From: Curvivirga aplysinae
GTDB lineage: Bacteria > Pseudomonadota > Alphaproteobacteria > UBA8366 > Aestuariispiraceae
Assembly (NCBI RefSeq): GCF_009711445.1
Contig: NZ_SMMC01000206.1
Span: 1-50,138, forward strand
Direction of reading: 5' to 3'
Length of the DNA: 50,138 nt
A program made the position numbers and the translations under genes. The number at the start of each line of letters is the position of its first letter. The stretch's first letter is position 1. The notes beneath the pieces were generated by a model. The model saw only the letters and a program-made list of their open reading frames with translations, had not been told where the DNA came from and ran no database searches. Shown piece after piece: positions 1 to 50,138 of this stretch.

Positions 1-145
1 TACAAATTTTTATCTATATTTCTTAATAAAGCATATTCTAACGAAAACAACCTTATCTATAAATTTTTGCGCATTGTTCCTTATCTCCAACAATCAACCA
101 AGCTTTTGACTTGCCAAATTGGCTGTAATAATGCTCATTTAGCGC

Positions 146-1477
146 ATGCGTAGTCCTTTGGAATGGTTTAGTAATATTGAATCTCCTACCCTAAGACGGG
201 AAGGGGAAATCCGTACGCATAGCTTAATTTTGCTTCGCTGGTTTGCCGTTTTTGGACAGCTGATAGCGATAGGTGTAGTCACCTTTGGCTTAAACTTCCC
301 AATTGAGCTATATCCATGCCTTATCCTGATTAGCATTTTGGCCATATCCAACTTATGGATGGGTATTTCCACTAGCCAAACAAATCGTATGTCAAATTAC
401 CATACCGCACGTCTGTTGGCTTTTGATATGATCCAGCTAACCGCATTATTTTATTATACAGGCGGTTTAGAAAATCCATTCTCACTCACTATTTTAGTCC
501 CAGTTACAATCGCTGCCACCTTGCTTTCCCGGGGTGCCACAGTGATGCTGACTGTATTAGCACTTTTCTGCGCGACATTTATGGCCTTTTATCACGAACC
601 CCTTCCTTGGCAAGGAAGTCTACTGGATATTCATACGGGACGAGTTTCTATTCTATATATTGTTGGGCTTTGGGTTGCCTTGGCATTGGCCATTCTCCTA
701 ATGGCACTTTATCTTTGGTCCCTCACAGAAGAAGCACGTAAAACCTCTGAAGCCTTACAACAAACTGAATCTGCCTTGGCACGCGAACAAAAAATCTCCG
801 CACTTGGCGGCTTAGCGGCCTCTGCCGCCCATGAACTGGGAACACCGCTTTCCACAATCAGCTTGATTGCCAAGGAATTAATGAATGATTTGCCCGATGA
901 TAGTCCCTATTTCGAAGATGTAGAGCTTCTTGTGAGCCAATCACTCAGATGCCGGGATATCTTGGCAAAATTATCCGTGCAACCGGAACATATAGGTGGT
1001 GAAAGTTTTGAAGAACTCACACTTTCCCATATGGTTGAGCAAGCCATGCAAGATCATGTGCCACCGCATATTACAAGCAAGTTCATCTTTGATGAAAATT
1101 CTATTGGTGCAGAACCTATTGTTTATCCTTCCCCAGAGCTTCTTCAAGGACTTGGAAATTTCTATAGCAATGCAGGACAATTTGCTCAGAATATAATTGA
1201 GACCCATTTCAGTTGGGACGAAAATGGCTATCGCCTCATTATTGAAGATGATGGCCCCGGTTTTCCGGCCACTGTTATAGAAAAAATTGGCCAACCTTAT
1301 ATTTCCACCCGAACTGGTGAAGATGGGCATATGGGACTTGGTTTATTTATTGCCATTACTCTGCTAGAACGTGTTCAAGCACATGTTCGTATCCAAAATA
1401 AATTACCAAATGGCGCGCGCGTCGAGATCTTGTTTCCCGTCAATAATAAAAACGATGAAGATATAACAAATGTCTGA
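146..1477 (+). CDS. regB: RegB/PrrB/ActS-type redox sensor histidine kinase
   Basis: Membrane sensor kinase of the global redox system that phosphorylates RegA. About six hydrophobic segments lie in residues 28-190. They contain GGLENPF (106-112), which matches the GGxxNPF quinone-binding heptapeptide of RegB. The H-box is typical of RegB (AAHELGTPLS, His229). It is followed by the redox box LLVSQSLRCRDIL with Cys269, equivalent to the cysteine that forms an intermolecular disulfide in Rhodobacter RegB. An N-box asparagine (342), DDGPGF (368-373) and a glycine-rich box (391-400) complete the ATPase domain. The 443-aa length is normal. The gene overlaps regA by 8 nt in the same direction, as in rhizobial actSR rather than the divergent Rhodobacter layout. 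The start is the first ATG of the frame; no strong ribosome-binding site is visible. The 145 bases upstream are AT-rich and show no recognisable site. Confidence 0.95.
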   Translation: MRSPLEWFSNIESPTLRREGEIRTHSLILLRWFAVFGQLIAIGVVTFGLNFPIELYPCLILISILAISNLWMGISTSQTNRMSNYHTARLLAFDMIQLTALFYYTGGLENPFSLTILVPVTIAATLLSRGATVMLTVLALFCATFMAFYHEPLPWQGSLLDIHTGRVSILYIVGLWVALALAILLMALYLWSLTEEARKTSEALQQTESALAREQKISALGGLAASAAHELGTPLSTISLIAKELMNDLPDDSPYFEDVELLVSQSLRCRDILAKLSVQPEHIGGESFEELTLSHMVEQAMQDHVPPHITSKFIFDENSIGAEPIVYPSPELLQGLGNFYSNAGQFAQNIIETHFSWDENGYRLIIEDDGPGFPATVIEKIGQPYISTRTGEDGHMGLGLFIAITLLERVQAHVRIQNKLPNGARVEILFPVNNKNDEDITNV

Positions 1478-2045
1478 AGCACAAGATAATCCAACTTCCT
1501 CTCTTAGAGAGCGCAGTTTACTGTTAATGGATGATGATAATGTTCTTTTATCGCGTTTGGCACGTGCTATGGAAAAACGTGGTTTTGACGTTTCAACGGC
1601 CGCCTCAATCTCTGACTGCCTCACCATTATTCAACAAAATCCGCCTGCCTATGCGGTTATGGATTTGCGTTTGGATGATGGTAGCGGTTTGGAGGCTGTA
1701 GAAGCTTTATCTGAAGCACGCCCTGATGCGCGCATCATCATGCTTACAGGATATGGTAATATTGCAACGGCGGTAAGCGCCGTGAAAGCCGGGGCTGTTG
1801 ATTACCTTTCCAAACCAGCTGATGCAGACCAGATCACAGCCGCTTTACTGGAAGAAGATAACAGTCTACCCTCGCCACCAGAAAATCCGATGACTGCAGA
1901 TCGTGCTCGCTGGGAGCATATTCAACGCGTTTATGAACAATGCGACCGTAATGTTTCTGAAACCGCGCGACGCTTACAAATGCACCGCCGCAGCTTACAA
2001 CGTATTTTGGCAAAACACGCACCTAAAGACGCATCAAGCGAATAG
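1470..2045 (+). CDS. regA: RegA/PrrA/ActR-type response regulator
   Basis: DNA-binding partner of the RegB kinase, controlling energy-related genes (respiration, carbon and nitrogen fixation) in response to redox state. The N-terminal receiver has the acidic triad DDD (21-23), phospho-acceptor Asp65 in VMDLRLDDGSG, Thr93 and Lys115. A proline-containing linker (132-140) leads to a Fis-type helix-turn-helix (about 147-180) ending MHRRSLQRILAKHAP, which is nearly invariant among RegA proteins. At 191 aa it is close to the usual 180-190. Its ATG lies inside the last codons of regB, so translation is probably coupled. The senC gene that often accompanies regA is not adjacent. Confidence 0.95.
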   Translation: MSEAQDNPTSSLRERSLLLMDDDNVLLSRLARAMEKRGFDVSTAASISDCLTIIQQNPPAYAVMDLRLDDGSGLEAVEALSEARPDARIIMLTGYGNIATAVSAVKAGAVDYLSKPADADQITAALLEEDNSLPSPPENPMTADRARWEHIQRVYEQCDRNVSETARRLQMHRRSLQRILAKHAPKDASSE

Positions 2046-2152
2046 AGAAAAGCAAGATATGAAAATAATAAAGATTCAGGATGCTATAAAATATTATTCT
2101 ATGTTAGTATGCTTTCCTCTTATTGGCGGGGAACAGAAAAGGGCATTAAGAA

Positions 2153-3016
2153 ATGGCTAATACTACACGTGACTCAAAATTAGAAACCTTCCGCTTCTTA
2201 CATGAAAAGCCTGGCATATTTGTAATGCCAAATCCTTGGGATGCCGGATCAGCCAAGATTCTGGAGACTGTTGGTTTTGAATCTCTTGCTACAACAAGTG
2301 CGGGATATGCTTTCTCGCAAGGCTTGCAGGACGGCATTGCAGGTTTAGAGCGTGATGATGTCCTTGAAAATGCTGCAGAAATAGTCAATTCCGTTTCCTT
2401 GCCGGTCTCTGCAGATTTGGAAGACGGATTTGGTCCTATCCCACAAGATTGCGAACTCACAATTGACCGGGCTGTTAATATTGGCTTGGTTGGTGGTTCA
2501 ATTGAAGATGCATCTGGTAATCCTGAACGCCCGATTTTTGAATTTAGTCTTGCCGTAGAACGTGTCGCAGCGGCAGCAGAAATGGCAAGAAAACGTGGTT
2601 TCGTTCTGACGGCTCGGGCAGAAAACCATCTACATGGGCGTCCTGATTTAGACAACACAATCAGACGCTTACAGGCCTTTGAGAAAGCAGGAGCCGATGT
2701 CCTATTTGCCCCGGGTCTTCCAAGTCTTGAAGCTATCCGTATTGTTTGTAATTCCGTAAATAAGCCTGTGAATGTTGTTATGGGTTTATCTGGCCCAACT
2801 TTCACGCTTGATGAGTTACAAAATGCAGGTGTTAAACGCGTAAGCGTTGGGGGCTCTTTTGCCCGTGCTGCTCTTGGCGCATTGTATAATGCTGCAAAAG
2901 AAATTAAGACCTTCGGAACATTTGACTATAGCCGAGATGCCATGCCTCACTCAAAGGTGATGCAATTTATGTCAGAAAGCACGCGCCAGATGGAACATAG
3001 AAAAGCATCAGATTAA
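2153..3016 (+). CDS. Isocitrate lyase/PEP mutase superfamily enzyme
   Basis: 287-aa TIM-barrel enzyme of the isocitrate lyase/phosphoenolpyruvate mutase superfamily, which makes or breaks C-C or C-P bonds next to a carboxylate with Mg2+. The N-terminal NPWDAGSA segment (27-34) and the metal-site signature SADLEDGFG (86-94) are clear. The KKCGH loop carrying the catalytic cysteine of true isocitrate lyase is absent, so this is one of the small oxaloacetate-decarboxylase-like or PEP-mutase-like members and its substrate cannot be read from sequence. A purine-rich stretch (GGGGAACAGAAAAGGG) precedes the ATG. It lies 107 nt after regA and ends 3 nt from the convergent binding-protein gene. Confidence 0.8.
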   Translation: MANTTRDSKLETFRFLHEKPGIFVMPNPWDAGSAKILETVGFESLATTSAGYAFSQGLQDGIAGLERDDVLENAAEIVNSVSLPVSADLEDGFGPIPQDCELTIDRAVNIGLVGGSIEDASGNPERPIFEFSLAVERVAAAAEMARKRGFVLTARAENHLHGRPDLDNTIRRLQAFEKAGADVLFAPGLPSLEAIRIVCNSVNKPVNVVMGLSGPTFTLDELQNAGVKRVSVGGSFARAALGALYNAAKEIKTFGTFDYSRDAMPHSKVMQFMSESTRQMEHRKASD

Positions 3017-3019
3017 CGC

Positions 3020-3820
3020 TCAAGACGCAGGTTGTGCATTCTTTCCAATAGCATCGGTCCAGATTTGCTGTAAGGTGCCATTATCTAATAGTTTTCCATA
3101 AGTTTCATTGAATTGATCAATGAGCATGCGTCCTTTTGGGTGTTGACGTGAAATCATTAAATATTCATAAGCGCGCCGAATAGGTTCTTCCGCTGGCTTA
3201 ATACGGTCAAACCCTTCGATCCCAAAGGCAGCCTGCGCTGATTCCCAAGCAACAAAATCATTAGCTAGAACAAAATCCACACGCCCCAAACCTAAAACCT
3301 TAAAACAAGCTGGCATATCAGTGGCTTCAAATCGCGATAGCTGTCCTTTAGCGATGAGATCAGTCAATTCCGGTTCCGTTAAATAACCCAGCGGTTGGCA
3401 ATAGGTCATCCCAATAATATCATCAACTGTTTGAATATTTTTAGCCGCTTCACGGAATTCGTAAAAACGGACATTGATTTGATTGATGGGGCGAGAAAAA
3501 AGAAAATCAGCTTCACGTTCGGCGTTTTTTGCAAAGGGAAATGTTGCATCATTCTGTAATTCTAATGTGCGTTGATACGTACGCTTCCAAGGATAAAAAC
3601 CTATCTCCACTTCATAATTCATTTCTTCAAAAACACGCCTCACAATTTGTGACACGACGCCACCACCAGGTAAGCCGGGATCCGTATAAGGTGCGTAATC
3701 GGTCCCAGTTGCCAGTTTGATTTTCATACTTTCTGCAGTTGCGGACACAACAAAGCCCATATATAAAAATATACAGGCCCCCATAAAAAATCCGAATTTT
3801 TGTGCAATGTTGAAATTCAA
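3020..3820 (-). CDS. Periplasmic solute-binding protein, SBP_bac_3-like
   Basis: 266-aa secreted protein with a hydrophobic signal segment (about 8-29, ending near SATAES). The mature part begins with a beta strand and the motif ATGTDYAPYTD, typical of family-3 (amino-acid type) binding proteins. The later sequence (EADFLFSRPI, then FVLANDFVAWESA) fits the two-lobe fold. No permease or ATPase gene is nearby, so it may not serve a classical ABC importer. Comparable orphan binding proteins occur near 42 and 49.5 kb. The ligand is unknown. The upstream region is shared with the divergent cbiX operon. Confidence 0.7.
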   Translation of the reverse strand: MNFNIAQKFGFFMGACIFLYMGFVVSATAESMKIKLATGTDYAPYTDPGLPGGGVVSQIVRRVFEEMNYEVEIGFYPWKRTYQRTLELQNDATFPFAKNAEREADFLFSRPINQINVRFYEFREAAKNIQTVDDIIGMTYCQPLGYLTEPELTDLIAKGQLSRFEATDMPACFKVLGLGRVDFVLANDFVAWESAQAAFGIEGFDRIKPAEEPIRRAYEYLMISRQHPKGRMLIDQFNETYGKLLDNGTLQQIWTDAIGKNAQPAS

Positions 3821-4051
3821 TATCTCGTTAACTCATCTAATGCTAAACTTTGGTAATCATACTACTATTCAGTTTCTATAGGCAAATAGAAACTCTGTCG
3901 CGAACAGAGCAAGGAATGGCGGCTTTAACGCTGGCAAAATAGAAATGAGCATGTTATAGCGCATTCATGCGGACCCTAGGTGGATCGGGGCAAATTCATC
4001 CATCACATAATATAATCATAACCATGAGAACCCAGAAAGGACGGGGCAAAT
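3821..4051 (+). promoter_or_regulatory. Hairpin-rich leader upstream of cbiX
   Basis: 231-nt region between a divergent binding-protein gene and cbiX. It contains a perfect 9-bp hairpin (AGTTTCTAT, loop AGGCAA, ATAGAAACT; 3871-3894). This partly overlaps a 6-bp hairpin (CTCTGT/ACAGAG, 3893-3909), so the two stems share two bases and may be mutually exclusive at the edge. Weaker pairs are GCATG/CATGC (3949-3970) and GGAT/ATCC (3982-4001). The ribosome-binding site AAGGACGGGG sits just before the ATG at 4052. I do not see the conserved core or B12 box of a cobalamin riboswitch. A structured regulatory leader for the corrin operon is an inference. Confidence 0.4.
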
Positions 4052-5194
4052 ATGTCTGATCAGATCGCTGCTTCTTCTAGCGTAGACATTTCAAATATTC
4101 AAATTCCGACACATACAGCTGACGGACGCAAAATCGGCATTATGGTATGTGGTCATGGCAGTCGTGATGTAAACGCAGTTACACAATTCAAACAAGTGTC
4201 CGAACAACTAAAAGAACGTTGGAGTCACTTGCCTGTTGATTATGGTTTCTTGGAATTCGCAACACCAATCATCCGCACAGGCTTGGATAATTTACGTGAG
4301 GCCGGCTGCGAGTTGATTTTGGCAATCCCGGGCATGTTATTCGCTGCGGGACATGCGAAAAACGACATCCCATCTGTCTTAAACACCTATCAGGCACAAA
4401 ATGAAGGTGTAGAAATTAAATATGGTCGCGAGTTGGGCATCGATCTTAAAATGCTGCAAGCTGCGGGTGCACGTGTTGAAGAAGCCTGGTCTGGTCTCGA
4501 TGACAATAAAAGCAAGCATGAAAGCATGCTTGTTGTCGTTGGGCGCGGTTCGTCTGATCCAGATGCAAATTCAAATGCAACGAAAGTGATGCGCATGCTA
4601 TGGGAAGGCATGGGTTTTGGCTGGGCCGAAACATGTTATTCTGGCGTAACATTTCCTCTTGTAGAGCCAGGCTTAGAACATTTTGTTAAGCTCGGCTATA
4701 AACGCATCCTTGTTTTTCCTTATTTCTTATTCACTGGCATCCTGATTAACCGTATCTATGACGCCGTTGACACTGTCGCTGCACGCCATCCAGATGTAGA
4801 ATTCGTAAAAGTTGGATATCTAAACGACCATCCCAAAGTAATGGATACCTTTGCAGAACGTGTTTGGGAAATTCTTGAAGGCACCAATGTAATGAACTGT
4901 CAAATGTGTAAATATCGCGCACAAGTTCTAGGTTTTGAAGATGAAGTAGGCATGGCACAGGAAAGTCATCACCACCATGTGGAAGGTATTGGTACTGGTG
5001 ATGCACTTAGCCACGATCATTCCCATGATCATAGTCATGATCACTCACATGACCACGGACATCATCATCATGGGCATGGGCACTCTCACGGTCATTCTCA
5101 TGATCATGGCGACCATGATCACCATCACCATCCATATCCACAAGCCGACCATCCTCTGGGTCCTAAGACGCTAGAAAACGGTTATAAAGGCTAA
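4052..5194 (+). CDS. cbiX: Sirohydrochlorin cobaltochelatase CbiX, long form with His-rich tail
   Basis: Cytoplasmic class II chelatase that inserts Co2+ into sirohydrochlorin without ATP, the first committed step of the early-cobalt route. The N-terminal half has GHGSRD (34-39) and AAGHAKNDIP (98-107), carrying the two catalytic histidines (35 and 101). The C-terminal half is a degenerate repeat with GRGSSD (164-169), where Arg replaces the first His. MNCQMC (281-286) is the MxCxxC motif that binds a 4Fe-4S cluster in Bacillus megaterium CbiX. Residues 306-367 form an extreme His/Asp/Gly/Ser tail with 28 histidines, probably a metal-storage or delivery segment. The 380-aa length matches long CbiX proteins. 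It leads the operon, 4 nt before cobH, with ribosome-binding site AAGGACGGGG. Confidence 0.93.
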   Translation: MSDQIAASSSVDISNIQIPTHTADGRKIGIMVCGHGSRDVNAVTQFKQVSEQLKERWSHLPVDYGFLEFATPIIRTGLDNLREAGCELILAIPGMLFAAGHAKNDIPSVLNTYQAQNEGVEIKYGRELGIDLKMLQAAGARVEEAWSGLDDNKSKHESMLVVVGRGSSDPDANSNATKVMRMLWEGMGFGWAETCYSGVTFPLVEPGLEHFVKLGYKRILVFPYFLFTGILINRIYDAVDTVAARHPDVEFVKVGYLNDHPKVMDTFAERVWEILEGTNVMNCQMCKYRAQVLGFEDEVGMAQESHHHHVEGIGTGDALSHDHSHDHSHDHSHDHGHHHHGHGHSHGHSHDHGDHDHHHHPYPQADHPLGPKTLENGYKG

Positions 5195-5198
5195 AGTA

Positions 5199-5825
5199 AT
5201 GTTTGATTACATTCGTGATCCCATGGCAATCTATGCGGCCAGTTTTAAAGCTATCCGCGAAGAAACTGACCTAACAAATATCCCAACCTCTCTACATGCG
5301 ATTACCTTACGTGTGGTCCATGCAGCAGGAAACCCGGATGTTGTCGAGAATATCGCATGGGGTGGAGATATTGCCAAAGCAACCGACGCCTTAAAACAAG
5401 GTGCGCCCATTCTGTGTGATGCTGAAATGGTATCACATGGTATCATCCGCCGCCGATTGCCTGCAGAAAACGATGTGATCTGTACATTAAATATGGATAG
5501 CACTCCCAACCTTGCCAAGCAGATTGGAAATACACGATCTGCGGCGGCCGTGGAACTTTGGGAGCCTTGGCTGGAAGGAGCTGTCGTTGCTATTGGAAAC
5601 GCGCCAACCACCCTATTCTATCTTTTGGAGAAAATTGCAGCTGGTGGACCGAAACCCGCTGCGATTTTAGGTTTTCCTGTGGGTTTCATTGGCGCGGCAG
5701 AATCCAAAGAAGCTTTGATCACCCATGCTGGTGACATTCCCTTCGTCACTTTACGTGGTCGTTTAGGCGGCAGTGCAATGGCTGCAGCAGCCGTAAATGC
5801 GCTTTGTGCGGAGAATGAAGAATGA
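5199..5825 (+). CDS. cobH: Precorrin-8X methylmutase (CobH/CbiC)
   Basis: Moves the methyl group from C-11 to C-12 to give (cobalt-)hydrogenobyrinic/cobyrinic acid, the last ring-modifying step of corrin assembly. The 208-aa length is typical. The conserved LRVVHAAG segment carries the catalytic histidine (His41). The substrate-pocket stretch CDAEMVSHGI and the C-terminal GFPVGFIGAAESKEAL segment are both highly conserved in the family. The next gene, cobL, starts inside its stop codon (ATGA overlap), which indicates translational coupling. Both pathway variants use this enzyme, so it does not by itself tell early from late cobalt insertion. Confidence 0.95.
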   Translation: MFDYIRDPMAIYAASFKAIREETDLTNIPTSLHAITLRVVHAAGNPDVVENIAWGGDIAKATDALKQGAPILCDAEMVSHGIIRRRLPAENDVICTLNMDSTPNLAKQIGNTRSAAAVELWEPWLEGAVVAIGNAPTTLFYLLEKIAAGGPKPAAILGFPVGFIGAAESKEALITHAGDIPFVTLRGRLGGSAMAAAAVNALCAENEE

Positions 5826-7030
5826 GCCAAAGATGGATCAAAGTTATCGGCATTGGCGAAGATGGCATGAATGGCCTTTCCGCCAGCAGCCGTATTTTGA
5901 TTGATCAAGCCGATGTGGTCATCGGCGGCGATCGTCATCTGACTATGATAGGCGCGACCAACGCCGACCAAATGACATGGCGCTCCCCTTTAAAAGATAC
6001 TCTGGCTGATATAGAGAAACTAAAGGGCAAACAAGTGGTTGTGCTTGCGACAGGTGATCCTATGTCTTATGGGATTGGCGTGACTTTAGGTAAGCATTTT
6101 GGGTATGACCAACTGGATATTGTTCCAGCTGTTGGCGCATTTGCGCTTGCTTCCGCGAAAATGGGATGGGCTTTAACAGATCCCTTCACTGAATGCTTAA
6201 CTCTACATGGTAGACCGCTTGAAAATTTATCATTACACCTTCGAAATGGCGTCAAACTAATTGCACTTTCCGCAAATGGAGAAACCCCTGCGCAAGCAGC
6301 GGAACTCCTATGTCTCAAAGGGTTTTCGGAAAGCCAGATCACAGTTTTATCCCATATGGGTGGAAGAGATGAAGCCCGTATATCTAATATTGCAAAAGAG
6401 TGGAGTGACGAAAAAACAGCTGATCTCAACGTCATTTGCATCGAATGCGTAGCTGATGATCAAGCGGCATCCTTATCGCGTATCGCAGGCTTACCTGACG
6501 ATGCCTTCTCTCATGATGGCAAAATGACTAAACGCGAAGTACGGGCAGCGACCTTGGCTTTACTTGCACCCAAACCGGGTGAGTTACTTTGGGATGTCGG
6601 TGCAGGTTGCGGTTCCATCGCAATTGAGTGGATGCGTGCAGATGGCAAAGCCATTGCCATTGAAGACAACGACAAACGTCTTGGCTTAATGGCAGATAAT
6701 GCCCTGAGCCTTGGCACACCAACTTTGAAAATCATCCAAGGCCGTGCGCCAGAGAGACTTGATGGTCTTGCAACCCCAGATGCGATCTTCATTGGTGGCG
6801 GGTTAACATCTGAAGGTTTGGTTGAAGCCTGTTGGGATGCATTGCCCAAAGGTGGACGTCTGGTAGCCAATGCCGTGACTTTACAAGGGGAAACAAAACT
6901 TATGGAAATGTGGGAAAACTGGGGCGGTGAAATGTCGCGTCAATCTGTATCCCGCTTAACCAAAGTAGGCCCACATCATGGCTGGAAACCTTTCATGCAA
7001 GTTACACAATATGCTGTAACCAAGTCTTAA
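5822..7030 (+). CDS. cobL: Precorrin-6Y/-7 C5,15-methyltransferase, decarboxylating (CobL; CbiE-CbiT fusion)
   Basis: Bifunctional enzyme that methylates C-5 and C-15 and decarboxylates the C-12 acetate chain. Residues 1-215 form the CbiE-type tetrapyrrole methylase domain (VIGIGEDG near 8-15, ATGDP 76-80). Residues about 225-400 form the CbiT class I methyltransferase domain with the SAM-binding motif DVGAGCGS (258-265). The 402-aa length is standard for the fused form found in Proteobacteria; many anaerobic producers have separate CbiE and CbiT. It overlaps cobH by 4 nt and ends 19 nt before cobI. Confidence 0.95.
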   Translation: MSQRWIKVIGIGEDGMNGLSASSRILIDQADVVIGGDRHLTMIGATNADQMTWRSPLKDTLADIEKLKGKQVVVLATGDPMSYGIGVTLGKHFGYDQLDIVPAVGAFALASAKMGWALTDPFTECLTLHGRPLENLSLHLRNGVKLIALSANGETPAQAAELLCLKGFSESQITVLSHMGGRDEARISNIAKEWSDEKTADLNVICIECVADDQAASLSRIAGLPDDAFSHDGKMTKREVRAATLALLAPKPGELLWDVGAGCGSIAIEWMRADGKAIAIEDNDKRLGLMADNALSLGTPTLKIIQGRAPERLDGLATPDAIFIGGGLTSEGLVEACWDALPKGGRLVANAVTLQGETKLMEMWENWGGEMSRQSVSRLTKVGPHHGWKPFMQVTQYAVTKS

Positions 7031-7049
7031 AGTTAAGAAGAATAAGAAT

Positions 7050-7778
7050 ATGACAGAAGTGATTAAAAATACGGGTACACTTTTCGGCGTGGGCGTTGGT
7101 CCAGGTGACCCTGAACTCATCACCCTTAAGGCATTACGCGTGATCCGTGAGGTTGATGTTTTGGCTTGGCCAGCCCTGTTAGAAGGGGACAGCTTGGCAC
7201 GCACAATTGCTGAACCTCATCTAGATGGACATCATCACGAAATCCCTATTCGTATGCCGATGGAAGTGGCTCGTTTTCCTGCGCAAAATGTTTATGACAA
7301 AGCAGCAATTGAAATTGCAGAACAGTTAAACGCAGGTAAAGATGTCGCTGTTTTATGTGAAGGTGATCCTTTTTTCTATGGCTCTTTTATGTATCTGTTT
7401 GGTCGCTTGGCGGATGAATTTCCTATCCAAGTCATTCCGGGTGTCTCCTCTTTGATGGCAACCGCAGCAGCGGTCGGCGCGCCACTCGCAAGCCGTAATG
7501 ATGTAATGACAGTCATTCCCGGACCTGTTGAAGAAGATATTATGAAACGTCGACTGGATCGTGCCGAAGCAGCAGCCATTATGAAAGTTGGGCGCCATCT
7601 TCCCAAAATCCGCCGCGTTATCGAAGAATTAGGCCTTACAGACCAAGCCCGCTATATCAGTCATGCGACAATGGACAAGCAAATTGTAGCCCCATTAGCG
7701 GAGGTTGAGCTGGAAACAGCCCCATATTTCTCCATGATTTTAATTCATAAACGCGGTGAAGCTTGGAAAGAAGAATAA
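7050..7778 (+). CDS. cobI: Precorrin-2 C20-methyltransferase (CobI/CbiL)
   Basis: SAM-dependent methylase that adds the C-20 methyl group to precorrin-2 or cobalt-factor II. The tetrapyrrole methylase fold shows GVGVGPGDPE (13-22), LCEGDPFFYG (102-111) and a conserved VIPGVSS segment. The 242-aa length is typical. CobI and CbiL differ mainly in whether they need the metal-bound substrate. With CbiX in the same operon the cobalt form is the more likely substrate, but sequence alone does not prove it. It follows cobL closely and ends 4 nt before the cbiG-cobJ fusion gene. Confidence 0.93.
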   Translation: MTEVIKNTGTLFGVGVGPGDPELITLKALRVIREVDVLAWPALLEGDSLARTIAEPHLDGHHHEIPIRMPMEVARFPAQNVYDKAAIEIAEQLNAGKDVAVLCEGDPFFYGSFMYLFGRLADEFPIQVIPGVSSLMATAAAVGAPLASRNDVMTVIPGPVEEDIMKRRLDRAEAAAIMKVGRHLPKIRRVIEELGLTDQARYISHATMDKQIVAPLAEVELETAPYFSMILIHKRGEAWKEE

Positions 7779-7782
7779 TCTT

Positions 7783-9597
7783 ATGCCTCTGAAACCAACT
7801 GCCATCCTGATTTTGACAGATAGCGCCCTGCCTTTGGCAGAAAAGGTGAAATCTGCGCTTGGACAGGCGGAAATTCATGGTTTTAAGAAGAGAATTCAAG
7901 AAGGCTGTGATACCTATTTTACAGAAACCATTTCTCATATTCAAAAACTATATAAATCGGGCCAATCCATTATTGGGATATGTGCGTCTGGGATTTTAAT
8001 TCGTGCTGTGGCGCCAACTTTGAGCGATAAGCGTGAGGAACCTGCACTTCTCTCTTTGTCTGAAGACGGACGATTTATTGTTCCCCTACTTGGCGGTCAT
8101 CATGGTGCCAACCAAATGGCACGGGATCTAGCGAGCCATCTTAACATTCACGCTGCCGTTACAACTGCGGGTGATTTAAAACTAGGCTTTTCTTTGGATG
8201 AACCGCCTATCGGATATAAGCTTGAAAACCCCGAAATGATGAAACCGATCACCGCAGCTCTTTTAGCGGGTGAGAAAGTACAACTTGTGCATGAAGCCGG
8301 GGATGAAAGCTGGCCGCCTTCAACTGCCTTTTCCTCATCTGGTGAATATTGCGTTTATGTAACAGATAAATCTGATCGTGCGAGTGATACAAATTTAGTC
8401 ATTCATCCACCTGTTCTCACTCTTGGTGTTGGCTGTGAGAGAAATGCGCCAGCATCAGGATTAATCTCCCATGTAAAAAAACAGTTGGATGACGAAAATT
8501 TATCTGCACAAAGTATTGCTGCTATGGGCAGCATTGATATTAAAGTTGATGAAGCGGCCATGATTGGCTTAGCAAAAGAATTAGATATTCCCTTTCGCGT
8601 TTTTGAGGCATCGGCCCTCAACAAATATAAGGATCAACTCCAAAACCCGTCTGAAATCGTGTTCAAAGAAACAGGATGTTATGGCGTTGCGGAAGGTTCG
8701 GCCCTTTCCCTTGCAGGGGATGGTGGTGAATTGATCCTTCCCAAACAAAAAGATCCAAAACACACAATGGCAATTGCCAGAAATAACAAAGGAATTAATT
8801 TCATGGATAAAGGTCGCGAGGCTGGAAAACTATATGTCGTCGGCATCGGCCCGGGTACAGAAAACTGGCGTACGGCTGAAGCCGTTCATTTATTGCAAGA
8901 TGCCGAAGAAATCGTTGGTTACCAGCTTTATCTGGATTTATGTGATGACTTGATCGCAGGCAAACCAACTCATAATTCCGAATTGGGTGAAGAAGAAGCC
9001 CGTGCCCGCCGTGCATTGGAATTAGCCGCAGAAGGTAAAAAGATTGCATTGGTTTGTTCTGGTGACCCCGGCATCTATGCTCTGGCAACTTTGGTATTTG
9101 AATTAATCGATCGCGCAGATGATCGTGCGTGGAATGGTGTCGATGTTACAGTTGCACCCGGTATTTCTGCATTCCAAGCTGCGGCTGCACGCATTGGCGC
9201 ACCGATCAACCATGATTTCTGCACCATCAGCTTATCCGATCTTCTGACACCACGTGAACATATCTTAAAACGTTTGAATGCGGCAGGTGAAGGCGATTTT
9301 GTGATTTCCTTCTATAACCCGCAAAGCCTACGTCGCCGTACATTACTGCCAGAAGCAAAAGAAATTTTGTTAAAGCATCGTCCAGACACAACACCCGTAG
9401 TCATTGCACGCAACTTGGGTCGTCCAGATGAAACCGTACGTGTGGTTACACTTTCAGAGTTTAATCCAGAAGAAGTAGATATGTTGACTTTGGTTATGAT
9501 TGGTAATTCCGAAACCCGCTTTGTAGAACGTGGTGGCAAGGTATTTGTCTATACGCCGCGCGGCTATGCAAAGAAAATGACTGACGAAGAAGGATAA
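7783..9597 (+). CDS. cbiG-cobJ: Fused cobalt-precorrin-5A hydrolase (CbiG) / precorrin-3B C17-methyltransferase (CobJ/CbiH)
   Basis: 604-aa fusion. Residues 1 to about 330 are a full CbiG, which opens the delta-lactone and releases the C-20 carbon as acetaldehyde. It includes the N-terminal GGHHGAN (104-110) and the C-terminal GVGCER segment (215-220). After a linker near 335-345, residues 348-604 are the ring-contracting C-17 methyltransferase, with VVGIGPG (352-358) and CSGDPGIYA. CbiG belongs to the early-cobalt pathway, so the fusion strongly suggests cobalt-bound intermediates. I chose the ATG at 7783, 4 nt after the cobI stop and preceded by GGAAAGAAG. A GTG in the same frame at 7756 would overlap cobI and add nine unconserved residues. 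Confidence 0.93.
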   Translation: MPLKPTAILILTDSALPLAEKVKSALGQAEIHGFKKRIQEGCDTYFTETISHIQKLYKSGQSIIGICASGILIRAVAPTLSDKREEPALLSLSEDGRFIVPLLGGHHGANQMARDLASHLNIHAAVTTAGDLKLGFSLDEPPIGYKLENPEMMKPITAALLAGEKVQLVHEAGDESWPPSTAFSSSGEYCVYVTDKSDRASDTNLVIHPPVLTLGVGCERNAPASGLISHVKKQLDDENLSAQSIAAMGSIDIKVDEAAMIGLAKELDIPFRVFEASALNKYKDQLQNPSEIVFKETGCYGVAEGSALSLAGDGGELILPKQKDPKHTMAIARNNKGINFMDKGREAGKLYVVGIGPGTENWRTAEAVHLLQDAEEIVGYQLYLDLCDDLIAGKPTHNSELGEEEARARRALELAAEGKKIALVCSGDPGIYALATLVFELIDRADDRAWNGVDVTVAPGISAFQAAAARIGAPINHDFCTISLSDLLTPREHILKRLNAAGEGDFVISFYNPQSLRRRTLLPEAKEILLKHRPDTTPVVIARNLGRPDETVRVVTLSEFNPEEVDMLTLVMIGNSETRFVERGGKVFVYTPRGYAKKMTDEEG

Positions 9598-9602
9598 GAC
9601 AA

Positions 9603-10355
9603 ATGACTGTACATTTCATTGGTGCCGGACCGGGTGCAGAAGACCTGATCACCGTTCGTGGCCTGAAACTTATCCAAAAATGTAAAACCTGCCTTTTTGC
9701 GGGGTCACTGGTTCCAGAAGCCATCGTATCTGAAGCACCAGAGGGCGCATTGGTCATGGATACAGCCCCTATGCATCTGGATCAAATCATTGATGAGATC
9801 GTAAAAGCCCATGAACGCGGCGAAGATGTTGCCCGTGTCCATTCTGGAGATCCATCTATCTATGGTGCGATTGGTGAACAAATCCGTCGTTTAAAGACAT
9901 TAGGCATCCCGTATGATATTTGCCCGGGTGTTCCTGCCTTTGCGGCAAGTGCAGCTTTGGTTGAGTCTGAATTGACCCTTGCGGGTGTCAGCCAAACAAT
10001 CATTCTGACACGGACATCTACACGCTCGTCAGAGATGCCTGAAGGTGAAGATTTGGTAACTTTGGGTAAAAGTGGCGCCACATTGGCGGTCCATCTGTCC
10101 ATCACCAATTTGGCAAAAGTTGTGCGTGACCTTACACCTTTATATGGCGAGGATTGTCCCGTTGTTGTAGTCTATCGTGCCACATGGCCAGACCAGGAAA
10201 TCATCCGCGGAAATCTATCTGATATTCGTAAAAAGGTAAAAGAAGCAAAGTTGACACGTACTGCCTTAATTTTGGTCGGCCGTGTTTTTGAAAATGAAGA
10301 TTTTGATGATAGTCATCTTTATCACATCGATCACACACATGTTTTGAGACCGTAA
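9603..10355 (+). CDS. cobM: Precorrin-4 C11-methyltransferase (CobM/CbiF)
   Basis: SAM-dependent methylase adding the C-11 methyl group after ring contraction. The 250-aa tetrapyrrole methylase fold begins VHFIGAGPGAEDLIT and has HSGDPSIYG and CPGVPAFAA, all characteristic of CbiF/CobM. It is the last gene of the plus-strand corrin operon, 5 nt after cbiG-cobJ, followed within 30 nt by a strong hairpin terminator. Confidence 0.95.
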   Translation: MTVHFIGAGPGAEDLITVRGLKLIQKCKTCLFAGSLVPEAIVSEAPEGALVMDTAPMHLDQIIDEIVKAHERGEDVARVHSGDPSIYGAIGEQIRRLKTLGIPYDICPGVPAFAASAALVESELTLAGVSQTIILTRTSTRSSEMPEGEDLVTLGKSGATLAVHLSITNLAKVVRDLTPLYGEDCPVVVVYRATWPDQEIIRGNLSDIRKKVKEAKLTRTALILVGRVFENEDFDDSHLYHIDHTHVLRP

Positions 10356-10383
10356 TAAATTTCAAATTCGTGAAAGACATACA

Positions 10384-10413
10384 AAAAGGGCTGGAATATT
10401 TTCCAGCCCTTTT
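10384..10413 (+). terminator. Rho-independent terminator after cobM
   Basis: Perfect 13-bp stem AAAAGGGCTGGAA / TTCCAGCCCTTTT with a TATT loop, starting 29 nt after the cobM stop. The A and T flanks make it symmetrical, so it can also end transcripts of the convergent MFS operon, whose last stop codon is at 10552. The 138 bases between the hairpin and that stop contain no further gene that I can see. Confidence 0.9.
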
Positions 10414-10551
10414 CTTATAAACGTCTTATCCAATAGCCAGTTTTCACAGTTAAACAGGGGGAGGGGTAATTCAAACTAAACTATCTAGATGGACATATAA
10501 GATAACAGAATTAAATTTCAAGCCCTGTGATAATGATCACTGATTGTTGAT

Positions 10552-11799
10552 TTACACTGCGTCCTCAATAATCTTACTTGCAGGTTCATCCGGAGTACCA
10601 GCATCTTTTAACTCTGCTGACCCGCGAATAACAAAGGCATATGAAGCTATAGTCAAACCGCCCATGACAGCAATCGCAAACGCCATCGGGAAAGCCGTCA
10701 TATTAAAACTATGACCAACCGCCAGCCCAACAAAAGCAGCACCCGAATATTGCATACAGCCCATTAGGCTACTTGCGGCGCCAGCCATTTTTGGAAACGC
10801 CCCAACCGCAGATGCCATAGAATTTGGCAAGACCATACCCATACCAGCCGCATAAAAAACCATCGGCAATAAAATACTATAGACAGTCACATATTCGCTT
10901 AAGACCATCATGAGCATCACGCCCCCACCGAATATCTCAAGACAAGCACCAAACAAAATTAAGTTACGCATCCCCAGTGTTTTAACAGTACGCCCACCAA
11001 ATTGCGTACCAATCATATACCCAACGACCATACCCGCGAATACATAACCATATTGATCGGGCCGCAACCCAATAACTTCGATAAATACGAAAGCGGAACC
11101 TGATATCCAGGCAAATAGCCCAGAATAAGTAAACAGACATGCCAACATAAATCCCACAAATGCGCGATGAGATAACATAAACCTAAAGTTTCGCATCATT
11201 CGGCGTGGTTTAATGGCATGCGGATCAGGATTCGTATTGGTCTCTTCAAGAAGTCCATAAATTCCCAGTAAACATAACCCTCCGAAGGCTGAAAGCATCA
11301 CGAAGTTACCTTGCCAGCCAAAATAAACCGTCACAACCCCACCCAAGATCGGACCTGCAGCTGGGGCAATCGCCATAACAGTGCCCATATGTGACATTAA
11401 CTTTGCCGCATCAACGGGTTGATACACATCGCGTATAACAGCACGAGCAATCACAATGCCCCCACAAGCACCAATTGCTTGTAAAAGCCGTCCAGCAATC
11501 AATTCTTCAATACTGCCTGCGAAATAACATAAGATTGACGCTAGGAAATAGATAAAAGTGCTTCCTAGAAGTACCTTACGGCGCCCAAACTGATCACTCA
11601 TTGCACCCACAAAGAGCTGGCAAACGGCAAAAGCAACCATATAAACACTAAGCGTCAACTGCACTGTTGGCACATCTGTATCAAAACTATTTTGAATATT
11701 CGGCAAGGCAGGCAAATACAAATCTGTGCTTAACGGCCCCAATGCTGTCAACATCGTAATCAGAATTGTGACCACGATATGTGTCGGCTTCAACCCCAT
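10552..11799 (-). CDS. Bcr/CflA-family MFS drug exporter (downstream paralogue)
   Basis: 415-aa major-facilitator protein with about 12 hydrophobic segments. Helix 1 carries the drug:H+ antiporter signature LSTDLYLPALP (23-33) with the membrane-embedded Asp26. Motif A, GAMSDQFGRRKVLL (65-78), lies in the first cytoplasmic loop. Family members export bicyclomycin, chloramphenicol, sulfonamides, cysteine or other small molecules; the substrate here is unknown. It is the last gene of the cobA-cobB-ycgN-ygjP operon and sits 24 nt after a paralogous exporter. A corrinoid, cobalt-chelate or toxic-metabolite substrate is possible only by context. Confidence 0.88.
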   Translation of the reverse strand: MGLKPTHIVVTILITMLTALGPLSTDLYLPALPNIQNSFDTDVPTVQLTLSVYMVAFAVCQLFVGAMSDQFGRRKVLLGSTFIYFLASILCYFAGSIEELIAGRLLQAIGACGGIVIARAVIRDVYQPVDAAKLMSHMGTVMAIAPAAGPILGGVVTVYFGWQGNFVMLSAFGGLCLLGIYGLLEETNTNPDPHAIKPRRMMRNFRFMLSHRAFVGFMLACLFTYSGLFAWISGSAFVFIEVIGLRPDQYGYVFAGMVVGYMIGTQFGGRTVKTLGMRNLILFGACLEIFGGGVMLMMVLSEYVTVYSILLPMVFYAAGMGMVLPNSMASAVGAFPKMAGAASSLMGCMQYSGAAFVGLAVGHSFNMTAFPMAFAIAVMGGLTIASYAFVIRGSAELKDAGTPDEPASKIIEDAV

Positions 11800-11823
11800 T
11801 CTATAGCTCCATTAGTGTAATAA

Positions 11824-13062
11824 TCAGACAGGCTGTTTAGCCGCAATCTGTCGATCTGTAAATATGACGTAAAATGCACATGCAAGCGAAGCAAAAGCCA
11901 AACCCAGCATAACTTGGGACAAAGGTAAGGCTGTTGCATCATATACTTTATTCACCAGAACACTCACAATTCCGGCAACGCCCATTTGAAAGCCCCCCAT
12001 CATGGCCGATGCACTCCCTGCAATTCTAGGGAAAGGTTGCATGGCTGCTGCCATCGTGGTGGGGGCTACAAATCCATTGCCGATTAGATAAATTGAGGCC
12101 GGCAGAACCAGATAGATAATCGACAGTTCAAAACTTAATGCCAACATTAATAAAGCCCCGCCAATAGATATAATCGGCCCACCGATCATAATCGCTTGAT
12201 GCCCAATCACTTTTACCAAGCGGCCTGACATATAACTACCAAAACCATAAGCTGCCGCCGTAAACATGATAAGCAATCCATATTGATCCGGTGTAAGTTG
12301 CAATTCTTCCAACATCAAAAATGGGCTTAATGTGGTATAACTCATCAAGCCGCCAAATAGCAGGCTACTAATCATCACCAGCGCCACAAATCTTAAATTG
12401 CTGATCACTTGCCAATAGATTTTTGCCAAGCGAATTGGGTTAATCGCCCCTGATAATTTCTCCGTATTACTTTCCTTTAAATGAAAGAAAGACCAGATAA
12501 ACATTACACTTCCAACAACGGCCAAGAAGTAAAAGCAAGCCTGCCAGTTGAACCATACGGTTAATTGCCCGCCAATAATGGGGGCAATTGCAGGTGTTAA
12601 AGACAAAGCCGTCGCCACAAAAGCAAAAACCCGGATCGCTTGATCTTGATGGTATAAATCCCGAACGACAGCACGCGAAATCACAGCCCCACAACAGGCG
12701 CCAATCCCTTGAAAAAGACGGGCAAATTGCAAAGCTTCAATATCTTGCGCCAAAGCACAGATAAAACTGGAAGCTACATAAAAAGCTATACCTGACAAGA
12801 GAACAGGACGGCGGCCAAACTGATCACTTAATGGCCCGTAAACAAGCTGACCAAAAGCGAACCCAAATAAAAATAAAGATAAAGTAACCTGCACAGAGAC
12901 CTTATCCACCTGAAAGTCATCCGCAATGCCCAGCATAGCTGGCACATATAAAGTCACTGACAAAACACCCATAGATGTTAAGGCAGTCAATAGGATACTA
13001 TACCAAACCGATGGCGTATGATCGGGATCAGCTTTGATATAATCCTGTTTCGAAATATTCAT
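11824..13062 (-). CDS. Bcr/CflA-family MFS exporter (upstream paralogue)
   Basis: 412-aa, 12-helix major-facilitator protein clearly related to its downstream neighbour. Both have the same loop motif A (here GPLSDQFGRRPVLL, 76-89) and the QLTPDQYG/LRPDQYG segment before helix 8. In helix 1 the usual STDLYLP signature is replaced by SVTLYVP (35-41), so the conserved membrane aspartate is a threonine. This suggests altered proton coupling or substrate charge preference. The pair probably arose by tandem duplication followed by divergence. The gene starts 7 nt after ygjP, so it is part of the same operon. Confidence 0.87.
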   Translation of the reverse strand: MNISKQDYIKADPDHTPSVWYSILLTALTSMGVLSVTLYVPAMLGIADDFQVDKVSVQVTLSLFLFGFAFGQLVYGPLSDQFGRRPVLLSGIAFYVASSFICALAQDIEALQFARLFQGIGACCGAVISRAVVRDLYHQDQAIRVFAFVATALSLTPAIAPIIGGQLTVWFNWQACFYFLAVVGSVMFIWSFFHLKESNTEKLSGAINPIRLAKIYWQVISNLRFVALVMISSLLFGGLMSYTTLSPFLMLEELQLTPDQYGLLIMFTAAAYGFGSYMSGRLVKVIGHQAIMIGGPIISIGGALLMLALSFELSIIYLVLPASIYLIGNGFVAPTTMAAAMQPFPRIAGSASAMMGGFQMGVAGIVSVLVNKVYDATALPLSQVMLGLAFASLACAFYVIFTDRQIAAKQPV

Positions 13063-13069
13063 AATTATC

Positions 13070-13810
13070 TCAGTTGAACGTCACAGCGTGTAATTTTCCG
13101 CCATGTTGATGCAGCCAATCCCGGGATTTTCTCCATTCCGGGTCTAATTCTTCAACAATCGCCCAAAAGGCACTTGAATGATTATGTTCACGGATATGCG
13201 CAACTTCATGTGCGGCCACATAATCCAAAACATATCTTGGCGCCATAATGAGACGCCAAGAAAAGTTTAAACTTCCATCTGACGCACAACTTCCCCAACG
13301 GCTTTTTGTATCGCGAATACTAATACGTCGATGTTGGACACCAAGTTGATCCGTATAATAATCAACTCTTTCCTTAAATCTTTCTTTTGCTTTCTTCTTA
13401 AGGAAATCCATGACACGGCGGGGCATATGTTCTTCGGGACCTCCGACCATCAGCAAACTTTCTTCGGTTAATCGACAAGATCTCCCTAGTTTCGGATCAT
13501 GCGTAATCTTATATTCGATCCCTTCAACATGAAGCAAAACGCCATTTTGAACTTCAATCAATATTTCTTGTTTAGAAATTTGCGCCTCAATCCAATCATG
13601 ATGCTGATCAACAAATCGCCAAGCCTGACGTTGTGAAACCCCTTTTGGTAAAGTCACCACAATTTCCCGCTTTGCTGTGTCATATTTTAAGATCAAGCGT
13701 TTCGCGCGCGCATTTACCTTGAAACGTATTATGACTTCCTGCCCGTTTTTCAGGGCAAGCCGATCTGTTTCCATAGATTTCTTGGATGAAGAGCGTAATA
13801 ATTCAAGCAT
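13070..13810 (-). CDS. YgjP-like zinc metallopeptidase (M48-related, DUF45)
   Basis: Cytoplasmic metallopeptidase-like protein of about 246 aa. It has the zinc motif HEVAH (201-205 with this start) inside VAAHEVAHIREHNHSSAFW, and the family hallmark TKSRWGSCASDGSLNFSWRL just before it. The biological substrate of this family is not established. The reading frame is open up to a TTG at 13885, 6 nt after the ycgN stop. I prefer the ATG at 13810; another ATG is at 13774, and the conserved domain begins just after it. It lies between ycgN and two exporters in the cobA operon. Confidence 0.82.
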   Translation of the reverse strand: MLELLRSSSKKSMETDRLALKNGQEVIIRFKVNARAKRLILKYDTAKREIVVTLPKGVSQRQAWRFVDQHHDWIEAQISKQEILIEVQNGVLLHVEGIEYKITHDPKLGRSCRLTEESLLMVGGPEEHMPRRVMDFLKKKAKERFKERVDYYTDQLGVQHRRISIRDTKSRWGSCASDGSLNFSWRLIMAPRYVLDYVAAHEVAHIREHNHSSAFWAIVEELDPEWRKSRDWLHQHGGKLHAVTFN

Positions 13811-13891
13811 TGAGGGAGTGTAGGCTGCTTTGATGAAATTCTGAAGTCTTCTTTTTGGCGAAGTAAAATGCCGCGAAAGAAACAATAAGTC

Positions 13892-14389
13892 TTAATCTTC
13901 GAAATCCGGATCACGATCTTGAAAATTAAATGGCATATTACCTGCTTCTAACCAATGCATCACATGCTCTTCCAAATCTTCGACTTCTTCTTCACCAACC
14001 ACTTCATCTTGCACGGAAATGCCTGCTTCATGGACTGTATTAGGATCACCGGAAATCAAAGGATGCCAGGTGGGTAAATCGTCCCCATCCGCAATAAGTT
14101 TGTAAGCACAAGTTTTCGGTAACCAAGTTAATGTTTCAGCATCTTTGGGGGTCAGTTGCACACAATCTGGCACATGATCCAAACGGTTGGGGTAATGTTT
14201 ACATTGGCAACTATTCAAATCCAATAACTTACACGCCACATTGGTAACCGCAATCTCACCCGTATCAATATCTTCCATTTTATGAAGACAACATTGGCCA
14301 CAACCATCACAAAGTGATTCCCATTCTGTCTGGGTCATCTCATAAAGAGACTTGGTTTCCCAAAAAGGAAGTGGTTCTGATTGGCTCAC
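13892..14389 (-). CDS. ycgN: YcgN/UPF0260-family Cys-rich putative Zn/Fe-binding protein
   Basis: 165-aa soluble protein of the YkgJ/YcgN family, annotated as a zinc- or iron-chelating domain. Eight cysteines (27, 30, 33, 34, 53, 61, 63, 76) include the hallmark LCDGCGQCC cluster and the CQCKHYPNR segment. The C-terminus is acidic. Its true function is unknown. The start is GTG at 14389 and overlaps the cobB stop as GTGA, so translation is coupled to cobyrinic acid diamide synthesis. This makes a role in metal handling or protection of a metallocofactor worth considering, as an inference from context. Confidence 0.9.
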
Positions 14390-15726
14390 GGTTTCATCCG
14401 ATCAATCAAGTGAATAAAAGACCCCATTACAGACCCAACACGCAAACCAACGGTGCCCATCGGCGTATTGGTTGCATCCTTGGTTGCAAAGAGAGCCTCT
14501 GCACTCATATCAATTTCATCGGTAGATGCATAGTGAAATTCATGTGCCAAATACACATCACCTGCTTTACCCAACGGACAATCATGCTGTAATTCAGCTT
14601 TGCGATAACCCAAATGAAGTTTGCGTTTCTGGAAATTGGTAATCACTGGAAGAAGACCTAACATGTCATGGGCAACACCTTCTTTATCAACAATTTGACG
14701 ACCCAGTGTCATATAGCCACCGCATTCACCAAAGATAAATTTTTCTTGTTCTGCCGCTTTACGGAGGCCGTTCAAAAAATTCTCATTTGCGGCAATTTTG
14801 GCTGCATGTAATTCAGGATAGCCACCAGGTAGATAAATGGCATCCGCCTCCTCATCTGGAGCCTCATTCAATAGGGGTGAAAAGAAAGAAATTTCCGCCC
14901 CCATTTTACGCCAATGAGTTAACATACCTTCATAGCAAAAGGCATAAGCAAGATCACGTGCAACTGCTATATGCCTACCAATGGGTGGGATATAATCCGT
15001 CGCGCCTTTTTCATTACGACTTTGCAATGATGAAGAAATCGATATTAATTTATCGATATCACAATACTCAGATATCCAGTTGGCTGCTATTTGCAGGAAA
15101 CCTTCCAGATCAGAATGTTCGCCAGCCTGCACCAATCCCAAATGACGTTCCGGCATTTCCAAATCCGGATGGCGTGGTAAATATCCTAGTATCGGTAAAT
15201 CCGGTAAATATTTATCCATGGCTTGCTGGATCAAATCTTTATGGGATAAACTACCGAGGTTGTTGAACAACACCCCACCAATCTGCACATCATCTCTGAG
15301 GTCTATAAATCCTTTAATAGTCGCAATTGCAGAGGCAGATTGGCCCTTTACATCCACGACCAGTAAAACAGGCAGGCCGATTTCGGCTGCAAAATCCGCT
15401 GTTGAACCAGTACCGTCTTTTGCACCATCAAATAATCCCATCACCCCTTCGGTGATAATAATTTGCGGATTATTTTCAGCTAATTGATCCAAGATATTCT
15501 GACGCGTTTCTGGACGCATCGCCCAAGGGTCAATATTCAAACAGTTATGACCACTCGCTGCCCGGTGAAAAGCAGGATCAATATAGTCCGGACCGATCTT
15601 GGCAGACGCCACCTTAATATCACGGTTTCTTATTGCACGTAGCAAAGCAAGAGTAATTAAGGTCTTACCACTACCCGATTTAGGGGCGGCAATAATCAAT
15701 CCACGACTATTGGAAAATTCAGTCAT
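14386..15726 (-). CDS. cobB: Cobyrinic acid a,c-diamide synthase (CobB/CbiA)
   Basis: Uses glutamine and ATP to amidate the a and c side chains. In the early-cobalt route the substrate is cob(II)yrinic acid; in the late route it is hydrogenobyrinic acid. The N-terminal dethiobiotin-synthetase-like domain starts with the P-loop KSGSGKT (16-22). The C-terminal class I glutamine amidotransferase domain has the nucleophile Cys335 in [11 protein letters not shown]. The 446-aa length is standard. Its ATG overlaps the cobA stop by one base (TAATG), and its own stop overlaps the ycgN start. Confidence 0.94.
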
Positions 15727-16559
15727 TATTCCGCAGCTTCAGAAGCAGATAATTCTGCAACCTTGCTCATCCAGTTCAGCTGTTCACGCAAATCAACAAC
15801 AGGACCCACACATACAATTGCAGGTGGTTTAATTTGCTCCGCTGTTTCAACAGCTGTTTCTAGGGTACAGGTGACGACTTTTTGGTTTTCGGTGGTTGCT
15901 GCCATAATAAAGCCAACCGGTTCATCTGCCGGGCGTCCTGCCTCCATTAATTTTTCGACAATTCGTCCGATATGCTTAATCGCCATATAGAAAATCAAGA
16001 CCGGTGCACCATTGGCTAATGCTTTCCAATCCATATTATCAGGCACTTCACCCGTCATGGAATGACCTGTCACGAAAGTCACCGCAGAATTACAATCACG
16101 ATGCGTGGCAGGAATGCCAGCATAGGCCATACCGCCGATACCCGCTGTTATTCCGGGAACGATACGAAATGGAATTTCGGCATTAACAAGGGTTAACGCT
16201 TCTTCCCCACCACGTCCAAATACAAAAGGATCACCACCCTTTAGACGCAACACACGTTTTCCGTCATTCGCTAGTTCCACCAGACGATCAGAAATATCTT
16301 GTTGCTTTGGGCTTGGCTTACCACCACGTTTCCCCGCATAAATACGTTCTGCTTCTGGTTTTGCCATAGACAAAATACGTTCATCAACCAAGGCGTCATA
16401 AACAATGACATCCGCTTGGGCCAACGCATTCACACCATGAAGGGTTAACAGCCCCGGATCGCCCGGACCTGCACCAACGAGCCAGACCCAACCGGGCAGA
16501 AATTCTGGCAGGTCAGCTGGCGGGGTAATATTCATTGTCAAACTCATGGCGGGCACCAT
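15726..16559 (-). CDS. cobA: Uroporphyrinogen-III C-methyltransferase (CobA, SUMT)
   Basis: Adds methyl groups at C-2 and C-7 of uroporphyrinogen III to give precorrin-2, the branch point to corrins and siroheme. Conserved motifs are LVGAGPGDPGLLT, the GKRGGKPSPKQ loop and LKGGDPFVFGRGGEE. At about 277 aa it is a stand-alone methylase without the CysG dehydrogenase/ferrochelatase domain. The oxidation of precorrin-2 to sirohydrochlorin needed by CbiX must therefore be encoded elsewhere. The start is uncertain: the ATG at 16559 is used, with a TTG six bases upstream and another ATG at 16541. It heads a six-gene minus-strand operon. Confidence 0.94.
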   Translation of the reverse strand: MVPAMSLTMNITPPADLPEFLPGWVWLVGAGPGDPGLLTLHGVNALAQADVIVYDALVDERILSMAKPEAERIYAGKRGGKPSPKQQDISDRLVELANDGKRVLRLKGGDPFVFGRGGEEALTLVNAEIPFRIVPGITAGIGGMAYAGIPATHRDCNSAVTFVTGHSMTGEVPDNMDWKALANGAPVLIFYMAIKHIGRIVEKLMEAGRPADEPVGFIMAATTENQKVVTCTLETAVETAEQIKPPAIVCVGPVVDLREQLNWMSKVAELSASEAAE

Positions 16560-16683
16560 ACTCAAATCAGAAAGTTTTGCAACAAATCCTAGCGACTAGA
16601 ACTAACAACTTTGCGCAAAAAATAGAAAAGTTGGCCTCTTTTGCGATGGTCGTTTTCCACAGTTCAGATTAAACTGCATCTTC

Positions 16684-17811
16684 ATGAATGAGTCGAATAA
16701 AAATATACAAACCAAAGCTGGTCGCAAACCTGACCAACCTTTACGTAAAGGTTGGACAACGGGCAGTTGTGCCGCCGCAGCCTCAAAAGCGGCTTATATT
16801 GGACTGCTTACAGGTATAGTGCCTGATGAAGTTGAAATTCGTCTTCCACGTGGAGAGTTACCACGCTTTAAAACACTCAACCCCGTTAAATCCAGTGATT
16901 CTATCACCGTATCCATCCAGAAAGATGCGGGCGACGATCCCGATATCACACATGAAGCCATTATTAGCGCCACAATCACCAAGGCCGAAAATAACGGCCT
17001 TAGGTTTCACGCCGGAAAAGGCGTTGGCACAGTGACCCTACCCGGCCTTCCGCTTCCGGTCGGTGAACCTGCCATCAATCCAAAACCAAGAGAAATAATA
17101 GAAAGCAATCTGCAAGAAGTTGCCGACCAACATGATGAGTCTCTTCGATTAAATGTTACAATATCAATCGAAAATGGTGAAGAACTCGCACAAAAAACAT
17201 GGAATCCTCGCCTTGGTATTGTCGGTGGGCTTTCTGTTCTTGGAACAACGGGCATTGTGACACCTTTTTCATGTTCCGCTTGGATACATTCCATTCATCG
17301 AGGCGTCGATGTTGCCCGTGCAAATGGATTCAATCATGTGGCAGGCACCACGGGTAATATGTCCGAAAACGCTTTGCGTGAAAATATTGACCTTCCGGAT
17401 GAGGCTTATCTGGATATGGGTGATTTCGCTGGCGGCATGCTTAAATATATTCGTCGACATCCAGTTGAACGCGTCACCATCTCTGGTGGCTTTGCCAAGA
17501 TGTTAAAACTGGCGCAAGGTAATATGGACTTACATTCATCCCGATCCCAAGTGAATTTCGAAAAACTCGCAGATATGGTTTCGAAATTGGGGGGAGATCA
17601 AGCTCAAATTGATCTCACCCGATCGGCCAATACAGCCAAACAAGTCTTGGACGCCTGCCCTGACTTACCATTGGCAAAAACCGTTGCAAAACAAGCACGA
17701 GAAACTGCTCTTGCTACCTTATCCGGCCAAACCAAAGTTGATATTGTTGTAGTTGATCGTGTTGGAACAATCCTTGCTCATGAAGGCGCGGAAACGAGTA
17801 TTTTAGAATGA
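16684..17811 (+). CDS. cbiD: Cobalt-precorrin-5B C1-methyltransferase (CbiD)
   Basis: SAM-dependent C-1 methyltransferase of the early-cobalt route; the oxygen-dependent route uses the unrelated CobF. The diagnostic N-terminal LRKGWTTGSCAAAA (20-33) is present, as is GTTGIVTPFS in the middle. The 375-aa length is typical. It diverges from cobA across a 124-bp spacer with no visible cobalamin riboswitch, so one region may drive both operons. CobK follows with an ATGA overlap. Together with cbiG and cbiX it is the strongest sign that cobalt is inserted early here. Confidence 0.95.
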   Translation: MNESNKNIQTKAGRKPDQPLRKGWTTGSCAAAASKAAYIGLLTGIVPDEVEIRLPRGELPRFKTLNPVKSSDSITVSIQKDAGDDPDITHEAIISATITKAENNGLRFHAGKGVGTVTLPGLPLPVGEPAINPKPREIIESNLQEVADQHDESLRLNVTISIENGEELAQKTWNPRLGIVGGLSVLGTTGIVTPFSCSAWIHSIHRGVDVARANGFNHVAGTTGNMSENALRENIDLPDEAYLDMGDFAGGMLKYIRRHPVERVTISGGFAKMLKLAQGNMDLHSSRSQVNFEKLADMVSKLGGDQAQIDLTRSANTAKQVLDACPDLPLAKTVAKQARETALATLSGQTKVDIVVVDRVGTILAHEGAETSILE

Positions 17812-18563
17812 AGTCGCAGATTTTAATTCTTGGGGGCACAACAGAAGCCCGCTTACTTCCCCCTGCGATACCCGATGCCATTGCAAGTAAATACGATATC
17901 GTAACAAGCTTCTCAGGCATAACGAAATCCCCAAAGATAGAAGCTGGTCAAATACGTATCGGTGGATTTGGTGGGGTTGAAGGTTTATGCAACTATATAA
18001 CCGCCCATAATGTTGCACTTATTATCGATGCAACCCACCCCTTCGCCAAAGCTATGCCCAAACATGCATATGAAGCTGCAAAGATCACTCAATGTAAACT
18101 GGTTAGATATCTGCGACCAGAATGGTCTGAGAAAACAGGAGATCAATGGATATACGCTGATAATCTAGATCACGCAGCCATGTTATTAACTCAGTTAGGG
18201 ACACATGCTTTCCTTGCTTTGGGATCACGTGATTTAGCTTCGTTTAGGGAGGTGACAGGGTTGAAACTAACCGCACGTATGATTGAAAAAGCACCTGAAG
18301 AAAATCTCCCAAAAGATTGCAATATCATTTATGCGCGCCCTCCCTTTCATCTAAATGATGAAGAGGCATTGTTTTCTAGCCAAAAAATAGACATATTGGT
18401 CACGAAGAATAGTGGCGCACAGGCGACAAAAGCGAAACTAGAAGCCTGTCGTAACCTTGGAATTCAAGTTTTAATGATTAATCGACCAACGGTTCAACCC
18501 GGACCAGTGATCGCATCATTAGATCGAATGATTATCCGCCTGAAAGAAGAATTTACATTATGA
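17808..18563 (+). CDS. cobK: Precorrin-6A reductase (CobK/CbiJ)
   Basis: NAD(P)H-dependent reductase of the corrin macrocycle (precorrin-6A or cobalt-precorrin-6A to the 6B form). The N-terminal nucleotide-binding segment ILGGTTEAR (7-15) is the family signature. VTSFSGITKSP, the conserved DATHPFA motif and the late VTKNSGAQATKAKLEA segment support the call. The 251-aa length is usual. It overlaps cbiD upstream and the ankyrin gene downstream, each by 4 nt. Confidence 0.93.
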   Translation: MKSQILILGGTTEARLLPPAIPDAIASKYDIVTSFSGITKSPKIEAGQIRIGGFGGVEGLCNYITAHNVALIIDATHPFAKAMPKHAYEAAKITQCKLVRYLRPEWSEKTGDQWIYADNLDHAAMLLTQLGTHAFLALGSRDLASFREVTGLKLTARMIEKAPEENLPKDCNIIYARPPFHLNDEEALFSSQKIDILVTKNSGAQATKAKLEACRNLGIQVLMINRPTVQPGPVIASLDRMIIRLKEEFTL

Positions 18564-19126
18564 TTAAATCATTTTTCAAATCTGCTGCAATCTCTTTTCT
18601 GGCTATATTTAGCTTTATTAATATCAGTGCTGCGCAAACCGAGCTCTTTGTCGATCACCCAATGATCAAAGGAGCTTTAAATGGTGACTATACGGCTGTT
18701 CGTTCTCAGCTTCTTAAGGGGGTTGATGCTAATATGACAGGCAGTCGTAATATTACTGCGCTTATTGCAGCCGCCCAAAGAGGTTACCCAGACATCGTTG
18801 AGTTGACTTTTGAATTTGGTGCCTTTGCCAACCATCCTGATAGTCTTGGAAATTCAGCCATTTTTTACGCGGCTGAACGTCAAGATTACGACAGCATGGA
18901 AATTATATTAAATAACCAAGCGGACCCAAATATGAGGAATACACAGGGGGAAACTCCACTACATTGGGCTGCGCGTACCGGTGATATTGAAATATTCCAA
19001 ATTCTGATCGACTACGGTGCAGACCCCTCCCTAAAGGATTACACAGGCCGCGGCGTCTTAGATTATGCGCGTAATAGCCGAAATACGCGCATGGAAAGTG
19101 AATTGATAAATCTAGGCTATCAATAA
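18560..19126 (+). CDS. Secreted ankyrin-repeat protein coupled to cobK
   Basis: 188-aa protein with a signal peptide (hydrophobic 8-24, then ISAAQT). About four ankyrin repeats follow, with the last two clearest (GETPLHWAARTGDIEIFQIL and the DYGADPSLKD turn). Ankyrin proteins bind other proteins, and the export signal places this one in the periplasm. Its ATG overlaps the cobK stop (ATGA), so it is made together with corrin enzymes. No function in cobalamin synthesis is known for this type of protein. The link may be only positional, or it may scaffold an envelope component of uptake or synthesis. It ends 16 nt from the convergent PBP gene. Confidence 0.85.
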   Translation: MIKSFFKSAAISFLAIFSFINISAAQTELFVDHPMIKGALNGDYTAVRSQLLKGVDANMTGSRNITALIAAAQRGYPDIVELTFEFGAFANHPDSLGNSAIFYAAERQDYDSMEIILNNQADPNMRNTQGETPLHWAARTGDIEIFQILIDYGADPSLKDYTGRGVLDYARNSRNTRMESELINLGYQ

Positions 19127-19142
19127 ACAGCCGGTCACTTAC

Positions 19143-21083
19143 TTATCTGATTTCATCTTCAAGACGCGACATCACCCGCTGCCAATAAATAGCAGGATAG
19201 CCACCTCCGGATATGTTATCCATCGGGGTGGCTTTATCATTTCCAATCCAAACCCCCATGGCCAGAGCTTTTCTTGCCGTTAAATTGTCTTTTGCAAAAC
19301 CAATAAACCATGCATCTTTGTTTAACTGTGTTGTTCCAGTCTTACCGGAAACATAACTTTTTTCCAATTGCGCTCGCTTGCCAGTCCCATCCAACACAAC
19401 ACTATGCAGCATCTCAGTCATATTTTCTGCAATGTCTTCGTCCAGTATTTCACTATCATCTTCAAAATGAGTAAAGAGCACTTCGCCATTTCCGGCCCTG
19501 ATCTCCTTGATCCCATGCGGTATCGCCGCAAGGCCATTATTTGCAATCACCGCATATGCACCTGTCATTTCCATTAAAGATATCTCTTGCACCCCTAAAG
19601 GAAGGGATGGATGTTCTTGCATGGGTGCCGTAATTCCCAATCGCCGTGCCATTTGTATTACCTCACCTCTTCCTACTTTTTCAGCTATGGCTACAGCGGC
19701 TTTATTAAGTGAGAGACGCAACCCATTCTCTAAGGAAACTTTTTCTTGATAGCCATTATCAGGATTATTCAACAAAGATTGATCCCTCGGACTCCAACCA
19801 TCAATCACAATATTAGAAATATCAATCTGATCGTCAGGCTCCAAACCACTTTCAAGGCCTGCTAAATATGCGATTGGTTTAAATACAGACCCGGTTTGAC
19901 GTTTTGCATGAACGGCACGATTAAAAGGTGAGATTGACCAGTTCTTCCCACCTAACATCGCTGTTACTGCGCCATCCTCTCGCATGATCACTGCAGCGAT
20001 CTGTTCAGCATTTGCTTTAACTGCTTGATTTAAAATTTTCCAAATTTGACTTTCCAAAGCTCTTTGATGACTTGGTTCAAACGTTGTCTGAATTATTAAA
20101 TCATCATCTATGGGACCAATAAGATGTGATACACGTCCCATTACCCAGTCAGCAAAGTACCGGTTATTCTGTCCTGCGCGCGCGCCAACGATCTTAACTT
20201 TCTTACGTTTATGAGTATCGGCCGTGGCTTGTTGTAAGAACTCAGCATTTACCATGAGATCAAGAACCAAATTTGCCCGTTTGGCACTTCTTTCTGCATT
20301 TGCACGAGGATTATATGCACTTGGTGCCTTAGGTAGGCCTGCTAAGACAGCACTCTCATATAGAGATAAATTAGAAGCAGATTTACCAAAATATTTACGT
20401 GCAGCGGCATCCACCCCGTAAACACCAGACCCCAAATATACACGATTTAAATAAATCGTTAAAATCTCATCTTTGCTAAACGATTTTTCCAACCAGAAGG
20501 CAAGAAGCAACTCTTGTACTTTTCTACGAATTGTTTTTTCTCGCGTCAGAAACAGGTTTTTCGCCAATTGCTGCGTCAAACTTGACCCACCTTGACGATA
20601 ACCACCACTGGTTAAATTCACAAATATTGCACGCCCAAGACCAAATATATCGATACCAAAATGATCATAGAATCTGCGGTCTTCTGTGGCGATAAAGGCC
20701 TGAATTACAGAAGGGGGTAATTCATCCAATGTGATTGGCCGACCATGCGTCCCACCTTGCCGTGCTAATACAGAACCATCTGCGGCTAAAACTGTCATAG
20801 AAGGATTACGAGTGATAGCTTTTGTTGCCGTTTCCGGATTGGGAAGATCCCAAGCAAACCACAGTAAAATTCCTGCAAAAGCCACACCACCCCAAATCCC
20901 GAATGTTAAAATCCATTTTAACCATTTCCACAAAGGACGTGACGTTTTCGTCTGAACTAAGCTACTTTCCCTAGAACGAAACTTATCTTTAGCATCTGAT
21001 TTTGCAGCTTTTTTGGCTGCAACTTTCTTCGTTGCTTTTTTTGATTTTATTTTTTTATTTTTGGGGTTTTGTGTATTTGCCAT
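19143..21083 (-). CDS. Bifunctional penicillin-binding protein (PBP1 class A)
   Basis: Inner-membrane peptidoglycan synthase that polymerises and cross-links glycan strands. A Lys/Ala-rich cytoplasmic N-terminus is followed by one membrane helix (about 52-77). The GT51 glycosyltransferase domain has ATEDRRFYDHFG with catalytic Glu134 and QGGSSLTQQLAKN. The transpeptidase domain has SVFK (Ser399-Lys402), SLN (458-460) and KTG (581-583). At 646 aa it is shorter than E. coli PBP1a and lacks extra C-terminal domains. The ATG at 21083 was chosen over a GTG at 21110; neither has a clear ribosome-binding site. It diverges from irr. Confidence 0.9.
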   Translation of the reverse strand: MANTQNPKNKKIKSKKATKKVAAKKAAKSDAKDKFRSRESSLVQTKTSRPLWKWLKWILTFGIWGGVAFAGILLWFAWDLPNPETATKAITRNPSMTVLAADGSVLARQGGTHGRPITLDELPPSVIQAFIATEDRRFYDHFGIDIFGLGRAIFVNLTSGGYRQGGSSLTQQLAKNLFLTREKTIRRKVQELLLAFWLEKSFSKDEILTIYLNRVYLGSGVYGVDAAARKYFGKSASNLSLYESAVLAGLPKAPSAYNPRANAERSAKRANLVLDLMVNAEFLQQATADTHKRKKVKIVGARAGQNNRYFADWVMGRVSHLIGPIDDDLIIQTTFEPSHQRALESQIWKILNQAVKANAEQIAAVIMREDGAVTAMLGGKNWSISPFNRAVHAKRQTGSVFKPIAYLAGLESGLEPDDQIDISNIVIDGWSPRDQSLLNNPDNGYQEKVSLENGLRLSLNKAAVAIAEKVGRGEVIQMARRLGITAPMQEHPSLPLGVQEISLMEMTGAYAVIANNGLAAIPHGIKEIRAGNGEVLFTHFEDDSEILDEDIAENMTEMLHSVVLDGTGKRAQLEKSYVSGKTGTTQLNKDAWFIGFAKDNLTARKALAMGVWIGNDKATPMDNISGGGYPAIYWQRVMSRLEDEIR

Positions 21084-21130
21084 AGCATAGATATACGCAG
21101 AGTCGGCCACATCGCCAAGCCTTGGTATTG

Positions 21131-21147
21131 TTTAGAAATTGACTAAA
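21131..21147. promoter_or_regulatory. Candidate Irr box (ICE-like)
   Basis: TTTAGAAATTGACTAAA resembles the alphaproteobacterial iron control element as I recall it, TTTAGAA-N3-TTCTAAA, matching 12 of 14 defined positions. The outer TTTAG/CTAAA arms are exact at the correct spacing. It lies 92 bp upstream of irr and overlaps a TTGACT (21139-21144) that could be a -35 element. Autoregulation of irr is the natural reading, but the divergent PBP gene could also respond. Confidence 0.45.
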
Positions 21148-21162
21148 GTTAAATGCTCTTCC

Positions 21163-21176
21163 TTGATATAGATCAA
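21163..21176. promoter_or_regulatory. Perfect FNR/FixK-type box
   Basis: TTGATATAGATCAA is an exact match to the FNR/FnrL half-site consensus TTGAT-N4-ATCAA. It is centred about 70 bp before the irr ATG and about 86 bp before the chosen PBP start on the other strand. It partly overlaps a possible -10 region. It suggests oxygen-responsive control of irr or of the divergent gene by an FNR-family protein not encoded in this window. Confidence 0.55.
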
Positions 21177-21238
21177 TAGTTGCTAATCAACGAACTAATG
21201 GGCTTCCCAATCAGATTACTTCGCCCTATAAAAAACCC

Positions 21239-21658
21239 ATGCAAAAACAACGTACATATTCAAAATGCCTAGAAAAACTTAACGCGGTGGGTCTTCGCCC
21301 AACCAAGCAGCGGTTGGGTTTAGCACGTCTTTTATTTGAACGTCCTTTTGATCATGTAACTGCAGAGCAGTTGCACAAGGATGCACATGATGCGCGTCTG
21401 AAAATTTCTTTGGCAACTGTCTATAATACACTGAATCAATTTAGTGACGCAGGACTTGTACGTGAAGTGGTTCTGGAATCAAGTCATTCTTATTTTTGTA
21501 CAAATCCATCACCACATCATCACATGTATAATGAAGCAACTGGCGAGATTACCGATATTCCAGTTGATCAAATCGAAGTTAGCAAACTCCCTAATTTGCC
21601 AGATGATCTTTCCATTGCATCAGTTGATGTGGTTATTCGCGTGAATCAAAACGCCTAA
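21239..21658 (+). CDS. irr: Irr-type Fur-family iron response regulator
   Basis: 139-aa DNA-binding regulator of the Fur superfamily, best matching Irr, the alphaproteobacterial iron/heme-status regulator. The winged-helix domain contains GLRPTKQRLGLARLLF and ISLATVYNTLNQFSDAGLVREV. The HHH of NPSPHHHMYNEATGEI (93-95) corresponds to the heme/metal-binding histidines of Irr. The N-terminal GCPW heme-regulatory motif of Bradyrhizobium Irr is absent, as in most other Irr proteins. No Shine-Dalgarno sequence is visible. Candidate Irr and FNR boxes lie upstream, and rubrerythrin follows in the same direction. Confidence 0.85.
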   Translation: MQKQRTYSKCLEKLNAVGLRPTKQRLGLARLLFERPFDHVTAEQLHKDAHDARLKISLATVYNTLNQFSDAGLVREVVLESSHSYFCTNPSPHHHMYNEATGEITDIPVDQIEVSKLPNLPDDLSIASVDVVIRVNQNA

Positions 21659-21714
21659 ACAAAACCAGATAAATATACTTTTCCAATCTGATATATTGTT
21701 CGTTTAGATTGAAT

Positions 21715-21772
21715 AAATGACAAGAATCCTGTTCCTGTCATTTCAGGGCTAGCCCTATCGGTTTAAACTGAT
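21715..21772 (+). promoter_or_regulatory. Cluster of three inverted repeats between irr and rubrerythrin
   Basis: Three adjacent dyads. First, AAATGACA/TGTCATTT (21715-21722 and 21736-21743) with an inner GAA/TTC extension, which could be the irr terminator although no long T run follows. Second, the perfect 12-bp palindrome AGGGCTAGCCCT (21745-21756). Third, the near-palindrome ATCGGTTTAAACTGAT (21757-21772). The last two sit in the promoter region of the rubrerythrin gene and look like operators. The regulator is unknown. Confidence 0.4.
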
Positions 21773-21845
21773 ATAGTCCCCTGCACGGATTTTACATATC
21801 CATCTTATCACGCGTTATTTACTACCTAAGGATCAGGAGACATTC

Positions 21846-22265
21846 ATGTCGCTTAAAGGTTCTAAAACACTAGAAAATCTTATAAAATCATTTTCCATCG
21901 AAGCACAGGCAAACCGCCGTTATTTATACTTCGCTCAAAAGGCAGATATCGAAGGCTATAATGATATTGCCGCTGTATTCCGTTCTACAGCAGAAGTTGA
22001 AACAGCCCATGCTCACACAATCTTAGAAGCGCTCGAGAAGAATGGCGACCCTGTAACCAATGAACCAATTGGCACAACTGAGGACAATTTGAAATCCTCT
22101 ATCACTGGGGAAACATACGAATATACAGAAATGTATCCCAAGATGGCAGAAGCTGCTCGTAAGGAAGGCTTTAATGAGATTGCCGATCTGTTTGAGTCTT
22201 TAGCAAAAGCTGAAAAAAATCACGCTGGTCGTTTCCAAAAAGCTTTGGAGTCTCTAAGCTCTTAA
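21846..22265 (+). CDS. Rubrerythrin, short form without rubredoxin domain
   Basis: 139-aa ferritin-like diiron protein, probably a peroxide-scavenging or iron-handling enzyme in the cytoplasm. The four-helix bundle shows ligand motifs EAQANRRYLYFA, the EVETAHAHTIL ExxxxH segment and AKAEKNHAGRF, plus the extra glutamate region of rubrerythrins (EMYPKMAEAARKEG). Classical rubrerythrin is about 190 aa, with a C-terminal CxxC rubredoxin domain that is entirely absent here. A separate electron donor is therefore required. The ribosome-binding site AGGATCAGGAG is strong. Its position behind irr suggests iron or oxidative-stress control. Confidence 0.9.
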   Translation: MSLKGSKTLENLIKSFSIEAQANRRYLYFAQKADIEGYNDIAAVFRSTAEVETAHAHTILEALEKNGDPVTNEPIGTTEDNLKSSITGETYEYTEMYPKMAEAARKEGFNEIADLFESLAKAEKNHAGRFQKALESLSS

Positions 22266-22284
22266 CTCAGATATGACAAAAAAA

Positions 22285-23175
22285 TCAGGCCGCTTTCATC
22301 ACCCGATTGCGGCCATTTTCTTTGGCCTCATATAACGCTTCATCAGAGCGGCGCATAACATCGTCCAAATTTTCATTTTTCTGTAATGCAGCAACACCAA
22401 CCGAAACTGTTACATTAATAACCTGCCCGTCCGACAATTTTATATCACTATCTGCTATAGATTGACGTAATCGATCTGCAACAAGCGCCGCCCCATCTAA
22501 ATCGGTTTCAGGTAAAGAAATACAAAATTCTTCGCCGCCCAAGCGCCCTACATGATCTTCATCACGGACAATTTCCATACATTGTGCTGATAGAAAACGT
22601 AAAACATCATCGCCACCCGCATGACCATAAGTATCGTTTACATTTTTAAAATGATCTGCGTCTAACATGATAACAGACATAGGGTGATCGTAACGTTGTG
22701 ACCGATGTACTTCACTTTCAGACGCCTCTAAAAAGGCCCGACGTGTCATCACATTGGTCAAAACATCCGTATTAGCAAGTGCATGAAGTTTCGCTGTCAT
22801 TTCTTTCATGGCAAGCAGGTTCTTAACCCGGACCATCAACTCTGTGGGGTCCACAGGTTTTCGTAAGAAATCATTAGCCCCTACCTCAAATGCATCGCGC
22901 AAGAAATGCTTTTCCTCGCTACTGGTTACCATAATAACTGGTAAATCATCAGAAGTTTTGTGTTCGCGAAGTTTTTCGATAACATCAAGACCATCAAGCT
23001 CTGGCATTTGATAATCAACTAAGACCATATCGACACTAGGTTCATTAATACAATAATCCAATCCTTCTAAAGGATTGGTGAAGATGATCGGATTAACACC
23101 TTCTACTTCTTTCAGGAATTCAGACACAAGGCGAGCAATGATACTTGTATCATCCATCACCACTACATTGTTCAT
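22285..23175 (-). CDS. Response-regulator diguanylate cyclase (single REC-GGDEF)
   Basis: 296-aa cytoplasmic c-di-GMP synthase of PleD-like type with one receiver. Receiver: acidic pair DD (8-9), phospho-acceptor Asp54 in LVDYQMPELDG, Lys107. GGDEF domain: active-site GGEEF (213-217), which is catalytically competent, and a product-inhibition I-site RDED (204-207) five residues upstream. No histidine kinase gene is adjacent, so its input is unknown. It converges on the rubrerythrin gene with a 19-nt gap. Its start lies 88 bp from the cobN stop. Confidence 0.93.
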   Translation of the reverse strand: MNNVVVMDDTSIIARLVSEFLKEVEGVNPIIFTNPLEGLDYCINEPSVDMVLVDYQMPELDGLDVIEKLREHKTSDDLPVIMVTSSEEKHFLRDAFEVGANDFLRKPVDPTELMVRVKNLLAMKEMTAKLHALANTDVLTNVMTRRAFLEASESEVHRSQRYDHPMSVIMLDADHFKNVNDTYGHAGGDDVLRFLSAQCMEIVRDEDHVGRLGGEEFCISLPETDLDGAALVADRLRQSIADSDIKLSDGQVINVTVSVGVAALQKNENLDDVMRRSDEALYEAKENGRNRVMKAA

Positions 23176-23263
23176 ATGCCAACTCCGTCACGCCTAGTAA
23201 ACTCTCTGCATAGAAATACTATAACAAGATTATTAGATCGGCTATACCCCGGATAGAAGTTTT

Positions 23264-26200
23264 TTACGAAACAGTTGTTTCTTTTACGATCAATTCTTCT
23301 AACAAACCAAATACATCATTACGACGTGTTTGCCATAAACCTCTGTCGAGCGCTTCTTGAAGACGCTCCAACATTTCCTTTAGCGCTTGTGGATTATGCT
23401 TCTTCAAGAAATCCAAAACCTTTTCATCTTTAAGATATGCATCCACAACTGCATCAAAATGATGATTTTCTACACATTTGGCAGTCGCTGCAAACGCAAA
23501 CATATAGTCCACTGTTGCTGCCATTTCAAAGGCACCTTTATATCCATGACGCATAACGCCTTCAATCCATTTCGGATTCACAACACGTGCCCGCACTACA
23601 CGACCAATTTCGTCTTGAAGCGTACGTATTTTCGGACTTTCCGGGCGGCTATGATCATTATGATAAACAGTTGGTTGGTCACCTGACAACATACGCACAG
23701 CTGCCGTCATCCCGCCTTCAAATTGATAATAATCATCAGAATCCAACAAATCATGTTCACGATTATCCTGATTATGAAGAACAGCTTCCACTTGACTTAA
23801 TCGACGCTCAAACAAATTATGAGCTGCGCGACCTTCCGCCCCTGCCCCATAAGCATATCCACCCCATGCCACATAAGCCCGGGCCAGATCATCTTCACTT
23901 TCCCAGCCTTTTTCATCAATCAGCGCTTGAAGACCAGCACCATAAGCACCCGGCTTCGAACCAAATACCCGCGCACCTGCCTGTTTCTCTGCAAGAGTTT
24001 CATCCATACCTTGAGCTGACAATTCAGCTTTCTCTCGAATGAGATTTGCAGCTAGCGGATTATCAATTTCAGATTCATCAAGCTTTGCCACAGCACGGGA
24101 TGCACTATCCACCAAATCTATTAATCCTGGGAATGCATCCCGGAAGAAACCGGAAATTCGTAAAGTCACATCCACACGTGGACGATCCAACAAATCCAAT
24201 GGCATGATTTCAAAACCAGTTACACGACGCGAAGCACTGTCCCATGTCGGACGCACACCCATTAACGCCAAGGCTTGAGCAATATCATCACCACCTGTAC
24301 GCATATTGGATGTGCCCCAAGCCGATAATGCCAATCGTTTTGGATAAGACCCATGATCCTGGGCATAACACTCCACCAACATTTGTGCAGATTTCCAACC
24401 CAAGGTCCAAGCTGCCGGTGTTGGAACGGTACGCGTATCAACAGAATAAAAATTACGACCAGTTGGTAACACATCGGGACGACCACGTGTTGGCGCACCA
24501 CTGCTGCCCGGCTGTACGAAACGACCATCAAGCCCGTCTAGCAAACCTTGAATTTCCGCCTCACCACAGGATTCCAACATCGGACGCAACACATCACGAA
24601 TTTCAGAAATCACAGCCTCACTATGTTCACCCGCAGCTTCTACTTCGCCCAGAACCAGCTTGCGACTGAATTCTTCCATACGTTCAATAGTATCACCATT
24701 ACTGCGCCAATTATCGTCGATAATATCAGTCAAGACTTCAGGTTTTGGTCCCGTCCAGTCAGCGCGCATATCACAATCAAGCGCATCAAACTCAATTGGG
24801 AAATCCCAATCTTTTGCCAATGCCCGTAATAAAGAGGCATCGCCCCCTTCCCCTTGATTACGCTGAACACGTACCAAGGCCACCAATAAATCGGTCAATT
24901 GATCGCCAGTTGGTGACAGGCCAAAGATATGTAAACCGTCACGAATTTGCATTTCTTTCAATTCGCATAAATAGTTATCTAACTGGGCCAAAGCATCATC
25001 TTCATTATCAGATTTTTCAATGCCGGCATCTTTATCCAGGCCTGTAACACGGGTCAGTTCTAAAATCTCACGTTTCAATACTTTCAAGCGACGTGGATCA
25101 ACACCTGCAGCCTCAAAATACTCATCCACCAACAGCTCCAGATCCTTTAATGGACCATAACTTTCCGCACGGGTCAGCGGTGGCGTAAGATGATCAATGA
25201 TAACGCCTTGGGCACGACGTTTTGCTTGGGTGCCTTCACCCGGATCATTGACAATAAATGGATAAAGATGTGGCAATGGACCGAAAACAGCTTCAGGGTA
25301 ACATTCTTCACTTAGTGCCACAGACTTGCCCGGCAACCATTCCATATTTCCATGTTTCCCCATATGGATCACCGCATGGGCCTTATAACTTTCGCGCAAC
25401 CAAGCATAAAAAGCGATATAGCCATGAGGCGGTACAAGATCAGGGCTGTGATACGTTTCAACAGGATTGATGTTATACCCACGGGCAGGTTGTAGACCTA
25501 CGACGATTTTACCAAGTTTAAAGATGGAAAGCGCAAATTCACCTGCATGATCCCCAGCAGACAGATAGAAAGGATCCGTTTCTGGCGCACCCCAGCGTTC
25601 TAAAACAGCTTCTTTTATTGATTTCGGTAGCGTATCAAAAAATCGATTATACGCATTTAAACCCAGTGTTTCGCGAATTTCACGACCATCATTACCTGCA
25701 TTTGTCGGCCCAGCGGACAGATGGCTTAAAAGCGCATTCCCGTCAACAAAAGGCACAGATATATCATAACCTTCGCCTTCTAAGGATTTCAAAACTTCCA
25801 TCGCGCCATTTGGGGTATCCAGACCAACACCATTTCCCAAACGCCCATCACGGTTTGGATAATTGGCGAAAATTAAAGCAATATTTCTATCTTTTGCCTC
25901 TGTATGACGAAGAGATAACCAATTCGACGCCAAATTTGCAACGAAATCGCAACGATCTTTCACAGGTTGATATTCAACTAGATCCGCCTGAATAATTTCA
26001 TCACGTTGCGCAAGCCCTTTGAAAGAAACCGCACGACTTAGCAAACGACCATCAACTTCTGGCAAAGCCACATTCATGGCGATATCACGTGCCGATAAAC
26101 CATTCGTATTTTCTCGCCAAATTTCCTCATTCCCGCCAGAGAAAATCACCTGCAAAACGGGACAATCCAAGCTATCAAAAGGTGTTGCTGTTCGTGCCGC

Positions 26201-27025
26201 CCCCGGGGAACTTAGTGCAAAGGATGTGGCGTTTAACACAATACCCGTATTGGCTTCTTCCATTAATTCCGTTAACAGAGCTGCACATACTGGATCTTTT
26301 AAGCTCGCGGCATAAAGGGGTAATGCATTCACACCAGCAGCATCCAAAGACGCAATCAACTGATCCAGCATACGTGTATTAGCCGCCTGATAAAGTGCGC
26401 GATAGAAAGTGATCGCCGCAACAGGACGCCCCTCTTTCCACGGAAGATCGGAAATGTTTGGTTGTGTTAATTCAGGCCAATAAATACCAGCACGTAATAA
26501 CGGCGCAGGCTCGATCCATTCAGCTTCATTTCCCAATAAACTAGAAGCGTAGCGCAAGAAGTTAGTTGCGTTTTCCACGCCACCTTGCACACAATATTGC
26601 CATAAACGATGACTTTCTTCTTTCCCTAAGGACGATAAACCAGCCAATTCTGCATCGGGATTATCATCCCCTGGTAACCATGCAAGGGGGATATTTTTGG
26701 CACGACAAATGGCGGTTAATTGTTCAACCCCATATTCCCAATAACCTCGCCCGCCAAGCAAACGCCCAACAACCAATTTCGCATTCGAAATGATTTCTTC
26801 AGCATAAAGATCAACGGAATAGTTATGGCCAAGATGAAGCAGATTGGCAACGCGAACGGAAGGCGTATTTTCATCTTCTTGAAGACGAATAGCTTGTGCT
26901 TTAGCAAAGCAGGATACTTCCGTATCAGCGGCAGTCAAAATAACGATATCACTCGGCGTTTGACCTAGGTCGATTGCTTCTGAACCGTCGTCTACGGCAC
27001 CTGGTGTGGCTGCTAAAAGATGCAT
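23264..27025 (-). CDS. cobN: Cobaltochelatase large subunit CobN
   Basis: 1253-aa subunit that binds hydrogenobyrinic acid a,c-diamide and inserts cobalt with ATP hydrolysis by CobS/CobT, the late step of the oxygen-dependent route. The CobN/magnesium-chelatase H-type core is recognisable, for example AVIHMGKHGNMEWLPGK, VNDPGEGTQAKRRAQG and SAWGTSNMRTGGDD. Length and the presence of true CobS and CobT in the window argue against a BchH or other H-subunit paralogue. The ATG has a ribosome-binding site (AAGGACGGG). It stands alone, about 18 kb from cobS-cobT. No CobG/CobZ or CobF is seen here to supply a cobalt-free substrate. Confidence 0.95.
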   Translation of the reverse strand: MHLLAATPGAVDDGSEAIDLGQTPSDIVILTAADTEVSCFAKAQAIRLQEDENTPSVRVANLLHLGHNYSVDLYAEEIISNAKLVVGRLLGGRGYWEYGVEQLTAICRAKNIPLAWLPGDDNPDAELAGLSSLGKEESHRLWQYCVQGGVENATNFLRYASSLLGNEAEWIEPAPLLRAGIYWPELTQPNISDLPWKEGRPVAAITFYRALYQAANTRMLDQLIASLDAAGVNALPLYAASLKDPVCAALLTELMEEANTGIVLNATSFALSSPGAARTATPFDSLDCPVLQVIFSGGNEEIWRENTNGLSARDIAMNVALPEVDGRLLSRAVSFKGLAQRDEIIQADLVEYQPVKDRCDFVANLASNWLSLRHTEAKDRNIALIFANYPNRDGRLGNGVGLDTPNGAMEVLKSLEGEGYDISVPFVDGNALLSHLSAGPTNAGNDGREIRETLGLNAYNRFFDTLPKSIKEAVLERWGAPETDPFYLSAGDHAGEFALSIFKLGKIVVGLQPARGYNINPVETYHSPDLVPPHGYIAFYAWLRESYKAHAVIHMGKHGNMEWLPGKSVALSEECYPEAVFGPLPHLYPFIVNDPGEGTQAKRRAQGVIIDHLTPPLTRAESYGPLKDLELLVDEYFEAAGVDPRRLKVLKREILELTRVTGLDKDAGIEKSDNEDDALAQLDNYLCELKEMQIRDGLHIFGLSPTGDQLTDLLVALVRVQRNQGEGGDASLLRALAKDWDFPIEFDALDCDMRADWTGPKPEVLTDIIDDNWRSNGDTIERMEEFSRKLVLGEVEAAGEHSEAVISEIRDVLRPMLESCGEAEIQGLLDGLDGRFVQPGSSGAPTRGRPDVLPTGRNFYSVDTRTVPTPAAWTLGWKSAQMLVECYAQDHGSYPKRLALSAWGTSNMRTGGDDIAQALALMGVRPTWDSASRRVTGFEIMPLDLLDRPRVDVTLRISGFFRDAFPGLIDLVDSASRAVAKLDESEIDNPLAANLIREKAELSAQGMDETLAEKQAGARVFGSKPGAYGAGLQALIDEKGWESEDDLARAYVAWGGYAYGAGAEGRAAHNLFERRLSQVEAVLHNQDNREHDLLDSDDYYQFEGGMTAAVRMLSGDQPTVYHNDHSRPESPKIRTLQDEIGRVVRARVVNPKWIEGVMRHGYKGAFEMAATVDYMFAFAATAKCVENHHFDAVVDAYLKDEKVLDFLKKHNPQALKEMLERLQEALDRGLWQTRRNDVFGLLEELIVKETTVS

Positions 27026-27355
27026 GGATCCCGTCCTTATCCAAAAGGCGTTTTTATTCTTTAAAATAGCCTTCCTTTTGCCTGTTTCTGTGGCTTTTGG
27101 TCAAGCATGAAAACGACAGATTTCCAGATAAATGCACGTTTACCAATAGATACCCTCGGCTAAAGCCGGGATCCTATGGGTAATACCGCCCTAAAATTAA
27201 AATTTGCAGCACAAATACAACTCCTTTTAGGAGTGGTCTTGAATCCTGTTGTCATAGAGGCTCCACATATCTACGCATCATGTCTTCGACTGCATAAAAA
27301 AACAGCCGTCTAAATTCTTAAACGGCTGCTTAATGAATCAATATAGAGTATTGGT
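27026..27355 (-). other. 330-bp intergenic region between fabI and cobN
   Basis: This spacer has no gene that I can support. Read on the minus strand it holds the fabI terminator, then a small perfect hairpin ACTCCT-AAA-AGGAGT (27221-27235). A larger imperfect palindrome around 27148-27178 has a core CCCGGC-TTTA-GCC-GA-GGG flanked by ATAG/CTAT. Such CCCGGC-rich palindromes occur as dispersed repeats in several alphaproteobacterial genomes, but only this copy is seen here. The cobN promoter should lie in this stretch. I do not see a cobalamin riboswitch core or B12 box. Confidence 0.5.
27296..27328 (-). terminator. Rho-independent terminator after fabI
   Basis: On the minus strand CAGCCGT ... 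ACGGCTG forms a 7-bp stem with additional TTA/TAA pairing in the loop region. It is followed directly by seven T residues. It starts about 28 nt after the fabI stop and separates fabI from cobN. Confidence 0.85.
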
Positions 27356-28147
27356 TTACTGTGGCACAGCCATACCGATTACGTGGTAACCGCTATCCAC
27401 ATGGTGAACCTCACCTGTGACACCGGCACCTAGGTCAGACATCAGATAAACTGCAGCACCACCAACATCTTCCAATGTAATGTTGCGACGCATTGGTGCG
27501 TTATCTGCTTGCCAGTTATAAACAAAACGTGCGCCGGAAATCGCAGATCCAGCCAAGGTACGCATTGGCCCTGCGGAAATCGCATTCACACGGATACCAT
27601 TTTGACCTAAATCTTGTGCCAAGTAGCGAACAGATGCTTCAAGCGCTGCTTTCGCCACACCCATCACGTTATAAGAAGGCATCACACGTTCCGCACCGGA
27701 ATAAGACAAGGTCACCAAGCTACCACCATTTTTCATCAATGGTTCAGCTGCAGCGGCAACTGCCGTGAAGCTGTAGCAAGAAATATCCATTGTTTGCGCA
27801 AAATTGGCACGTGTTGTTTCCACATAACGGCCTTTCAACTCATTCTTGTCAGAATAAGCAATCGCATGAACAACAAAATCAATGCTGTCCCATTTTTCAC
27901 CAATGGAAGTGAAGGCACGCTGGATATCGTCATCATTTTCCACATCACATGGAATACAGAAATCAGAACCAACAGATTCTGCCAATGGGCGCACACGTTT
28001 TTCCATGCTATCGCCCTGATATGTGAATGCGAGTTCTGCGCCATGTTCAGCACAGAGTTTTGCGATACCCCAAGCGATGGAATGGTCATTCGCCACCCCC
28101 ATAATCACGCCGCGTTTACCGCTCATAACACCTTTATTTTCAGACAT
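27356..28147 (-). CDS. fabI: Enoyl-[acyl-carrier-protein] reductase (NADH) FabI
   Basis: Last reduction step of the fatty-acid elongation cycle, an SDR-fold tetramer. The N-terminal glycine-rich GVANDHSIAWGIAK is the FabI version of the nucleotide-binding loop. Catalytic residues are Tyr149 and the Tyr159-x6-Lys166 pair in PSYNVMGVAK. The 263-aa length is typical. The C-terminal HHVDSGYHVIGM segment is conserved in FabI. It is downstream of fabB by 20 nt and ends with its own terminator. Confidence 0.96.
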   Translation of the reverse strand: MSENKGVMSGKRGVIMGVANDHSIAWGIAKLCAEHGAELAFTYQGDSMEKRVRPLAESVGSDFCIPCDVENDDDIQRAFTSIGEKWDSIDFVVHAIAYSDKNELKGRYVETTRANFAQTMDISCYSFTAVAAAAEPLMKNGGSLVTLSYSGAERVMPSYNVMGVAKAALEASVRYLAQDLGQNGIRVNAISAGPMRTLAGSAISGARFVYNWQADNAPMRRNITLEDVGGAAVYLMSDLGAGVTGEVHHVDSGYHVIGMAVPQ

Positions 28148-28167
28148 ATTCTTTTCCCCTTAAAAGC

Positions 28168-29391
28168 TTAGTCTGTGTAACGTTGCATTGCTAATGTGCA
28201 ATTTGTCCCGCCAAAGCCGAAGCTGTTGGAAAGCGCAACGTCGATATCAACATCATCGATACGGGATGTGGCAATGTTCATGCCTTCTGCTTCCGGATCA
28301 AGATTTTCAATGTTAATAGATTCAGCAATGAAACGTTCTTTCATCATCAATAAGGAATAGATTGCTTCTTGTGCACCTGTCGCGCCCAAAGAATGGCCTG
28401 TTAAGGATTTGGTAGATCCAATCACTGGCATTGTTTCAGCGTCCCCGAATACTTCGCGAACCGCGCCTAATTCTTTGGTATCACCAACTGGTGTGGATGT
28501 ACCATGTGCATTGATATAGGAAACTGTGCCATTCACTGTGGAAAGGGCTTGGTTCATACAACGAACCGCACCTTCACCAGATGGTGCCACCATATCGTAA
28601 CCATCAGATGTTGCGCCATAACCAACTAATTCAGCGTAGATTTTCGCACCACGTGCTTTCGCATGTTCCAATTCTTCAAGAACCAGAACCGCCGCACCAC
28701 CGGCGATAACAAAACCATCACGTGCCGCATCATAAGCGCGAGACGCTTTAGATGGGTTATCGTTGTATTTAGAACTTAGGGCGCCCATCGCATCAAACAC
28801 AACGGTCAATGTCCAGTCTAATTCTTCGCCACCACCAGCAAAGACAATATCTTGTTTGCCCCATTGGATTTGCTCCATACCGCTACCAATGCAATGTGCA
28901 GATGTAGAGCAAGCAGAACTGATCGAATAGTTCACACCTTTAATCTTAAACGGGGTCGCCAATGTCGCAGAGTTTGTGGAAGACATAATACGTGGCACCA
29001 TGAATGGACCCACACGTTTCGCAGATTTCTCACGCGCTGTATCCCATGACCAAAGCATATTTTTAGTAGATGGACCACCAGAGCCCATGATCAAACCCGT
29101 ACGCTCATTCGACACGTCATTTTCTTCGAGGCCCGCATCGTCGATTGCCTGTTCCATGGCAATATAGTTCCAAGCTGCACCATCGCCCATGAAACGCATC
29201 AATTTCTTATCAATATGCTCTGTCGGGTCAAGATTAACGGCACCATGGACATGACTACGGAAACCACGTTCTGCATAATCTTCACAATGAACAATACCTG
29301 ACTTACCTTCTTTCAAAGATGCCAGAACTTCTTCTTGATTATTTCCGATGCTGGAAACGATACCGATACCGGTAACAACGACGCGACGCAT
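28168..29391 (-). CDS. fabB: 3-oxoacyl-[acyl-carrier-protein] synthase I FabB
   Basis: Condensing enzyme needed to elongate unsaturated acyl chains made by FabA. The thiolase fold carries the Cys-His-His triad: Cys161 in [12 protein letters not shown] (FabB-type), His in [11 protein letters not shown] and His in [12 protein letters not shown]. The 407-aa length is standard. It follows fabA but is separated by a 192-bp AT-rich spacer with an inverted repeat, and precedes fabI by 20 nt. The trio forms the anaerobic unsaturated fatty-acid module. Confidence 0.95.
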
Positions 29392-29531
29392 GGGGAAGCC
29401 CCTTTTCTATGCTAATTGTATATTTAACAAAATGTACCAAATTGCATTCATAAATATAGAGGAAATTTGCTACATTTATTTTATTTCACAATGATCAATG
29501 AAAATTTAACATTCTCGATCAGATTATAAAG

Positions 29532-29568
29532 TGAAAGCTTGCCCATGAATATAACAGACAAGCTTTCA
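29532..29568 (-). terminator. Inverted repeat in the fabA-fabB spacer
   Basis: TGAAAGCTTG (29532-29541) and CAAGCTTTCA (29559-29568) are perfect 10-nt arms with a 17-nt loop, starting 15 nt after the fabA stop. No long T run follows, so it may only partially terminate or may stabilise the fabA transcript. The rest of the 192-bp spacer is AT-rich and could hold a fabB promoter. Confidence 0.45.
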
Positions 29569-29583
29569 TAATTCTTTATATAG

Positions 29584-30111
29584 TTAAGCTTCTTGAGGAA
29601 TAAAGAGGCCAACCTTCATATCAGTAACTTCACAAGCTGTTTTACCATCAACTTTCATGATGCCATCAGCGACGCCCATGATTAATTTACGCATAATCAC
29701 GCGCTTCATGGTGATTTCATAAGTTACTTTTTTGGCTGTGGGTAGCACCATATCAGACAATTTAACTTCACCGACACCTAATGCGCGACCTTTACCTTTG
29801 CCACCCATCCAGCCAAGGAAGAAGCCAGTCAATTGCCACATTGCATCTAAGCCTAAACAACCTGGCATGACGGGGTCACCACGGAAATGGCAATCAAAGA
29901 ACCAAAGATCAGGTTTAATATCCAATTCAGCCAAAATATGGCCTTTTCCATGTTCACCACCATCTTTGGTGATGCTTGTGATACGGTCCATCATTAACAT
30001 ATTTGGCAAAGGCAACAATGCGTTACCAGGACCAAACAATTTGCCATGACCACAATCGATTAAATCGTCATAGGAAAAGCTATTCCGGTGGGTAAGATTA
30101 TCTTCGCTCAA
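29584..30111 (-). CDS. fabA: 3-hydroxydecanoyl-[acyl-carrier-protein] dehydratase/isomerase FabA
   Basis: Introduces the double bond of unsaturated fatty acids at the C10 stage. The hot-dog fold enzyme shows the active-site His75 in [14 protein letters not shown] and Asp89 in LGLDAMWQL. The 175-aa length matches. The start is a TTG at 30111: no ATG precedes the conserved N-terminal block ([15 protein letters not shown]), and GGAG (30119-30122) lies 7 nt upstream at ideal spacing. It begins the fabA-fabB-fabI set after a terminator for the upstream permease gene. Confidence 0.95.
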
Positions 30112-30201
30112 GATACTGCTCCGACTTTTTCATATATTTCTACCCTCCTATTACACCAAGCCTTCATGGAAAACAATGCGCAAGAAAGCAGAAATAGCGG
30201 T

Positions 30202-30250
30202 AAAAAAGCCTTTAAAGTGAAAGATTTTTCATATTTCACTTAATTAAGGC
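30202..30250 (-). terminator. Rho-independent terminator of the EamA permease gene
   Basis: On the minus strand, AAGTGAAA (30234-30241) pairs with TTTCACTT (30215-30222). The stem extends by outer GCCTT/AAGGC arms across an asymmetric internal loop. It is followed by six T residues (30202-30207). It overlaps the last codon of the permease gene and isolates fabA from it. Confidence 0.75.
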
Positions 30251-31173
30251 AAATCTGTCACAGGTGGCGTAATTGTCTTAGCCTTTTTCTTTTCACGATA
30301 CAAAATATACATGCCACAAGAAACAATAATGGCAGCGCCCCACCAAACATGCATTTCTGGTAAATCCCCCCAGAAAACAAAACCAAAAAGGACAGCCCAT
30401 ATCAATGTGGAATATTCAAATGGCGTTACCGTCGCCATTTCACCTATTGCAAAAGCTTTGGTTAAAAATATATGCCCCACCATCGCCAATAAGGCCATCG
30501 CAACAAACATCCATAAATCCTCTAACGGGATAGGCACCCATTGAAATGGCATAAAGGCTGACGCAATAACTAAAATGCCCAAATTAAAATAGAAAACCAG
30601 ACAGAAAGAAGATTCCGTGTCACTCATCCAACGCACCATCAGTCCGATAATAGAATAAGCCGAACAACCCACCAAAGCCCAAATTGCCGCTGATTGGAAT
30701 GTTGTGCTACCGGGCTGTACGATAATGATCACACCAACAAAGCCCACAATAATAGAAATCCAGCGCTGAAAACCTACTTTCTCTTTAAAAAGCGGCACGG
30801 ATAAAGCTGTCATAATAAATGGTGAGGCAAAAAACAGGACTGTGACATCTGCCAGCGGCATCTCACCTAAAGCCGTAAAGAAAAAGAATGGCGCACAAAA
30901 TCCAATCGCAGCACGGAAGATATGAGCTTTCCATCTCTGAGTTTTGATATTCTTGAGATTATTACGCTGTCCCAAGGCCCATATAAGCAAAATAGGTACG
31001 ATAATCCAGCTTCGGACAGCCAGTGTTTGTGCCACCGGATATTGAGCCTCGACCATTGTCTTTGCAACGGCATCCATAGCACTTAACAAAGCCATACCAA
31101 TCATAAGATAGACAATTGCTATTAGATTATTCGTTTCACGTGTTGTTGCATCTACTTGCAAACCGACAGCCAT
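30244..31173 (-). CDS. EamA/DMT-family inner-membrane permease
   Basis: 309-aa protein with about ten hydrophobic helices in two homologous EamA halves, typical of the RhaT/YdcZ-like drug/metabolite transporter superfamily. Recognisable features are AVRSWIIVPI, a FFASPFIMTALSVPLF segment ending half one, and FEYSTLIWAVLFGFVFWGDLP near the end. The substrate is unknown; relatives export amino acids or other metabolites. The ATG at 31173, preceded by GCGGGGTG, was chosen over an in-frame GTG at 31200. Confidence 0.85.
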   Translation of the reverse strand: MAVGLQVDATTRETNNLIAIVYLMIGMALLSAMDAVAKTMVEAQYPVAQTLAVRSWIIVPILLIWALGQRNNLKNIKTQRWKAHIFRAAIGFCAPFFFFTALGEMPLADVTVLFFASPFIMTALSVPLFKEKVGFQRWISIIVGFVGVIIIVQPGSTTFQSAAIWALVGCSAYSIIGLMVRWMSDTESSFCLVFYFNLGILVIASAFMPFQWVPIPLEDLWMFVAMALLAMVGHIFLTKAFAIGEMATVTPFEYSTLIWAVLFGFVFWGDLPEMHVWWGAAIIVSCGMYILYREKKKAKTITPPVTDLP

Positions 31174-31324
31174 AATCACACCCCGCACCCTATATATCAC
31201 ACATACAGCTATTTATTTGTTCTTAGTCTATATAGGGTTTAATAAGAAAAGATAGTTCCTACATAATGCATCCTGACGGGGAATGTCAGCATAAATTTGT
31301 GCAAAAGATTTAAGAGGACAGATC

Positions 31325-31987
31325 ATGAAACCTTTTATTCACATAGATATCATTTCAGACGTGGTTTGTCCGTGGTGTGTTGTTGGCTATAAACGCTTAC
31401 TTTCTGCGCTTGAAGAAATGCAGGGTCGGATAGATTATCAAATTCAGTGGCACCCGTTTGAACTTAATCCTGATATGGAGATGGAAGGTGAGAACCTTCG
31501 CGATCATATCATCAGAAAATATAACTCTTCCCCTGAACAAAGCGCTAATATTCGTGAAACACTTATACAATATGGTTTGGATTTAGGGTTCCAGTTCAAC
31601 TTTTTTGATGACATGCGTATCTATAATACCTTCACGGCACATCAACTTTTACATTGGGCATTGAAACAAGGTAAACAAACGGACCTCAAACTTGCCTTAT
31701 TTGATGCTTATTTCACCCACCAGAAAAACATTTCTGAGAGTGAAACACTTTTAGATGTCGTGGGCGCCATCGGCCTAGATAAAAACGACGCAAAATCTGT
31801 GTTGGAAGATGGTCGTTACGTGGAAGCCGTTCGCGAAAATCAGCGTCGATGGCTTTCCCTAGGCATTCAGGGTGTTCCTGCTGTTGTTTTAGATAATAAA
31901 TATTTGATTTCCGGCGCGCAAGAAGCCTCCTATTTCAAACAAGCACTTGAACAATGTCTGGAAGAAGTAAAAACTGAGGATTACTAA
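31325..31987 (+). CDS. FrnE/DsbA-like thiol oxidoreductase
   Basis: 220-aa thioredoxin-fold protein with an inserted helical domain, of the FrnE/HCCA-isomerase subset of DsbA. The CPWC active site (Cys15-Cys18) sits in ISDVVCPWCVVGYKRL and the cis-proline loop in GIQGVPAVVLDNKYLISGAQ. There is no signal peptide, so it acts in the cytoplasm, probably as a disulfide isomerase/reductase or glutathione-linked enzyme. AGAGGACAG upstream is a good ribosome-binding site. It stands alone, between the divergent EamA permease and a SIMPL gene. Confidence 0.88.
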   Translation: MKPFIHIDIISDVVCPWCVVGYKRLLSALEEMQGRIDYQIQWHPFELNPDMEMEGENLRDHIIRKYNSSPEQSANIRETLIQYGLDLGFQFNFFDDMRIYNTFTAHQLLHWALKQGKQTDLKLALFDAYFTHQKNISESETLLDVVGAIGLDKNDAKSVLEDGRYVEAVRENQRRWLSLGIQGVPAVVLDNKYLISGAQEASYFKQALEQCLEEVKTEDY

Positions 31988-32071
31988 AAACCCTGTCTAT
32001 AGATCGTTAAATTCCTGACATATTTCCGCCTGATTAATACCTGAGAGTCTACCTTTCAGGAAATTAATCTT

Positions 32072-32090
32072 TATCGTGATAATCACGATA
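32072..32090. promoter_or_regulatory. Operator-like palindrome before the SIMPL gene
   Basis: TATCGTGATAATCACGATA has two perfect 9-nt arms around a single central base. It lies immediately upstream of the ribosome-binding site AGGAGAGG and 14 nt before the ATG at 32104. A dyad of this quality with almost no spacer is more like a DNA-binding site than an RNA hairpin. The cognate regulator is unknown. Confidence 0.5.
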
Positions 32091-32103
32091 GTCAGGAGAG
32101 GAT

Positions 32104-32829
32104 ATGTCAAAACCAAATCAGACAGGGTTTATATTTTTAGGTTTATTTCTAGCTTTAGGAATAACCCTTGGTGGCTATTTCATCGGGCAAACCATGTATA
32201 ACGCCAAAGTTGCCCTCAACACGGCAGAGGCAAAAGGTTTAGCAGAAAAACGCGTGAAAGCGGATCGTGCCAACTGGACCATAATTTTTAGGAATGCGGG
32301 ATATAAAAGCGAAGATATTCCTGCGCTTTATAAAAAATCCGAAGAAAACCAAAAAACAATCATCAACCTGCTTAAACAAAATGGCTTTGATGAAAGTGAA
32401 ATCAAACTCGGTGTGATTGATTATTCCTATATGGAATATCGGGATGACAATCAAAACTTAGTAGATGAAAGACATCAACTGACAGGCTCTATTGATGTTG
32501 AGACTGATAAAGTAGACTTGGTTTCAACTGTAAGATCCAGCATCAACAAACTGATCACGCAAGGCATTGATATCGAGAATTATGCCCCAAGATATTATTT
32601 CACCAAATTAAATGAAATTAAGCCAGAGATGCTAAAAGAAGCGACACAAAACGCACGTATCGCCGCAAATGAATTTGCGTCAAATGCCGGTGCAAATGTG
32701 GGGCGCATTCGAAATGCACGACAAGGTGGCTTTATCGTTCGCGATGCGGGTGAAGAATATGGCGACACAGCAAAAATTGAGAAAGATATACGCATTGTCA
32801 CCACCATCACCTTCTATTTAACGGATTGA
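32104..32829 (+). CDS. SIMPL-domain (DUF541) envelope protein
   Basis: 241-aa protein with an N-terminal membrane anchor or uncleaved signal (about 9-30) and a periplasmic SIMPL domain. Typical SIMPL features are RADRANWTIIFRNAG-like and LTGSIDVETDKVD strands, and a late NARIAANEFASNAGANVGRIRNARQG helix-turn. Family members such as E. coli YggE and Brucella BP26 form oligomers and are linked to oxidative-stress resistance, but no enzymatic activity is known. It is monocistronic, with a strong palindrome directly upstream. Confidence 0.85.
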   Translation: MSKPNQTGFIFLGLFLALGITLGGYFIGQTMYNAKVALNTAEAKGLAEKRVKADRANWTIIFRNAGYKSEDIPALYKKSEENQKTIINLLKQNGFDESEIKLGVIDYSYMEYRDDNQNLVDERHQLTGSIDVETDKVDLVSTVRSSINKLITQGIDIENYAPRYYFTKLNEIKPEMLKEATQNARIAANEFASNAGANVGRIRNARQGGFIVRDAGEEYGDTAKIEKDIRIVTTITFYLTD

Positions 32830-32911
32830 TAACATTCATTTAGCTTCTTGCCTCTCTATCGAAGTAACGATAAACTTTTTGGAAAAGTTAAGCTGCTAAA
32901 TTAAAATCAAG

Positions 32912-33499
32912 ATGTCATACTTATACGATTTTCACCAGATTCCAAACAAACTGGATATCAAATGCCCCTCATGCGGTAAACGTGCTTTATTCGAACATGG
33001 TGCGATAGTGAAAATCTTACTTAAGAAAGACATTTCTTTTTTTAAACAAAATGATCTTTTTGAATATCGTTTATTCAAAAATGATTCGGGCCATTCATGG
33101 CATGGCGCAATTTATTGTGCCAACTTACATGGTAACTCTACTCAGGCAATTCATGAGTTGCCTGATGGATACACACCAGAAGACTGGAATCATGAATCAT
33201 CTTATCTTTCAAACAAAAGCAGTCAATTTGGTGCCGTTTCTTGTAGCAATTGCTGCACAAGGCGGCGCCATTTTTTAAATTGGCCTGCGGATGCCTTTTA
33301 TTCCATTCAAGTCAAAGATAAAATACTATGGGCCTATAATCGGGATTCAACAATCGAACTAAGAGATTACATCGCTTCGCATGATAGAGACATCTACGCA
33401 TATAATTGGACTTTTTTCCTACTACATATCCCCACCTCATTTAAAAAGCGAAATATCCGAGATACCGTAATAAAGAAATTAAACAAAATTCTTAAATAA
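32912..33499 (+). CDS. Uncharacterised Cys-rich 195-aa protein
   Basis: I do not recognise a family. The protein has a CPSC pair (18-21), Cys69 and a CSNCC cluster (111-115), spaced as in a split zinc ribbon. It is rich in aromatic residues and histidine (WHGAIYCANLHGN, CCTRRRHFLNWPADAFY). The C-terminus is very Lys-rich and AT-rich at DNA level. It has no signal peptide or membrane helix. It is flanked by short spacers and unrelated genes. Codon use looks more AT-biased than its neighbours, which may point to acquisition, but I could not measure this. Confidence 0.65.
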   Translation: MSYLYDFHQIPNKLDIKCPSCGKRALFEHGAIVKILLKKDISFFKQNDLFEYRLFKNDSGHSWHGAIYCANLHGNSTQAIHELPDGYTPEDWNHESSYLSNKSSQFGAVSCSNCCTRRRHFLNWPADAFYSIQVKDKILWAYNRDSTIELRDYIASHDRDIYAYNWTFFLLHIPTSFKKRNIRDTVIKKLNKILK

Positions 33500-33601
33500 T
33501 ATCTTACTAAGACCATCATCACTGACAGATAACACCCAAGTCCCATTTATAGCCGCGTTTTCAGGCTTGCCTTTTTCGCCTAGATAGACATAGTGCGGCT
33601 T

Positions 33602-34534
33602 ATGACTGATACATCTTTCACACCCTCTTCCGATGCGGTGAATATTTTTGACCGTAATGTCGTACGTATGCGTCGCACACGTGCAGCAAAAATCACCGCC
33701 GAGAAGGAATTTGGTGATGCTAATTTCCTGTTTATGGAAGTTGCAGATCGTCTGGTAGATCGCTTACTGGATGTTAGTCGAAATTTTGATTTGGCATTAG
33801 ATATCGGATGTCATAGCGGCGAAGTTCATCATTGGCTTCAAAACTGCCCTGAGAAGGTAAAACATCTTATCCAATGCGATATGGCAGAGGCCTATGCAAA
33901 AACAGCCAATGCACGCGCGGCTAGCTTCGTCGCCAATGAAGACCTCTTACCCGTTAAGCCGGAAAGCCTTGATCTGGTGATCAGCAATCTATCTCTTCAT
34001 TGGGTGAATGACCTGCCCGGTGCTTTTGCCCAAATCCGCCAAAGCTTAAAACCAGACGGTTTGTTTATGGGCAGTATGATGGGTGGTGAAAGTTTATTTG
34101 AAATGCGCTCTGCCATTATGGAAGCAGAGATTGAGCTTTCAGGTGGCATTAGCCCACGGGTTTCACCATTTGCGGATATCCGTGATGCAGGTAGCTTGAT
34201 GCAGCGGGCGGGTTTCAACCTTCCAGTTCTGGATAGCGAAGTCATTGATGTTACCTATGAAAACTTATTTAAACTGGCACAGGATTTACGCAATATGGGT
34301 GAAACCAATGCGGTTCATGAACGGGTAAAGAGTTTTTCATCTCGCCAGTTATTTATGCGTGCCGCAGAAATTTATGCTGAAAAACACACAAATGATGAAG
34401 GCCGTATTCCGGCTAGTTTTGTCATCATCTATATGCATGGTTGGGCACCAGACCCAAGCCAACAACAACCTGCAAAACCGGGAAGTGGCCAAACGAGCTT
34501 GGCAGATTTCCTGACTGATACTCAAGAAGGATAA
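33602..34534 (+). CDS. NDUFAF5-like SAM-dependent methyltransferase-fold protein
   Basis: 310-aa class I methyltransferase-fold protein. The best resemblance I know is the human complex I assembly factor NDUFAF5, an arginine hydroxylase. Shared blocks include VNIFDRNVVRMRR at the N-terminus, LALDIGCHSGEV (SAM motif), LVISNLSLHWVNDLPGA, LKPDGLFMGSMMGGESLFEMR and the SPRVSPFADIRDAGSLMQRAG segment. E. coli BioC is a more distant alternative. In bacteria the role is probably also NADH dehydrogenase maturation, as inference. The ATG at 33602 was preferred to a GTG three codons upstream. It is followed after 7 nt by a membrane protein gene. Confidence 0.85.
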   Translation: MTDTSFTPSSDAVNIFDRNVVRMRRTRAAKITAEKEFGDANFLFMEVADRLVDRLLDVSRNFDLALDIGCHSGEVHHWLQNCPEKVKHLIQCDMAEAYAKTANARAASFVANEDLLPVKPESLDLVISNLSLHWVNDLPGAFAQIRQSLKPDGLFMGSMMGGESLFEMRSAIMEAEIELSGGISPRVSPFADIRDAGSLMQRAGFNLPVLDSEVIDVTYENLFKLAQDLRNMGETNAVHERVKSFSSRQLFMRAAEIYAEKHTNDEGRIPASFVIIYMHGWAPDPSQQQPAKPGSGQTSLADFLTDTQEG

Positions 34535-34541
34535 GCATCAA

Positions 34542-35348
34542 ATGAGTGACAAATATTATCTTCCAGCTATTGGTATGCTTAAAGACGCCTTCTTTTATGT
34601 GACTGGCGAGCGGAAAAACTTCATCGCAATGGCGGCGTTGCCTATCATTGGATTAAGTATACTTGGGACAGTCTTAACTCATCTATACCCGGAGCCTTTG
34701 CTAGTTATTGATCCAGAGACACAAGTGCCAAGCGTAAATATGTCTTTCATTCCGATTTTGATTGTAAACACATTATTGTATGTAATGTTCGCTGTTGCGT
34801 GGCATCGTAAATGGCTGGTCGGCGAAGCGGATATCACCATCTATTCCGCCTTAAAATGGGACACACGAAAGACAAAGTTTCTTGTTCGCCTCATTCAAAT
34901 TGCGGGCATTTCCTTTGGTATTATGATTGGTTTGAATTTACTTATCTCGTTACTTCCGGGAACTGGCGGTTTTATGATTAGCCCCTTTGGTACAATTCTC
35001 GCCTTTGCAGTTCTTACCCTGACATTCGCACGCTTAAGTTTGCTTTTTCCAGCAGCTGCCGTGGATGATAGCTTAGATCTAAAAGACTGTTGGAATTTAA
35101 CAAATGGTAATGGCTGGCGCTTGGGTATTTTGGCTATCTTACCACCAATCCCCCTGGCCTTTATTCAAATCATTATTCAGATGGTTTTATTTACAATTCT
35201 CGTTGCCATCAATATTCCAACTGAGAGCTTAGTCGTGCAACTTTTCCTACATTTGATCCAACATAGTTTTAACTATTTTGGTATCGCAATAGGGGTTTCA
35301 GCCCTATCCATGGCCTATCAAAAGTTTAGGATCCAAAGCCCTGAATAA
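34542..35348 (+). CDS. Uncharacterised multi-pass membrane protein
   Basis: 268-aa protein with about six hydrophobic segments (about 26-45, 66-86, 115-137, 145-170, 190-220, 235-258) and few charged residues between them. The motif FARLSLLFPAAAVDDSLDLKDCWNLTNGNGWRLG resembles the DUF-type YciC/'glycerophosphoryl diester phosphodiesterase membrane domain' proteins common in alphaproteobacteria, but I cannot name a function. It lies 7 nt after the NDUFAF5-like gene, so they are probably co-transcribed. It ends one base before the convergent zinc-ribbon gene. Confidence 0.75.
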   Translation: MSDKYYLPAIGMLKDAFFYVTGERKNFIAMAALPIIGLSILGTVLTHLYPEPLLVIDPETQVPSVNMSFIPILIVNTLLYVMFAVAWHRKWLVGEADITIYSALKWDTRKTKFLVRLIQIAGISFGIMIGLNLLISLLPGTGGFMISPFGTILAFAVLTLTFARLSLLFPAAAVDDSLDLKDCWNLTNGNGWRLGILAILPPIPLAFIQIIIQMVLFTILVAINIPTESLVVQLFLHLIQHSFNYFGIAIGVSALSMAYQKFRIQSPE

Positions 35349-35349
35349 T

Positions 35350-36279
35350 TTATTGTCTTGGAATCACTGTAATTGTGCGTTCAAACTCTTTTTCTTCTGA
35401 GAGTTTGAATTCGTAATCGAAGATATAATGGCGACTAACAACCCGGCCTTTATTGGTTTCTCTAAAGGCCTGTTCCAAGGTTAATATATTTTCAGGCGCA
35501 TAATGATCCACAAAAGCTTTTAAAGCTTCTTCCACCTCATCTTTTGGCTGAATGACGCCTTTAATTGTGTCTTGATTCACTTCCTGACCAGACCACACCA
35601 ATTGGCTGCTTTCAGTTTTGCCGTTTTTCTTGGCCTCATTCACATACCAAACAACCAAATGATTATCTTCATAAGGGCAGCTAAATCGGGTCCGCTTTTC
35701 TTCTTCAGGCCCTACCTTTAGATACTGATCCTTAGTCTGCTTACATCCAAAAATATTTTTTGCGCCATCAATCTCTTGCGCCAGAGTGCCAAAGCCTCGC
35801 AGACTTGGGCGAAACTTTTCCTTTTTTTTCTTAGTATTTCTCGCTTCAACCTTCTTGATTTGGGACCTGTGATAATCAAACTTGATCATGTAGTCCTTAT
35901 TTTCACCATCAAGATTCATCAATCGTCTGTATACTTCTAGGCGCGCACGATGTTCATTTTCATTCAACTTTGAAAGATGCTGTTTCAACATCAAAATTCG
36001 TGTCTGATCATCTTGTTCAAGTGACGTTTGATAAAAATTATTAGCAAAATAAAGTAGGGCTGCAATAGGCAAAAACACGAATAAAACAACTGCTACTTTT
36101 GTCTTACCAGGCGTTTTGGAACGATCTAAGCTTCGCGGATCTCTGATTTTAAATTTTTTCGATTGGGCATCACCATTCATTTCCAATCCATCTGGAATCG
36201 GCTCACCACATTTTCCACAAACTTTCCAGCCTTCCTTAAGTTCCGCAGAACATTTCAGGCAATATAAAATCTTAAACAA
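35350..36279 (-). CDS. Zinc-ribbon single-pass membrane protein of unknown function
   Basis: 309-aa protein with an N-terminal zinc ribbon (Cys7, Cys10, Cys21, Cys24 in CLKC...CGKCG). A basic linker, one membrane helix (about 62-80) and a charged, Lys-rich extracytoplasmic domain of about 225 residues follow. No enzyme motif is seen in that domain. A start codon upstream of the first cysteine pair can only be the TTG at 36279, or an ATT or GTT just before it, because an in-frame stop lies three codons upstream. No ribosome-binding site is obvious, so expression may be weak. The gene is alone on its transcript as far as can be seen. Confidence 0.65.
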   Translation of the reverse strand: MFKILYCLKCSAELKEGWKVCGKCGEPIPDGLEMNGDAQSKKFKIRDPRSLDRSKTPGKTKVAVVLFVFLPIAALLYFANNFYQTSLEQDDQTRILMLKQHLSKLNENEHRARLEVYRRLMNLDGENKDYMIKFDYHRSQIKKVEARNTKKKKEKFRPSLRGFGTLAQEIDGAKNIFGCKQTKDQYLKVGPEEEKRTRFSCPYEDNHLVVWYVNEAKKNGKTESSQLVWSGQEVNQDTIKGVIQPKDEVEEALKAFVDHYAPENILTLEQAFRETNKGRVVSRHYIFDYEFKLSEEKEFERTITVIPRQ

Positions 36280-36405
36280 AACAATTTAATCCACTAATAC
36301 CCGCCCATCCGCTTTCATTATTTTTTACGAATGTATAATTTAATTATCGAACAGACCTGTATCTAGCAAGAAACATCATCTTGCATTTGATTTAAATGCC
36401 GCTTG

Positions 36406-36858
36406 TTAAAGTAAGTCTCGCAGCATCGCAATCAGCGGAATATCAGCGGGTGGCATCGGATAATCACGTAGTTTTACAGGGCGAACCCATGCCAGTTCTT
36501 GCCCCTCCTTGGATTGGGGTTCTCCTTCCCACATACGACATACATAGAGAGGCATAAGTAGGTGGAAATCATCATATTCATGAGATGCAAAAGTAACAGG
36601 AGCTAAACAGCTTTCACGGGTATCAATACCAAGCTCTTCTTGAAGTTCACGTATCAAAGCAGCTTCAGGGGTTTCACCTTCATCCACCTTACCCCCCGGA
36701 AATTCCCAAAGACCCGCCATGGATTTTCCTTCTGGACGTTTCGCAATCAACACACGCCCATCAGGGTCAACCATCGCAACCGCGACGACCAATATGATCT
36801 TCTTTGGATTCGCTGCTTGTTCAGCACGCTCCCCCGCTTGCCAGCATCCACTTTCCAT
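36406..36858 (-). CDS. mutT: 8-oxo-dGTP diphosphatase MutT (Nudix)
   Basis: 150-aa Nudix hydrolase that removes oxidised guanine nucleotides. The Nudix box is complete at 56-78: G, five residues, E62, seven residues, REL-QEELGI. It is preceded by MAGLWEFPGGK, the MutT-specific sequence. WVRPVKLRDYPMPPADIPLI at the end is also typical. The N-terminal 20 residues are unusual for MutT and may not be conserved. It is the last gene of the ppi-argJ-mutT group, 20 nt after argJ. Confidence 0.92.
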   Translation of the reverse strand: MESGCWQAGERAEQAANPKKIILVVAVAMVDPDGRVLIAKRPEGKSMAGLWEFPGGKVDEGETPEAALIRELQEELGIDTRESCLAPVTFASHEYDDFHLLMPLYVCRMWEGEPQSKEGQELAWVRPVKLRDYPMPPADIPLIAMLRDLL

Positions 36859-36878
36859 AACTTTTTCCAGACTTTAAC

Positions 36879-38108
36879 TTAAGAGCGATAATCCGCATTG
36901 ATAGAAATATAACCATGTGTCAGATCACATGTCCAAACCCGTGCCTGACCATCCCCTATTCCTAAATCAACAGCAATATTTACATGATCGCCTTGCAAAT
37001 GGTTTGCAACAGGTGCCTCATCATACCCATCAACACCTTCGCCTTTTTCAGCAATGACAACACCACCCATTGATACTGTTAACGTATCACGATCGGCGCG
37101 TTCGCCCGCCTTACCAACAGCCATCACAACCCGACCCCAATTGGCATCTTCGCCGGCAATCGCAGTTTTCACCAATGGGGAGTTAGCAATAGAAAGCGCC
37201 ACAGTTTTCGCAGCCCGATCACTATCAGCGCCTGTTACATCAATGGTGATAAATTTGCTTGCGCCTTCACCATCTTTTGCAATTTGTTGCGCAAGATCGA
37301 TCATCACTTCATCTACTGCTTTAGTAAATTCTTCTAAAATCAAATCATCTGCTGTGGACGGGATTGGATGATCTGCTTTGGCTGTTGCAGCCATAATCAA
37401 TGTATCACTTGTTGAGGTATCGCCATCTACAGTCATACAGTTAAAGGATTTATCCGCTGCTCTTTTTAAAATCAGCCGCAAAACAGAGGCTGGAATATTT
37501 GCATCGGTAAAAACAAACGAAAGCATGGTGGCCATATCAGGAGCAATCATACCAGACCCTTTTGCGATACCACCGATTTGAACTTCAACACCCCCAATTT
37601 TTGCGGAGCGATAGGACGCTTTTGGAAAAGTATCCGTGGTCATAATGGCTTCAGCGGCGGTTTCCCAATTCCCGGCTTTCAAACTTTTTTTCAACCCCGG
37701 TAAAGCTGCTTCGATTTTTTCTACAGGTAAGCGTTCCCCAATTACGCCTGTAGATGCCACCAAGACTTCTTCAGGCTCGCAACCAATAGTCCTTGCAGTA
37801 GCGCTAACCATTGCTTCCGTTGTCACAACACCAGATTTACCAGTAAATGCATTCGCATTGCCAGAATTCACAACAATGGCACGAGCTTCGCCATTCGGTA
37901 AAACCTTCCGGCACCAGTCAACAGGTGCAGAACGGGTCAAAGATTGAGTTAATACACCTGCAACGGTAGACCCTTCTGCCAGTTCAGCCAAGAAAAGGTC
38001 CGTACGGCCTTCATATTTTACACCGGCTTCCGCTGCGCCTAATTTGACCCCTTTGATAACCGGGATTTTTGGAAAATGTTCTGGCGCTAAAGGAGAAATA
38101 TCAGACAT
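36879..38108 (-). CDS. argJ: Bifunctional ornithine acetyltransferase/N-acetylglutamate synthase ArgJ
   Basis: Arginine biosynthesis enzyme that transfers acetyl from N-acetylornithine to glutamate and can also use acetyl-CoA. ArgJ self-cleaves between Ala and a catalytic Thr; here Ala193-Thr194 in GMIAPDMATMLSF gives alpha and beta chains. NSGNANAFTGKSG (81-93) and TVDGDTSTSDT are conserved. The 409-aa length is normal. It lies between a parvulin gene and mutT, a linkage common in alphaproteobacteria. Confidence 0.95.
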   Translation of the reverse strand: MSDISPLAPEHFPKIPVIKGVKLGAAEAGVKYEGRTDLFLAELAEGSTVAGVLTQSLTRSAPVDWCRKVLPNGEARAIVVNSGNANAFTGKSGVVTTEAMVSATARTIGCEPEEVLVASTGVIGERLPVEKIEAALPGLKKSLKAGNWETAAEAIMTTDTFPKASYRSAKIGGVEVQIGGIAKGSGMIAPDMATMLSFVFTDANIPASVLRLILKRAADKSFNCMTVDGDTSTSDTLIMAATAKADHPIPSTADDLILEEFTKAVDEVMIDLAQQIAKDGEGASKFITIDVTGADSDRAAKTVALSIANSPLVKTAIAGEDANWGRVVMAVGKAGERADRDTLTVSMGGVVIAEKGEGVDGYDEAPVANHLQGDHVNIAVDLGIGDGQARVWTCDLTHGYISINADYRS

Positions 38109-38176
38109 GGCATACCCTCAAATAATCTTGGTGTTCTTAGGATCTCATACTTGAAATATAAGTATATACAGAATTT

Positions 38177-39061
38177 CTACTGGGATAAAAGGCTTCTCAA
38201 CTCAGGAATATCAGATGCCGGCGCATCAATTGGATTTCCTTGTAAATCATAACGTTGCACCTGATTTTTTTTGATGGCATCTTGTACAACCTGAAACGCT
38301 AAAGCCTCACCGACAACTTGTTGAAGTCGCGGTAACATTTGTTCAAAACTAGGTGGTTGTCCTTGGCGTTTATCTTCAACCAAAATCACATGCCAGCCGA
38401 ATTTGGTTTGTATCGGGTTTGATGTATAGGTATTGGGCTGCATTCCAAAAGCCACATCCTCAAACTCTTTCACCATCTGACCACGTGGGAAATAACCTAA
38501 ATCACCACCTGACGGCGCGGAACTGCCCACAGAATACTGTTGGGCTAATGACGCAAAATCATTCCCCTGTCCCATTAATGTAATTATATTTTCTGCTTCT
38601 GCTTTTGTATTTAACAGAATATGTCTCGCTTTAACTTCTTCGCCAAATTGTGCCGTGGTAATGTAGCGATTATATTCCTCACGAAGCATTTCGTCAGTAA
38701 TAAGACGACGGACAGCTTCACGCACGTATATATCATGTACTAAACGGTTCTCAAGCGCCTTTAGTTGCTGTTGCACATAAGGACTATCAGCGATACCTGC
38801 AGCACGTCCAGAACTAACCACAGCAATTTGTTGAACTAATAACTCTAAGACATGAGGATAAAGTTCTTCCTTGCTACGACTTTGGCGTAGCTGAGCTGGT
38901 AAACTGTCATAAGCTTGTTCAAAATCACGATCTGTAATTTCCTGCCCAGCCACAGTGGCAATAACCTTTGGTGCCTGTTGCGCTTGCGCTATACTCACCT
39001 GACTTCCCATGACCAATACAGCCGCTATTGAAGCCGCTTTCAACCATTGCCATTTTGCCAT
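38177..39061 (-). CDS. Periplasmic peptidyl-prolyl isomerase (parvulin, PpiC/SurA-like)
   Basis: 294-aa exported folding factor. Signal peptide 1-27 (ending SIAQAQQA), then an N-terminal SurA-like chaperone helix region (IATVAGQEITDRDFEQAYDSLP). The parvulin domain spans about 140-236, with VKARHILL, FASLAQQYSVGSSAPSGGDLGYFPRGQMVKEFEDVAF-type blocks and TKFGWHVILVEDK. It precedes argJ by 68 nt and follows a LysR gene by 24 nt on the same strand. The secA gene often found beside this cluster is not in the window. Confidence 0.9.
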   Translation of the reverse strand: MAKWQWLKAASIAAVLVMGSQVSIAQAQQAPKVIATVAGQEITDRDFEQAYDSLPAQLRQSRSKEELYPHVLELLVQQIAVVSSGRAAGIADSPYVQQQLKALENRLVHDIYVREAVRRLITDEMLREEYNRYITTAQFGEEVKARHILLNTKAEAENIITLMGQGNDFASLAQQYSVGSSAPSGGDLGYFPRGQMVKEFEDVAFGMQPNTYTSNPIQTKFGWHVILVEDKRQGQPPSFEQMLPRLQQVVGEALAFQVVQDAIKKNQVQRYDLQGNPIDAPASDIPELRSLLSQ

Positions 39062-39085
39062 TATGTAATCCTCTTATGGATAAAG

Positions 39086-39982
39086 TTAGAAATCTGCCTC
39101 AGCCACTTTACGCAACAAGAAGTCGCGGAAAACAGTGATGCGTTTAGAGTGGCGCATCTCTTCTGGGTAAACGAAATATGCCGGAATAGGTGGCCCTTCA
39201 AGTTCAGGCAAAATATGTTGTAAGTTACTTTCTTCCGGTATCATATATTCTGGGATTGATGCAATCCCAAGACCGCTTCTAGCCGCCCGATAAATACCAT
39301 AGATATTATTTACCATCACGATCGGCACACGGGGATTATCAAGACTTTCATCTGTATGGATCAACCAGTTAATGGTGGAAACAGGCTGCGGTGTATCATC
39401 ACCAAAAGTAATAATACGGTGATTATCCAAATCTTTACCATCTTTCGGCTCACCATATTTCTCAATATATTCATCCGCTGCGTAGACTTTATGACGTACG
39501 GTCATCAGTGGACGTTGAATCAAATCCGGCTGACGAGGTGCAGACATACGAATGGCCACATCCGCCTGACGCATAGATAAGTCTACTTCCGTATCTGATA
39601 AGATAAGATGCAGTTCAACTTCTGGATAAAGTTCGATAAATTCTTTAATAAGCGGAGTTAACCAAGTATTTCCCAAGCCCAATGTTGCAGTGACTCTCAA
39701 TGGACCACTTGGTAATTCTTTAGAATCTGTCAGGCGATTTTGCGCCATTGTCAGTTTGTGAAAAACTTCCTGAACAGTTTTATATAACATATCCCCTTGT
39801 TCAGTCAGAATAAGACCGCGCGCATGACGATGGAAAAGAGGTGTTTTCACACTTTCTTCCAGCGCACTAACCTGACGACTGATCGCAGATTGCGACAAGT
39901 TCAATTTCTCTGCGGCATGGGTGAAGCTGCCTGCTTCTGCAACTGCGTGAAAAATACGCAATTTATCCCAATCCATTGGCAT
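39086..39982 (-). CDS. LysR-family transcriptional regulator (LsrB/VtlR-like)
   Basis: 298-aa LysR regulator: N-terminal winged helix (WDKLRIFHAVAEAGSFTHAAEKLNLSQSAISRQVSALE) and a C-terminal periplasmic-binding-like effector domain. The N-terminus is close to the alphaproteobacterial LsrB/VtlR group. It has no cysteine, so a thiol redox switch is excluded. The ATG at 39982 was chosen because GGGAG lies 7 nt upstream; the frame extends to an ATG at 40045 without such a site. A 23-bp dyad at 40094-40116 lies in its upstream region. The target genes are unknown. Confidence 0.85.
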   Translation of the reverse strand: MPMDWDKLRIFHAVAEAGSFTHAAEKLNLSQSAISRQVSALEESVKTPLFHRHARGLILTEQGDMLYKTVQEVFHKLTMAQNRLTDSKELPSGPLRVTATLGLGNTWLTPLIKEFIELYPEVELHLILSDTEVDLSMRQADVAIRMSAPRQPDLIQRPLMTVRHKVYAADEYIEKYGEPKDGKDLDNHRIITFGDDTPQPVSTINWLIHTDESLDNPRVPIVMVNNIYGIYRAARSGLGIASIPEYMIPEESNLQHILPELEGPPIPAYFVYPEEMRHSKRITVFRDFLLRKVAEADF

Positions 39983-40093
39983 TTCTGCTCTCCCGATGGT
40001 TTTTATAAATTTTTGCCCCCGCATATACAGACCATGCAGATACATTAAATGTCTGTGATATTACTTATAGGGGCGATTTTATTGGATGTCTAT

Positions 40094-40116
40094 TCATCAA
40101 AACGACCGTTTGATGA
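40094..40116. promoter_or_regulatory. Dyad between the ELM1-like and LysR genes
   Basis: TCATCAAA and TTTGATGA are perfect 8-nt arms with a 7-nt spacer, 14 nt past the ELM1-like stop codon and about 110 bp before the chosen LysR start. With no T run it is a weak terminator at best. A regulatory site for the LysR gene is equally possible. Confidence 0.35.
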
Positions 40117-40130
40117 TTGAAAGGAAGGCC

Positions 40131-41129
40131 TTATTTAGTCAACCAGTCCAATTTGTCCAGTACCAAATCCGCAATTTCTGCGGTTTCATTCAATGCGGGA
40201 TAAGACCAGTTCGAAATTTGGCCCATGAATGAACGTGTCATCCCTTGCGTCTCAAAATGATCGTGGAAGATTTCAAACTTTGTCTTACGCATAGGGTTCA
40301 CATGAAAAACAAAAACAGGCTTACCTGTCGCACAAGCCTCAGACACCATATTGGCAGAGTCACAGGTGACCACTACATAATCGGCCAAACCTAAATAGCC
40401 GAAATAGGGGTTCTCACCCGTTCCATCCCAATAGACATGCGGCAAATCTTTAAGTGCAGATTTCAAAAGGTTTGTATTTTCAGGACTGGTGCGACGAGAC
40501 GATGTAACCATCAATCCACCACCAGTTTGACCCACAATTTTCGTCAGCCCTCGCGCCAATTCCTTCATGTCAGAAGCGCCATATTTGTATACTTTATTAT
40601 CCCCACCAACAGACACCGCAATTAGGGGCTTGGGTAAATGTTCCAATTTCTCCCGCCATATATTCGCGGCGTCATCTAACATCTTCCGGTTTACCCGACC
40701 AAGTGACCCATAGGTTTCAACAAGGTTCTTGCCCGTTAACCCATCATGGATCGGGGTGGTGACCAAATCAAATTTCTGCGGATCAATCCCGGGATTTTGA
40801 ATATGGATTGTGAAAATATCCTTACCTGCTTTCTTAGCTCTTCGACGGATTTCCGCATTAGGACATGCCGCCTTTCTCGCACAAGAAATCACAATATCGG
40901 GCCAAGGTTCATGAAAATGACGACCATCGACCAAATCCACGCCAAAAACACCTGTGGGCCAAAACTTGTTAGGAAGGTATTTCCAAGGCGCTTTGCCCTT
41001 TATAAGACGATACTGGATTTCCAAGTCTTGATTATCTGCTTCTAGTTTTTCCTGCAGGGATTCCGCCAATCCGCGCGCTTGAGCAATCATTCCGGCCTTA
41101 TCTTCGCTGACAACCCAACAAATTCGCAT
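40131..41129 (-). CDS. ELM1-family (DUF1022) protein, glycosyltransferase-like fold
   Basis: 332-aa cytoplasmic protein of the family named after plant mitochondrial fission protein ELM1. Blocks such as PDIVISCARKAA, FTIHIQNPGIDPQKFDLVTTPIHDG, SVGGDNKVYKYG and VVTCDSANMVSEACATGKPVFVF are typical. The latter resembles the donor-binding region of GT-B glycosyltransferases. The bacterial role is unknown; involvement in envelope glycan or division is conjecture. It is transcribed away from the Lrp gene across a 210-bp spacer. Confidence 0.85.
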   Translation of the reverse strand: MRICWVVSEDKAGMIAQARGLAESLQEKLEADNQDLEIQYRLIKGKAPWKYLPNKFWPTGVFGVDLVDGRHFHEPWPDIVISCARKAACPNAEIRRRAKKAGKDIFTIHIQNPGIDPQKFDLVTTPIHDGLTGKNLVETYGSLGRVNRKMLDDAANIWREKLEHLPKPLIAVSVGGDNKVYKYGASDMKELARGLTKIVGQTGGGLMVTSSRRTSPENTNLLKSALKDLPHVYWDGTGENPYFGYLGLADYVVVTCDSANMVSEACATGKPVFVFHVNPMRKTKFEIFHDHFETQGMTRSFMGQISNWSYPALNETAEIADLVLDKLDWLTK

Positions 41130-41278
41130 TATTTCGCGCCTATCCCTTAATTTTCACTTGTAAGCTGGTTCAGAAAGGACTATGCCGAGCACCGAAAGTA
41201 AATGCAACCGATCTTGCACCCCTACTTTCCCTTCCTAAACTAATATTTTCATATTTTTTCGTTCGTAGTCGCAATAAT

Positions 41279-41302
41279 ATTCTTGCGCTATACCGTAAGA
41301 AT
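41279..41302. promoter_or_regulatory. Dyad upstream of the Lrp/AsnC gene
   Basis: ATTCTTGCG-CTATAC-CGTAAGAAT: 9-nt arms matching at 8 of 9 positions with a 6-nt spacer, ending 37 nt before the ATG at 41340. Lrp/AsnC proteins commonly bind such dyads in their own promoter, so autoregulation is a reasonable inference. The rest of the 210-bp divergent spacer shows nothing else clear. Confidence 0.4.
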
Positions 41303-41339
41303 GTTTTAAAAGAAGCCCAAAATTTGAAAGGGTAAAATA

Positions 41340-41852
41340 ATGCGCCGTACTAAATTGGACAGAATTGATCGTCAAATCCTGAGCGATCTGCAAGATAATG
41401 GTCGTATGACCAATGTTGAGCTGGCTCAACGTGCAGGTATCTCAGCACCGCCATGTTTGCGTCGTGTTCGCGCCCTTGAGGAATCCGGTTACATCAAAGG
41501 ATACCATGCGGAAGTTGACGAAAAATTCCTTGGTTATGGTGTTACTGTTTTCGCTTTTGTTGGTTTGAAAAGTCAGGCAAAAACAGACCTTGTCAATTTT
41601 GAAGATAAAGTAAACGGATGGCCCTTAGTACGCGAATGCCACATGTTACAAGGTGAAACCGATTTCTTGTTAAAGATCGTTGCCCGTGACATGGAAAGCT
41701 ACAATAAATTCCTTACCGAAGAACTCACTGAAGAAGAAAATGTTGCTCATGTGCGCTCTGCGCAAGGTATCCACGCATCGAAACGAAGCTTTGGTGTACC
41801 CATTGATCTAAGCGACAGCGATGATGCGGTTTATGACGGTGAAAGCGATTAA
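41340..41852 (+). CDS. Lrp/AsnC-family transcriptional regulator
   Basis: 170-aa feast/famine regulator. The N-terminal helix-turn-helix (LDRIDRQILSDLQDNGRMTNVELAQRAG-type, about residues 5-50) and the RAM ligand-binding domain (about 70-150) are clear, with FLLKIVARDMESYNKFL. The C-terminus carries an unusual acidic tail (DLSDSDDAVYDGESD). The ligand is probably an amino acid but cannot be specified. The ribosome-binding site is GAAAGGG. It is monocistronic, followed by a strong terminator. Confidence 0.92.
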   Translation: MRRTKLDRIDRQILSDLQDNGRMTNVELAQRAGISAPPCLRRVRALEESGYIKGYHAEVDEKFLGYGVTVFAFVGLKSQAKTDLVNFEDKVNGWPLVRECHMLQGETDFLLKIVARDMESYNKFLTEELTEEENVAHVRSAQGIHASKRSFGVPIDLSDSDDAVYDGESD

Positions 41853-41878
41853 TCGCTATTCAAAGATAGTTTTTATCG

Positions 41879-41916
41879 CCCTATCAGTTTAAATGCTGAT
41901 AGGGTTTTTCTTTTTT
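41879..41916 (+). terminator. Rho-independent terminator after the Lrp gene
   Basis: CCCTATCAG / CTGATAGGG, a perfect 9-bp stem with an 8-nt loop, followed by TTTTTCTTTTTT. It lies 27 nt after the Lrp stop and overlaps the last codons of the convergent binding-protein gene, so its sequence doubles as coding DNA on the other strand. Confidence 0.9.
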
Positions 41917-42576
41917 CAAATAGTCTGAAAACACATCCATAAATTCTATAAACTCAAGTCCCAGATAATGATAGAGTGGGCGCTCACCGAAGCTATGTTC
42001 TTCGACTGGATTAACCTTAAATCTCTCTTGTGCAATCAAAATATCAATTGTCTGTTTCTCGCTTAAAAAACCAATAATCTTTCGATATTCAAACGCTTTA
42101 TGCAGTTCGGTTTCCGTGTGGAAAGGCACATAGCTATATCCTTCTAAGGCATTTTCTAAAACGACTTTTTTATGCCAATTGATCCCTGGCACATATCCGA
42201 TCACAGTATTTGAACCAAACCCGTCGGCCTCTCTATGAAGCCACAAAGAATTCTTCAAAGAAAGTAGCGGCACTGCTGATCTGACAAATTCTCGTTCATA
42301 GGCATTCTCAACCAATTCAAGACGAAACAACTCCCCGTCTACCAGACCTTTATTAAAATCTGCGATACCACGTAAACCGGGCCTCGCAATCGTCGTGACC
42401 TCACAACCTAAATTTTTATAGGTAGATATAAGCGTCTTTGCCGCGAGCTCCCCTAATGGATCGCCTTCAATCACAGCTATATTTTTGGGACAAGTAATTT
42501 CAGAAGCCTGAACCGAAAACAGACTTAAAACAATAAAACTGAATGTATAGGCAATCTTGGACAGAGACGACAACAT
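41884..42576 (-). CDS. Periplasmic binding-protein-like secreted protein
   Basis: 230-aa protein with a signal peptide (hydrophobic 9-23, ending VQASE) and a short two-lobe binding-protein-like domain (CPKNIAVIEGDPLGELAAKT..., IGYVPGINWHK). It is similar in type to the transporter substrate-binding proteins at 3.0 and 49.2 kb but smaller and divergent. No transport genes are adjacent. The ligand is unknown. It lies 86 nt downstream of the cobT stop, on the same strand. Confidence 0.65.
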   Translation of the reverse strand: MLSSLSKIAYTFSFIVLSLFSVQASEITCPKNIAVIEGDPLGELAAKTLISTYKNLGCEVTTIARPGLRGIADFNKGLVDGELFRLELVENAYEREFVRSAVPLLSLKNSLWLHREADGFGSNTVIGYVPGINWHKKVVLENALEGYSYVPFHTETELHKAFEYRKIIGFLSEKQTIDILIAQERFKVNPVEEHSFGERPLYHYLGLEFIEFMDVFSDYLKKEKPYQHLN

Positions 42577-42662
42577 GATAACCTCACAACTAAATTGGTA
42601 GATATAGTATTGAAGTTATTAACTATTTAGTAAAGGCGATTTTAGATAAAAATCTCTACCGC

Positions 42663-44564
42663 TTAAGAAACGTAACTTTTACGTTGCGATTTTCCACCGG
42701 AAACAGAAGCTTTTAGATCAAATAAATCAGCCAATTGTTCCATCATTGTGCCGCCCAATTGTTCCACATCGACAATCGTAACCGCACGTTCATAGTAACG
42801 GGTCACATCATGACCAATACCAATAGCACATAACTCTACAGGTGACTTATTTTCAATAAAATCAATTGTATCACGTAAATGACGTTCCAAATAATTACCA
42901 CTATTCACAGATAGGGTACTGTCATCCACAGGGGCTCCGTCGGAAATTACCATCAAAATACGGCGATCTTCCTGACGCGCTAGTAAACGGTCATGCGCCC
43001 AAAGCAAAGCTTCGCCGTCGATATTTTCTTTCAACAAGCCTTCACGTAACATCAAGCCTAAATTCTTCTTACCACGGCGATAAGGTTCATCTGCAGCTTT
43101 ATAAATGATATGGCGCAGATCATTTAATCGTCCCGGATTACCCGGTTTGCCATCCTCAATCCATTGTTCACGGGATTGACCGCCCTTCCAAGCCTTGGTC
43201 GTGAAGCCCAGAATTTCAACTTTCACACCGCACCGCTCTAACGTACGCGCCAAAATATCCGCTGACATAGAGGCAATGGTAATCGGACGGCCACGCATAG
43301 AACCAGAATTATCCAATAACAAAGTCACAACCGTGTCTTTGAAATCAGTATCCTGTTCCCATTTAAAGGAAAGCGCATGGGTTGGGTTGGTTACAACACG
43401 ACTTAAGCGACCGGAATCAAGAATACCTTCTTCCAGATCAAAGTCCCAGCTGCGGGTTTGTTGCGCCATCAAACGACGTTGTAAACGATTAGCCAGCTTG
43501 CCAATGATACCTTGCAAGTGAACCAATTGTTGATCTAGCATACTGCGCAGACGATCTAGTTCCTCTGGATCACATAAATCTTCTGCGCGAATAACTTCAT
43601 CAAACCCTTTGGTGAAAATCGAATAGAAATCTTCTTTTGGCAGATTGCTCAGATCATTTTCCGGACGCCAGCCTTTTGATGCATCAGACGATTGTTCGTC
43701 CCCCGGTGACGGCAGCATATCATCCATCATCATGTCTTGGATTTCATCATCGGTCATGCCTTCTGCATCTTCGGATCCCTCACCCGCTTCTGCTTGCATT
43801 TCCTCGCCTTCGGCTTCTTGCTCACCACCGTCTTCGTTCTGATCCTGACCTTGCGTTTGATTATCCTGCATTTGCTCTTCAGATTCTTCAGTATCCTCAC
43901 TGTCACTTTCAGAATCTTGCGGCTCTTCCATCCCCATATCCACATCCATTTGACGGATAAGGTCACGGGCAGCCTTCGCATATGCAGACTGATCAGTCAT
44001 TAATGGTTTAAGGTCATCCAGCGCTTCTTCCAGTTTTTCTTCCAAATCCGGGCGCCATAAATCGACAATTTCTTTGGCCGATGGTGGGACTTCTTGGCCC
44101 GTCATATGTTCACGGGCCAAAAGACGTACAACTTCTGGCAAAGTTGTATCAGCCTTTTCCTTCATACGATGATAGCCAAGACGCATATAACGTTGTTCCA
44201 AGGCTTCCGCGATATTGCCACGTGCCCCTTCCATAAAACGGCTACCGGATGCTTCGATACGCGCTTCTTCCAACATATCAAAGATTAAAGGTGCCATATC
44301 CCCTTTTGGGCGATTACGTTGATGTTTTGCGGCATCATGACCGGAAAGACGCATGGCAAGTAAATCTGCTTCACCGCGAGAACGTGCAATTGCCTCGTCA
44401 TTGATTTCACGATTTGGATAAGGTAAACGCGCACGGCTACCCGCCATATGTGCAGGTTCGCTGCCATATGACACTTCGATATCAGAGATACCTGTAATCG
44501 CCCGAAACGCCGCTGCATTTCGTTGCTTGAAATCCTCTATCGCTTCTTGCTTATCCTTGCTCAT
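42663..44564 (-). CDS. cobT: Cobaltochelatase subunit CobT
   Basis: 633-aa subunit that, with the CobS ATPase, forms the ring complex that activates CobN. The N-terminal region (1-210) is CobT-specific. An acidic, Gln-rich low-complexity hinge covers about 213-290. A von Willebrand A domain with the MIDAS motif DNSGS (418-422, in [13 protein letters not shown]) and the block [20 protein letters not shown] completes it. The length is typical of alphaproteobacterial CobT. It follows cobS by 40 nt, so they are co-transcribed, while cobN lies about 18 kb away. Confidence 0.95.
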
Positions 44565-44604
44565 GCAACACCAATAAATCCAAACAGAATATCGAAATCA
44601 GGCC

Positions 44605-45621
44605 TTAACCGATTTGCACGCGAGTATCTGTTTTTAATTCTTCACCGAAACAACGCTGATAATATTCAGACACGATTGAACGTTCTGTTTCATCACATTT
44701 GTTTAAGAAGGTCACACGGAAGGCAAAAGCCAGATCATTAAAGATAGCTGTATTTTCTGCCCAGGTAATCACGGTACGTGGGCTCATCACAGTTGAAATA
44801 TCCCCATTGATAAAGCCGGCACGTGTTAGGTCAGCCATCTGCACCATCGCATTGATGCGTGCACGGCCTTCCTCGCTGTCATATTCCGGCAATTTCGCCA
44901 ACAAAATATCAACTTCATCATCATGTGGCAGATAGTTCAAGGTTGTCACAACGGACCAACGGTCCATCTGACCTTGGTTAATTTGTTGTGTACCATGATA
45001 TAAACCGCTTGTATCGCCTAAACCAATGGTGTTGGCCGTCGCAAATAGACGGAAGTTCGCATTTGGATGAATCACGCGACTTTGGTCAAGCAAGGTCAAC
45101 TTACCAGCTTTTTCCAATACACGCTGGATCACAAACATCACGTCCGGACGACCTGCATCATATTCATCAAAACAAATAGCCACAGGACGTTGCAATGCCC
45201 AAGGAAGGATACCTTCCTGGAATTCTGTTACTTGTTTTCCATCACGTAAAACAATTGCATCTTTACCCACCAAATCAATACGGCTGATATGGCTATCAAG
45301 GTTAATACGGATACAAGGCCAGTTCAAACGTGCGGCAACTTGTTCAATATGGGTGGATTTACCAGTGCCATGATAACCTTGTACCATCACACGTCGATCA
45401 AAGGCAAATCCAGCAAGAATAGCCATAGTTGTGTCATGATCAAACTGGTAGGTTGGATCAACTTCTGGGACATGATTTGAACGTTTGGAGAAAGCAGGCA
45501 CTTTCATATCAGAATCGATACCAAATGTTTCGCTTACAGATACTTCAATATCCGGCGCAACAAGGCTGTCTGTATCTACGATTTCTGTATCCAAAGAATT
45601 TGCATCGCTCATATTTGTCAT
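44605..45621 (-). CDS. cobS: Cobaltochelatase AAA+ subunit CobS
   Basis: 338-aa MoxR-like AAA+ ATPase of the late cobaltochelatase. Walker [10 protein letters not shown] (82-90), Walker B AICFDEYD (148-155), sensor-1 region [21 protein letters not shown] and the arginine-rich MDRWSVV segment match CobS. An alternative ATG lies three codons in. The 136-bp region upstream, up to the J-domain gene, holds no other gene and probably contains the cobST promoter or connects to the upstream gene. Confidence 0.95.
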
Positions 45622-45757
45622 AGCGTCACCAATTGATCCTTAATTTTTAATGAAAGGTATGGGGCAGATTAAGTCAACCGACTCACCCTAAACCTAGCGT
45701 GTTGAAATACCTTTAAACCCGCTTATCAACTTTTGCACTCTAAATCGTACAGAAATG

Positions 45758-46366
45758 TCAGGAAAAAGACTTTTTCAATCGCGAATAAGCCTGATTAACG
45801 GATTTCAATCTTTCTACGGCTTTGGGGTTATCTTGGTTCAGGTCTGGATGTAAATCTTTTGCCAATTCTTTGTAGCGTGCCTTCACTTCCAATTCATCTG
45901 CGGGATAATCAAATCCCAAAATCATATAAGCTTCCATCTCAGGATGTGATCTAAATGCATCTTGCTTGGCTTTTTTTGCTTTCGCTGAATGAGCTGTCGC
46001 TTCTTCATAAATTTCAAATGGGTCATATATTTTTCCTTTGAAATTTGGTCGTTTCCCAGAAGCATCTCGTGCTTTAGATTTGGGGTGCGCATGCCCCCCA
46101 TTATTACCCAATGGCCATGTGGGACGTCCCCAACAAACATCTGTTTTGATCATGGTATCAATATCAGACTGATCCATGCCTTCGCAGAAATTCCAATTGG
46201 CATTATATTCCCGCACATGATCCAGACAGAACCAGAAATAATCTTGTAAATTGTTACTTGATTTCGGGGCGCGATGCTCTCCCTCCAGAGTACAATCAGG
46301 ATGGTCGCAAACACGGAAATGCTTGCGACCACCTAAAGGATATTTTTCTGAAGAAGGACGAGGCAT
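45758..46366 (-). CDS. J-domain protein with Cys-rich N-terminus
   Basis: 202-aa protein with a C-terminal J domain (about 145-200), including the HPD tripeptide (173-175) that stimulates DnaK. The N-terminal 80 residues carry five cysteines (20, 25, 47, 61, 78) and HFRVCDHPDC, possibly a metal site. A J-domain gene directly upstream of cobS is a conserved arrangement in alphaproteobacteria, which suggests, but does not prove, a chaperone role for the chelatase complex. The gap to cobS is 136 nt. Confidence 0.87.
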   Translation of the reverse strand: MPRPSSEKYPLGGRKHFRVCDHPDCTLEGEHRAPKSSNNLQDYFWFCLDHVREYNANWNFCEGMDQSDIDTMIKTDVCWGRPTWPLGNNGGHAHPKSKARDASGKRPNFKGKIYDPFEIYEEATAHSAKAKKAKQDAFRSHPEMEAYMILGFDYPADELEVKARYKELAKDLHPDLNQDNPKAVERLKSVNQAYSRLKKSFS

Positions 46367-46380
46367 AACAAACCTGCTAA

Positions 46381-47220
46381 TTATTTGCCCTCAACTTGAT
46401 GCATATGCACATCTTGTTGCGGGAAAGGAATAGACATACCGGCACCTTCGATCACTGCTTTGGATTTTTCCAAAATATCGAAATGCGCGTCCCAGAAATC
46501 GTCCGTCTTTACCCAACAACGCATAGTAATATCAACAGAAGAGGAATTTAAAGTTGAAACCACTGTTTGGGGTGCTGGATCGGATAAAACACGCTCATCT
46601 TTTTCCATAAGCTCAAGTAAAACACCGCGTGCTTTTGCAACATCATCACCATAAGAAATGCCCATAACCTGTTGAATACGACGTGTTGGATTACGGGAAT
46701 AATTTGTGATATTTGAATTCCAAAGAGATGAATTCGGCACAGCCATATAGACACCGTCAACGGTTTTCATATCAGTCGTAAATAGATTAATCGCTTCTAC
46801 AGTTCCCATAATGCCGCTTGCATCAATGAAATCGCCCTTCCTAAAGGGACGCAACATCAACAACATAATACCAGCTGCGATATTCTGTAGGGTGCCTTGC
46901 AACGCCAGGCCAATTGCAAGACCAGCAGCACCAAGAACAGCAATAATACTGGTGGTTTCAACACCAAACTGGGATAATACAGCAACGAATGTGACAATCA
47001 GAACAGCATATTTCACCATGCTGGATAACATTGGCACCAGCGTTTCATCCATATTAGGAACGCGATGCAACGCCCGCGTGACCAAACCTTTGAAGAAACC
47101 TGCTAGAATCCATCCGACAATCAAGGTGATCATCGCGCCAAGAATATCGGGACCATACCCGACCACGGAGTCTTGAATAATCAGTAAAAACTCTTGCAAA
47201 ATTGTTAATTGATCTTCCAT
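46381..47220 (-). CDS. MscS-family small mechanosensitive channel
   Basis: 279-aa inner-membrane channel that releases solutes during hypo-osmotic shock. Three membrane segments lie in about 20-130. The pore helix and hinge GAAGLAIGLALQGTLQNIAAG is the MscS hallmark, followed by the beta domain LLMLRPFRKGDFI. The length equals E. coli MscS (286 aa). It ends 14 nt before the J-domain gene and starts 45 nt after coq7. Confidence 0.93.
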   Translation of the reverse strand: MEDQLTILQEFLLIIQDSVVGYGPDILGAMITLIVGWILAGFFKGLVTRALHRVPNMDETLVPMLSSMVKYAVLIVTFVAVLSQFGVETTSIIAVLGAAGLAIGLALQGTLQNIAAGIMLLMLRPFRKGDFIDASGIMGTVEAINLFTTDMKTVDGVYMAVPNSSLWNSNITNYSRNPTRRIQQVMGISYGDDVAKARGVLLELMEKDERVLSDPAPQTVVSTLNSSSVDITMRCWVKTDDFWDAHFDILEKSKAVIEGAGMSIPFPQQDVHMHQVEGK

Positions 47221-47265
47221 TAATCTTTACCCCTTACTTGGAAAATATGTCCTTAAATGGTTGCA

Positions 47266-47838
47266 CTAGATACGCCCAGCCAACCAGATGGCGAATTTAG
47301 ACCCTTTGCTAATGGCTTGATATAGCAACGGATAAGCCGCAGCTTGTTCCGCGTCGTTATCAAGTCCAATATCGCGATGTTCTAGTTCTTCCTGACGGAA
47401 TCTTTCAATTGTTTCAACCATTTCATGTTCGCGATCTTCGGCGATCAGACGATCCCGTTGTTCGGCATAATGCTCATCAATAGCTTCTTCAACTGCAACC
47501 GTGCAGGCCATTGCAGCTTCCTTGCTCATCATTGCCGTGCCGGCACCAACGGCCCATCCCGCAACATGCCAAAATGGTGTTAAGGCTGTGGGTCTAATTT
47601 GGCGCTTCACCAATTGATCATTAAAATAATCAAGATGTTCTTGTTCTTGATCCTGCATATGGCGCAAGGTTGGACCAATTTCTGTGTCTCCCAATACATC
47701 GATCTGACCTTGGTAAATACGTTTCGCGCCGTATTCTCCCGCTTGATCTACACGAATAATACGTTCCAATGCTTTATCGGGAGATAAATCGCCAGGAAGA
47801 TATTTCGGACCGAGTTTCTTTTTTGTTTCAGTCATCAT
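47266..47838 (-). CDS. coq7: Demethoxyubiquinone hydroxylase (Coq7/UbiF-type diiron enzyme)
   Basis: 190-aa diiron monooxygenase that adds the C-6 hydroxyl in the penultimate step of ubiquinone synthesis. Ferritin-like ligands are visible: Glu35 (DQAGEYGA), Glu65-x2-His68, Glu117 (AVEEAIDEHY) and Glu151-x2-His154. The presence of Coq7 rather than the flavin enzyme UbiF fits alphaproteobacteria. It implies that the cell makes ubiquinone under aerobic conditions, the quinone that RegB would sense. It lies 17 nt after dsbB. Confidence 0.94.
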   Translation of the reverse strand: MMTETKKKLGPKYLPGDLSPDKALERIIRVDQAGEYGAKRIYQGQIDVLGDTEIGPTLRHMQDQEQEHLDYFNDQLVKRQIRPTALTPFWHVAGWAVGAGTAMMSKEAAMACTVAVEEAIDEHYAEQRDRLIAEDREHEMVETIERFRQEELEHRDIGLDNDAEQAAAYPLLYQAISKGSKFAIWLAGRI

Positions 47839-47855
47839 TCAAGACCTTGTACAAA

Positions 47856-48371
47856 TTAACCAATCACAGATTTGCGCTTATTAAACCACGCAGCATAGAT
47901 AATGAACAGACCAAACCCTAAAGAAAGTAGGAAATTATATCCAGCCATAGAAATACCAAACAAACTCCATGGAATCTCATCACAGCGCACTGGCGCTGCG
48001 CTCATAATAGCCGCTTTTAGTTCATCTAGTGACATATCTGCAGAACCAACTGTACCGCTACAGCCGCTTGGCCCTTCCCAAAACTTATATTCCACCCCAG
48101 TGTGATATCCGGCAATTCCCGCTCCGACTAACAATGCCAAGCCACCCATAACGGTAAAAATTACCATCAGATGGACTTTACGACGGAAATTAACCGCCAA
48201 TGATCCAAGCCCAATTGCCAACCACCATGGCAAGCGTTGATACAAACAAAGTTTACACGGCTCATACCCAAACCCATATTCAAATATATGGGCTGCCCCT
48301 AGTACCAGAACGGCACTTATCAAAAGGACCCAAGCCGCCGTGCGCGCTGCAAATAACTCAATCTTTGGCAT
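47856..48371 (-). CDS. dsbB: Disulfide bond formation protein DsbB
   Basis: 171-aa four-helix inner-membrane protein that reoxidises DsbA and passes electrons to quinone. The first periplasmic loop has the Cys39-x2-Cys42 pair (YEPCKLCLYQR). The second has Cys104 and Cys130, as in E. coli DsbB. Membrane segments are near 12-30, 48-60, 66-88 and 143-163. No dsbA lies beside it; the FrnE-like protein at 31.3 kb is cytoplasmic. It is 39 nt downstream of the DedA/YqaA-type gene. Confidence 0.92.
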   Translation of the reverse strand: MPKIELFAARTAAWVLLISAVLVLGAAHIFEYGFGYEPCKLCLYQRLPWWLAIGLGSLAVNFRRKVHLMVIFTVMGGLALLVGAGIAGYHTGVEYKFWEGPSGCSGTVGSADMSLDELKAAIMSAAPVRCDEIPWSLFGISMAGYNFLLSLGFGLFIIYAAWFNKRKSVIG

Positions 48372-48410
48372 CTTCTATCCAGTCACATAGCAAGATATTT
48401 CTATTTTTCG

Positions 48411-49007
48411 TTATACAATAAATTTCAAGGACACAAACCCGCCAATTACCAGAACAAAGAAAAGCGTTGTCATCAGACCAAATCTTTCTTCAATTAATCG
48501 ACGGATCGGCTCTCCAAAGAACCAAAGCAAGGCCGCTAACGCAAAGAAACGTGCACCACGCCCAACAACAGAAACGGACATAAAGCTTGCCAGATCCATC
48601 TCAGCCACGCCACTTGCAATTGTAATCACTTTATAAGGGATAGGCGTAAAGGCGCCAGCCGCGACAATCCATTCGCCCCATTGCTCATACCAACCCTGGA
48701 AGGTGCCAAACTTTTCGCCATATCCATAAAAATCAATAATTGGACGACCAACCACATCATATAGCCCCGCGCCAATCATATATCCGGCGCCACCGCCAAG
48801 GACACTTGCGATTGTTGCAACCAAAGCAATCTTAAATGCTTTTTCTCTGGCCGCCAAAATCATCGGGATCATCATCACATCTTGTGGGATTGGAAAAAAG
48901 GAGCTTTCTGCAAAGGCCACTAATGCCAACCACCAAATCGCATAGGGATGAGCCGCTAAATCCATAGTCCAGTCATATAGACGGCGTAAAGGAGAGAATA
49001 TATTCAT
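48411..49007 (-). CDS. YqaA/DedA (VTT-domain) membrane protein
   Basis: 198-aa inner-membrane protein of the SNARE-associated/VTT (DedA) superfamily, YqaA branch. It has about five hydrophobic segments, and the conserved block SSFFPIPQDVMMIPMI followed by GGGAGYMIGAGLYDVVG. The GAFTPIPYKVITIASG loop, with the F/Y-TPIP-K motif, is a strong signature. Relatives act in lipid carrier or phospholipid transport and membrane homeostasis; the exact cargo is unknown here. A 178-bp spacer upstream contains a small TCTATA-GAA-TATAGA palindrome and no gene. Confidence 0.88.
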   Translation of the reverse strand: MNIFSPLRRLYDWTMDLAAHPYAIWWLALVAFAESSFFPIPQDVMMIPMILAAREKAFKIALVATIASVLGGGAGYMIGAGLYDVVGRPIIDFYGYGEKFGTFQGWYEQWGEWIVAAGAFTPIPYKVITIASGVAEMDLASFMSVSVVGRGARFFALAALLWFFGEPIRRLIEERFGLMTTLFFVLVIGGFVSLKFIV

Positions 49008-49185
49008 GAAAAGATCGATCTTAAACTTTAATGGGAAGGAATGTTCTAACGTCTAAGCTCTATAGAATATAGAAAAGCTTTTGACCAGACGAATAGCCTC
49101 ACTAATTTTATCTTTAAAGAAACTATAATTAATATTGCCGAAATACGGCAGAAAAAAGGCGCAGAAAGCAGCCATCCACTATAAA

Positions 49186-49941
49186 CTAGTTACCATATCT
49201 TGCATGAATTTTATCATATCGCCCATCTTGGCGAATTCTTGCTAAGGCGTTGTTGAATTTACTAATAACAGTTTTATAATTAGGCCAGTTCTTACTTACG
49301 CAAAGATAGTATGGACGCCCCTTACGTTTATAAAACCGTAAACTATCATCAAAACCTAGTTCTTTTTGCGCATACCACTTTCCGAATTCACCCGTGGAAT
49401 AGAATAAATCAACACCACCATCCTCCAGCTGAAAAAATGCATCCTTGTCTGTAAGTGGCTTCTCACCCAAAGATAATCCTGCATTTTCCAATTCAAAAGC
49501 AGTCCCATAATCTTTCACAGCCGTTACCGAGTATTTGTCAAGCGCATCCAACATAACGGGCTCAATTAGTCTGATATTTCTTTTCAGGGCAAAGAATCCC
49601 CTTGTTGAATAACTCAACGGATTTGAAAATTCTATCCATTCTTCTCGTTTTTGAGTATGTGTACAGCTTTGAATAGCCGTTGCACTCCCATCTTTCACCC
49701 GATTTTGAATAGTTTCCCAATCCTGAAAGACAAAAACTGGATCATACCCAGCTTCACGCAAAGCAAGTTCTGTTACTTCAACATCATAGCCAAGACGACC
49801 ATCTTGCGAATTTTCTATGATAAATGGCGGATAATGAACAGAGAGGATTTCAAGTCTTTCTGCAGCTACGACATGAGATATCCCCAGGGCCATAAAAATC
49901 ATGGCACTCATCACCGCGATATTGCGCTTAAAAACTTTCAC
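49186..49941 (-). CDS. Periplasmic solute-binding protein, SBP_bac_3-like
   Basis: 251-aa secreted family-3 binding protein: basic N-terminus, hydrophobic signal (about 8-27, ending VVAAER) and then EILSVHYPPFIIENSQDGRLGYDVEV, the usual first lobe. YLCVSKNWPNYKTVISKFNNALARIRQDG closes it. The start is GTG at 49941; the next ATG would cut off the basic part of the signal peptide. A 5-bp hairpin CGCAC-TCTC-GTGCG (49957-49970) sits just upstream of the ribosome-binding site. No permease is adjacent. The remaining 168 bases to the window end hold no gene that I can see. Confidence 0.75.
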   Translation of the reverse strand: MKVFKRNIAVMSAMIFMALGISHVVAAERLEILSVHYPPFIIENSQDGRLGYDVEVTELALREAGYDPVFVFQDWETIQNRVKDGSATAIQSCTHTQKREEWIEFSNPLSYSTRGFFALKRNIRLIEPVMLDALDKYSVTAVKDYGTAFELENAGLSLGEKPLTDKDAFFQLEDGGVDLFYSTGEFGKWYAQKELGFDDSLRFYKRKGRPYYLCVSKNWPNYKTVISKFNNALARIRQDGRYDKIHARYGN

Positions 49942-50138
49942 TCTATTTTCCCCGCCCGCACTCTCGTGCGCCGTATTTTAACTGTAATATCTTAAAAAAA
50001 CGTTAACATATGCTTAGAATATTTCCCTTTTGTTAACCGAAGTTAATTTTTCGATAAGACAGTACCATTTATAAAGAAGTCATTTGAACCAAAGATGTGG
50101 ACTAATTAAATCTCTCCGGTTAATCAATTATTTTCCAA

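Follow-up and report, generated by a model that had tools for sequence, protein, structure and literature searches.

The closest described systems are in R. palustris. In strain TIE-1, six anaerobic conditions brought Rpal_2583 ('possibly Irr') up 13- to 92-fold, and in a fixK mutant it was down on succinate, acetate, benzoate and hydrogen (0.04 to 0.5) and not lowered on 4-hydroxybenzoate (4.3) or Fe(II) (1.49), according to the portions of that study used here (PMC3050613). The canonical FixK boxes of the study came from an earlier scan of R. palustris CGA009 promoters, with Rpal_2583 among the TIE-1 homologues; direct FixK binding was demonstrated at the pioABC promoter, whereas the Rpal_2583 site is a prediction (PMC3050613). 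For irr of R. palustris, upstream FnrN/FixK sites have also been predicted (PMC4999443). FNR/FixK-family control of irr is thus already known in kind, and the earlier note on this DNA, which knew of no described case of FNR control of irr, is to that extent superseded.

Two further systems bear on the locus. In R. sphaeroides, FnrL boxes are found at hemN, hemA, the gene of a SUF protein and feoA, and irr is not named among the FnrL targets in the parts of that report considered (PMC4634722); a second report describes FnrL as without effect on isc-suf expression (PMC7728643). Irr-bound ICE elements are known at rubrerythrin-type and iron genes, for example mbfA (PMC3413700, PMC7540006). Within the portions of the open-licence PMC literature covered, we found no report of FnrL control of irr.

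Here we describe an irr gene in a 50,138-nucleotide stretch of Curvivirga aplysinae DNA (the window, meaning the whole stretch that was analysed). Like Rpal_2583, which adds anoxic induction and CRP/FNR-family dependence, the gene is irr-like and carries a predicted FNR/FixK-type site (PMC3050613). It differs in that the R. palustris regulator, FixK, is without an oxygen-sensing cluster and in that the present case is known from sequence alone. The approach resembles the comparative-genomic prediction of an FNR-type site upstream of irr in PMC4999443, with the difference that R. palustris belongs to the Rhizobiales and the source genome is another alphaproteobacterium with a single lineage-specific site. 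As in the Rhodobacter FnrL regulon (PMC4634722), heme, Fe-S and iron genes are placed, here by prediction, under FnrL. The short rubrerythrin beside irr is different from membrane-bound MbfA of the known Irr targets (PMC3413700, PMC7540006). An FnrL site on this irr gene is plausible from the comparisons that follow.

Results

The irr product scored above the cut-off of its NCBIfam model (Table 1) and, at 163.5 bits, below the cut-off of 170 of a second Irr model. A PBP gene is found on the opposite strand upstream of irr in 26 of 125 loci, including 14 of 14 genomes of the family, so that the gap between the two genes can be compared across the family. Downstream, a rubrerythrin gene on the same strand as irr was present at 91 of the 125 loci (some loci were short), and the rubrerythrin that the earlier note had placed near irr is a real gene. 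The same note had put RegBA-type redox control next to irr. ORFs for a RegB/RegA-like sensor kinase and response regulator were indeed recognized by eye at window 146-2045; they are not neighbours of irr, and at about 19 kb from it 'next to' is too loose a description.

Table 1 Features of the irr locus, in window coordinates
Feature	Position	Strand	Basis or remark
Divergent class A penicillin-binding protein (PBP) gene	19143..21083	-	ATG 21083; GTG 21110 possible
Two weak overlapping ICE-like matches upstream of irr	21121-21137, 21131-21147	.	9.5 bits, P 0.40; 10.4 bits, P 0.227; not significant
Perfect FNR/FixK-type box TTGATATAGATCAA	21163..21176	.	Sequence match; gap shuffles
Candidate irr core promoter TTCCCA-17-TATAAA	21204..21232	+	Read by eye; TATAAA at -12 to -7 of irr ATG
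irr (IrrA, Fur superfamily), 139 aa	21239..21658	+	NCBIfam NF045678 178.6 bits, cut-off 150; Pfam FUR
irr codon 87, TGT = Cys	21497..21499	+	Asp in 124/124 compared relatives
Apparent ICE remnant TTTAGATTGAATAAATG	21703..21719	.	+45 after irr stop (relatives +28 to +64); -0.4 bits vs at least 13.5 in most relatives
Rubrerythrin gene, 139 aa	21846..22265	+	3' of irr

In the 155-bp gap between the PBP gene (minus strand) and irr (plus strand), TTGATATAGATCAA agrees with the consensus TTGATNNNNATCAA at 10 of 10 defined positions, forming a TTGAT-N4-ATCAA palindrome. Both the full match and the location in a divergent promoter region had been claimed before, and both were confirmed. A perfect box in this gap by chance is unlikely: dinucleotide-preserving shuffles of the 155 bp produced one in 14 of 40,000 trials, which argues for an FnrL site in the irr promoter. 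Across the genome (3.56 Mb) there was no enrichment, with 14 perfect boxes found and 14.9 expected from window composition, and the whole window held 3 matches with at most one mismatch against 4.64 expected. Because the genome count lies so close to the chance expectation, a perfect match alone is little proof, and we rejected perfection by itself as a measure of significance. The absence of an excess counts against an FnrL site on irr and in favour of a different explanation, that the palindrome is a functionless chance match produced by drift in an A+T-rich gap.

The comparison of relatives points the same way. The set comprised 14 genomes of the family, with the genus represented by the source genome only. 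Within 300 bp upstream of irr, a perfect box occurred at 1 of 125 loci, that of the source genome, and a box with at most one mismatch at 3 of 125, where 19 control palindromes averaged 0.74 and never exceeded 4. Upstream of irr the box was absent, even with one mismatch allowed, from all 13 other genomes of the family. Conservation of the box in relatives made up half of the refutation test that the earlier note had set for itself, and on this half the box is not conserved. Its absence from the other 124 irr loci favours a chance match and speaks against a working FnrL site; it is also consistent with a lineage-specific, recently gained candidate FnrL site, which we regard as plausible. The earlier proposal of oxygen control of irr through FNR therefore keeps the promoter location, the encoded FnrL-type regulator and the conserved hemN box described below on its side, and has the lack of conservation at irr against it.

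By position relative to ORFs, eight of the 14 perfect boxes are intragenic, four are intergenic and upstream of genes, one falls in a terminator-like inverted repeat and one coincides with the TTG start of a PAS sensor gene, which would put it upstream of that gene if a downstream ATG is the true start. The intragenic boxes were rejected as FNR targets for their location; so was the box at L018, because it is part of a terminator-like inverted repeat flanked by convergent genes. The genes that follow the four upstream boxes are irr, hemN, coxB and the gene of an Rrf2-type SUF regulator with sufB behind it, a set that supports an FnrL site on irr. Of these, coxB, hemN and the SUF regulator exceeded NCBIfam cut-offs, and sufB, like the sensor gene, was identified by eye. 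At hemN, 12 of 30 loci carried a perfect box and 26 of 30 a box with at most one mismatch, with control palindromes at 3 or fewer. At the SUF regulator, a box with at most one mismatch was found at 3 of 30 loci, namely in the source genome, in G001 (0 mismatches) and in G004 (1 mismatch); these last two are the sister group of the source genome and its two nearest relatives (support 0.998, from a table covering G000-G012). The SUF-regulator box itself (L022 at 2980, G000:C113:31979-31992) is perfect, stands upstream of the regulator and sufB, and is shared with G001 and G004 only.

A chance origin of the irr box gains from the genome count, from the eight intragenic boxes and from the lack of conservation, and the intragenic and terminator-like boxes also weigh against an FnrL site on irr. 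Against chance, five boxes lie outside ORFs (one of them terminator-like) where about 1.4 would be expected on our estimate that intergenic DNA makes up a tenth of the genome, and two other promoter boxes, those of hemN and the SUF regulator, have conservation on their side. We consider a chance match unlikely, though it is the alternative to be taken most seriously.

A predicted cognate regulator is encoded in the same genome as the box. A single Crp/Fnr protein in the genome has FNR features (L001 1483-2241, minus strand): four N-terminal cysteines arranged as C-x2-C-x7-C-x-C, a central cysteine that aligns with that of solved FNR chains, and the recognition helix ETVSR (E-x-x-S-R). Its best match was the FnrL model, at 175.2 bits and below the 300-bit cut-off of that model. 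The N-terminal cysteine cluster was not seen in L002 and L003, two other strong Crp/Fnr matches that were read from sequence. These features suggest a 4Fe-4S FnrL-type regulator and favour an FnrL site on irr, and the hemN comparison supports at least one conserved target for this predicted regulator.

We examined how the box is placed relative to possible transcription starts. The candidate core promoter of irr is missing from the output of the consensus promoter scan, since the scan requires T at the last position. No Shine-Dalgarno sequence is evident before the irr ATG, and because of this and the position of TATAAA the irr transcript may be leaderless, starting at the ATG; the box centre would then lie at about -69.5. 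Known FNR sites are centred at -41.5 or at class I positions such as -61.5 and -71.5. The value of -69.5 is near a class I position but not exactly a known one, and there is no -10 element at class II distance, and both points detract from an FnrL site acting on irr. The elements GGGCTTCCCA and TATAAA also occur near the irr ATG of G001, with different spacing.

The divergent arrangement raises the question of which gene the box would serve. A functional box could equally act on the PBP gene, instead of irr or together with it, and this counts against assigning it to irr; the box is 86 bp away from the ATG of the PBP gene and 69.5 bp away from that of irr, and the divergent pair is kept in every genome of the family. 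On the minus strand, however, no good -10 element at class II distance was seen by eye either, and no class A PBP is known to us to be under FNR control. Action on the PBP gene is in our judgement improbable.

It is similarly hard to credit that FnrL represses irr, a reading in which TGATATAGAT within the box would be an extended -10 that FnrL covers in anoxia. The stretch TG-A-TATAGA does read as an extended -10, and a similar TGATATAGT precedes the rubrerythrin gene; yet no -35 is present at 16-18 bp, the R. palustris precedent is mostly activation, and TATAAA next to the ATG is the better core.

The tandem of irr and a short rubrerythrin gene is conserved, and in most relatives a strong Irr-box-like palindrome stands in the gap between the two. 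In a de novo palindrome search of this gap in the relatives, several random starts converged on TTTAGAATAATTCTAAA, which we take to be the Irr box, or ICE. The letters used for the source genome and its relatives were recovered de novo, and not drawn from PMC3413700 or PMC7540006. For the family counts and the P values of 0.40 and 0.43 given here, duplicates were removed and the profile was trained outside the family, which left 120 of the 125 upstream and 117 of the 125 downstream stretches (dropped were duplicates and stretches that contained N or were short) and took G013 out of the downstream test. Of the 13 family genomes tested, 11 had an ICE of at least 12 bits downstream of irr, with 0.26 expected. 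The two exceptions were G006, which gave no rubrerythrin downstream of irr, and the source genome. With the same profile, no ICE-like palindrome of at least 12 bits was present in the irr-rubrerythrin gap of the source genome; the best match there had 7.2 bits (P 0.43) and lay in a different place from that in relatives. The apparent remnant listed in Table 1 retains the left half TTTAGA alone.

Upstream of irr the relatives carry a weaker ICE, of at least 10 bits in 9 of 14 family genomes (1.96 expected), and the best match in the source genome was not significant by shuffling (9.5 bits, P 0.40). The overlapping TTTAGAAATTGACTAAA at 21131 was rejected as a clear Irr box, its P of 0.227 coming from a test whose cross-validation sets have some records in common; in the deduplicated test the match overlapping it was the best. 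The reading that fits best is that the source lineage has been losing the Irr-box wiring of its irr-rubrerythrin pair.

The Irr protein itself has changed as well. It departs from several columns conserved in at least 85% of the 124 other Irr proteins, position 87 among them. Residues H39, D87, H93, H95 and D106, which we assume by analogy with PerR, and not from a published Irr definition, to be metal ligands, are invariant in the 124 others; the source protein keeps four of the five and has Cys at 87. In an alignment with the FUR-family chain 5nl9, position 87 falls on an Asp; on the PerR analogy it would be a regulatory metal ligand. Reaching any Asp codon from TGT takes at least two changes, so that a single read error is unlikely. 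Cys87 is a departure within the family and no ground for removing the protein from Irr.

Discussion

We lean slightly towards the view that the box is a working FnrL site which activates irr in low oxygen. What has been observed is the sequence, the neighbouring genes, the presence of a gene for an FnrL-type protein, the conservation of the box at hemN and the lack of one at irr in relatives; the R. palustris precedent speaks for the view. As regards binding, activation, start site and physiological role, we propose that in low oxygen FnrL with an intact 4Fe-4S cluster would bind the box and would raise irr transcription from a class I-like position, centred at about -69.5 if the TATAAA promoter sets the start at the ATG. 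The gene would then join hemN, the Rrf2-type SUF regulator with the suf operon, and coxB in one regulon, a membership that would couple oxygen to heme, Fe-S and iron control. If this is true, FnrL couples oxygen directly to the iron/heme regulator Irr.

Together with Cys87, the eroded Irr-box module adds a little to the interest that the locus has from the box alone. These changes could be parts of one regulatory swap, in which the Irr-box wiring decayed, the metal-site Asp of Irr became Cys, and irr gained direct oxygen control by FnrL. We put this forward very tentatively, as a reading that is more probably wrong than right; if it were true, an iron/heme regulator would now belong to the anaerobic regulon, and this conserved gene pair would present a natural example of regulator-input exchange. 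G001 and G004, in which an Irr box precedes rubrerythrin and irr lacks an FNR box, offer a ready comparison.

Additional Irr-box-like sites

The genome-wide ICE search with three mismatches gave 417 matches versus 737 for the reversed control and was uninformative. The mbfA model was over its cut-off in 1 of 59 genomes (G053), and no ICE was seen at that G053 locus. ICE-type sites are not gone from the source genome, because a perfect palindrome, ATTAGAACGGTTCTAAT, stands 145 bp before an imelysin-like gene (L170 at 1347, G000:C162:4246-4262), a candidate Irr target. In family members, Irr-box-like sites lie by YaaA-like, Dps-like, KatG-like and glutathione-reductase-like genes (L277, L282, L283, L288 and L292; names assigned by eye), which suggests a peroxide-linked Irr regulon.
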